Source: a virus
Length of the DNA: 33,652 bases
Reading direction: 5' to 3' (one strand)
Virus record (IMG/VR): IMGVR_UViG_3300035670_000794
Location: 1 to 33,652 of that record
Part shown: in pieces, positions 1-33,652 of the stretch
How the letters are laid out: each line of letters starts with the position of its first letter
Numbering within the stretch: the first letter of the stretch is position 1
Program-made: the position numbers and the translations under genes
Notes under the pieces: model-generated
Database searches by the model: none
The model's input: only the letters and a program-made list of their open reading frames with translations
Told to the model about the DNA's origin: nothing

Positions 1-620
1 ATTACCCAAGAAGCGCACAAGACCTCGTTGCTTTCTGTGCAAGAGTATCGAATCCATCCAATCAGTTCAATACAAAAACCTCAGAAAAACTACTCGCATA
101 CCTTATCGAACACAAACACTGGTCACCCTTTGAAATGGTCTCCGCATGCCTTGAAATCACCACCACAAGAGACATTGCAAGACAAATGCTCAGACACCGA
201 AGTTTCGCATTTCAAGAATTCAGCCAGCGATATGCTGACCCTGTTAAAGAACTCGATTTTGTTCTTAGAGAAGCAAGGTATCAAGACGCCAATAACAGAC
301 AAAATTCTATAGAATTGCCTCCAACATTAGAAGGCGCAAACCTTCAAGAGAAATGGGAATGGGCCCAAAAGAGAGTTATACATGAAGCGAGGGCAGCATA
401 CGAATGGGCCATTAAAAATGGTATTGCAAAAGAAGTTGCACGGTCCGTATTGCCTGAAGGTAACACAATCAGTAAGATGTATATGAATGGTACACTTCGG
501 TCATGGATACATTATGTAGAACTTAGGTCAGCAAACGGTACACAAAAAGAACACATGCAAATCGCATTAGCATGTGCAGAAATTATATCAAAAGTTTTTC
601 CAATCATTAAAACACTATAA
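1..620 (+). CDS. thyX: Flavin-dependent thymidylate synthase ThyX, 5' end cut by window
   Basis: ThyX makes dTMP from dUMP using FAD, NADPH and methylene-tetrahydrofolate, supplying thymidine for phage DNA synthesis. The reading frame is open from base 3 with no start codon, so the N-terminus lies outside the window; about 205 residues are visible. The first visible residues (ARVSNP, then HWSPFEMVS) are typical of the ThyX N-terminal half. The signature RHRSFAFQEFSQRY is encoded at 192-233. The usual motif is RHRxxSxxExSxRY; here Ala replaces the first Ser, while the second Ser and the RY are kept. The C-terminal helix with LRSANGTQKEH also fits. It is followed 14 bases later by nrdA, making one deoxynucleotide operon. 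Family assignment is firm. Confidence 0.95.
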   Translation, partial: YPRSAQDLVAFCARVSNPSNQFNTKTSEKLLAYLIEHKHWSPFEMVSACLEITTTRDIARQMLRHRSFAFQEFSQRYADPVKELDFVLREARYQDANNRQNSIELPPTLEGANLQEKWEWAQKRVIHEARAAYEWAIKNGIAKEVARSVLPEGNTISKMYMNGTLRSWIHYVELRSANGTQKEHMQIALACAEIISKVFPIIKTL

Positions 621-634
621 GAAGAAGAGGTCGT

Positions 635-2431
635 ATGGCAGATATTGTTCACGGCATTAGGGTAGATTTCTCTAGAGATTCCTTATTTGATGAGTTAGGC
701 ATCAAACGATTAGAAGAAAGTTATATGCGAGAAGATGAAAAGTCTCCACAAGAAAGGTTTGCATATGTTTCAAAGATTTTTGGTAGCAATGAAGAACATT
801 CGCAAAGATTATATGAGTATAGTTCTAAGCATTGGCTCAGTTACAGTACTCCTATTCTTTCTTTTGGTAGATCCAAAAGAGGTCTTCCTATCTCTTGTTT
901 TTTACCTTATCTTGATGATTCTGCTGAAGGTCTCGTCAACACGTTATCGGAAGTAAACTGGTTATCTATGTTAGGAGGTGGAATTGGCCTTGGTATTGGT
1001 ATTAGGTCCGCTGATGATAAGTCTACTGGCATTATGCCTCACCTTAGGACTTATGATGCTTCGTCACTTGCTTACAGACAAGGGCGTACTCGCAGAGGTT
1101 CTTACGCTGCTTATTTGGATGTTAGTCATCCTGATATTCTCATGTTTCTTGATATCAGGAAGCCTACTGGTGATCCTAACATGAGAGCATTGAATCTTCA
1201 CCATGGTGTAAATATTACAAATACATTCATGCGTATCATAGAATCATGCATGTTAAATCCAGATGCAAATGATGATTGGCCTTTGATTGATCCACATGAC
1301 AACACCGTTCGTGAGATTGTATCGGCTAAAGAATTATGGCAGAAAATTCTAGAACTTAGAATGCAAACAGGTGAACCTTATATTCATTTCATTGATACAA
1401 GCAATGAAACAATGCCTGATTTTCAAAAGAAATTAGGTCTATCAATCAAACAATCTAATCTATGTAGCGAAATTATATTACCAACTGATAAAGATCGTAC
1501 TGCGGTATGTTGTTTATCTTCAGTGAATTTGGAGTACTATGATGATTGGAAAAATGCCAGACTTTTTCTTCGGGACGTTGCGGAGATGCTTGATAACGTT
1601 CTTCAGTATTTCATTGATCATGCTCCTGACAGCATTTCAAGAGCAGTCTATTCCGCTAGCCGTGAACGGTCTATTGGTGTTGGTGCTCTCGGTTTTCATG
1701 CTTACCTCCAAAAGATACAAGTCCCGTTTGAATCTGCGCTAGCAGTAAGCAAAAACAAACAAATGTTTAAACATATTCGTGAAGGATTAGATCATGCAAA
1801 TATCGAACTCGGAAAAGAAAGAGGCGAGGCTCCTGATGCTACAGGTACAGGTAAGCGTTTTAGCCACATGCTTGCTATTGCTCCTAATGCTTCAAGTTCC
1901 ATTATTATGGGCAATACTAGCCCCTCCATTGAGCCTTATCGTGCTAATGCTTATAGACAAGACACTCTTTCGGGTGCTTTTCTAAACAAGAATAAGTGGT
2001 TAGATAAAATTATTATGGAGAAATGTAATGGCGACTCTAAATTGGATCACAACGAAATCTGGTCAAGTATTATCGCAAACGATGGAAGTGTTCAACATCT
2101 TGAATTCCTTGATGATTGGACAAAAGATGTTTTCAAAACTTCAATGGAAATTGACCAAAGATGGATTGTACAGCATGCCGCTGATCGCCAATCCTATATT
2201 GATCAAGCGCAAAGTCTCAATCTCTTTTTCAGACCAGACTCAAACATCAAGTACATACATGCGGTACACTTTATGGCATGGAAGCAAGGACTCAAAACGC
2301 TTTACTACTGCCGCAGCGAGAAGATTTCGAAAGCTGATAAAGTCTCTAAAAAAGTAGAACGGAAAGTTATTGAAGAATTGGATATGAAAGCATTGGCAAC
2401 CGAAGATGTTTGTTTAGCGTGTGAGGGTTAA
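635..2431 (+). CDS. nrdA: Ribonucleotide reductase class Ia, large (alpha) subunit
   Basis: Reduces ribonucleoside diphosphates to deoxynucleotides with NrdB. At 598 residues it is shorter than E. coli NrdA (761), and the N-terminal ATP-cone is absent: the catalytic part begins almost at once, so dATP overall-activity inhibition is probably lost. By-eye alignment gives redox Cys88 (PISCFLP), thiyl-radical Cys277 within N275-L-C-S-E279, partner Cys292 (VCCLSS), the radical-transfer tyrosine pair at 557-558 (KTLYYC) and a C-terminal CLAC pair (593, 596). All catalytic residues are therefore kept. The start is ATG after AGAAGAGG. The next gene begins 2 bases after the stop. Confidence 0.96.
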   Translation: MADIVHGIRVDFSRDSLFDELGIKRLEESYMREDEKSPQERFAYVSKIFGSNEEHSQRLYEYSSKHWLSYSTPILSFGRSKRGLPISCFLPYLDDSAEGLVNTLSEVNWLSMLGGGIGLGIGIRSADDKSTGIMPHLRTYDASSLAYRQGRTRRGSYAAYLDVSHPDILMFLDIRKPTGDPNMRALNLHHGVNITNTFMRIIESCMLNPDANDDWPLIDPHDNTVREIVSAKELWQKILELRMQTGEPYIHFIDTSNETMPDFQKKLGLSIKQSNLCSEIILPTDKDRTAVCCLSSVNLEYYDDWKNARLFLRDVAEMLDNVLQYFIDHAPDSISRAVYSASRERSIGVGALGFHAYLQKIQVPFESALAVSKNKQMFKHIREGLDHANIELGKERGEAPDATGTGKRFSHMLAIAPNASSSIIMGNTSPSIEPYRANAYRQDTLSGAFLNKNKWLDKIIMEKCNGDSKLDHNEIWSSIIANDGSVQHLEFLDDWTKDVFKTSMEIDQRWIVQHAADRQSYIDQAQSLNLFFRPDSNIKYIHAVHFMAWKQGLKTLYYCRSEKISKADKVSKKVERKVIEELDMKALATEDVCLACEG

Positions 2432-2433
2432 TT

Positions 2434-3090
2434 ATGTCTTTTTTAGTCGCAAACTTACCACCCATTCACTGTTATGTACGAAAAGAATTCCTTTATGATT
2501 TTGAAAAAGGTTATGGTGAATTTGAGCCGTGTATTTGGATCAGTCTGAAGTCTATTCGTGGTCAAGCATTTCGCATAGAAGCATATCTACCAAATTATGG
2601 CGCACTATATGATAAGTTACCTTTGAATGCCTTTGTTTCCACAAATGATTTAAATTTTTTAGATAAACCTGAAGATATGCTTCCATTAGATCACTTGCAA
2701 ATATGGGACTGTTTCAGTTATAATATGACAGTTATTCAAAAGTCATTTTTGAAGAATTTATCTGGAAAGTTCTTGGGTAAAAATAATGTATGGTACTATG
2801 GCAACTATATGTTTACTGTAGATCATGCTTCACCCGATTCCAATATTATTGATACAACATATAGTGAATGGCCAGAAGACCATAAATCATTCAACTTCTT
2901 TGAATTGAAAAATGGCATGTATGCAGCACAACCAAATAATCGCTGTATCTTTTTTGATGCAGCATCTAATCCTAAAGAGTTATTGTTTCCTGATTTTAAA
3001 GTATGTACAAAATTGTATAGAGTTGAGACAAATCCTAAATGGGCTTTAGGCGACACAAACGCAGTTATGTACGGAGATAAAGTAGAATGA
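2434..3090 (+). CDS. Unknown protein encoded between nrdA and nrdB
   Basis: A 218-residue soluble protein I cannot assign to a family. It is rich in aromatic residues, with no signal peptide, membrane segment or obvious catalytic motif. Its start lies 2 bases after the nrdA stop, so it is cotranscribed and probably translationally coupled with the reductase. That position suggests, but does not show, a role linked to nucleotide reduction. The reading is a clean full-length ORF with codon use like its neighbours. Confidence 0.8.
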   Translation: MSFLVANLPPIHCYVRKEFLYDFEKGYGEFEPCIWISLKSIRGQAFRIEAYLPNYGALYDKLPLNAFVSTNDLNFLDKPEDMLPLDHLQIWDCFSYNMTVIQKSFLKNLSGKFLGKNNVWYYGNYMFTVDHASPDSNIIDTTYSEWPEDHKSFNFFELKNGMYAAQPNNRCIFFDAASNPKELLFPDFKVCTKLYRVETNPKWALGDTNAVMYGDKVE

Positions 3091-3131
3091 TGGGTAGATA
3101 AGTATTGGTTTCATTCTGAAGTTTTGTGAAT

Positions 3132-3139
3132 TATAAATA
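3132..3139 (+). promoter_or_regulatory. T4-type late promoter TATAAATA for the GIY-YIG gene
   Basis: Exact match to the T4 late-promoter octamer recognised by gp55-type sigma factors. Counting as in T4, the RNA would start near 3145, right at the AAGGAG of the ribosome site, leaving a leader of about 12 bases before ATG 3157. It lies in a short intergenic gap inside an otherwise early/middle-type operon. Confidence 0.7.
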
Positions 3140-3156
3140 ATAGTAAGGAGAACACT

Positions 3157-3792
3157 ATGACACCATACTATTATGTAATCAAACACAAACCTTCAGGTAA
3201 ACTATATGCCGGGTCTCAATATGGCAAAAATAGTAATCCAGAAAATTTATTAAAAACATATTTTACATCATCTAAACTTGTGAAAGAATTGATTGAAAAA
3301 GATGGCGTAGAATCATTTGAGATAGAATATATTGATTGTAGGCCTGATGCAAGAGAGTATGAACAAAAATTTTTAATGGAACAATATAAAAAACACGGTC
3401 GTCAAAAATTTTTAGATTTGTATTTAAATCGTAATCTATCACCGGGCATTTTGTTGAGTGAAGAAATTATTGAGAAAGCAAACAAAAAAAGAAGAATTAG
3501 CAATTCAATATCAGCAAAAAAATTATTAGAAGAGGGTCGCCACAATTTTCAATTAAATCCTAATCCAAGTTATAAAGAAGAAAATAAGAAAAAAACTTCT
3601 AAAAGAATGAAAGGTAATAATTATGGTTCGTTAAGAAATATGAACGTTGAATTAAAACAAAAATTAGCTGAAAAATCAAAAGGTAATACAAATGTTAGAG
3701 GTACAAAGTGGTGGACCAATGGTTTAGTAAACAAAAGAAGTAGAGAATGTCCTGGCGAAGAATTTGAATTAGGAACAACTAAAGGAATATAA
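3157..3792 (+). CDS. GIY-YIG family endonuclease, probably a free-standing homing endonuclease
   Basis: 211 residues. The N-terminus (YYYVIKHKPSGKLYAGSQYG) matches the GIY-YIG pattern, with YYY for GIY and YAG for YIG; REYEQKFL at about 70 supplies the expected conserved Glu on a helix. The middle is rich in Lys/Asn, and the tail (KWWTNGLVNKRSRECPGEEF) resembles the DNA-contact tail of phage-borne GIY-YIG endonucleases. It separates nrdA from nrdB, genes that are common hosts of phage homing endonucleases. It has its own late promoter at 3132 and a good AAGGAG site. The stop codon abuts the nrdB start. The target is not identifiable here. Confidence 0.82.
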   Translation: MTPYYYVIKHKPSGKLYAGSQYGKNSNPENLLKTYFTSSKLVKELIEKDGVESFEIEYIDCRPDAREYEQKFLMEQYKKHGRQKFLDLYLNRNLSPGILLSEEIIEKANKKRRISNSISAKKLLEEGRHNFQLNPNPSYKEENKKKTSKRMKGNNYGSLRNMNVELKQKLAEKSKGNTNVRGTKWWTNGLVNKRSRECPGEEFELGTTKGI

Positions 3793-4782
3793 ATGGTAAA
3801 GAAAAAATATAAGTTAACGGATGAAAGAAGTTATTTCAAACCTTTCACATATCCTTGGGCTTACGAGTATTGGCTAAAGCACGAGCAAGCACATTGGTTA
3901 CACACAGAATGTCCTATGATTGAAGACGTAAAAGATTGGAAGAACAAACTCACTGATGACGAAAAGAAATTTCTTACACATATCTTCCGATTCTTTACAC
4001 AAGGCGATATTGACGTTGCTGGCGGTTACGTAAAAAATTATCTACCATATTTTCCGCAACCAGAAATTCGCATGATGTTAGCAGGCTTTGCTGGTCGTGA
4101 AGCGTTACACATTGCAGCATATTCGCATTTGATTGAATCATTAGGTATGCCAGAAACAACATACTCTGAATTCAATGCATATGCGGAGATGCGTGAAAAG
4201 CATGATTACATTATGACATTAAGTTCACAGAATAGTACCAAACAATCTACTGCTGAACACATTGCAGCATTCTCAGCATTCACTGAAGGTATGCAGTTGT
4301 TTAGCTCATTTATTATGTTATTGAATTTTCCAAGACACGGTAAGATGAAAGGCATGGGTCAGATTGTTACATGGTCAATTGTTGATGAAACAATGCACGC
4401 CGAAGCAATGATTAAGTTATTCCGTACATACATAGAAGAAAACAGAGAGATATGGAATGACGATCTTAAATCTAGAATTTATACCATTGCAACTAAGATG
4501 GTTGATTTGGAAGATAAGTTTATTGATTTGGCATTTGGCATGGTACGTGTGGCTGACTTGGACGCTGCTGACGTTAAACAGTATATCCGCTATATTACTG
4601 ACCGTCGCCTTATTAGCTTGGGTCTTAAAGGAATCATGAAAGTCAAAAAGAATCCTCTGCCCTGGGTTGAAGAAATGATTAATGCACCAACACATACCAA
4701 CTTCTTTGAGAACCGTGCAACCGATTACGCAAAAGGTGCTCTCAGTGGTAATTGGGATGAAGTATGGGCAAGGGCTGCGTAA
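3793..4782 (+). CDS. nrdB: Ribonucleotide reductase class Ia, small (beta) subunit
   Basis: 329-residue diiron protein that holds the radical for NrdA. Ligands read by eye: Asp72 (FTQGD), Glu103 and His106 with the radical tyrosine Tyr110 (GREALHIAAY), Glu165 (FTEGMQ), Glu199 and His202 (DETMHAE). The tyrosine is present, so this looks like a tyrosyl-radical class Ia enzyme. The C-terminus ends NWDEVWARAA rather than in the acidic tail of E. coli NrdB, so docking to NrdA may differ. Start ATG directly follows the stop of the GIY-YIG gene. Confidence 0.95.
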   Translation: MVKKKYKLTDERSYFKPFTYPWAYEYWLKHEQAHWLHTECPMIEDVKDWKNKLTDDEKKFLTHIFRFFTQGDIDVAGGYVKNYLPYFPQPEIRMMLAGFAGREALHIAAYSHLIESLGMPETTYSEFNAYAEMREKHDYIMTLSSQNSTKQSTAEHIAAFSAFTEGMQLFSSFIMLLNFPRHGKMKGMGQIVTWSIVDETMHAEAMIKLFRTYIEENREIWNDDLKSRIYTIATKMVDLEDKFIDLAFGMVRVADLDAADVKQYIRYITDRRLISLGLKGIMKVKKNPLPWVEEMINAPTHTNFFENRATDYAKGALSGNWDEVWARAA

Positions 4783-4794
4783 AAGGAGAGAGTT

Positions 4795-4992
4795 ATGCCG
4801 ATGTATAAGTTTTATTGTAGTGTAGGATGCGAAAGTGATGGTGAGATATACATGGACGATGAGCCTGCATTCTGCCCATCATGTGGTATAAGATTTGATA
4901 CAGATGATGTCAGCGAAGGCGAAGATGATGATTGGGACGATGATCCTGAAAATTGGGATGAAGACGAAGGAGAACCTTGGAATAAAAGATGA
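4795..4992 (+). CDS. Small zinc-ribbon protein with acidic tail
   Basis: 65 residues. Two cysteine pairs (FYCSVGC and FCPSCG) form a likely zinc ribbon, followed by a tail almost entirely Asp/Glu with Trp. A clear AAAGGAGAG lies before the ATG. The stop overlaps the start of the RuvC-like gene by 4 bases (ATGA), so the two are coupled. Small ribbons of this kind often bind nucleic acid or protein partners; the exact role is unknown. Confidence 0.8.
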   Translation: MPMYKFYCSVGCESDGEIYMDDEPAFCPSCGIRFDTDDVSEGEDDDWDDDPENWDEDEGEPWNKR

Positions 4993-5534
4993 TTGCTGGT
5001 TTAGATTATTCCATGACAAGCCCCGCAATATGCTTGTCAAATTTTGATTTTAAATATGAAAATTGTATCTTTTCATATCTAACCACATCTAAAAAATATG
5101 ATGTTCAATTTGATAACATTAAAGGTAAACATTTAGATTATTCACATTCCATTCAGCGTTATGATTTGATATCAGTTTACTTTTTAGATATGATGCTTGA
5201 CTACGGTGTCCAAACATGTTATATTGAAGGATACTCTATGGGATCAAAGGGGCGTGTGTTTGACATAGCAGAGAATACTGGTATATTTAAACACAGTGCA
5301 TGGAGATTTGGTATTGATGTGATTACTGTAGCACCAACAGCAATCAAAAAGTTTGCAACTGGTAAAGGTAATGCAAACAAAGAAAAAATGCAAGAGTCGT
5401 TTATTCATGAAACTGGTATAAATTTGAAAGAAAAATTGAACATGACAGAAAAACAATGGAATCCATCTTCAGACATAATTGATGCATACTATGTTTGTAA
5501 GTATGCTATACATGAGGAAAACAAGAATGCCTGA
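4989..5534 (+). CDS. RuvC-like Holliday-junction resolvase family nuclease
   Basis: 181 residues with the RNase H-fold acidic residues of RuvC-type nucleases: Asp6 in MIAGLDYSMTSP, Glu80 in CYIEGYSMGSKG, and Asp162/Asp165 in PSSDIIDAYYV. The run around 110-135 (VAPTAIKKFATGKGNANKEKM) is the RuvC-like segment that follows the second strand pair. T4 uses an unrelated resolvase (endonuclease VII), so this protein may fill that role here, cutting branched replication intermediates before packaging. It overlaps the preceding gene by 4 bases and the next by 8. Confidence 0.85.
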   Translation: MIAGLDYSMTSPAICLSNFDFKYENCIFSYLTTSKKYDVQFDNIKGKHLDYSHSIQRYDLISVYFLDMMLDYGVQTCYIEGYSMGSKGRVFDIAENTGIFKHSAWRFGIDVITVAPTAIKKFATGKGNANKEKMQESFIHETGINLKEKLNMTEKQWNPSSDIIDAYYVCKYAIHEENKNA

Positions 5535-6156
5535 AAAAATATTTGACTTATTAGACATTAGTAAAGATTCAAAATTTAATTCTAAACCATTAGCGCATCT
5601 TCACACATATTATCTTTCTGGTGAGATTAAAGAACCTGAACACTATGTAGATGTATTTGATAGCATAAGAAATGCAAGCGAAACTGACATCATTCGGATT
5701 CATATCAACTCTTCAGGTGGCCATTTATTTACTGCTATTCAATTCATGCGTATTATGGCAGAATGTCAAGCGCAAATCATTTGTTCAGTAGAAGGTGCTT
5801 GCATGTCTGCTGCAACTATGATATTCTTATCAGGTACGGGCTTTGAAATCTCGGAACATTCAATGTTTATGTTTCATAACTATTCAAGCATTGTTGTAGG
5901 TAAAGGTGGTGAAATGTATGATAACATTCTCCATGAAAGAAAATGGTCAGATAGAATCATGCGTAAAGTCTATGATGGATTTTTGACTGAAGAAGAAATC
6001 AAAGCCATTCTAAACAATAAAGACATATGGATGGACGGTGAAGAAGTTATGAAACGATTGAAAGCAAAGCAACTTAAGAAAATGGAAAAGCCGGCAGCAA
6101 AGAAACCTGCTGCGAAGAAAGCGAGTAAAGATAATGGAACAAAGTCTAAAAAGTAA
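5527..6156 (+). CDS. ClpP-like serine protease
   Basis: 209 residues from ATG 5527 (GAGG upstream; earlier in-frame ATGs lie inside the RuvC-like gene). ClpP fold signs are INSSGG at 60-65, catalytic Ser94 in GACMSAAT, His117 in MFHNYS and a likely third residue Asp166 in KDIWMD. The tail is a Lys/Ala/Pro-rich string not found in host ClpP, possibly a nucleic-acid or partner tether. Without a neighbouring ClpX or capsid gene I cannot say whether it is a head-maturation protease or a regulatory peptidase. It is embedded in the nucleotide-metabolism operon. Confidence 0.85.
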   Translation: MPEKIFDLLDISKDSKFNSKPLAHLHTYYLSGEIKEPEHYVDVFDSIRNASETDIIRIHINSSGGHLFTAIQFMRIMAECQAQIICSVEGACMSAATMIFLSGTGFEISEHSMFMFHNYSSIVVGKGGEMYDNILHERKWSDRIMRKVYDGFLTEEEIKAILNNKDIWMDGEEVMKRLKAKQLKKMEKPAAKKPAAKKASKDNGTKSKK

Positions 6157-6853
6157 TGGACTATTTGTTGTATCATCAGCCATTCATACTAAGCACGGTG
6201 TATACAATGCCGAAGAAAGATTAGACCAACTCATTAAAACTTGTGAATCAATTCATGAGAGAACAACATGTGACATTGTTGTGGTTGATGGCGGTGAAAG
6301 ATTTCTTTCGGTAGAAGAACAGACGAAACTTCAGCCTATTGTAAGTCATTTTTATAGTTATTATGACACACCTCTTGTCAAAGAAATGCAAAGTATTAAA
6401 ATTCAAGACATTGTAAAAAATGTCATTGAAGTTTTTATGTTTGGATCATTCTTTCATAGTGAAATTGCTAGGATTAAAAATTACGGAAGAGTCTTTAAGA
6501 TGAGTGGTAGATATACATTGACAAATGAATTTGATTATAATTTTCATCTCAATCAAAGAAATCACATTGTCATTCGTGGACCATACACATCACAATTTCC
6601 ATCTGAAATGACAGGCGGTATCAGTCTTCAGTATATGAGTAGATTATGGAGTTTTGACGCTGCGTTGATTGAATATATGTCTGAAGTTTATAAGCATATG
6701 TTAAAAAATATGATAAATGTAATCAACGATGGAGGTTATATTGACATTGAGCATTCACTGTTCAAATTTCTAGATCCTAAACTAGTTATCAATCCACAAA
6801 AAATTGGTGTGATTGGAAATCTAGCACCAAACGGAGCAACTGTATCAGAATGA
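6134..6853 (+). CDS. Unknown protein, possibly glycosyltransferase-like
   Basis: 239 residues, beginning inside the tail of the protease gene. CDIVVVDGG at about 45 and the later GRVFKMSGRYTLTNEFD recall GT-A glycosyltransferase folds seen in phages, but I see no firm DxD-centred motif, so the assignment is tentative. It overlaps the next gene by 4 bases (ATGA). The pair 6134/6850 are likely to work together, perhaps on a glycan or surface modification. Confidence 0.75.
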   Translation: MEQSLKSNGLFVVSSAIHTKHGVYNAEERLDQLIKTCESIHERTTCDIVVVDGGERFLSVEEQTKLQPIVSHFYSYYDTPLVKEMQSIKIQDIVKNVIEVFMFGSFFHSEIARIKNYGRVFKMSGRYTLTNEFDYNFHLNQRNHIVIRGPYTSQFPSEMTGGISLQYMSRLWSFDAALIEYMSEVYKHMLKNMINVINDGGYIDIEHSLFKFLDPKLVINPQKIGVIGNLAPNGATVSE

Positions 6854-7656
6854 ATCCAACACTATACCAAATATGCTTTGAGAAGGATCAAATATCACAA
6901 GTCAAAGCACCAATGATACCATTTGACAATACATCAAATGAACACCCTGAACTCAGAGAGTATCATTCATTCAAAAAAATCATTGATGGCCAACATGCAA
7001 CTGAACTCTATGGTGTCTTTGGTCCACGTGCTGAAGAAAAATTGAGATATAGTGGAAAAGAAATCTACGACGAGATTGTTGCAAATCCAAGCAAAGATTT
7101 TTATCTATTCAATCATGCTAGAATTCAGAGCGTTGTATTTTTAAATGTCTGGGAGCAAGGTGAATACTTTCATCCAGGCATCAAAAAGATTATGCGATAT
7201 GTACTAGATAAAAATGGTTATGATTATACAGTGATAGATTCTATCATGACTGAACAGCATATGTGTTTCTGTAGTTATTTCGTAGCAACAAAGACCGCAT
7301 GGATTGAATACATGAGATTCGTTGATGATATTAAGCATACACTCAATGCATTACCAGATGAACTTGCGACAATCTATCACGGCAGCGCAAACTATGCAAG
7401 AGACTCCTCTTTAGGCATGTTTCCATTTATTGTTGAGAGATTGCTCTCCACATATCTTAAATTAAATCCTTATAACGTTCATGTAAAGCCGTATAATTAT
7501 TCTCTGTACACTGAAGATTCTAGATTTATTAACCATTTCAATACACTACATAGATTGAAAGAGTCAGGTGTTTCTGACATAGACTCTTTTGACTCATGGC
7601 ACTATCTAAGGAACGAAACTTTGGTTAAATATCCACAATTACTTCATTTGGATTAA
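6850..7656 (+). CDS. Unknown protein, partner of the preceding gene
   Basis: 268 residues, soluble, rich in Tyr/His/Phe. ELYGVFGPRAEEKLRYSGKE and the stretch NVWEQGEYFHPGIK resemble segments I associate with sugar-transfer or polysaccharide-related proteins of phages and bacteria, but I cannot name the family with confidence. ATGA overlap with 6134-6853 implies coupled translation. It is the last gene of the nucleotide-metabolism run. Confidence 0.75.
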   Translation: MNPTLYQICFEKDQISQVKAPMIPFDNTSNEHPELREYHSFKKIIDGQHATELYGVFGPRAEEKLRYSGKEIYDEIVANPSKDFYLFNHARIQSVVFLNVWEQGEYFHPGIKKIMRYVLDKNGYDYTVIDSIMTEQHMCFCSYFVATKTAWIEYMRFVDDIKHTLNALPDELATIYHGSANYARDSSLGMFPFIVERLLSTYLKLNPYNVHVKPYNYSLYTEDSRFINHFNTLHRLKESGVSDIDSFDSWHYLRNETLVKYPQLLHLD

Positions 7657-7657
7657 T

Positions 7658-7798
7658 ATGAGAAATTCTGGTAGAGGTATGTTTTTCATCCTTCTAATCT
7701 TAGCAAGTATCATTTCAACAACACAAGTCTTGACAGTAGAGGCTTTCCATGATAAAGTACAGAGTGTAGCAAATGCATCAGCCATTTCACGACGATGA
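7658..7798 (+). CDS. Small single-span membrane protein
   Basis: 46 residues: MRNSGRG followed by a hydrophobic span (MFFILLILASIIS) and a short polar tail. It starts one base after the stop of the upstream gene and overlaps the next small ORF by 26 bases. Unknown role; the length makes the call moderate. Confidence 0.5.
   Translation: MRNSGRGMFFILLILASIISTTQVLTVEAFHDKVQSVANASAISRR
7730..7758 (+). promoter_or_regulatory. Possible sigma70-type promoter before the lone tRNA
   Basis: TTGACA, 17 bases, TAAAGT, inside the small membrane-protein ORF. The predicted RNA start is near 7765, just before ATG 7773, so it could serve the 58-residue gene and the tRNA at 7950. The -10 matches only four of six bases; could be chance. 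Confidence 0.3.
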
Positions 7799-7949
7799 AT
7801 TTTTAAAAAATCTTGACACACTATCTCAAAATGAATTAAGATTGATGTGGGTAAATTTAAGTTTAAAATTACTTGAAGAGATTGATGTAATGGTAGAAAT
7901 TGATGGTGTAAAAGAAGCAGCAGATTATTTAAATAGATTTTTTGAATAA
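7773..7949 (+). CDS. Small acidic unknown protein
   Basis: 58 residues (MHQPFHDDEFLKNL...), mostly helical by composition, acidic, no membrane segment. The stop codon TAA is immediately followed by the first base of the tRNA at 7950, so message and tRNA are probably on one transcript and must be separated by processing. No strong ribosome site is seen. Confidence 0.55.
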   Translation: MHQPFHDDEFLKNLDTLSQNELRLMWVNLSLKLLEEIDVMVEIDGVKEAADYLNRFFE

Positions 7950-8027
7950 GCCCCTTTAGCTCATGGTTAGGAGAGCAACGGTCTCATAAACCGCTGGTGC
8001 CAGGTGCGACCCCTGGAGGGGGTACCA
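7950..8027 (+). tRNA. tRNA with CAT anticodon (Met or Ile2)
   Basis: Cloverleaf with 7-bp acceptor GCCCCTT/AGGGGGT, D stem GCTC/GAGC, anticodon loop CTCATAA, T stem CCAGG/CCTGG and encoded CCA. The T-loop reads TGCGACC instead of the usual TTCGANN. CAT can read Met, or Ile AUA if lysidine-modified; this cannot be told here. It stands 17 kb from the main tRNA cluster. Confidence 0.85.
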
Positions 8028-8046
8028 AATACTTTATGGAGTTAAC

Positions 8047-8346
8047 ATGTCTAAAGATACTGAATTTGTTTTAGTTGAAACTGTGTCAATGTTTAGAATG
8101 CGTTATATGATTGAAGTTCCGAGAGGTAAACCAGAATATGCTCTACAAGATGTAGCAATGGAAGAAGCCAAAGAATTCAGTCAGATACACTTAGGTGAAA
8201 CAGTTGTAAGTCACAGAAAAGTTAAATCAAAAAAGATTCTTGAAATGATTGACAATGATAACGATTATTGCAAATCTTGGTCACCAGAGAAAAAACTTCA
8301 AGCGTTCGTGAATTTTATGGAGACTAAAAATGAACAAACTAACTGA
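8047..8346 (+). CDS. Unknown 99-residue protein
   Basis: 99 residues, mixed charge, no signal peptide or membrane segment. N-terminal half looks beta-rich (EFVLVETVSMFRMRYMIEV), the rest helical (ALQDVAMEEAKEFSQIHLGE). GGAG lies 7 bases before the ATG, 19 bases after the tRNA. It overlaps the next gene by 17 bases. Family not recognised beyond a phage-type small protein. Confidence 0.75.
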   Translation: MSKDTEFVLVETVSMFRMRYMIEVPRGKPEYALQDVAMEEAKEFSQIHLGETVVSHRKVKSKKILEMIDNDNDYCKSWSPEKKLQAFVNFMETKNEQTN

Positions 8347-8533
8347 ATTTAAAATGGGTGACGTTGAAGATCCGCATCTTTATGCACAGTTACACATACA
8401 AAAGTTAAAGGGCGATGGTACAATACCAGATTTTGATACATACAATATCTATTACAAACTCAGTGCGTCAGACTATCATTGGCACGTAGATGTTTTTCAA
8501 GAGGAGAAAGAAAATGCATGTAACATTGGATGA
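8330..8533 (+). CDS. Unknown 67-residue protein
   Basis: 67 residues (MNKLTEFKMGDVEDP...), overlapping both neighbours, which is the usual packing here. No motif recognised. The start is ATG 8330 inside the end of the previous gene. Confidence 0.65.
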   Translation: MNKLTEFKMGDVEDPHLYAQLHIQKLKGDGTIPDFDTYNIYYKLSASDYHWHVDVFQEEKENACNIG

Positions 8534-8735
8534 ACTTAAAAGAGCAGTATCACTAATGGAATGTTTGAATGAGCGAGATGGTCAACTTATTCTTTGCCAA
8601 GAATGGCCACATGATGACAAATTAATTCTTGTTTTAAACGTTGACCATCAAGGTATCGCTGGTGAATTGCATGTAAGATTATTTGATGAGGTTGAAGATG
8701 GCGTGGATACCGATCCAGAACTTCATGCAGTCTGA
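8514..8735 (+). CDS. Unknown 73-residue protein
   Basis: 73 residues from ATG 8514 (MHVTLDELKRAV...). I preferred this to the in-frame upstream ATG 8490 because GAGGAG sits at the right distance before 8514. Acidic C-terminus. Overlaps the previous gene by 20 bases. No family recognised. Confidence 0.65.
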   Translation: MHVTLDELKRAVSLMECLNERDGQLILCQEWPHDDKLILVLNVDHQGIAGELHVRLFDEVEDGVDTDPELHAV

Positions 8736-9036
8736 TTTATTTGATAATCCAGATAATGCATGTAATGTAAAATACATAGACACCCCGATTCAGGGTCATT
8801 TAGTACAAGCATCTATTACGATAGCTGATGAAAAAATTCAATCTCTATTATTAGATGATGGAAAAATGACTATTAAAAAACAATTAGTACATATGCTTGC
8901 TGAAGCATTGCTTGATAAAAGAATGGTTGCATTTACAAAAATAGATGATCCTGTGCATCTAACTACAACTTTTTATGCAAGAGGATTTTTAGTGTCGGAT
9001 GATAAAGTTAAACTAATTAGGACATTAGTAAAATGA
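8698..9036 (+). CDS. Unknown protein, about 112 residues
   Basis: Frame open to 9036. The start is uncertain: ATG 8698 has GAGG seven bases upstream, while ATG 8725 (MQSDLFDN...) would give a more natural N-terminus. The body (HLVQASITIADEKIQ..., later TTFYARGFLV) looks alpha/beta. Ends with a 4-base overlap (ATGA) to the next gene. Not recognised. Confidence 0.65.
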   Translation: MAWIPIQNFMQSDLFDNPDNACNVKYIDTPIQGHLVQASITIADEKIQSLLLDDGKMTIKKQLVHMLAEALLDKRMVAFTKIDDPVHLTTTFYARGFLVSDDKVKLIRTLVK

Positions 9037-9755
9037 AAGTTTATATCGGTCCATATAAAAACTGGTTTGGACCATACCAACTCGCAGAACTTCTTTGCTT
9101 TTGGGTAAAGAATGAAAAAGATGAGGATGGTATAGAAAGAAAACCAGACTGGGTCCACAACTTTGGTGAATGGTTAGCATACGGCAATGTAAAAGCACCT
9201 GAGACTTTTAGTTTAGGTAAAGATCCTCGTAAGCAAACATTACTCTATAGATTCCTTTCATGGATTGAGAGTAAGCGTAAACAAAGAATCTATATTAAAA
9301 TTGATAGACATGATACCTGGAGCATGGACAGCACATTAGCATTAATCATTCTTCCTATGCTCAAGCAACTTCACGCAACAAAGCATGGTGCACCTAATGT
9401 AGACGATGAAGATGTGCCAGAAGAATTGCGGTCCACTTCAGCAGAGCCAAAAGAGAATGAATGGGACATTGATTCAAATCATTTCAAAAGATGGGATTGG
9501 GTCATGGATGAAATGATATGGGCTTTTGAACAGTTGAATGATGACAATCATGACAATAAATTTTATACTGGTGAGTATGACTTAAGATCCGAACCATGCG
9601 AATGGGATGCAAATGGTAAGCCTAAGTTATACAAAATGGTAGAAGGTCCTAATCATACCGCTGTATTTGATGTAGAAGGTAGCAAAAAGCACGAAGAAAG
9701 AATTCAACGTGGCCTTGTTTTCTTTGGAAAATACTATAGAAGCCTATGGGACTAA
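9033..9755 (+). CDS. Conserved phage protein of unknown function
   Basis: 240 residues. The N-terminal block MKVYIGPYKNWFGPYQLAE, the central block WSMDSTLALIILPMLKQL, then ATKHGAPNVDDEDVPEELR, and WDWVMDEMIWAFEQL match, from memory, a protein widespread in unrelated tailed phages whose function is not established. No signal peptide or membrane segment. The start overlaps the previous stop (ATGA). Its conservation in many phages suggests a common early or metabolic role. Confidence 0.85.
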   Translation: MKVYIGPYKNWFGPYQLAELLCFWVKNEKDEDGIERKPDWVHNFGEWLAYGNVKAPETFSLGKDPRKQTLLYRFLSWIESKRKQRIYIKIDRHDTWSMDSTLALIILPMLKQLHATKHGAPNVDDEDVPEELRSTSAEPKENEWDIDSNHFKRWDWVMDEMIWAFEQLNDDNHDNKFYTGEYDLRSEPCEWDANGKPKLYKMVEGPNHTAVFDVEGSKKHEERIQRGLVFFGKYYRSLWD

Positions 9756-9756
9756 T

Positions 9757-9764
9757 TATAAATA
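9757..9764 (+). promoter_or_regulatory. T4-type late promoter TATAAATA for the endolysin
   Basis: Exact late octamer starting one base after the preceding stop. Predicted RNA start near 9770, giving a leader of about 26 bases that contains GAGGAG before ATG 9796. Late expression is what an endolysin needs. Confidence 0.8.
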
Positions 9765-9795
9765 CTCTTCGTAATCACAATACGAGGAGTATTTT

Positions 9796-10419
9796 ATGGA
9801 ATTCTTTACCGAAGATAGAGTAAAATCACTCATTCCAAGAGTTAAAAACTTTGACGAATGGTACGCAAACTTACTTGAGATTCTTCCACTCTACGAAATA
9901 GATTCACCATCAAGAGTTGCAGCATTCATGGCACAATGCGGTCATGAATCAGGTGGATTTACAGTCATGCAAGAAAATCTAAATTACTCCGCAGATGGGC
10001 TAAGAAAGATTTTTGGCAAGTATTTTCCTTCAGTAGAGTTAGCTAATCAATATGCAAGAAAGCCACAAATGATTGCAAATCGTGTCTATGCAAATCGCAT
10101 GGGCAACGGATCAGAATCATCAGGTGATGGTTGGAATTATCGTGGGCGTGGTATCATTCAAATCACTGGCAAAAATAATTATACCAGATGCTCTCATTCT
10201 ATGTTTGAAGACAATCTATTGATTGAACAACCAGATTTATTGCTTGATACATACTATGCCATTCATTCAGCATGTTGGTTCTGGACTGCTACAAGATTGA
10301 ATGAGTTGTCTGATGCTGGTAATATAAAGATGATGACAAAACGCATCAACGGTGGATTTATTGGTTTAGAAGATAGAATTAAACACTACAATCATGCTTG
10401 TCATGTTTTAAATGGATAA
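9796..10419 (+). CDS. Endolysin, GH19 chitinase/muramidase-like
   Basis: 207 residues. Family GH19 signs: the catalytic Glu51 in FMAQCGHESGGF, a second Glu60 in MQENLNYS, and the run NYRGRGIIQITGKNNY at about 114-129 lining the substrate groove. In phages such proteins cut peptidoglycan glycan strands at lysis. There is no signal peptide, so a holin is presumably needed for export to the periplasm. It is driven by the late promoter at 9757 with ribosome site GAGGAG. Confidence 0.92.
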   Translation: MEFFTEDRVKSLIPRVKNFDEWYANLLEILPLYEIDSPSRVAAFMAQCGHESGGFTVMQENLNYSADGLRKIFGKYFPSVELANQYARKPQMIANRVYANRMGNGSESSGDGWNYRGRGIIQITGKNNYTRCSHSMFEDNLLIEQPDLLLDTYYAIHSACWFWTATRLNELSDAGNIKMMTKRINGGFIGLEDRIKHYNHACHVLNG

Positions 10420-10430
10420 AAGGAGATATC

Positions 10431-10742
10431 ATGCTTAAATGGTTAAGAAATTTATTTGTGGGTGAAAAGGATGTTGCATCAACACCTGAGACTGTGACAC
10501 CAGTGCCAAGTGTATCACAGGAAAAAGTTGAGCAAATCAATCGTGAGACTGAAAAGATTTTGGAAGAAGTGAAAGCTGAAAATGAAAAGAAGGCTGAAGA
10601 AGTGCCAAAACAAGAATGGAAAGATTGGCCTAAGACTGAAAAGCCAGGCATTCAGAAAAAAGCTAAACCAAAACCACAATCAACTACTGCTACAAAATCT
10701 AAAGTGATTAAAGCTAGAGCGAAGCCTAAACCTAAAGTCTAA
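10431..10742 (+). CDS. Lys/Pro/Glu-rich protein after the endolysin
   Basis: 103 residues from ATG 10431 (AAAGGAGATATC upstream). The short amphipathic start (MLKWLRNLFVG) is followed by a Glu/Lys coiled-coil-like stretch and a strongly basic Lys/Pro tail (KKAKPKPQ, ARAKPKPKV). Its position directly behind the endolysin makes a lysis or virion-linked role possible, but there is no lipobox or clear membrane span as in a spanin. Converges with the leftward gene at 10739, overlapping by 4 bases. Confidence 0.75.
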   Translation: MLKWLRNLFVGEKDVASTPETVTPVPSVSQEKVEQINRETEKILEEVKAENEKKAEEVPKQEWKDWPKTEKPGIQKKAKPKPQSTTATKSKVIKARAKPKPKV

Positions 10743-10885
10743 TCTTCCCTGGTGTAGTTAAGAACATTACCTACACCATATTGTGCTTCGCCTAGCATCT
10801 TAGCCGCATAATCATTATCAGCCCATACATACGTGTGAGTTGTTTGATATTCATTGATACGAATCCATAATTTATATCGGTACAT
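10739..10885 (-). CDS. Small conserved-looking phage protein
   Basis: 48 residues (MYRYKLWIRINEYQTTHTYV..., then ADNDYAAKMLGEAQYGVGNV). The second half resembles, from memory, small phage proteins with a DYxAKxxxEAQYGxGNVL pattern. Its ATG overlaps the stop of the upstream His-rich gene as TAATG, so translation is coupled. The function is unknown. Confidence 0.7.
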   Translation of the reverse strand: MYRYKLWIRINEYQTTHTYVWADNDYAAKMLGEAQYGVGNVLNYTRED

Positions 10886-11202
10886 TATCTACAATATCTT
10901 TCTCTAATAATTGTACCGTTAGGTTGCATTACTTCTTTCCATTCAGTGCAATTTAAATAAGTTTCGGTTGGTTGTAAAGGTTGCTGAACAATCATTGGTG
11001 CTGGCTGCACAATCGTCGGTTGTGCTAAAGCATAACCAATTGCACCACCTATGATTACTGGTGCAATCCATCTTCCAGCATGAGAATGATTCCAATGATT
11101 TCCATGATGATATCCGTGATGATGTCTATGATGATGTGCTGGGCCCGCAAATGCTGGAGCCGAGAATACCATTAGTAGTAAACTGAGTAAGATATTTTTC
11201 AT
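10885..11202 (-). CDS. His-rich secreted protein
   Basis: 105 residues from the ATG at 11202 (AAGGAATG upstream). A clear Sec signal peptide (MKNILLSLLLMVFSAPAFA) would be cut before GPAHHH. The mature N-terminus carries a dense His cluster (HHHRHHHGYHHGNH), then a short glycine-rich hydrophobic stretch (PVIIGGAIGYAL) and a tail with two Cys. The His cluster should bind metal ions in the periplasm or outer membrane. Similar layouts occur in bacterial His-rich envelope proteins; phage use is unexplained. Confidence 0.8.
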   Translation of the reverse strand: MKNILLSLLLMVFSAPAFAGPAHHHRHHHGYHHGNHWNHSHAGRWIAPVIIGGAIGYALAQPTIVQPAPMIVQQPLQPTETYLNCTEWKEVMQPNGTIIRERYCR

Positions 11203-11271
11203 TTGACATTCCTTGCATAAGTACATATGGAGTATAACATAACATTATAGAATAAGCAACATACAAATCGA

Positions 11272-11793
11272 TTAAGTCATCCATGGTAGCCACATCCATA
11301 AGGCTTGGCTTACCAATAATGCACCTAATGCGCCAACTGCTGTGCTAATATAAAACATAGGCATACTCACAGCAAGAATACTTGCAGTTAATAGAACGAT
11401 TGCAATCTGAAGAATACTACCGCTCCAGGTAAACCACGGAGACTTCAACTTTGCAGCATCACGTTCAGCCTCAAGCGTCTTTGCTTTTTCCATAATATCT
11501 TTCTTGTCCGCATCCATTCTAGCTTTTTCTGCTAAGAATTTTTCTTTATTTTCAGGCTTAGTTGTTTCTTGTGCGTTAATTTCATAAAGGACACCACGAA
11601 CATTCTTTGCTTGATACCATGCCCACATATTGTTTGCTTGAATGGTATTGTTCTGAATCTTGCTACTATTACTGCCACCAAACATGGTATTGATTGCTAA
11701 AAGTGCTGCTAAGAAAACAATAACAAACCCGGCTTTGTCTTTAATTGCTGCTTCACGTTCACTGCGTGACGGTGCTTTTTTCTCTTCTGCCAT
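11272..11793 (-). CDS. DUF4337-like membrane protein
   Basis: 173 residues starting MAEEKKAPSRSEREAA; this start has AAGGAGA in the right place, unlike the longer upstream frame. One membrane span near 25-42 (FVIVFLAALLAINTMF), the segment SSKIQNNTIQANNMWAWYQA, a charged coiled-coil (KARMDADKKDIMEKAKTL), and two C-terminal spans. This is the layout of the bacterial DUF4337 family, whose function is unknown. Expression would come from the leftward half of the palindromic late promoter at 11820-11831. Confidence 0.82.
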   Translation of the reverse strand: MAEEKKAPSRSEREAAIKDKAGFVIVFLAALLAINTMFGGSNSSKIQNNTIQANNMWAWYQAKNVRGVLYEINAQETTKPENKEKFLAEKARMDADKKDIMEKAKTLEAERDAAKLKSPWFTWSGSILQIAIVLLTASILAVSMPMFYISTAVGALGALLVSQALWMWLPWMT

Positions 11794-11819
11794 GGTAATC
11801 TCCTTAGAAAATACTGTAT

Positions 11820-11827
11820 TATTTATA
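11820..11827 (-). promoter_or_regulatory. T4-type late promoter, leftward half of a palindrome
   Basis: On the minus strand the sequence is TATAAATA. The predicted RNA start is near 11814, giving a 21-base leader containing AAGGAGA before the start of the DUF4337-like gene. It shares eight bases with, and is interlocked with, the rightward promoter at 11824-11831. Confidence 0.72.
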
Positions 11828-11831
11828 AATA
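11824..11831 (+). promoter_or_regulatory. T4-type late promoter, rightward half of a palindrome
   Basis: TATAAATA reading rightward. Counting as for T4 late promoters (octamer about -13 to -6), the first RNA base would be 11837, the A of the cyclase ATG, predicting a leaderless message. Together with the minus-strand copy it forms the perfect palindrome TATTTATAAATA. Confidence 0.68.
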
Positions 11832-11836
11832 ATTCT

Positions 11837-13066
11837 ATGGACACAAAACTTGTAACGATAATTTGTTCCGATGTCATTGGCTATAGCCGTCTTATGCAAG
11901 CTGATGAGATAGGAACACTCAAAAAACTGGACGCATGCCGTGCAATCATTGACGTTCTAATTGGCGAAAACAAAGGGCGTTTGTTCAATACTGGCGGTGA
12001 TAATGTTTTGATTGAATTTTCAAGTGCTGTTGATGCTGTAAAATTTAGTATGGCTATGCAAACCAAAATGAGCCAATTAAACAATGGTCTCCGCTGGCGC
12101 ATTGGCATGCATATGGGCGAAGTTTGGATTTATGGTACCAATCTTATGGGCGATGCTGTTAATCTAGCAGCAAGAACTGAAAGTCTTGCTGACTATGGTG
12201 GTATTACCATGACTGATACAGTTTATAGACTTGTCGCCGGTAAAATGCGTGATTTAAAATTTATCAGTAGAGGCGTCCAAGAATTCAAAAATGTTGCGCC
12301 CATGGAAATATGGAGTGTAGAATTTCCTGGTGCTGAACCAAATCCACATTTATCTAAAGCACCTAAGCAACAAAACATACCAACAAAATCACATAAAGAA
12401 TTGATAGCAGCAGTTATGAATGATTCTTCAGCAAGAAATAGAACGTTAATGGATGCACAAAACTTTAAGCGTGACGGCAAGTATGGACCTGCTGTAAGAA
12501 TTCTTATGTGGCGAATCACTAAACAAGATAAGAGTTCAGTAGATGAACTTGTGAATATGGGTATGAAAGATTTAATACCAGTAGAGTTCAAGCAGTATGT
12601 AGATTCAGTCTTCAAAGAATTCTGTACTAAACTTGATAGCGATAGATTATTAAAAATTGCTGACTTACTTGAAAAAATGGAATACAAATCTTCAGCATTT
12701 CAGTTTGTGAAAGCTGCTGGTAAGATTGATGAGACAGCGCAACAACGTTATGCAATGATGGTATTTGAAGATCCACATAGTAGTGACAGTGAAATCAATG
12801 CTATACTAGATGATTTAAAAGAAATGGCAATGAAAAGAAATGTGCCTGCAATGTTAAAGTTAGGTGAGTTTTATGGTAAACTTAATGATAAGAAAAATTC
12901 ATTTCGTTGGCTGTACGCTGCTCGTGCTGAACATAACCAACAAGCGCAGAGAATGCTAGAAGAATTAAATAAAACACTCTCTAAGGCTGATTTCAATAAC
13001 TATAAAACGGATGCTGACGCACTGGTTGACCAAATCAAGTTCATTGATGACAACCGAATGCGTTAA
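11837..13066 (+). CDS. Class III nucleotide cyclase with helical-repeat C-terminus
   Basis: 409 residues. Residues 1-165 form a class III adenylate/guanylate cyclase homology domain: metal-binding Asp12 (CSDVIGYSRLM) and Asp55 (NTGGDNVLIEF), and transition-state Asn109 and Arg113 (GDAVNLAAR), so catalysis looks possible. The base-specifying positions (Lys and Asp in mammalian adenylate cyclases) read as Asn51 and Asn102 by eye, so ATP versus GTP preference is open. The rest is helical; LGEFYGKLNDKKNSFRWLYA resembles a Sel1/TPR-type repeat. No membrane segment. Start chosen at 11837 because Asp12 needs this N-terminus and it lies after the late promoter; no ribosome site is visible. Confidence 0.87.
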   Translation: MDTKLVTIICSDVIGYSRLMQADEIGTLKKLDACRAIIDVLIGENKGRLFNTGGDNVLIEFSSAVDAVKFSMAMQTKMSQLNNGLRWRIGMHMGEVWIYGTNLMGDAVNLAARTESLADYGGITMTDTVYRLVAGKMRDLKFISRGVQEFKNVAPMEIWSVEFPGAEPNPHLSKAPKQQNIPTKSHKELIAAVMNDSSARNRTLMDAQNFKRDGKYGPAVRILMWRITKQDKSSVDELVNMGMKDLIPVEFKQYVDSVFKEFCTKLDSDRLLKIADLLEKMEYKSSAFQFVKAAGKIDETAQQRYAMMVFEDPHSSDSEINAILDDLKEMAMKRNVPAMLKLGEFYGKLNDKKNSFRWLYAARAEHNQQAQRMLEELNKTLSKADFNNYKTDADALVDQIKFIDDNRMR

Positions 13067-13234
13067 TTATTTGTTCAGTTTGTTGACTTGATCCCAGAGT
13101 GCAGTAATTTGCTTGTCATAGTTTTTCTCTAAGTAGTCCAGTCTCACTTTAAGCGTAACTGCATATGCTGCTATAGCAACTATACCAGCACCTAGAAACC
13201 AAAGTTTACCTACAGCATCCGTAAGAGATTCCAT
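13067..13234 (-). CDS. Small membrane protein with coiled-coil tail
   Basis: 55 residues: MESLTDAVGK, one membrane span (LWFLGAGIVAIAAYAVTL), then a charged helix (KVRLDYLEKNYDKQI). GAGGTC lies before the ATG. Its stop abuts the convergent cyclase stop with no gap. The layout would suit a small membrane anchor or holin-like protein, but only one span is seen and the role is unknown. Last gene of the leftward envelope operon. Confidence 0.68.
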   Translation of the reverse strand: MESLTDAVGKLWFLGAGIVAIAAYAVTLKVRLDYLEKNYDKQITALWDQVNKLNK

Positions 13235-13240
13235 TTGACC

Positions 13241-13894
13241 TCATTTATTCGCTAATGGATTATCTAGTGCTTTCTTCAAGTCTTCGTTAATCTTTCTATC
13301 TAATGCTTTCAATTTAGCATCAACTTCTTTATTGTTAGCAGCGATAGCCTTTGTATTTTCTGCAACGATTCGATTCATTTCTTTTGTTGCATTATTTATT
13401 GATGTGTCCGCTTGTTTTTGAATGTTTCGTACATCCGTTTTAACTTCTGCAACAGTTTTATCAATATCTCTTTGCTGACTTTTATTGCTTCGTTCAATTT
13501 CTTCAACTGTTTTTTCAATTCTTCGTATATCGTTTTTAAGGTCATTTTTAATATCCCTTGTATATTCTGCTGTCTTATCTGATCCTTCTTGTACTGCTTT
13601 TTGTGTCTTTGATGCATTCTCTTCAATTAATGCTAGTCGCTTGTCAAACTCACTTAAATCTGGTGCTACATATTCTGCAATCTTCTTTTTCATTCCCATA
13701 TAATCTTTATAAACTTCAAATGTGCCGTAAAGCCCACCTAGAATTGATGATACTAGCGTGAATGCTACCATCAATTTTGCTGGTGTAAATTCATAACCAC
13801 CAATTGAAATTACGGTGTCTTTGCTTGCATATTTTTTGACTGCTGCTTCCGCTTCGTCAATTTTAGCATTTACATCTTTGATTTCTTCTCCCAT
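13241..13894 (-). CDS. Membrane-anchored long coiled-coil protein
   Basis: 217 residues. An N-terminal charged helix, one hydrophobic span at about 39-60 (LMVAFTLVSSILGGLYGTF), then about 150 residues of heptad-like charged coiled coil (for example IRRIEKTVEEIERSNKSQ) with no Cys. It could bridge inner membrane and periplasm, or form a long stalk. No family recognised. Two bases separate it from the stop... start order within the operon, downstream of the 796-residue protein, implies coexpression. Confidence 0.8.
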   Translation of the reverse strand: MGEEIKDVNAKIDEAEAAVKKYASKDTVISIGGYEFTPAKLMVAFTLVSSILGGLYGTFEVYKDYMGMKKKIAEYVAPDLSEFDKRLALIEENASKTQKAVQEGSDKTAEYTRDIKNDLKNDIRRIEKTVEEIERSNKSQQRDIDKTVAEVKTDVRNIQKQADTSINNATKEMNRIVAENTKAIAANNKEVDAKLKALDRKINEDLKKALDNPLANK

Positions 13895-13896
13895 TT

Positions 13897-16287
13897 CTAC
13901 CTCGGTAAGTATTGTTGATTGACCATTTCTTGATGTAGTCTATCACTCGCTAACTGTCTCAATGCTCTAGCATTATCTACGGTTCTTTGCCCTCTATAAA
14001 TCTCTTTTGGAGCATAGAAAGCGGCATCTCTAAGGACCAAACTCGCATACTGATTGAAGCCTGGTGGTTGTGTTGCTATAGATGATATATCAACGTTGCC
14101 TGCTGCTTCATTGTTTTGTGTGTTTCGATTGACTGCTGTGGTTTGTATAGGTTCTTTTCTTTCAGATTCAGCCGTTTGTTTATTTTCTATGATTTCATTG
14201 ATAGGATTTGTTTTATCTGTTGTAAAATTAGATGCCGTCGCTATAGTTTCTACTTGAGTTACTGGTGCAGATATAATTACATCTTGTTTAGGCTGAACTT
14301 GAACGTCTATATTTTGAATTACACTCGCAACGGATTCTGTTATTACTGGTGTTATAACAATAGGTGCAATGGATGTAGTCTGAATAGGCTGTTCAATTTG
14401 AACAGGTTGTTCTTGTTGAGCAAATACTGGTGCTTGTGGTGGTGCAAGTATTTCCTGTTTCTGTTGTTCAGGTTCTATATTCATAGCATCAAGTTTAGGA
14501 AGAACGAATTTTGGTATAACGATTTCTTCTTTACTTTGTTCTGGAGGAACATATAGACTAATTGATGCGGTTATAATAGGTTCAGAAATTATTTGTGCTT
14601 GCTGCGGAGGTAACATTTGCTGAACTTCAATTGCTATAACTTTTGGCAATTCAATCTCTACAATTGGTTGAATAGACTCTTCATTTTGTACGGCGATTGC
14701 AGGAGGTTTAAATTCTGGAATTTCAATTTTAGGTTCTTCAAATTGTACTGTAACTGGTACATTGGAGACTGTTTCAATTTTAATTTCTTCTTGTTTAGGT
14801 GTTTCAGATTGTTGAATTATAACTGGCATAATAATTTGAAATGATAATTCTTGTTGCGCTTGGACTTGTTGAACTTGCACGGGTGGTTGCTGTTGTACTG
14901 ATATAGAACCAGCAGAAAAATCTTGTGCAACTGCTGCCTGTGTATTTTCAATCTGAACAATTGAATTTGTTATAATTTGTTGATTGGATTGTTGTTGCTG
15001 TTGCGATGCAACTGCCACATTTGTAGATGCTTGTGAAGGCAATCTTAATGGTAATGTTTGTATAGCATTACTTGTTACGTTAGCTGGTGTGGCTTGCGAT
15101 GTGTTAGTTGCTGAAATTGTAACGCCTGCTTCAAATGACATTGAAGCAATATTTGATGCTTCAGTCATACTTGACACTGCAATATTTTGTGCAGTAGTAG
15201 TCGCTTGTCTTACCGCTTGATTTTCAAATGTCTGTTGCTGTTGCCTATTTCTTGATATAATGTCTAAAGCATTACTTAGATTAGAACTTTGATTAGTGAT
15301 TGAAGTTTGTTGTTGTGGTCCTGCATTTCTAAGACTCATTGCAAAGGATTCTGCATTTTCTCTTTGAAGTCTAGAGTTGCTTAAGGCAAAATTTACACTT
15401 GATTGTCTATCTGGAGTAATTGTTCGTGAAAAATCACTAGCCAAAGGAACAACTTCATTCATAGTTGTTGTAACGTTCACAGAAGTTTTTGTAGGATCCG
15501 CTACTAAATTTATTACAGAAGTTGTTTCTGTGCTTGTTGCTGTCGCAAATGTATTAATTGTGGATGAGACTATCGGGCTCAGACTATTCATATTACTAAT
15601 AGTTTCATTGAATTTAGGGCATTGTGTGCTGTAAAGAGGATTCACTACGCAAGGATCAGGTTGATAACGCAAACTAAAACTTACATTGGTAACTTCTGGT
15701 CCATATGGACCCATCCAGTAATTATTATCAACGCCATAAAATCCATAAAGAATAGTTCCTAAATCACTACCTCTACGCTCTTTAGTAAAATTTCCCGACC
15801 ATGAAAAGTCAGTCCAATCATGTAAGAAATTTAAACTATATGTCTGTGCTTCAATCCATTGTCCACTTTTACTATACATTTGAACATACGCTTGTAAAGT
15901 GTCTAATCTACCATCGTCCCAGCCATTACCATTTTTACTGCGCCAATTATATTGAAAACCTGTGACCATTAGACCTGTACCAGAATTAGGCAACACATCG
16001 GCTATTGCTCGTGCTTGATATAATTCTGTTGCACTATAACTAAAATTAATTTGCCCGTCAGGTCTTACATAAGGTGTTCCTGGGCTGCAATTAGGATCAC
16101 CACCTTTCCAGCAATCAAGACTGTTAACTGGATATCCGTTGGACCAATTATTAGTGTTTAAATTTCCAGTATAGCTAACTTGTGCAAAAACCGCACCAAA
16201 CAATAGAATAGCACATATAAAAGTGGCTAAGAGAAATCCCTTAGTCCACTTATAGTTATAGTGTTTATGATTAAATTCTTCGGTCAT
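13897..16287 (-). CDS. Large secreted or surface protein, Gln/Pro/Val-rich
   Basis: 796 residues. A hydrophobic signal-anchor (residues about 16-35) ends in AVFAQ, resembling a late Sec cleavage site. Residues 36-210 form a Trp/Tyr/Asn-rich, Cys-containing beta-type domain (YPVNSLDCWKGGDPNCSPG, later DWTDFSWSGNF), possibly adhesive or sugar-binding. Residues about 230-720 are low-complexity Gln/Thr/Val/Pro, with repeated QQQ and PxVIx runs. The last 60 residues (SSIATQPPGFNQYASLVLRD...) look folded again and end in a basic helix. It overlaps the upstream gene by 4 bases (ATGA). Not a recognised tail fibre; a surface function is my inference. Confidence 0.82.
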   Translation of the reverse strand: MTEEFNHKHYNYKWTKGFLLATFICAILLFGAVFAQVSYTGNLNTNNWSNGYPVNSLDCWKGGDPNCSPGTPYVRPDGQINFSYSATELYQARAIADVLPNSGTGLMVTGFQYNWRSKNGNGWDDGRLDTLQAYVQMYSKSGQWIEAQTYSLNFLHDWTDFSWSGNFTKERRGSDLGTILYGFYGVDNNYWMGPYGPEVTNVSFSLRYQPDPCVVNPLYSTQCPKFNETISNMNSLSPIVSSTINTFATATSTETTSVINLVADPTKTSVNVTTTMNEVVPLASDFSRTITPDRQSSVNFALSNSRLQRENAESFAMSLRNAGPQQQTSITNQSSNLSNALDIISRNRQQQQTFENQAVRQATTTAQNIAVSSMTEASNIASMSFEAGVTISATNTSQATPANVTSNAIQTLPLRLPSQASTNVAVASQQQQQSNQQIITNSIVQIENTQAAVAQDFSAGSISVQQQPPVQVQQVQAQQELSFQIIMPVIIQQSETPKQEEIKIETVSNVPVTVQFEEPKIEIPEFKPPAIAVQNEESIQPIVEIELPKVIAIEVQQMLPPQQAQIISEPIITASISLYVPPEQSKEEIVIPKFVLPKLDAMNIEPEQQKQEILAPPQAPVFAQQEQPVQIEQPIQTTSIAPIVITPVITESVASVIQNIDVQVQPKQDVIISAPVTQVETIATASNFTTDKTNPINEIIENKQTAESERKEPIQTTAVNRNTQNNEAAGNVDISSIATQPPGFNQYASLVLRDAAFYAPKEIYRGQRTVDNARALRQLASDRLHQEMVNQQYLPR

Positions 16288-18332
16288 CTGAAGTAACTAG
16301 AATGATGTTTAACGGTTTCCTTTTCACTTGTTTCAGCCACTGTGACATAATCATACTTAGGAATTCTATGTGGATTCTTAGCCCACAATTCTCTTGCCTT
16401 TTCACCAATCTGACCTTCGTATGGGCATGGTGTACCTGCTGCCATCATTGCTTCCCAAACTCTTCTATCTTGGCACATTGCTGCAACTGCTGCAACTTTC
16501 ATACCCATATCATAAAGTGTTTTAGAAAGTTTTAGACGTTCGCAGTTTAAATCTCTACCTGTACCACCTAGAGCCATACCAAACATTTGAGTTTGTATTG
16601 CTCCAGATTGCCCTGTTGTACAAAGATCCTGACCACCACCGCTCATCATTGCAGGAGCAATCGCAGTTGGTGGTGGCTGAATTACACGCTGAGTTATATT
16701 TGTTTCATTGATGTTTCTATTTGTCATGTCACCAGTTTGAATATTCTGATTCACATTGGTGCTATTGTTTGTATTATTATTTGTATTCACGTTATTGCTT
16801 GTACTTGCACTTGTATTTTGATTTACGTTAGTGCTTACGCTAGTGCTATTATTTTGATTCACATTGGTGTTAGTGGATGTGCTTGTATTATTATTTGTAT
16901 TATTGCTAGTTGTATTATTCTGATTATTATTATTGTATGTCATTGTACCAGAATTTATATTGTTGTTTGTATTCGTATTTGTATTGGTGCTTGTACTATT
17001 ATTGACATTTTCATTTCTCTGTGTGCCAACATTCACATTTAAACTGGTAGATTTGACGGTGCTGTCACTGGTGCTTTGATTTATGTTAGTGTTTGTGCTG
17101 ACACTGTTGTTCGTGTTTACGTTATTATTTGTTGACGTGTTTGTAGATGTATTCACGTTCGTATTATTATAATTCATAGTACCAGAATTAACATTGTTAT
17201 TTGTATTCACGTTGGTACTTACACTTCTACTGTCCATTGTGCTGACATTCGTATTCATATTATTATTGGTGCTAGCACTTACACTGTTATTTGTATTAAT
17301 ATTGGTATTGGTACTTGTAGCAGTTGACTGATTCAAGTTTGTGTTTACATTTGTACTATTGTTTACATTCACATTTGTATTGGTACTAGTGGACGCACTT
17401 TGATTTATATTTGTGTTTACACTGGTGTTATTATTAGTGTTTACATTATTTGATGTGGACTGATTTACGTTTGTGTTTAAACTGGTGCTACGCATTGTGC
17501 TGTCATTGACATTGGTGCTTGTTGACGTTGACTGATTTACGTTTGTGTTCACATTTGTATTATTAGATGTCGATTGGTTTACGTTAGTATTTAAATTTGT
17601 ATTATTGCTGGTACTGGTATTCACATTATTATTATTTGCAGTGCTTGTCATATTCGACACATTGTTATTATTGAATGTCTGAGTGCCAGAATTAATATTC
17701 ACATTGGTGTTTGTATTCGTGTTGCTGCTGGTGCTATTACTTACATTATTATTATTAAATGTTTGTGTACCAGAATTCACGTTATAATTTGTATTCGTAC
17801 TTGTGGTTGAATTATTATTGTTGTATGTCATCTCACCAGAATTGATGTTATTATTTGTATTCACGTTGGTATTATTTGAAGTAGAACTGCTGGTATTAGT
17901 ATTTTGATTTATATTTGTCATAGTACCAGAATTGACATTGTTATTATTGTATGTCATGGTACCGCTGTTCACGTTGTTATTGTTATATGTGACACTACCA
18001 GAATTTATATTTTCATTGATGTTTGTGACTGTACCACTTTGAATGTTATTGTTTGTATTTACATTTGTGGAAGTAGACGTAGAAGTGCTGCTATTTTGGT
18101 TAACGTTTGTATTAACCGATGTGCTGTTTACAGTGCTTGTATTTGTATTTGTGCTGGTACTTGTTGAAGTATTATTGGTATTTACTGTGGACGTGCTTGT
18201 TGACGTTGAATTGGTATCAACTAATGACTTTGAATCGTAAGTTCCTTGATTGATGAGTGTTTGTGCATTCGCATGGTTCAGAACGAAAATCATAACAAAA
18301 AGGGCGGATAGCACCTTTCTGAATGTTTCCAT
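16284..18332 (-). CDS. Secreted protein with about 500 residues of Asn/Thr/Ser/Val repeats
   Basis: 682 residues, AGGAG before the ATG at 18332. Sec signal peptide METFRKVLSALFVMIFVLN, cleaved after ANA. Residues about 40-546 are degenerate tandem repeats almost wholly of Asn, Thr, Ser, Val and Gly (NSGTMTYNNNNV and NTNVNQSTS units). The C-terminal 136 residues are a normal folded domain with four Cys (DLC, NCERLK, MCQDRR, PCPYEG) and the run GMKVAAVAAMCQDRRVWEAM, which I recall at the C-terminus of other long phage repeat proteins. The repeats may form a beta-solenoid or a flexible stalk. First gene of the leftward envelope operon. Confidence 0.87.
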   Translation of the reverse strand: METFRKVLSALFVMIFVLNHANAQTLINQGTYDSKSLVDTNSTSTSTSTVNTNNTSTSTSTNTNTSTVNSTSVNTNVNQNSSTSTSTSTNVNTNNNIQSGTVTNINENINSGSVTYNNNNVNSGTMTYNNNNVNSGTMTNINQNTNTSSSTSNNTNVNTNNNINSGEMTYNNNNSTTSTNTNYNVNSGTQTFNNNNVSNSTSSNTNTNTNVNINSGTQTFNNNNVSNMTSTANNNNVNTSTSNNTNLNTNVNQSTSNNTNVNTNVNQSTSTSTNVNDSTMRSTSLNTNVNQSTSNNVNTNNNTSVNTNINQSASTSTNTNVNVNNSTNVNTNLNQSTATSTNTNINTNNSVSASTNNNMNTNVSTMDSRSVSTNVNTNNNVNSGTMNYNNTNVNTSTNTSTNNNVNTNNSVSTNTNINQSTSDSTVKSTSLNVNVGTQRNENVNNSTSTNTNTNTNNNINSGTMTYNNNNQNNTTSNNTNNNTSTSTNTNVNQNNSTSVSTNVNQNTSASTSNNVNTNNNTNNSTNVNQNIQTGDMTNRNINETNITQRVIQPPPTAIAPAMMSGGGQDLCTTGQSGAIQTQMFGMALGGTGRDLNCERLKLSKTLYDMGMKVAAVAAMCQDRRVWEAMMAAGTPCPYEGQIGEKARELWAKNPHRIPKYDYVTVAETSEKETVKHHSSYFR
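16695..18215 (-). repeat. Degenerate tandem repeats coding for Asn/Thr/Ser/Val units
   Basis: About 1.5 kb of in-frame imperfect repeats inside the 682-residue gene. Units such as VNSGTMTYNNNN recur with variants (GTQTFNNNN, GEMTYNNNN, GSVTYNNNN), interspersed with NTNVNQSTS-type units. At DNA level the copies differ mostly at synonymous or conservative positions, so this looks like an old or selected repeat rather than recent slippage. Such a tract can vary in length by recombination. Confidence 0.88.
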
Positions 18333-18399
18333 GGTTCTCCTCTTGGGATTTAATTAGATTTACTCTCTTATTTAGCTTTGTTGCATAAAAACAACACAC

Positions 18400-18427
18400 T
18401 TGACTTTTACCGGTATTGCTATATAAT
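18400..18427 (+). promoter_or_regulatory. Sigma70-type early promoter TTGACT-16-TATAAT
   Basis: TTGACT and a perfect TATAAT spaced by 16 bases, with ACACAC just upstream. Predicted RNA start near 18434, giving a leader of about 23 bases with AAAGGA before ATG 18457. It resembles the promoter at 22399 in sequence (ACACAC..TTGACTTTT..TATAAT), so both look like host-polymerase early promoters. It diverges from the leftward surface-protein operon. Confidence 0.82.
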
Positions 18428-18456
18428 GGATGTGTAGACTTTGATAAAGGATAAAT

Positions 18457-18630
18457 ATGAAATCTAGTACAACTTATGAAGAAAATGGTGTAATGATTAC
18501 AGTATTGCCTACATACGCACCAAGAAAAGCAGAGAAAACTTTCACTGCAACACGCTATTCTGTATCAAACATGGGTAGAAAGCAAGTCACAATGAAATCA
18601 ATTGGACTAAAGAGTCGAGGTATCAAGTGA
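18457..18630 (+). CDS. Small basic unknown protein, first gene of early operon
   Basis: 57 residues (MKSSTTYEENGVMITVLPTY...), basic C-terminal half (GRKQVTMKSIGLKSRGIK), no Cys. It has AAAGGA at the right distance and lies directly behind the strong promoter at 18400. First-position small basic proteins in phage early operons often target host proteins, but nothing in the sequence proves that here. The next gene starts at an overlapping GTGA. Confidence 0.7.
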   Translation: MKSSTTYEENGVMITVLPTYAPRKAEKTFTATRYSVSNMGRKQVTMKSIGLKSRGIK

Positions 18631-18833
18631 GTGATTCAGCAAAGGCAATTCTTCTAATTATATTTATTGTATTTATAGTAGCACTATTTGGTTCATGGCT
18701 GACGCTAACAGCATTAAACGCACTCTTTGGACTAAATATACCTATAACGATTGAGACCATTTTAGCATCAACGTGGTTAACAATGACTCTCAAAGGCATC
18801 TTTACACCCAATAATTTTGGTTCAAACAAATGA
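18627..18833 (+). CDS. Small two-span membrane protein
   Basis: 68 residues from GTG 18627, which overlaps the upstream TGA. Two hydrophobic segments (ILLIIFIVFIVALFGSWLTL and a second around ITIETILASTWLTMTL) separated by a short loop. Ends in an ATGA overlap with the next gene. A GTG start inside a coupled overlap is consistent with neighbouring gene packing. The role is unknown; a membrane-active early protein. Confidence 0.68.
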   Translation: MSDSAKAILLIIFIVFIVALFGSWLTLTALNALFGLNIPITIETILASTWLTMTLKGIFTPNNFGSNK

Positions 18834-19165
18834 AAAAATTTATTGCTTGTGTTCTATCAGGACTTTCAATGGCTTCCGCACATGCTAATTTTGAAGAATT
18901 AGTTTATGCAAAGGTCGTTTCAATTGAACCTTTAACTCAGACAATTTACCATCGTGTACCACAAACGAGTTGCACGGTGATTGAAACAAATGGAACGCAA
19001 ACAAGAAATTGTCAAACATATCAAGATAACGCTTACAGTCAGAGAATCACAGGATATCGTGTAAGGTTTGAATTCAAAGGCGGTATACATACCGTTCTTA
19101 TGAAAAATGATCCTGGTCATCAAGTGACGCTAAAAGCAGTCACACGAATTTATGCTATGGAATAA
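18830..19165 (+). CDS. Secreted protein resembling the N-terminal part of 17-kDa antigen/UmoD-like envelope proteins
   Basis: 111 residues. Signal peptide MKKFIACVLSGLSMASAHA. The mature part (YAKVVSIEPLTQTIYHRVPQ, TSC, NCQTYQ, then GYRVRFEFKGGIHTVLM and DPGHQV) matches the periplasmic domain that normally precedes a glycine-zipper in bacterial surface-antigen proteins (pattern YARVVSVxP...GYxVxYxYxGxxYTxxMxxDPG). The glycine-zipper is missing here. Two Cys may form a disulfide. Likely periplasmic. ATGA overlap with the upstream gene. Confidence 0.78.
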   Translation: MKKFIACVLSGLSMASAHANFEELVYAKVVSIEPLTQTIYHRVPQTSCTVIETNGTQTRNCQTYQDNAYSQRITGYRVRFEFKGGIHTVLMKNDPGHQVTLKAVTRIYAME

Positions 19166-19169
19166 GACT

Positions 19170-19445
19170 ATGTTTTTTGTATACGGAGCAGAAGGTAGCA
19201 AAGCAACCGAACGTGCAGAAAATCTATTGACAATGACAGGATTTCCTTATAGACTATTTGCATTGAATAAAGATTATACGAGGGCACAGTTGGAGCGATT
19301 ACAACCAGGAACTAATGTAATTCCACACATTTATCATAACACCAAATATGTTGGTACAATTAAAGAACTTTATGACTATCTTTATAACGAAGTGAAAGAA
19401 CGTGAACATGGAGAATCAGATGGCGACACAGATAGGAAAGAATGA
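19170..19445 (+). CDS. Glutaredoxin-fold protein lacking the CxxC active site
   Basis: 91 residues from ATG 19170 (an earlier ATG at 19152 lies inside the previous gene). The fold pattern is that of a glutaredoxin: MFFVYGAEGSKATERAENLL aligns with the usual VYGxxxCPYCxxAxxLL, and NVIPHIYHNTKYVGTIKEL with the cis-Pro and GG-type segment. The catalytic CPYC is replaced by SKAT, so it should have no thiol redox activity. It may keep a binding role. The C-terminus is acidic and overlaps the next gene. Confidence 0.75.
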   Translation: MFFVYGAEGSKATERAENLLTMTGFPYRLFALNKDYTRAQLERLQPGTNVIPHIYHNTKYVGTIKELYDYLYNEVKEREHGESDGDTDRKE

Positions 19446-19752
19446 ATATTTTTCGTACTATGCAAATGCAACGAACGAAGAACGAAAGCAATTCAAAAAC
19501 TGGCTAAAGGGTGTGATGCAAACTGAAATTGTCAACTTGACATTTCGGAAGACTGATGGTACACTACGCAATATGAAATGCACATTGTTACCAAAATATC
19601 TACCTGAGACTGTTGTGCCGGTAGAAGACAAACCAAAGCGTAAGACATCCGAAGAAGCGTTAGCAGTTTTTGATTTGGAAAAGAATGAGTGGCGTTCCTT
19701 TCGGTATGATTCGGTGACAGAAATTAAATTTACATTGAGTGACAAGGACTAA
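19420..19752 (+). CDS. WYL_2/DUF2693-like phage protein
   Basis: 110 residues from ATG 19420 (GGAG upstream, inside the previous gene). The core VNLTFRKTDGTLRNMKCTLLPKY and LAVFDLEKNEWRSFRYDSV matches my memory of the phage family called WYL_2 or DUF2693, an Sm-like SH3-type barrel of unknown function. Early operon position next to the RNase H gene suggests nucleic-acid metabolism, but that is inference. Confidence 0.8.
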   Translation: MATQIGKNEYFSYYANATNEERKQFKNWLKGVMQTEIVNLTFRKTDGTLRNMKCTLLPKYLPETVVPVEDKPKRKTSEEALAVFDLEKNEWRSFRYDSVTEIKFTLSDKD

Positions 19753-19757
19753 AAATC

Positions 19758-20855
19758 ATGGCCAATCCTGGCGTGGATGTGAAGTACATTGGTGATGAGC
19801 CAACGTTTCAAAATTTTACAATGTTGGATGAGTTAGACCAGCGCATTGCAATTTCAAAAGCATTCAATTGGTACTCTTACTTTTATGGTAACACTGAGGC
19901 TAAAGAGTTTATTCTGACTTACTCTAAGAGCATCGGTAGAACCAAAGAAGAGTTAGCCTTACTCAAAGCATTGCCAGATTCCGCATTCAATCGCCAAGCA
20001 GGATGGATTGCACGAATGATGAATCGTGGGCTTGAACCTACGGATCGTCTTAAGACTTATTTCATTACACATTATAAAACACTCTTAGCATCCACTAAGA
20101 AAGTTGTAGCGGTTGATACTACACCAACTGCACCAATTGTGAATGTTCAACAACGCATTGCTGACAAAGCATCGGATCATGCAGGTGAAATTGAAGGCAT
20201 GTTAGATGACTTCATGTTGGACGGATGTAAAACTCCATTTAGTGTGGATGCATATCTCAAATCCAATAACGTTACAGCAACCGTAGCAAATCGTATTTGT
20301 GAAAAGTTTATACCAAAAGCAAAAGAAATTGCTTTAGCATTGACAGATAAAGAGTTGGCTGAAGGTTATTCCAACTTTACCAAAGTAAAACTCAAGCGAT
20401 ATCGTGACATGCTGGATGCAATTGTAGCGGAGTGCAATGCATTCTCTCAGCAAAACAAACCGATCCGCAAACTTCGCAAGAAGAAAGAAAAGTCTCCTGA
20501 TGTCCTTGTTTCCAAGATGAAATACATGAAAGAACAAGGGCTGCTGAAGAGTATACCACCAGAAAAAGTGATTGGTGCAAATCAATTGTGGGTTTACAAT
20601 ACCAAAACAAAAGTCTTAGCGGTGTATCATTCCGACAACGCTAAGGGCTTCACTGTAAAGGGTAGCACACTCCAGAACTTTGACGAGAAACTTTCAATTG
20701 GCAAGCGTCTCCGCAAGCCTGAAAAGACGTTACCAGAAGTCCTTGAGAGTGGTAAAATCAAGTTGCGTAAAATCATGGAAGAATTGACTACCATGCAACT
20801 GAACTTGACAGGTCGGATGAATGATGATACCATACTCCTTCGTGTGGAGAAATAA
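19758..20855 (+). CDS. Phage protein of unknown function upstream of RNase H
   Basis: 365 residues, soluble. N-terminal half mostly helical (about 1-120), then a charged helical segment with a basic cluster (PIRKLRKKKEKSP), and a C-terminal beta part (NQLWVYNTKTKVLAVYHSDN, then GFTVKGSTLQNFD). Similar proteins are, from memory, encoded beside rnh in other T4-like phages. No catalytic motif recognised. The rnh start codon follows its stop directly. Confidence 0.82.
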   Translation: MANPGVDVKYIGDEPTFQNFTMLDELDQRIAISKAFNWYSYFYGNTEAKEFILTYSKSIGRTKEELALLKALPDSAFNRQAGWIARMMNRGLEPTDRLKTYFITHYKTLLASTKKVVAVDTTPTAPIVNVQQRIADKASDHAGEIEGMLDDFMLDGCKTPFSVDAYLKSNNVTATVANRICEKFIPKAKEIALALTDKELAEGYSNFTKVKLKRYRDMLDAIVAECNAFSQQNKPIRKLRKKKEKSPDVLVSKMKYMKEQGLLKSIPPEKVIGANQLWVYNTKTKVLAVYHSDNAKGFTVKGSTLQNFDEKLSIGKRLRKPEKTLPEVLESGKIKLRKIMEELTTMQLNLTGRMNDDTILLRVEK

Positions 20856-21719
20856 ATGATTTTAGTTGATTTAAACCAGGTAATGATTTCCAATCTCATG
20901 ATGCAGATTGGTAAAAATAATAGCCAAGTAGATGAGAATCTAATTCGGCATATGGTGCTGAACAGTCTACGGATGTACAATGTAAAGTTTCGCCAAGAAT
21001 ATGGTGAAATGATTATTTGTGCTGACGATAAGCAATACTGGCGCAGAGACTTTTTTCCCTACTACAAAGCAGGCCGAAAGAAAAGCCGTGAAGAAAGTCC
21101 TCTTGATTGGAATCTAATCTTTGAAACATTGAACAAAGTCCGTGACGAGATCCGTGAAAACTTTCCGTATGTTGTCATACAAATACCTAAAGCAGAAGCG
21201 GATGATGTCATTGGATCATTGTGCCATAAATATGGTGTAGAATTAGCATCCGAAGGCACTGAAAAGATTTTGATTTTGTCTAGTGACAAGGACTTTCTGC
21301 AACTCCAAAAATATGCAAACGTATATCAATACAGCCCAATGGCGAAGAAGTTTCTTGTTGAGAAAAACCCAGAACGATTTCTCCAAGAACATATCATCCG
21401 TGGTGACACGGGTGACGGTGTGCCAAACTTCCTATCTGCTGATTCAACATTCGTTACACAAGCAAGACAAAAGCCTATAACAGAGAAAAAACTAAATACT
21501 TTTATTGGCAAAAAGCCAGAGGACTTTTGCGACGAAATTATGCTAAGGAATTATCGCAGGAATGAACAACTGATCGATTTATCCAAAATACCAGATAATA
21601 TTCAATCAAGAGTTTATGAAGCATATGATTCTACACCAAAACGTGGCAAAGAGAAATTGTTAAACTATTTCATCAAGCATCGTATGAAAATGATGGTGAA
21701 CCATATACAGGAATTTTAG
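20856..21719 (+). CDS. rnh: RNase H, T4 Rnh-type 5'-3' exonuclease
   Basis: 287 residues of the FEN/5'-nuclease family. Acidic metal ligands are visible in order: Asp5 (ILVDLNQ), Asp57-58 (ICADDKQYWRRDFFPYYKAGR), Glu114-Asp116-Asp117 (AEADDVIG), Asp144-Asp146 (SSDKDFLQL), and Asp184-Asp187 (RGDTGDGVPNF). In T4 this enzyme removes RNA primers and adjacent DNA from lagging-strand fragments. Start ATG immediately follows the previous stop; stop is one base before the next start. Confidence 0.95.
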   Translation: MILVDLNQVMISNLMMQIGKNNSQVDENLIRHMVLNSLRMYNVKFRQEYGEMIICADDKQYWRRDFFPYYKAGRKKSREESPLDWNLIFETLNKVRDEIRENFPYVVIQIPKAEADDVIGSLCHKYGVELASEGTEKILILSSDKDFLQLQKYANVYQYSPMAKKFLVEKNPERFLQEHIIRGDTGDGVPNFLSADSTFVTQARQKPITEKKLNTFIGKKPEDFCDEIMLRNYRRNEQLIDLSKIPDNIQSRVYEAYDSTPKRGKEKLLNYFIKHRMKMMVNHIQEF

Positions 21720-21720
21720 A

Positions 21721-22161
21721 ATGGATATTTCGAAATGGACAATCCCTGAAATGCTCAAGCATATTTCGGAATTGCCTGCAAAGGATCGAATCAACGCAGT
21801 CCAACAAATCTCAAAATTAAAGCCCATACTCCGAGAAGTCTTAGGCTTTACTTATCACAAAAATTATAACTTTACTTTACCATCTGGTGATCCGCCATAC
21901 AATGCTATGAATGCTCCGGATAACATGGGTCTAAACAGGCTTCACCATGAACTCAGGAAGTTTAAGTATTTTGTGAACAATACCGAGTTGAATACCATCA
22001 AGAGAGAAAAAATCTTTATTGAATTGCTGGAGTCTCTTTCAAAAGAAGAGGCTCAAGTTGTTTTGATGATAAAGAACAAAAAACTTACCGGTCCCTACAA
22101 GAACGTGACGAGGAAACTTGTAGAGGAAGCATTGCCAGACCTTTTTTCAGGAGAAGCGTAG
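21721..22161 (+). CDS. Conserved T4-like phage protein, DUF6433-type
   Basis: 146 residues, helical. The C-terminal run VVLMIKNKKLTGPYKNVTRKLVEEALPDLF resembles a family of unknown function in T4-like phages (I recall it as DUF6433). The middle has an unusual YNFTLPSGDPPYN segment. Neighbour of rnh, so a replication or late-transcription role is plausible but unproven. Confidence 0.8.
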   Translation: MDISKWTIPEMLKHISELPAKDRINAVQQISKLKPILREVLGFTYHKNYNFTLPSGDPPYNAMNAPDNMGLNRLHHELRKFKYFVNNTELNTIKREKIFIELLESLSKEEAQVVLMIKNKKLTGPYKNVTRKLVEEALPDLFSGEA

Positions 22162-22167
22162 TTCCAA

Positions 22168-22350
22168 ATGTCTAAGACAATTTCCAAAACCAACAACAAG
22201 TACAAGAAATTCCGAGATTTCTACGAAGAGGAGGAGACTCCAAAGCGATCCAAAGCACGATTCCAGCAGGAATCCAGAAAGCAAAAGGACAGACTGAGAC
22301 ATGAGTTAAACAAGGGCAATTTCAGCGTGGTAGAAGACCTGGAAGAGTAG
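22168..22350 (+). CDS. Small highly charged protein at the end of the early operon
   Basis: 60 residues, dominated by Lys, Arg and Glu (NKYKKFRDFYEEEETPKRSK...), probably disordered or a single helix. It is the last gene before the terminator at 22369. Position and charge recall small late-transcription co-factors of T4-like phages (such as gp33), but I see no motif to support that name. Confidence 0.7.
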   Translation: MSKTISKTNNKYKKFRDFYEEEETPKRSKARFQQESRKQKDRLRHELNKGNFSVVEDLEE

Positions 22351-22368
22351 GGACGCTGTTGTTTTTTC

Positions 22369-22387
22369 ACAACAACCTGTTGTTTTT
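22369..22387 (+). terminator. Intrinsic terminator after the rnh operon
   Basis: ACAACA-ACC-TGTTGT hairpin followed by a run of T. It lies 18 bases after the last stop of the early operon and just before the next promoter at 22399. The 6-bp, AT-rich stem is weak. Confidence 0.55.
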
Positions 22388-22398
22388 ATGACACACGG

Positions 22399-22426
22399 TT
22401 GACTTTTCCTGTGGTGAGTGTATAAT
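22399..22426 (+). promoter_or_regulatory. Sigma70-type early promoter TTGACT-16-TATAAT
   Basis: TTGACT and perfect TATAAT with 16-base spacing, preceded by ACACAC as at 18400. The predicted RNA start is near 22433, which is itself an ATG; this argues that translation begins downstream at 22457, where AAAGGAAAAG provides a ribosome site. Confidence 0.85.
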
Positions 22427-22456
22427 TAAACCATGATGAATGAAAAAGGAAAAGTG

Positions 22457-22732
22457 ATGAACAAAGTTGACTTCGTAGCAGTTGAGGATGGCATGATTGA
22501 GTTTTATGCTGGTGTTGGTAACCTGGTTGTCAAATCGGCTGATCCAGTCGTTTTAGCCAATGCAGTGATTGCTGCTGGTGGTTTCACCGATACGCTGATG
22601 TCCTCTTCGTCGGTAGACTTTGCTGACGAGTACGGCTTTGAAAGCGTGGATGCTTTTTATGTAATCTTTGATGAAGTTTGCGATTTGGTTCATGCTGCTG
22701 TATCCTGTGATGCATACCTTGTTGGAGCCTAA
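22457..22732 (+). CDS. Unknown acidic protein, first gene of second early operon
   Basis: 91 residues from ATG 22457 (MNKVDFVAVEDGMIEF...). I rejected the in-frame ATG 22433 because it coincides with the predicted transcription start. Acidic, Val/Ala-rich, with two Cys near the end; no signal peptide. No family recognised. Confidence 0.72.
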   Translation: MNKVDFVAVEDGMIEFYAGVGNLVVKSADPVVLANAVIAAGGFTDTLMSSSSVDFADEYGFESVDAFYVIFDEVCDLVHAAVSCDAYLVGA

Positions 22733-22733
22733 T

Positions 22734-23081
22734 ATGATTGCTGGTTTAGACAAATACCTTGACTACATCCGTGCTGACTACACGAGTTGGCAGCAACGAT
22801 GCACCGTTAACGATCCCATCACTCTTGCGATCCGTAAGGAAATGGCTGAAGACTTTTGCGCCAACATTTCTTTTGAGGTCGGCAGAAACTACATCAAAGT
22901 TTGCACTGGTCGCAAAGGTCAAGGTCGCTCGGTCCACTCTTTTGTGTGCCTTCGTGACATGGGCAAATTCACAAAAGGTGACATTCTCAAAGCAGCAGGA
23001 TGGAGTGCACCCGCTAAAAACTTTGCCCGTGGTAATGTAATGGCTGGCAATTTTGGTACCATTTCTTGGACTGGAGCGTAA
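22734..23081 (+). CDS. Conserved phage protein of unknown function
   Basis: 115 residues from ATG 22734 (GGAG upstream). The C-terminal half (SFVCLRDMGKFTKGDILKAA, then APAKNFARGNV and GTISWTGA) matches, from memory, a small protein found in many tailed phages with an unassigned role; the N-terminal part (DKYLDYIRADYTSWQQR) is helical. Starts two bases after the previous stop. Confidence 0.8.
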   Translation: MIAGLDKYLDYIRADYTSWQQRCTVNDPITLAIRKEMAEDFCANISFEVGRNYIKVCTGRKGQGRSVHSFVCLRDMGKFTKGDILKAAGWSAPAKNFARGNVMAGNFGTISWTGA

Positions 23082-23083
23082 TC

Positions 23084-23263
23084 ATGTTGTATTTAAAATT
23101 AGCACAAGATTATTGTTTTGCTCACGATGATGATTTGGTATTCTCCAATCTTTACACTGGCTTTAGAGAATTCAATGGTGTTTACGACAGTGTATGGAAA
23201 ACTTTAGCATATCTCTACGGTGTAGATGTCGCTAACAAGTTGGAAGCAGAATCCGGTTTTTAA
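23084..23263 (+). CDS. Small unknown protein
   Basis: 59 residues (MLYLKLAQDYCFAHDDDLVF...), helical and acidic, one Cys. Starts 2 bases after the preceding stop. The in-frame upstream extension would lie inside the previous gene, so ATG 23084 is preferred. Function unknown. Confidence 0.6.
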   Translation: MLYLKLAQDYCFAHDDDLVFSNLYTGFREFNGVYDSVWKTLAYLYGVDVANKLEAESGF

Positions 23264-23271
23264 AGGAGTTT

Positions 23272-23355
23272 ATGATGACTGACCGTGAAGTTTTTTCTGG
23301 TATGATGATGATTTTTTGTTTGACGATTACCCTATTGGTGACTGGTGTCATTTAA
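23272..23355 (+). CDS. Tiny membrane peptide coupled to the next gene
   Basis: 27 residues with a strong AAAGGAG site: MMTDREVFSG followed by a hydrophobic stretch (MMMIFCLTITLLVTGVI). Its TAA overlaps the ATG of the next gene (TAATG), so reinitiation could drive that gene. Alternatively the two frames were once, or are still, joined by a frameshift; see the finding. Confidence 0.45.
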   Translation: MMTDREVFSGMMMIFCLTITLLVTGVI

Positions 23356-23639
23356 TGCCCAACTACCGGCATTTCTGCAAGGAATGGGACTTCCTTGAAA
23401 TAGACCAAGACGATCCAGAATATGAAGCATGTGTATGTAACATTGACTCGGATGGTCGTGGTCCTCAATTTCATCCAGGTGATAGAGTCTATGTAGGACC
23501 TAATGGCATGGAAGCAACCATAATTAAGCAACAATTATCCTATGACGGACCCGAATCTTTTTGGGGCAACGTGGAATTATTATATGATGACGGTATTAAA
23601 GGAGTGAGCAATTCATGGCAAGTGAAGAAAATTTCTTAG
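23355..23639 (+). CDS. Unknown protein, MPNYRHFCKEWDF type
   Basis: 94 residues from ATG 23355, in TAATG overlap with the tiny upstream ORF. The N-terminus (MPNYRHFCKEWDFLEIDQDD) resembles small phage proteins I have seen, with two further Cys (ACVC). The C-terminus forms a likely SH3-like beta part (FHPGDRVYVGPNGMEATIIK). The frame is open further upstream to 23316 (TTG), encoding plausible residues FDDYPIGDWCHL, which is discussed as a possible frameshift. Confidence 0.7.
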   Translation: MPNYRHFCKEWDFLEIDQDDPEYEACVCNIDSDGRGPQFHPGDRVYVGPNGMEATIIKQQLSYDGPESFWGNVELLYDDGIKGVSNSWQVKKIS

Positions 23640-23968
23640 ACGATGACGGTTATTCTACTGAAGCAGCACTTGACAAAATTGCCAATTGGCACTACAATGA
23701 TGATACTGGCTGGTTTGAGTTTATAAAAGAACTTTGGCATCTGAAAGAATATGGTTGGGAAGAAAAGACTGTACCTCATCCATGGAAAGAAAATACCACT
23801 GTTTATCAATATCATATCAGTACCGCTGGCTGGTCTGGTAATGAAGATATTATAAGAGCAATGACAAAAAATCATGTGCTCTGGAGTATTTGTTGGGTGC
23901 AATCTCGGCGTGGTGGTCATTATATTTTTGAAAAATGGAAAAATGGAGTGGTGGAAAATGAAGACTAA
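23615..23968 (+). CDS. Conserved phage protein of unknown function
   Basis: 117 residues. The segment YQYHISTAGWSGNEDIIRAM followed by WSICWVQSRRGGHYIFE is a pattern I recall in several phages and a few bacterial genomes, without known function. Trp-rich, soluble. AAAGGAG upstream lies inside the previous gene, with which it overlaps by 25 bases. Confidence 0.78.
   Translation: MASEENFLDDDGYSTEAALDKIANWHYNDDTGWFEFIKELWHLKEYGWEEKTVPHPWKENTTVYQYHISTAGWSGNEDIIRAMTKNHVLWSICWVQSRRGGHYIFEKWKNGVVENED
23670..23698 (+). promoter_or_regulatory. Possible internal sigma70-type promoter TTGACA-17-TACAAT
   Basis: A near-perfect promoter match within the coding sequence of 23615-23968. It could add transcription of the two downstream genes, but a chance match in AT-rich coding DNA cannot be excluded. 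Confidence 0.35.
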
Positions 23969-24302
23969 ACCAGAAATTATTACTGCAATGTGCTTTAACT
24001 TTAGACATGATTATGGACTTCCTAAAGAAACCGTTAGAGTTAATGGTCAAGATGTTCCTATAGGATCTACTGGCATGACAGAAGATGAGCAAGACAATCT
24101 ATACAGAAGAATGCTGCAAATTTATAATAATGCTATAGAACCTTATATGGTACTGAAAGGTGAAACCAATACAGTAAACGTAGAAGAACGAGAGAAGTTT
24201 CAATTTCAAATTCAATTTCTTGAAGAACGATTAGCACATTCCGATGAACAATTAATTAAAGCAATGAACATGCTTAGTACCCTTGTGAGTAAATTAAAGT
24301 AG
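23958..24302 (+). CDS. Unknown helical protein
   Basis: 114 residues from ATG 23958 (MKTKPEIITAMCF...). Upstream in-frame starts lie inside the previous gene. A C-terminal coiled-coil is likely (FQIQFLEERLAHSDEQLIKA). One Cys, no signal peptide. Overlaps the previous gene by 11 bases. Not recognised. Confidence 0.7.
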   Translation: MKTKPEIITAMCFNFRHDYGLPKETVRVNGQDVPIGSTGMTEDEQDNLYRRMLQIYNNAIEPYMVLKGETNTVNVEEREKFQFQIQFLEERLAHSDEQLIKAMNMLSTLVSKLK

Positions 24303-24311
24303 GATAAAAGA

Positions 24312-24629
24312 ATGGTTATACCGAAACTGGTTCGTGACGGCAAAGTTGCAGTCCTCGTTTCACATGGCTTTGGTGCAGGTTGGTTCTCATGGCACTATGA
24401 TGAACGATTGTTATTTGAACCAAAGATTGTGGAGATGCTGGAGAATGATGCGGATCCTCATGAGATTGAACGATACTGTGAAGTGACATACGGTGATGAC
24501 AATTACTATGGTGGTATTGACGGATTAACGATTCATTGGGTGCCTGTAGGAAATCAATTTAAGATTGATGAATATGACGGTGCAGAAACTTTAATTATTT
24601 CTCACGAAGTGCATTGGATTACAGCATAA
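24312..24629 (+). CDS. Conserved phage protein of unknown function
   Basis: 105 residues. LVSHGFGAGWFSWHYDERLL and KIVEMLENDADPHEIERYCE form a pattern seen, from memory, in many tailed-phage small proteins of unknown role; the C-terminus (LTIHWVPVGNQFKIDEYDG) looks beta-rich. Last protein gene before the RNA cluster. Confidence 0.78.
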   Translation: MVIPKLVRDGKVAVLVSHGFGAGWFSWHYDERLLFEPKIVEMLENDADPHEIERYCEVTYGDDNYYGGIDGLTIHWVPVGNQFKIDEYDGAETLIISHEVHWITA

Positions 24630-24633
24630 GTGT

Positions 24634-24641
24634 TATAAATA
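24634..24641 (+). promoter_or_regulatory. T4-type late promoter TATAAATA before the RNA cluster
   Basis: Exact late octamer 4 bases after the preceding stop. The predicted RNA start near 24647 is only two bases before ATG 24649, so the small ORF would be almost leaderless. It could give late transcription across the attenuator-like region into the tRNA cluster. Confidence 0.65.
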
Positions 24642-24648
24642 AAATACT

Positions 24649-24759
24649 ATGAACAAACTATTCAACAAACCCACAGGCATTTTAATTTATCCAGCTGATT
24701 GCACGGCTGAGAATTGCTCACGTACATTTTTCTGGACAGGAGCAATTATGAGGGGTTGA
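24649..24759 (+). CDS. Possible 36-residue leader peptide
   Basis: MNKLFNKPTGILIYPADCTA and 16 more residues, ending MRG-stop. No Shine-Dalgarno site; the ATG lies two bases after the predicted late RNA start. Its stop codon TGA (24757-24759) falls exactly in the first of three segments that can form competing hairpins (24751-24811), which is where a leader-peptide stop would control an attenuator. Small and without homology evidence, so it may be spurious. Confidence 0.4.
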   Translation: MNKLFNKPTGILIYPADCTAENCSRTFFWTGAIMRG

Positions 24760-24784
24760 CAAAAGAAACAAATTGTCGTAAAAT
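24756..24784 (+). promoter_or_regulatory. Sigma70-type promoter TTGACA-17-TAAAAT
   Basis: Perfect -35 and good -10 with ideal spacing. The predicted RNA start (about 24791) lies within the 5' arm of the terminator hairpin at 24786-24811, so RNA made here could not form that terminator, while read-through RNA could. Confidence 0.72.
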
Positions 24785-24785
24785 C

Positions 24786-24820
24786 AACCCCTAGCCTCAA
24801 AACTAGGGGTTTTGTTTTCT
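24786..24820 (+). terminator. Intrinsic terminator, possibly part of an attenuator
   Basis: 9-bp stem AACCCCTAG/CTAGGGGTT with 8-base loop, followed by TTGTTTT. The 5' arm can pair instead with AGGGGTTGA at 24751-24759 (9 bp, perfect), which would prevent the terminator. See the finding. Confidence 0.75.
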
Positions 24821-24840
24821 GTAGTAAAAAAACAACGATG

Positions 24841-24869
24841 TTGACAAGCAGTACAAAGTAGCGTAGAAT
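24841..24869 (+). promoter_or_regulatory. Strong sigma70-type promoter of the tRNA cluster
   Basis: TTGACA, 17 bases, TAGAAT; predicted RNA start near 24876, about 67 bases before tRNA-Ile. No ORF of note follows, so this is the main candidate promoter for the stable RNAs. Confidence 0.8.
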
Positions 24870-24942
24870 AGATTCTGTTGTGAGATTCAAATACGTTTGG
24901 ATCGTGAAATAAAGAGTTCCTTAAAAATCAGTATACCAGATT

Positions 24943-25017
24943 CCCGGATTAGCTCAGTGGTAGAGCAGCGTCTTGATAAGGCGAAGGCGGATGGATCGTT
25001 ACCATCATCCGGGACCA
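24943..25017 (+). tRNA. tRNA-Ile (GAT)
   Basis: Acceptor CCCGGAT/ATCCGGG with A73 and encoded CCA, D stem GCTC/GAGC, loop TTGATAA, T stem GATGG/CCATC. The T-loop reads ATCGTTA rather than TTCGAAT, and the 27-43 pair is a mismatch. Its CCA is the start of the hairpin element at 25015. Confidence 0.85.
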
Positions 25018-25081
25018 TATTGAAGTGCATTGCCGAACAGACAAATGGTGATGAACCGATGAGTAGTGCATTTCAATATGG
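25015..25081 (+). repeat. Covarying hairpin element, copy 1
   Basis: Arms 25015-25031 (CCATATTGAAGTGCATT) and 25065-25081 (AGTGCATTTCAATATGG) pair over 17 positions with two G-U pairs. It starts on the CCA of tRNA-Ile. Compared with copies 2 and 3, positions 12 and 13 of the stem change on both arms together (T-A for C-G, G-C for A-T). Confidence 0.85.
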
Positions 25082-25277
25082 TGAGTAGGAAGTAACCGTG
25101 AGCCGATTTGGTGAGGTTGCAGACTAAAGATCAACTTCGACCGCGTAGATAGTCCGGACTATCGTTTGAAACGGAAGATGAATCCATCCCCTGCCCTACT
25201 GATCATAAGTCCGAAGTGAAATGAAGGTCAAAGTTTTTCGAGACTCAATTGGCAGTGATTTTCATTTTCGGACACCA
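25080..25277 (+). ncRNA. Structured RNA of unknown type, CCA-ended, RNA X1
   Basis: A stretch without a credible ORF that begins GGTGAGTAGG and ends in CCA at the next hairpin element, so it sits where a tRNA would. Visible helices: GAAGT (25089) with ACTTC (25134), enclosing AACC with GGTT; the perfect palindrome 25148-25163 (GATAGTCCGGACTATC); GATG/CATC near 25183; and a closing helix GTCCGAA (25209) with TTCGGAC (25267-25273) around AGTTT-TTCG-AGACT. I could not fold it as a tRNA: no 7-base anticodon loop or T-arm is found. Boundaries are approximate. Compare the unexplained stable RNAs in the T4 tRNA cluster. Confidence 0.5.
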
Positions 25278-25368
25278 TATTAAAGCACATTAGACTGAGC
25301 CGAAAGCAAGAAAGATAATTTCACTTGGTTAAAACGGTTGACTCTGAAACTAGTGTGTTTCAATATGG
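25275..25368 (+). repeat. Covarying hairpin element, copy 2
   Basis: Arms 25275-25293 (CCATATTAAAGCACATTAG) and 25350-25368 (CTAGTGTGTTTCAATATGG): 19 positions with one A-C mismatch and two G-U pairs. The loop is longer than in copies 1 and 3 (56 bases). It starts on the CCA of RNA X1. Confidence 0.85.
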
Positions 25369-25493
25369 TAGCAATACCAAAACACGTGGCCATCAGCGTG
25401 TATAAAGGCGGCGAGTCTTAAACGAAGTCGGTGGCGGGATAGGTAGAACAGTTACTCCGAAAGTGTAACGCCGGATTTTGTAACCGGCAACCA
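25367..25493 (+). ncRNA. Structured RNA of unknown type, CCA-ended, RNA X2
   Basis: Second non-tRNA unit between hairpin copies 2 and 3. Helices seen: GGTA-GCAA-TACC (25367-25378, GNRA tetraloop), CACG/CGTG (25383 and 25397), GTTAC/GTAAC (25451 and 25465, 9-base loop), GCCGG/CCGGC (25470 and 25484, 9-base loop), then AACCA. The stretch GGTGGCGGGATAGGTAGAACA resembles a Leu-type D-arm, and tRNA-Leu is otherwise missing, but no acceptor stem or normal anticodon arm can be drawn. It may be a degenerate tRNA or another RNA class. Confidence 0.45.
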
Positions 25494-25561
25494 TATTGAA
25501 GCACATTTTATCAGGGCAGTATTGTTCAGCGGTTTAGAGCCGTAAGTGTGTTTCAATATGG
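25491..25561 (+). repeat. Covarying hairpin element, copy 3
   Basis: Arms 25491-25507 (CCATATTGAAGCACATT) and 25545-25561 (AGTGTGTTTCAATATGG) pair at all 17 positions including two G-U pairs. It starts on the CCA of RNA X2 and its last two bases are the first two of tRNA-Asp. Confidence 0.85.
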
Positions 25562-25634
25562 TTCCATAGTATATCGGCGAGTATAGCGCCCTGTCACGGC
25601 GCAGGAACGGGTTCGAATCCCGTTGGGACCGCCA
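25560..25634 (+). tRNA. tRNA-Asp (GTC)
   Basis: Acceptor GGTTCCA/TGGGACC with G73 and CCA, anticodon loop CTGTCAC in stem GCGCC/GGCGC, T-arm GGGTTCGAATCCC. Its 5' two bases are part of the 3' arm of hairpin copy 3. Confidence 0.95.
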
Positions 25635-25641
25635 AGTCAAT

Positions 25642-25717
25642 GGTGATTGTAGCACAATGGCAGTGCCACGGATTGTGATTCCGTAAAGTGTGAGTTCGAA
25701 TCTCATCAATCACCCCA
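25642..25717 (+). tRNA. tRNA-His (GTG)
   Basis: Loop with GTG, acceptor GTGATTG/CAATCAC preceded by an encoded G-1 opposite C73, the usual identity element of tRNA-His; CCA encoded. T-arm GAGTTCGAATCTC. Confidence 0.94.
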
Positions 25718-25724
25718 AAGTTTT

Positions 25725-25798
25725 GCCTTCGTCGGTTAGTGGTAAACCAACGGTTTTGTAATCCGTGACTGTCTGTTCGATTCAGACCGAAGGCACCA
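25725..25798 (+). tRNA. tRNA-Thr (TGT)
   Basis: Acceptor GCCTTCG/CGAAGGC, A73, CCA; D stem GGTT/AACC; loop TTTGTAA in stem ACGGT/TCCGT with one T-T mismatch next to the loop; T-arm with TTCGATT. Confidence 0.92.
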
Positions 25799-25805
25799 AA
25801 ATTAT

Positions 25806-25882
25806 ACACCGTTCGTCTAGCGGTCTAGGACATTGCCCTTTCAAGGCAAAGATCACGGGTTCAAATCCCGTACGGTGTGCCA
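25806..25882 (+). tRNA. tRNA-Glu (TTC)
   Basis: Acceptor ACACCGT/ACGGTGT, G73, CCA; anticodon stem TTGCC/GGCAA with loop CTTTCAA; T-arm CGGGTTCAAATCCCG. Confidence 0.94.
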
Positions 25883-25889
25883 GATTATT

Positions 25890-25966
25890 CCGTCATTAGT
25901 TCAGCAGAATAGAACACTTGACTACGGATCAAGAGGTCGGAGGTTTGAATCCTTCATGACGGGCCA
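25890..25966 (+). tRNA. tRNA-Arg (ACG)
   Basis: Acceptor CCGTCAT/ATGACGG, G73, CCA; anticodon stem CTTGA/TCAAG with loop CTACGGA. A34 needs conversion to inosine by host TadA to read CGU/CGC/CGA. Confidence 0.93.
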
Positions 25967-25971
25967 GAATT

Positions 25972-26047
25972 GCCGCTTTAGCTGATGTGGTCATAGCAGG
26001 CGCCTGAAGAGCGTCGGAACGTGGTTCGATTCCACGAGGCGGCACCA
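25972..26047 (+). tRNA. tRNA-Phe (GAA)
   Basis: Acceptor GCCGCTT/AGGCGGC with one G-U pair, A73, CCA; anticodon stem GGCGC/GCGTC, loop CTGAAGA; T-arm GTGGTTCGATTCCAC. Confidence 0.93.
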
Positions 26048-26049
26048 AT

Positions 26050-26123
26050 GCGGGTATAACTTAGTGGTAAAGTAACTGGCTTTTAACCAGTAAACCAGAG
26101 TTCGATTCTCTGTGCCCGTACCA
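26050..26123 (+). tRNA. tRNA-Lys (TTT)
   Basis: Acceptor GCGGGTA/TGCCCGT (two G-U pairs, including 1-72), A73, CCA; anticodon stem ACTGG/CCAGT with loop CTTTTAA; T-arm AGAGTTCGATTCTCT. Confidence 0.93.
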
Positions 26124-26129
26124 GATTAT

Positions 26130-26205
26130 TCCGAAATAGCTCAGTCGGTAGAGCGACGGACTGTTAATCCGTAGGTCCCTGGTTCGAACCCAGGTTTCGG
26201 AGCCA
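26130..26205 (+). tRNA. tRNA-Asn (GTT)
   Basis: Acceptor TCCGAAA/TTTCGGA, G73, CCA; D stem GCTC/GAGC; anticodon stem ACGGA/TCCGT with loop CTGTTAA; T-arm CTGGTTCGAACCCAG. Very regular cloverleaf. Confidence 0.96.
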
Positions 26206-26212
26206 ATTCATT

Positions 26213-26300
26213 GGGTGCTGTTCCACTCGGGTGACTGTAAATCACTTGCCTTAATATGAGTGGTGGTGGCAGTTAGGTTCGATTCCTTCAGTACCCACCA
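26213..26300 (+). tRNA. tRNA-Tyr (GTA), long variable arm
   Basis: Acceptor GGGTGCT/AGTACCC, A73, CCA; loop CTGTAAA; 88 bases with the extended variable arm usual for bacterial tRNA-Tyr. Confidence 0.92.
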
Positions 26301-26304
26301 ATAT

Positions 26305-26381
26305 CTCGGTGTAGTTCCAATTGGCAGAACGGTGGTCTCCAAAACCATATGTTGGCGGTTCGAATCCGTCCACCGAGGCCA
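26305..26381 (+). tRNA. tRNA-Trp (CCA)
   Basis: Acceptor CTCGGTG/CACCGAG, G73, CCA; anticodon loop CTCCAAA with stem GTGGT/ACCAT (one wobble); T-arm GCGGTTCGAATCCGT. Confidence 0.93.
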
Positions 26382-26432
26382 TATATTTTCAATCTTGCGC
26401 CGAAAGCGTAATACAATTAATGGAATATCAAA

Positions 26433-27002
26433 ATGAGTAATTTTATTTTTATTCAGAATGATGTTGATGTATCAAAAATTCTTCAACAGGTTCTAAACAA
26501 TCCAAACGATTGGAATGCAATTAAAAATTATCCAAATGTAGGTGGTGAAACGAATCCTTATGGTTTCATGCCTTTAGTTATGGCAGTTGTTGCCAATCCT
26601 GAAGATAATCCTAAGAATTCGGAGAGACAGAAAAACACTCCACTACATGACAAATATACTGAGATACATAAATTTCTAAGAAGTTATAAAATTAAGAAAA
26701 CTTCTAGGGCTGCATTCTTTAGATTGTATGTAGGCGATAGTGTAGGAGAACATATTGATGATGGTTCTTATTACCTTACTAGAGATAGATATCATTTATG
26801 CATTCAAGGAAGTTATTTATATAGTGTCGGCGGTGAAGTGAAACAAATTGAACCAGGTATGTTCTTTTGGTTTGATAATAAAAAATCACATTGGGCTTAT
26901 AGTAACGGTAAAAAAGACAGGCTCACTTTTGTTTTTGATTTGCCTCATTCACCAAATAATCCGCAGCATAGAATCCCCGGCCCTACGCCGGTTAGCGAGT
27001 AG
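26433..27002 (+). CDS. Aspartyl/asparaginyl beta-hydroxylase-like 2-oxoglutarate oxygenase
   Basis: 189 residues, Fe(II)/2-oxoglutarate family. Metal ligands by eye: His107 and Asp109 (GEHIDDG), distal His153 (KSHWAYSNG), and Arg163 (KDRLTFVFD) for 2-oxoglutarate; RYHLCIQGS at 119-127 is a further family mark. The substrate is unknown. The gene is placed among the tRNAs, so a substrate in the translation apparatus is worth considering, but that is inference. The last 15 or so residues (Pro/Gly-rich) may be read-in from adjacent non-coding sequence. No strong ribosome site is visible. Confidence 0.85.
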   Translation: MSNFIFIQNDVDVSKILQQVLNNPNDWNAIKNYPNVGGETNPYGFMPLVMAVVANPEDNPKNSERQKNTPLHDKYTEIHKFLRSYKIKKTSRAAFFRLYVGDSVGEHIDDGSYYLTRDRYHLCIQGSYLYSVGGEVKQIEPGMFFWFDNKKSHWAYSNGKKDRLTFVFDLPHSPNNPQHRIPGPTPVSE

Positions 27003-27173
27003 GCGCAATAAGACTAGCGTTAGAAGTCTTAGGTTTCTTTTTCTCCTCCCTCCGGGCCATTCATCCGGTAGGGTAAAACAAAAGATACGACCGTGTCATC
27101 GGATAAACAAGACACTGGACAGGGCAACAACTCAAATCGGGGCTTCTGGGAAGAAGTAGCCGACCTAATTTAC
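27003..27173 (+). other. Structured non-coding stretch inside the tRNA cluster
   Basis: 171 bases between the hydroxylase stop and tRNA-Ala without a convincing ORF. Visible hairpins: AAGACT/AGTCTT followed by TTTCTTTTT (terminator-like, near 27011-27045), CCCTCCGG/CCGGTAGGG near 27050-27075, and GTGTC/GACAC near 27093-27115. Could be a terminator plus a structured RNA or a decayed tRNA region. Confidence 0.45.
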
Positions 27174-27248
27174 GGGGGGTTAGTGATAACGGTAGCACAG
27201 GGGCTTTGCAAGTCTTTAGTAGGAGTTCGATTCTCCTATCCTCCACCA
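27174..27248 (+). tRNA. tRNA-Ala (TGC)
   Basis: Acceptor GGGGGGT/ATCCTCC places a G-U pair at 3-70, the alanine identity element; A73 and CCA; loop TTTGCAA. The anticodon stem GGGGC/GTCTT is mostly wobble pairs, so it is weak. T-arm GGAGTTCGATTCTCC. Confidence 0.85.
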
Positions 27249-27254
27249 AATCAT

Positions 27255-27332
27255 GTGTCGGTGGCAGAGTGGTCCAATGCAACGGTCTGCAAAACCGTAA
27301 AGTCGCCAGTTCGAATCTGGCCCGGCACTCCA
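27255..27332 (+). tRNA. tRNA-Cys (GCA)
   Basis: Acceptor GTGTCGG/CCGGCAC, T73 (cysteine discriminator), CCA; anticodon stem ACGGT/ACCGT with loop CTGCAAA; T-arm CCAGTTCGAATCTGG. Confidence 0.93.
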
Positions 27333-27344
27333 GAAAATCAATAT

Positions 27345-27417
27345 CTCGGATTGGTGAAATGGTATCATTCGTGCTTTGGGAGCATGAGGCGCAAGTTCGA
27401 TTCTTGCATCCGAGACC
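27345..27417 (+). tRNA. tRNA-Pro (TGG)
   Basis: Acceptor CTCGGAT/ATCCGAG, A73, CCA; anticodon stem CGTGC/GCATG with loop TTTGGGA; T-arm CAAGTTCGATTCTTG. Confidence 0.9.
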
Positions 27418-27423
27418 AAATAT

Positions 27424-27494
27424 TGCGGTGAGTCAGGTGAGAAGAGTGTCTCATAAGCATTTCTTAGGTGGTTCGAATCCACCCGCCGCAACCA
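27424..27494 (+). tRNA. tRNA with CAT anticodon (Met or Ile2), short D-arm
   Basis: Acceptor TGCGGTG/CGCCGCA, A73, CCA; loop CTCATAA in a wobble-rich stem AGTGT/GCATT; T-arm GTGGTTCGAATCCAC. Only 71 bases, with a poorly paired D-arm. Second CAT tRNA of the window. Confidence 0.82.
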
Positions 27495-27499
27495 GAAAT

Positions 27500-27576
27500 G
27501 CGGGTATGGTGTTTAACGGTTAGCATGTCAGTCTTCCAAACTGAAGGTCCGAGTTCAAATCTCGATGCCCGCTCCA
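27500..27576 (+). tRNA. tRNA-Gly (TCC)
   Basis: Acceptor GCGGGTA/TGCCCGC, T73, CCA; anticodon stem TCAGT/ACTGA with loop CTTCCAA; T-arm CGAGTTCAAATCTCG. Confidence 0.94.
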
Positions 27577-27583
27577 ATAGTAA

Positions 27584-27658
27584 GCCTTGTTAGTTTAATG
27601 GTAAAACGCTGCCCTTACAAGACAGATAGCGGTGGTTCGATTCCATCACAAGGCACCA
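27584..27658 (+). tRNA. tRNA-Val (TAC)
   Basis: Acceptor GCCTTGT/ACAAGGC, A73, CCA; loop CTTACAA in stem CTGCC/GACAG with one mismatch; T-arm GTGGTTCGATTCCAT. Confidence 0.92.
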
Positions 27659-27668
27659 GAAGGAACAT

Positions 27669-27744
27669 ATCACCGTGGTCTAATGGATAAGGCAACGCTC
27701 TTCTAAAGCGTCCGATGGGGGTTCGAATCCCTCCGGTGGTGCCA
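27669..27744 (+). tRNA. tRNA-Arg (TCT)
   Basis: Acceptor ATCACCG/CGGTGGT, G73, CCA; anticodon stem ACGCT/AGCGT with loop CTTCTAA; T-arm GGGGTTCGAATCCCT. Reads AGA/AGG, codons usually frequent in AT-rich phages. Confidence 0.94.
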
Positions 27745-27769
27745 CAATTAATTTAACAAGGAGATTATC

Positions 27770-28333
27770 ATGGCCGCAACATGGCTCATATCAGACACGC
27801 ATTTCGGTCATGATAAAACATGTACCGTTTTTAAACGTGATGACGGTTCACCTCTTAGACCATTCAAAGATGCTGAAGAAATGGACGAAGAAATGGTCAA
27901 GCGTTGGAACGAACGAGTAAGTAAGAACGACAAAGTATATCATTTGGGCGATGTTGTCATTGCAAGAAAGTCGTTATCAATATTACACCGTCTAAATGGT
28001 GACAAAGTTCTTATCAAAGGTAACCATGATATCTTTAAACTGAATGATTACACAAACCACTTTAGAGATATTCGTGGATACCATGTAATGGCTGGGCTTA
28101 TATTCAGTCATGTGCCTGTTCATGCTGATAGCATTGAAAGATTTGGATGTAATGTTCACGGGCATCTACACCATAGAAGAGTTTTGATTAATGGTAAAAT
28201 TGATCCAAGATACTTCAATGTCAGTGTAGAATGCATAGACTTTGCACCAATTCTTTTAGAGGATCTTAGAACAAAAATCCTTGAGCAAGGTGGTGATGTT
28301 GTAATGAAAAAGTCCAGGCATGATGTTGACTGA
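27770..28333 (+). CDS. Calcineurin-like metallophosphoesterase
   Basis: 187 residues with AAGGAG before the ATG. All motifs of the binuclear metallophosphoesterase family are visible: Asp9/His11 (SDTHFGH), Asp61 (HLGDVV), Asn85-His86 (GNHD), His114 (FSHVPVH), His130/His132 (VHGHLHH). Small phage and bacterial members of this type act on phosphodiesters or phosphoproteins. Flanked directly by tRNA genes; the stop codon is followed at once by the first base of tRNA-Gln, so an RNA-repair or RNA-end role is conceivable but unproven. Confidence 0.9.
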   Translation: MAATWLISDTHFGHDKTCTVFKRDDGSPLRPFKDAEEMDEEMVKRWNERVSKNDKVYHLGDVVIARKSLSILHRLNGDKVLIKGNHDIFKLNDYTNHFRDIRGYHVMAGLIFSHVPVHADSIERFGCNVHGHLHHRRVLINGKIDPRYFNVSVECIDFAPILLEDLRTKILEQGGDVVMKKSRHDVD

Positions 28334-28409
28334 TGGGGATTAGCCAAGATGGTAAGGCATCGGATTTTGATTCCGACATGCACAGGTTCGAATCCTGTAT
28401 CCCCTACCA
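28334..28409 (+). tRNA. tRNA-Gln (TTG)
   Basis: TGGGGAT/ATCCCCT with 1-72 unpaired (T-T), in keeping with the weak first pair used by glutaminyl-tRNA synthetase; A73, CCA; loop TTTTGAT; T-arm CAGGTTCGAATCCTG. Abuts the stop codon of the upstream gene. Confidence 0.93.
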
Positions 28410-28496
28410 ACTATCAATTCAATAGAAATAATTCATGAAAAATGTAGCACTTATAGTTATACATAATGTTACGATTAACTATTTACGGAGGACGAA

Positions 28497-28946
28497 ATGT
28501 CTCTAACGTTGAAAAATTTGGAGAGCGCATTAGCAGGTGAATCAATGGCTCACATTAAGTATAGGTATTTTGCTAAGATTGCACGAGATGAAGGCTTTGA
28601 AGATGTAGCAAAGCATTTTGAACATACAGCGGATCAAGAAATCAAACATGCGTGGGGTCATCTTGAATTGATTCTAGGCAAGATTGATACACGACAAGCA
28701 TTAGAAAAAGCAATAGAAGGTGAGACTTACGAATTTACCACAATGTATCCAGGATTTGTAGCAGATGCAATTAAAGAATCTGAAGACTTTGCAGTTCATG
28801 AATTCCGCAATAACATTGCAGAGAGTGCTGAACATGCACAAGAGTTTAAGGATCGGTTAGCATTAGCAGAGAAACGATTTGCTGCGCTACAAAAAGTAGA
28901 ACAGAAACATGCTGCTGCATATAAACAAGTTCTGGAGAATCTATAA
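28497..28946 (+). CDS. Rubrerythrin-type diiron protein
   Basis: 149 residues, four-helix-bundle ferritin-like family. Candidate iron ligands are Glu15 (LAGESMAH), Glu48 and His51 (DQEIKHAW), Glu76/Glu79 (GETYEF) and Glu109 (IAESAEHAQEF). Rubrerythrins reduce hydrogen peroxide. The usual C-terminal rubredoxin domain is absent and instead encoded by the next gene, overlapping by 1 base (TAATG). GGAGG lies before the start. Role in the phage probably oxidative-stress protection. Confidence 0.93.
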   Translation: MSLTLKNLESALAGESMAHIKYRYFAKIARDEGFEDVAKHFEHTADQEIKHAWGHLELILGKIDTRQALEKAIEGETYEFTTMYPGFVADAIKESEDFAVHEFRNNIAESAEHAQEFKDRLALAEKRFAALQKVEQKHAAAYKQVLENL

Positions 28947-29089
28947 TGGAAAAAGAAAAAGATTACGTATGTATTGTTTGTGGTCATCGTCTTGCTGAAT
29001 CAGACTACCTTTCTCTACCAGAAGAAGTTGGTTGCCCAGAATGTGGTGTTTCAAAGCATGATTACTACTTAGAAGATTTTGGAGATTGA
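28946..29089 (+). CDS. Rubredoxin-like protein, partner of the rubrerythrin
   Basis: 47 residues with two Cys pairs, YVCIVCGH and GCPECGVSKHDY, spaced as in the iron site of a rubredoxin domain. The start ATG overlaps the rubrerythrin TAA as TAATG, so translation is coupled. In most bacteria this domain is fused to the C-terminus of rubrerythrin; here it is a separate chain that would donate electrons to the diiron centre. Confidence 0.88.
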   Translation: MEKEKDYVCIVCGHRLAESDYLSLPEEVGCPECGVSKHDYYLEDFGD

Positions 29090-29097
29090 TATATACT

Positions 29098-29191
29098 GGA
29101 AGAGTTAGCCGAGTTTGGTCTAGCGGCAGCAGTCTTGAAAACTGAAGGCTCAGAAATGGGTGTGTGAGTTCGAATCTCACCTCTTCCGCCA
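29098..29191 (+). tRNA. tRNA-Ser (TGA)
   Basis: 94 bases with long variable arm; acceptor GGAAGAG/CTCTTCC, G73, CCA; loop CTTGAAA; T-arm TGAGTTCGAATCTCA. Starts 8 bases after the rubredoxin stop. Confidence 0.95.
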
Positions 29192-29210
29192 ACATCACTA
29201 AGGAGATATC

Positions 29211-29414
29211 ATGGCACCAAGAAAACGAGTAGAAAAACCTAAACCTCTAAAAGAGTATCCTACAAAAACTACAACAACGGTTGTAGATAAATTAAAGCAT
29301 CCTGATGGCACCATTGAGGGTGAGTATAGTAGAAGTGTCTATGTCAATAATGAATTGGTCAGTTTTGATATCGATTGGGATAAATTAAAAGACTACATGA
29401 AGAAGGTTGGCTGA
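29211..29414 (+). CDS. Small basic protein whose 3' end overlaps a tRNA
   Basis: 67 residues, AAGGAG before the ATG. Lys/Thr/Pro-rich N-terminus (MAPRKRVEKPKPLKEYPTKT) and a short folded-looking end (YVNNELVSFDIDWDKLKDYM). The last 14 bases, including the stop, are also the first bases of tRNA-Ser(GCT), so tRNA maturation would cut the message at its stop codon. Function unknown. Confidence 0.7.
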   Translation: MAPRKRVEKPKPLKEYPTKTTTTVVDKLKHPDGTIEGEYSRSVYVNNELVSFDIDWDKLKDYMKKVG

Positions 29415-29492
29415 GTGGTCGAAAGCAGCGGTTTGCTAAACCGTAGGCTGGCGAAAGCTGGCCCATGGGTTCGAATCCCATACCTTCTGCCA
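29401..29492 (+). tRNA. tRNA-Ser (GCT)
   Basis: 92 bases with long variable arm; acceptor AGAAGGT/ACCTTCT, G73, CCA; loop TTGCTAA in stem GCGGT/ACCGT; T-arm TGGGTTCGAATCCCA. Overlaps the end of the preceding CDS. Confidence 0.94.
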
Positions 29493-29497
29493 GAAAT

Positions 29498-29571
29498 GCG
29501 GGTATGATGTAATGGTAACCTACAACTTTGCCAAAGTTGATTTGCGAGTTCGATTCTCGCTACCCGCTCCA
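29498..29571 (+). tRNA. tRNA-Gly (GCC)
   Basis: Acceptor GCGGGTA/TACCCGC, T73, CCA; anticodon stem CAACT/AGTTG with loop TTGCCAA; T-arm CGAGTTCGATTCTCG. Last tRNA of the cluster. Confidence 0.95.
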
Positions 29572-29589
29572 TATAAAAAGGAGTAAATC

Positions 29590-30069
29590 GTGAAACTGAA
29601 TTTGGCTGAAGTAACATCGTTCATCGAAAGTCAAAGCCCTGAAACTAAAATTTACATTGGCTGTGACTCTGAACGTTACAAAAAAGATAACATCTGGTAT
29701 GCTGATTTTACTCTTGCAATTGTAGTCCACATTGATGGTAAACATGGTTGCAGAATCTTTGGTGAAGTTCAGACGGAACGTGATTACGACCAGAAAGCAT
29801 CTAAGCCAACTTATCGGTTGATGACGGAAGTCTACAAAATTTCGGAGTTGTATCTTAAACTGGCTGACGTACTGGTGGACCGAGATGTAGAAGTGCACCT
29901 GGACATCAATCCTAACGAGGAGCACAATAGCAGCGTGGTGCTGTCACAAGCGATTGGATACATCAAGGGCACTTGTAACGTGATTCCTTTAGTCAAACCA
30001 CAAGCATTTGCAGCGTCTTACTGTGCAGACAGGCTCAAAGAAATCATGGCCAATCGGCGAGTTGCATAA
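29590..30069 (+). CDS. RNase H-fold protein, YkuK/DUF458-like
   Basis: 159 residues from a GTG start with AAAAGGAGT upstream. IYIGCDSERYK at 21-31 supplies a first acidic pair; VEVHLDINPNEEHNSSVVLS, then GYIKGTCNV and VKPQAFAASYCADRL, match the DUF458 family (B. subtilis YkuK type), which has an RNase H-like fold and no settled function. Ends 12 bases before an intrinsic terminator. Confidence 0.82.
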   Translation: MKLNLAEVTSFIESQSPETKIYIGCDSERYKKDNIWYADFTLAIVVHIDGKHGCRIFGEVQTERDYDQKASKPTYRLMTEVYKISELYLKLADVLVDRDVEVHLDINPNEEHNSSVVLSQAIGYIKGTCNVIPLVKPQAFAASYCADRLKEIMANRRVA

Positions 30070-30081
30070 AAACAACAGTTC

Positions 30082-30109
30082 AAAGGAGGCTTGACAGCCT
30101 CCTTTTTTT
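30082..30109 (+). terminator. Intrinsic terminator with TTGACA loop
   Basis: Perfect 9-bp stem AAAGGAGGC/GCCTCCTTT with 6-base loop TTGACA, then TTTT. Ends the cluster transcript. The loop also serves as the -35 of the overlapping promoter. Confidence 0.9.
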
Positions 30110-30119
30110 ATGAGACAAT
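30091..30119 (+). promoter_or_regulatory. Sigma70-type promoter overlapping the terminator
   Basis: TTGACA (the terminator loop), 17 bases, GACAAT. Predicted RNA start near 30126, one base before ATG 30127, giving a nearly leaderless HNH message. The -10 matches four of six bases. Confidence 0.55.
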
Positions 30120-30126
30120 GTTTCTT

Positions 30127-30597
30127 ATGAAAGATAATTACACAGCCATTTTCAATGGTGTTGAATATGATACTCGATTATATGAGGTCATTGGTACTTT
30201 AGATGGTCCAAGATTGCATATGATTAGACCGAAATGTCATAATGTTAATTGCGAAAATCCAGCCGACAATGCTGGTAATGGAAGATGGCATAAGTATTGT
30301 TCACTTCATCATAGAATGAAGTACAATATGAAGAATGGTAAGTGGATAAATCATAGAAAGAATTTTTGTGAGAACGTCGATGGTAGATTAGGATTTACTT
30401 GTACAAGCACAATTCTAATTTCCGAACAATTAGAGGTTGATCATAAGGACGGTAATAAAGCAAATAATATACCTGAAAATCTTCAGACGCTATGTGCTTG
30501 TTGTCATAGAGTTAAAACTTATAACGATAGAAAGAATTATAATTTACGATTTAAATCCAATGATAGTTACCAAGACTTTGAATCTAAACTAATTTAA
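30127..30597 (+). CDS. HNH endonuclease, probably free-standing homing type
   Basis: 156 residues from ATG 30127 (ATG 30118 is also in frame; the frame is open further upstream through the terminator). HNH core LEVDHKDGNKANNIPENLQT followed by LCACCHRVKT; zinc-site cysteines appear in CHNVNCENP and YCSLHH. Similar phage proteins nick DNA at intronless target genes to spread themselves. No ribosome site is visible and transcription is predicted to begin at the start codon. Confidence 0.87.
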   Translation: MKDNYTAIFNGVEYDTRLYEVIGTLDGPRLHMIRPKCHNVNCENPADNAGNGRWHKYCSLHHRMKYNMKNGKWINHRKNFCENVDGRLGFTCTSTILISEQLEVDHKDGNKANNIPENLQTLCACCHRVKTYNDRKNYNLRFKSNDSYQDFESKLI

Positions 30598-30610
30598 TAA
30601 GGATTACATT

Positions 30611-31168
30611 ATGCCCAATTGGTGTTACAATAATATCACTCTTCGTGGACCTCAATCCGAGATTGACCGAATTGAAAAATTCCTTAACGAACGAAAAGGT
30701 GAAAATTGGTTTGATTTCTTCCGAACCATGCCTGATGAGATCCGTGAACAAAAAGATGGGTGGTATGCATGGAATCTTGAGAACTATGGCTGCAAGTGGA
30801 ATTGTGATGCAGTTGATTGGTATGTGAATGCGGGTGAAATCAATTTTACTTTTGATTCACCGTGGGCACCACCGATTGCATTGTATGAATATATTTCTTC
30901 CGAGACAGACTTTGAAGTTGAAGCACACTATTATGAAGAAGGTATGCAGTTTGTTGGTCGGTTTGCTGATGATTATGATGACTATTACGAGTTTCAAACA
31001 TTAGAAGATTTGGATGAAATACCTGATGACATTGTAACTCATTGGGGTATCCGTGAAATGTTGGAAGATAGAGAATCGGAAGAAGACGAAGATTGGGATG
31101 CAGAGGAAGAACTTCAAAAAATTGTGGATGAAACAAATGAAAGCGAGAAAAAGAAATCTAGTGGCTAA
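30611..31168 (+). CDS. Api92-like protein (DUF1281 type)
   Basis: 185 residues. MPNWCYNNITLRGPQSEI at the start and INFTFDSPWAPPIALYEYIS in the middle are hallmarks of phage proteins with the Api92-like ferredoxin-fold domain; function unknown. The C-terminal third is very acidic (Asp/Glu runs). AAGGATT lies upstream. Its end overlaps the next tiny gene by 32 bases. Confidence 0.85.
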   Translation: MPNWCYNNITLRGPQSEIDRIEKFLNERKGENWFDFFRTMPDEIREQKDGWYAWNLENYGCKWNCDAVDWYVNAGEINFTFDSPWAPPIALYEYISSETDFEVEAHYYEEGMQFVGRFADDYDDYYEFQTLEDLDEIPDDIVTHWGIREMLEDRESEEDEDWDAEEELQKIVDETNESEKKKSSG

Positions 31169-31259
31169 GGATCTACGGACACCGAAGTATCGGATGCGAG
31201 TAGTTGTCAGCAAGAAAAGAAAACAACCTAAACACAAGGAACGGTATGATTTATCTTGA
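31137..31259 (+). CDS. Tiny very basic protein
   Basis: 40 residues, mostly Lys/Arg. NLVAKDLRTPKYRMRVVVSK resembles a tiny protein repeatedly found in T4-like phages (pattern AKxLRTPKYRMRVV), function unknown. Overlaps both neighbours (32 and 14 bases). Confidence 0.68.
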   Translation: MKARKRNLVAKDLRTPKYRMRVVVSKKRKQPKHKERYDLS

Positions 31260-31551
31260 GAACATGGGTCCACGCCAAAGCATTGCTTCAGAGTTGTTGG
31301 ATACCATTCGCTTTGGTGATTTGGATCGCATTCGTGGTGCAGGTAGTTATGCTAAGAAAAGTCTTGACAATGGTGACGCATATGTGATACCATTTGGAAA
31401 GTCTAAAGAATTCTATGGTGCAGTCCTAGTTCATACGCCTAAGAGCATTGAGATTAAATACATCCAAAACAAAAAAAGACGGAGTGTTAAATTCAAACGC
31501 TTATACGAAGTTAAACAATTTTTCTGTAAAGAGTTAGTTCATGGATTTTAA
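31246..31551 (+). CDS. Unknown 101-residue protein
   Basis: Start ATG 31246 with AAGGAA at the right distance, inside the end of the preceding gene. MIYLENMGPRQSIASELLDT then a beta-rich second half (DAYVIPFGKSKEFYGAVLVH) and basic end. Soluble, one Cys. Family not recognised. Confidence 0.72.
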   Translation: MIYLENMGPRQSIASELLDTIRFGDLDRIRGAGSYAKKSLDNGDAYVIPFGKSKEFYGAVLVHTPKSIEIKYIQNKKRRSVKFKRLYEVKQFFCKELVHGF

Positions 31552-31571
31552 ATGAGTAAAAAGGAAAAAAT

Positions 31572-32003
31572 ATGTGTCATAGTGATTATGAGCGTTGGAA
31601 AAATCATCCAGAATTGTATCGTACTTTAAGCGAAAGAAGAGAAGAAATTCTAGAATCCGCTAAGAAAAAATACATGGGCCATTATTATGGTAATCCACCT
31701 AAACCTACTAAAGAAGAACTTCAGGAGAAACTAGAACGAAACCTAAAAAAACTTAAGCGACATAAAGAACTGAGGGCGCCCTCAGTCCTCATAGAGGCGA
31801 ATGAAGAAGAGGTTAAGGAAATATATTTTCAGATTCAAAATAAAGAATATGGATCAATGAGTGATCCGGTGTATAAAAAATACAGAAAGTCTTATTATGA
31901 AAAAGATAATGCATGGGAAAACTCAGATGAACTAGATAAATTGCTTGAAGAAATAGAACAATATGATGAACTTGAGTGGGAAAAAGTAGAAAATGGAATT
32001 TAA
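31572..32003 (+). CDS. Unknown charged helical protein
   Basis: 143 residues, dominated by Lys/Glu helices (KEELQEKLERNLKKLKRHKE), acidic C-terminus. AAAAGGAAAAAAT before the ATG. No cysteines beyond residue 2 and no motif recognised. Overlaps the next gene by 11 bases. Confidence 0.72.
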   Translation: MCHSDYERWKNHPELYRTLSERREEILESAKKKYMGHYYGNPPKPTKEELQEKLERNLKKLKRHKELRAPSVLIEANEEEVKEIYFQIQNKEYGSMSDPVYKKYRKSYYEKDNAWENSDELDKLLEEIEQYDELEWEKVENGI

Positions 32004-32256
32004 GTGGAAAGAAACGCCTCAAATGAATTATTTGTACCGAGAATCAGATGGTAGAATTCTCGGTGCAGTATGGCATACTGCATTATCTACAGCTTTTTAT
32101 TCGGCTAAGATATATACCGAAACATTTCCATTTACTAATGAATGTGAGAAGTATCTTGGATATTTCATTAATGAAGGTGCTGCTAAGAGATCAGTAGAAG
32201 CATATTGGATGAAACAAGCAAACACTCTTGAATATGATGGGATTGTACCTGAATGA
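31993..32256 (+). CDS. Unknown 87-residue protein
   Basis: 87 residues. MEFKWKETPQMNYLYRESDG, then a compact hydrophobic core (ILGAVWHTALSTAFYSAKIY) and a helix (AAKRSVEAYWMKQ). Size and layout recall small phage proteins of unknown role. Ends with an ATGA overlap to the next gene. Confidence 0.7.
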   Translation: MEFKWKETPQMNYLYRESDGRILGAVWHTALSTAFYSAKIYTETFPFTNECEKYLGYFINEGAAKRSVEAYWMKQANTLEYDGIVPE

Positions 32257-32573
32257 AAAAGAAAAGGTTACTCAAAGCAGACACAATCAATCCTGAAATC
32301 AAACAACGGATCAAGCAACTTCGGTCCGTGATGTTGATTCATTCTTGTTTGTATTACGAATTGAATGATAGCGTCATGTCGGATCATGAATGGCAACAAT
32401 TCGCAGATGAGTTAACCGAATTGCAAACCAAATATCCTGATGAATGTACTATGAATTTTTACGACCAGTGGTTTGAGAATTGGGATGGCAGTACAGGATA
32501 TCATTTGCCACTCCGTGATCCTTGGGTGTACAGTAAAGCACAATACATAAGTAAATTGTATAAAGGAATGTAA
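32253..32573 (+). CDS. Stand-alone LigA domain Ia-like protein
   Basis: 106 residues. Residues about 15-62 (LRSVMLIHSCLYYELNDSVM, then SDHEWQQFADELTELQTKYP) follow the pattern of domain Ia of NAD-dependent DNA ligases (LRxxIxxHxxxYYxxDxPxxSDxEYDxLxxEL), the part that binds the nicotinamide-mononucleotide half of NAD. No adenylation domain follows, so it is not a ligase by itself. It could bind NAD-related ligands. Confidence 0.75.
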   Translation: MKKKRLLKADTINPEIKQRIKQLRSVMLIHSCLYYELNDSVMSDHEWQQFADELTELQTKYPDECTMNFYDQWFENWDGSTGYHLPLRDPWVYSKAQYISKLYKGM

Positions 32574-32574
32574 C

Positions 32575-32736
32575 ATGCTTTGGGCGATTATAAACTTTTT
32601 TGCAGCATGGTATTTTTGGACAGTATCTAAAGCAGCGTTTGATGCGAAAGAAAATTTTTCTGGTTGGTCATGTATTTTCATTAGCGCATTAAACTTTGCT
32701 TCAGCAATGAGCACTATTACACCACCTTTAAAGTGA
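32575..32736 (+). CDS. Small membrane protein
   Basis: 53 residues: a hydrophobic segment (MLWAIINFFAAWYFWTV), a polar loop (SKAAFDAKENFSG) and a second hydrophobic segment. AAAGGAATG upstream. Function unknown. Confidence 0.62.
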   Translation: MLWAIINFFAAWYFWTVSKAAFDAKENFSGWSCIFISALNFASAMSTITPPLK

Positions 32737-32739
32737 GAA

Positions 32740-32916
32740 ATGATTATGAGAAATGAAGTGAGAGAATGGCTACAAAATCGTGTACAAAGTTTACGTGAAG
32801 GTAAGCAGACGATGGATCAAATTGAAATAGATTATTACGACCATTTCTTTGAAGTGCATTCAGATATTCTTGAGACACTTTGGATTCAAGTTATGGAGGG
32901 TGAATTTGCACGGTGA
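32740..32916 (+). CDS. Small unknown protein
   Basis: 58 residues (MIMRNEVREWLQNRVQSL...), helical, acidic. ATG 32746 in frame is an alternative start. The stop of the previous gene lies 3 bases upstream. Function unknown. Confidence 0.6.
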   Translation: MIMRNEVREWLQNRVQSLREGKQTMDQIEIDYYDHFFEVHSDILETLWIQVMEGEFAR

Positions 32917-32940
32917 GTCTGATTGTAGGGAGCGAAAATA

Positions 32941-33066
32941 ATGCTGACTTTAGATCCTCTACATACATACTGGGATGTAATTGAATTTAAATTTATTGTA
33001 TTGTTTGTAACTGTAGTTGCAGCAGTTTGGGTTGGTAATTGGCTTTACGATAAAACGAAAAGGTAA
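32941..33066 (+). CDS. Small single-span membrane protein
   Basis: 41 residues with one hydrophobic stretch (FIVLFVTVVAAVWVGNWLY) and a short basic tail (DKTKR). GGGAGCG before the ATG. Function unknown. Confidence 0.6.
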   Translation: MLTLDPLHTYWDVIEFKFIVLFVTVVAAVWVGNWLYDKTKR

Positions 33067-33069
33067 ATC

Positions 33070-33327
33070 ATGGCTTACATTATGCGGAATGGTGATATTG
33101 TACCTGTAGCAATACCTGTGGGTAAGAGAATCAAAATTGGATCAATGTACAATCCACCTAGAGAAAACTATGTTGCGAACGACCAACTCTGGATACAAGA
33201 CATCTTTACATTCAACCAGATTCCTTGGTATGCTATTAAAAATAGAACGCTCAAATATTTTATCTACTTTGTATTTTGGGCGAGTGTAACTTATTCAATG
33301 GCAATGCTTGCGAGGTTCTATGGCTAA
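33070..33327 (+). CDS. Unknown protein with C-terminal membrane span
   Basis: 85 residues: polar, Pro-rich N-terminal half (GDIVPVAIPVGKRIKIGSMY) and a C-terminal hydrophobic span (YFIYFVFWASVTYSMAMLA). Starts 3 bases after the previous stop. Not recognised. Confidence 0.65.
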   Translation: MAYIMRNGDIVPVAIPVGKRIKIGSMYNPPRENYVANDQLWIQDIFTFNQIPWYAIKNRTLKYFIYFVFWASVTYSMAMLARFYG

Positions 33328-33520
33328 AGAAATCGGCAAAAGATATTGGATAGATCCACCTGAAGGATGGAGATACGGCTTTCCTAAAATCTATCATAAC
33401 GATGGAAAAAAGAATGTGTATGAGTGGTTAGTTGAGAATGGATATCCACAAGAGAAGATAGATTATCTTGGTAGATTATTTTTTACACGGTCATGGGAAG
33501 CTGAAGATGATGAAGAATAA
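33320..33520 (+). CDS. Small phage protein, RYWIDPPEGW type
   Basis: 66 residues from ATG 33320 (CGAGG upstream). The pattern KRYWIDPPEGWRYGFPKIYH and YEWLVENGYPQEKID recalls small proteins common in T4-like phages, function unknown. Overlaps the previous gene by 8 bases and the next by 14. Confidence 0.72.
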   Translation: MAKEIGKRYWIDPPEGWRYGFPKIYHNDGKKNVYEWLVENGYPQEKIDYLGRLFFTRSWEAEDDEE

Positions 33521-33652
33521 GGACCCAGAATTACAGTTAGCATTTGATGATACAATGGACTATTTGGATCGTGCATTGCTTCAGCATCATCCGTATGCTT
33601 TAGCAGCAGTCATGGTGAACTTAGGCTTTTCGTTATATAAAAGTTCATTGAG
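33507..33652 (+). CDS. Unknown protein, 3' end cut by window
   Basis: 48 codons visible (MMKNKDPELQLAFDDTMDYL...), running off the end of the window. Helical, no motif seen. Starts inside the preceding gene. Confidence 0.55.
   Translation, partial: MMKNKDPELQLAFDDTMDYLDRALLQHHPYALAAVMVNLGFSLYKSSL

What the first reader, a model, noticed from the sequence alone, without database searches (positions are those of the whole stretch)
25080..25493. Two CCA-ended structured RNAs that are not ordinary tRNAs
RNA X1 (about 198 bases) and RNA X2 (about 127 bases) take the place of tRNAs between hairpin elements and end in CCA, but neither folds as a cloverleaf by eye. X1 has nested helices, a 16-base palindrome and a TTCG-capped stem; X2 has a GNRA tetraloop hairpin and a stretch like a Leu D-arm. 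tRNA-Leu is the one amino acid family I cannot find as a clear gene, apart from any that is outside the window. They recall the unexplained stable RNAs within the T4 tRNA cluster. They may be novel small RNAs, tRNAs with insertions, or decayed genes.
Basis: partly seen in the sequence, partly recalled or inferred. Interest (0 to 1): 0.7.

Follow-up and report, generated by a model that had tools for sequence, protein, structure and literature searches.

The report
Hairpin-delimited RNA cassettes in phage tRNA clusters
The two odd RNAs are not tRNAs: they are interchangeable noncoding RNA modules, joined by a previously unrecognised and widespread family of long hairpins, that uncultured T4-like phages carry between their tRNA genes in ever-changing combinations.

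Summary
Three long hairpins (25014-25082, 25274-25369, 25490-25562) share one stem, CCATATTGAAGYRCATT / AGTGYRTTTCAATATGG, with unrelated heads. X1 is two modules (X1a, X1b); X2 is one. The "CCA ends" are the first bases of the next hairpin's 5' arm: X2 loses its CCA in a close relative, and across the family CC is kept in 135/135 hairpins that follow tRNAs but only 133/182 that follow other RNAs. Scanning IMG/VR for the paired arms gave about 150 contigs. A relaxed search of the fetched loci gave 317 distinct hairpins: 306 near tRNAs, 273:5 on the tRNA strand, usually starting exactly at the tRNA's CCA. The stems covary strongly (186 of 195 double changes complementary, against 29 when arms are re-dealt). 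X1a and X2 recur at 92-98% identity in different orders and with different hairpins, X2 even in a 400-kb phage. None is in Rfam, in 50,697 phage genomes or in the literature I could search. Most likely these are cassettes of small stable RNAs processed out of a polycistronic tRNA transcript through the common stem. The processing and the modules' function are inferred.

The parts
24841..24869 (+). promoter-like site (TTGACA-17-TAGAAT) upstream of the tRNA/RNA cluster; a terminator-like hairpin lies just before it at 24786-24811
   Evidence: consensus match only
24943..25017 (+). tRNA-Ile (GAT); its CCA (25015-25017) is the first three bases of hairpin 1
25014..25082 (+). hairpin 1 (head family h0): arms 25015-25031 / 25065-25081
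   Evidence: compensatory T-A to G-C change in L004/L005
25082..25206 (+). module X1a: structured RNA with basal helix AGTAGG/CCTACT and the 25148-25163 palindrome; GG at 25080-25081 is shared with hairpin 1
   Evidence: 15 loci; basal helix differs but still pairs in L087/L245; swapped for an unrelated module in L004
25207..25274 (+). module X1b: 68-nt hairpin GTCCGAA...TTCGGAC
   Evidence: 7 loci, 96-97% identical
25274..25369 (+). hairpin 2 (head family h51): arms 25275-25291 / 25352-25368; head replaced by a different one in L004/L005
25369..25490 (+). module X2: GNRA-capped 5' hairpin (25367-25378, shares GG with hairpin 2) and 3' hairpin GCCGG...CCGGC
   Evidence: 14 loci at 96-98% plus one at 80%, 19 contigs by exact 30-mer; flanks switch abruptly at the hairpin arms
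25490..25562 (+). hairpin 3 (head family h1): arms 25491-25507 / 25545-25561
   Evidence: compensatory C-G to T-A change in L004
25560..25634 (+). tRNA-Asp (GTC); its first two bases GG are the last two of hairpin 3
26972..27168 (+). further structured noncoding module ('M5') of the same cassette world, upstream of tRNA-Ala; homologues in 20 loci, directly upstream of X2 in L200, L238 and L240
   Evidence: no Rfam match; no match in phage genomes

Best explanation
X1a, X1b and X2 are small noncoding RNA modules in a polycistronic tRNA operon of a T4-like phage. They are separated from the tRNAs and from each other by members of a widespread family of long hairpins. Each hairpin has a standard 17-bp stem that begins at the 3' end (the CCA, if it is a tRNA) of the upstream RNA and ends at the 5' G of the downstream RNA, and it carries one of many exchangeable structured heads. 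Shown: the family, its position and strand, RNA-level base-pair selection, and cassette-like shuffling of modules and heads. Inferred: the operon is transcribed as one precursor; the common stem is recognised (probably by a double-strand-specific endonuclease or a stem-binding protein) and cut at its base; this frees the upstream 3' end and the downstream 5' end in one step, and the X modules and the heads are released as small stable RNAs. Recombination between the near-identical arms explains how phages exchange modules.
For: Family: 62 + 94 IMG/VR stretches with both 11-base arms at the right spacing, where 0.11 is expected per 10 Gb. Position: starts at the CCA in 121 of 133 abutting cases; tRNA nearby for 306 of 317; in 19 large records (100-400 kb) every record has only one or two pattern sites, most of them beside tRNA matches. 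Strand: 273 with the nearest tRNA, 5 against; G-U pairs read on the tRNA strand 502, A-C 54, so selection acts on the sense RNA rather than on a DNA cruciform. Pairing: 186 of 195 double changes complementary, 29 (max 43) when arms are re-dealt; pairing is within one hairpin (74 of 76 double changes) and not across a module (20 of 35). Stem bases 3, 4 and 10 are near-invariant while 7-9, 12 and 14 covary, also among 191 hairpins that do not match the scan pattern. Heads: 194 clusters; family h2 has 5 pairs with two-sided compensatory change in 7 sequences. Cassettes: module orders differ between phages and X2 flanks switch at the arms. A promoter-like site precedes the cluster.
Against: There are no transcript data. 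Neither cleavage nor a nuclease has been shown. The stem (median 18 bp) is short for an efficient RNase III site, and its near-invariant bases are not what the largely sequence-independent RNase III needs. A pure processing signal would not need heads of 17-145 nt with conserved folds. Some modules abut tRNAs or each other without a hairpin (X1a-X1b here; M5-X2 in L200), so the hairpin is not obligatory for release.
Confidence: 0.5

Rival explanations
1. RNA payload model: the common stem is only a handle (for stability or protein binding). The variable heads and X modules are the point: decoys, guides or inhibitors against host RNA-targeting defences or toxins, exchanged between phages as the arms race shifts.
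For: 194 head clusters among 317 hairpins, conserved folds within head families, near-identical X2 in a 400-kb T4-like phage and small relatives, 29 heads with a T-loop-like motif. Phage RNA mimicry of defence RNAs is established (PMC10651486, PMC3475682, listed).
Against: No target is known and no head matches a known RNA in 11 loci scanned. It does not by itself explain why the stem starts exactly at the CCA.
Confidence: 0.25
2. Selfish or recombinational element: the hairpins are mobile or homology-anchored insertions at tRNA 3' ends, spread by recombination, with no benefit as RNA.
For: The same head follows different tRNAs in different phages. X1a, X2 and heads shuffle. Close relatives have 1, 2 or 3 hairpins at one site (L007, L008, window).
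Against: Strand bias 273:5, wobble pairs of the sense strand and strong covariation point to selection on the transcript. No mobility gene was looked for or seen beside the hairpins.
Confidence: 0.15
3. Self-cleaving ribozymes next to tRNA ends, like the theta ribozymes of gut phages.
For: Same niche: RNA elements abutting phage tRNA 3' ends, proposed to process them (PMC10879173).
Against: An HDV-like descriptor finds none in X1, X2, M5 or the three hairpins, and 1 of 317 hairpins (3 after shuffling). Rfam ribozyme models do not match. Theta-linked tRNAs mostly lack an encoded CCA; these encode it.
Confidence: 0.04
4. tRNAs with introns or decayed tRNA genes.
For: A Leu D-arm-like stretch in X2, and absence of tRNA-Leu from the window. 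X1a contains AGACTAAA...GATAGTCC, reminiscent of the group I intron P7 strands.
Against: No tRNA or group I hit at lax thresholds. X1b and X2 coexist with two tRNA-Leu genes in L004. Near-identity across phages argues against decay. Intron-bearing tRNAs in relatives are found easily.
Confidence: 0.03

Closest known systems
GOLLD and ROOL RNAs (Rfam RF02032 and relatives; PMC12286853)
   Same: Noncoding RNAs of unknown function in phages and prophages, often near tRNA islands; one GOLLD lies in the same cluster as these hairpins in L102
   Different: GOLLD and ROOL are single large RNAs; here there are many small modules with a shared 17-bp stem; no Rfam match to X1, X2, M5 or the hairpins
Theta ribozymes (PMC10879173)
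   Same: RNA elements abutting phage tRNA 3' ends, proposed to help 3'-end maturation
   Different: HDV-like double pseudoknot, gut phages, tRNAs without CCA; the hairpins have an uninterrupted long stem and no HDV-like topology
T4 stable RNAs within the tRNA cluster (species 1 and 2; from my own knowledge)
   Same: Small non-tRNA RNAs inside a T4-like tRNA operon
   Different: Not compared by sequence here; no match of X1 or X2 in 50,697 phage genomes, a collection with hundreds of coliphages and T4-like phages
Cassette arrays with folded repeats (integron attC sites; CRISPR and TIGR arrays)
   Same: Conserved stem or repeat with variable payload; shuffled order
   Different: No recombinase or effector shown; G-U pairing and strand bias point to RNA, not folded DNA; the variable part is inside the hairpin as well as between hairpins; tied to tRNA ends

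Membership tests
tRNA (RF00005) | cloverleaf covariance match | tested here: not met
   no hit in X1 or X2
tRNA (RF00005) | conserved 3' CCA of X1/X2 | tested here: not met
   X2 lacks it in L004/L005; CC lost in 49 of 182 hairpins after non-tRNA modules versus 0 of 135 after tRNAs
Group I intron (RF00028) | covariance match including P3-P8 core | tested here: not met
   no hit for X1 at E up to 10, while tRNA introns in L084 and L216 score 53-69 bits
Theta / HDV-like ribozyme | nested double pseudoknot with catalytic C in J4/2 | tested here: not met
   own descriptor with synthetic positive control; Rfam negative
Theta / HDV-like ribozyme | Mg-dependent self-cleavage | not testable with these tools
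   wet experiment
GOLLD / ROOL | match to the Rfam model | tested here: not met
   window scan
T4 species 1 / species 2 stable RNAs | sequence or structure homology | tested here: inconclusive
   X1 and X2 have no blastn match in 50,697 phage records; no structural model of the T4 RNAs was available
Rho-independent terminator | GC-rich stem followed by a T run | tested here: not met
   the family stem is followed by GG and the next RNA; the one scan hit in the region, 25529-25543, is the small internal stem of hairpin 3's head
RNase III substrate | cleavage within a helix of about 20 bp or more | not testable with these tools
   median continuous helix 18 bp; cleavage needs an experiment

The most novel reading that the evidence does not exclude
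T4-like phages known so far only from metagenomes carry an exchangeable library of small RNA effectors, displayed on a common hairpin handle and expressed and matured together with tRNAs. It would be an RNA analogue of a defence/counter-defence gene-cassette array, with dozens to hundreds of unknown RNA domains.
Probability: 0.3. Interest if true: 0.95.

Novelty: categorically new. Interest (0 to 1): 0.82.

Why it matters
Noncoding RNAs in phage tRNA clusters have been an open puzzle for decades. Here a simple sequence signature exposes about 150 contigs, 317 distinct hairpins, 194 head clusters and several inter-hairpin RNA families absent from Rfam and from cultured-phage genomes. The signature gives an immediate handle: it predicts where the RNAs begin and end, which bases must pair, and which modules are worth testing for function. 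If the heads act on host translation or RNA-based defence, this would be a large, rapidly exchanged reservoir of phage RNA effectors.

Tried and rejected
Rfam at lax thresholds: only snoRNA-like chance hits. Group I intron core in X1a: suggestive strands but no model hit. HDV-like/theta descriptor: negative. Stems enclosing X1 or X2 (3' arm of one hairpin with 5' arm of the next, as in rRNA processing stems): less covariation than within a hairpin. Cultured phages: no match to X1, X2 or M5, and only chance-level matches to a typical hairpin. Bacterial genomes: 3 pattern hits, about the 3 expected by chance from the rate; not examined further. Nearest cultured relatives by flap endonuclease (Melnitz, DLP_6): the annotated stretches read show one tRNA plus a tmRNA, and no tRNA, respectively, with no tRNA cluster. 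Literature: searches for the arm sequence and for hairpins or stable RNAs in phage tRNA clusters found nothing describing this; only open-access papers are held.

Full report
**What is there.** The window is a 33,652-base IMG/VR fragment. It comes from a T4-like phage: its flap endonuclease is 56% identical to that of Methylophilales phage Melnitz (Kyanoviridae), and 13 of 40 contigs carrying the same hairpins encode the T4-type capsid protein gp23. The finding lies at the head of a tRNA cluster (ARAGORN tRNAs at 24943-29571), behind a good sigma-70-like promoter match (24841-24869). Between tRNA-Ile and tRNA-Asp lie three long hairpins, hp1, hp2 and hp3, whose arms are copies of one sequence (CCATATTGAAGYRCATT ... 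AGTGYRTTTCAATATGG). X1 and X2 fill the two gaps. No Rfam family matches.

**X1 is two modules and 'CCA' belongs to the hairpin.** Two close relatives (L004, L005) keep hp1, X1b, X2 and hp3 at 93-98% identity. They carry an unrelated 52-nt hairpin module in place of X1a and a different head in hp2. In hp1 a T-A pair has become G-C and in hp3 a C-G pair has become T-A, so the stems are selected as stems. In these relatives X2 ends ATCA, not ACCA; the hp3 stem tolerates this as U-G. Across the family, hairpins directly after tRNAs keep CC in 135 of 135 cases, while after other modules 49 of 182 have lost it, often with the partner changed too (p = 7e-14). So CCA is needed for the tRNAs and is not an end signal of the X RNAs. 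L004 and L005 also carry two tRNA-Leu genes, so X1 and X2 do not replace tRNA-Leu.

**A widespread hairpin family.** The exact split pattern CCATATTGAAG-N36..66-[C/T]TTCAATATGG occurs in 62 and 94 stretches of IMG/VR, against an expectation of about 0.1 per 10 Gb. In 84,980 prokaryote genomes a near-identical pattern occurs 3 times, about as expected by chance. A relaxed finder on the fetched loci gave 317 distinct hairpins, with a shuffle control of 1 in 120 loci. Of these, 306 lie within 3 kb of tRNAs. Of those abutting an upstream tRNA, 121 of 133 start exactly at its CCA, and 34 end two bases into the next tRNA. In 19 large records (100-400 kb, all with tRNAs) each record has one or two pattern sites, most of them beside tRNA matches.

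**Selection acts on the sense RNA.** Orientation judged from the arms alone agrees with the nearest tRNA in 273 cases and disagrees in 5. Read on the tRNA strand, stems hold 502 G-U and only 54 A-C oppositions. With pairs chosen by arm similarity only, 97% of positions pair and 186 of 195 double changes are complementary; re-dealing the 3' arms gives on average 29 (maximum 43 of 200 trials). The same test favours pairing inside one hairpin (74 of 76) over pairing across a module (20 of 35). Among 191 hairpins that do not match the scan pattern, bases 3, 4 and 10 are nearly invariant and positions 7-9, 12 and 14 vary with compensation. That fits both an RNA helix and recognition of particular bases.

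**Heads and modules are exchangeable RNA domains.** The 317 heads fall into 194 clusters. Family h2 (9 loci) keeps the core GAGTTGATCGCC...ACGGTG around a helix with compensatory changes. Unique inter-element segments fall into 109 clusters. X1a is in 15 loci, X2 in 14 and X1b in 7; exact scans find X2 in 19 contigs and X1a in 15. Orders differ: window Ile-h0-X1a-X1b-h51-X2-h1-Asp; L004 Ile-h0-M3-X1b-h23-X2-h1-Asp; L145 Gln-h42-X2-h5-X1a-h1-Phe; L150 (a 400-kb phage) Gln-h0-X2-h24; L193 Leu-h38-X2-h5-X1a-h12; L234 Asp-h52-X1a-X1b-h51-h23-X2. Reading outward from X2, sequence identity stops at the hairpin arms. A further module, M5 (26972-27168 in the window), has 20 loci and sits directly upstream of X2 in three of them.

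**Mechanism.** Shown: position, strand, pairing and shuffling. Inferred: one transcript; cutting at the stem base to free a CCA end upstream and a 5' G downstream; release of modules and heads as small RNAs; exchange by recombination at the arms. The long conserved heads suggest that they are more than spacers; a payload role against host defences is the leading rival and compatible addition. Theta/HDV-like cleavage was tested and not found (comparison with PMC10879173). GOLLD and ROOL (PMC12286853) are the nearest known residents of the niche.

**Limits.** No transcript data exist for these contigs. Loci are a seeded sample, not a census, and some come from the same phage populations, so counts use distinct sequences. 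The literature held is open-access only. Cultured phages lack these sequences, so experiments will need synthetic constructs or new isolates.

Noticed in passing
window 26972-27168 (+): Another unassigned structured RNA ('M5', GGACAGGGYAAC...GGGGCT core) upstream of tRNA-Ala; 20 loci; no Rfam or phage-genome match.
   Followed up: partly
window 26212-26300 (+): A tRNA-Tyr (GTA)-like gene with CCA that both ARAGORN and Rfam miss.
   Followed up: no
L084:13185-13378(-), L216:7381-7572(-) and 12747-12981(-); similar cores in L148 and L180: Small group I introns inside tRNA genes, including tRNA-Leu, in the same phage clusters.
   Followed up: partly
L216:1952-2275(-): A phage-encoded tmRNA (alpha and permuted models both match) in a contig with nine of these hairpins.
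   Followed up: no
L102:7302-7765(+): A GOLLD RNA in the same cluster as nine of the hairpins.
   Followed up: no
hairpin heads, e.g. L187, L206, L216, L230: 29 of 317 heads hold a T-loop-like motif (GGTTCRANTCC), some with D-arm-like hairpins, as if a tRNA-like fold sat on a very long acceptor stem.
   Followed up: no
window 11660-13066 (+): ORF with a class III adenylate/guanylate cyclase domain (PF00211, 7e-11), unusual in a T4-like phage.
   Followed up: no
window 13897-18332 (-): Two large minus-strand ORFs, one Gln-rich (796 aa) and one almost entirely Asn/Ser/Thr repeats (682 aa), without Pfam matches.
   Followed up: no
window 24756-24811 (+): A strong promoter match runs straight into a terminator-like hairpin just before the cluster promoter.
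   Followed up: no
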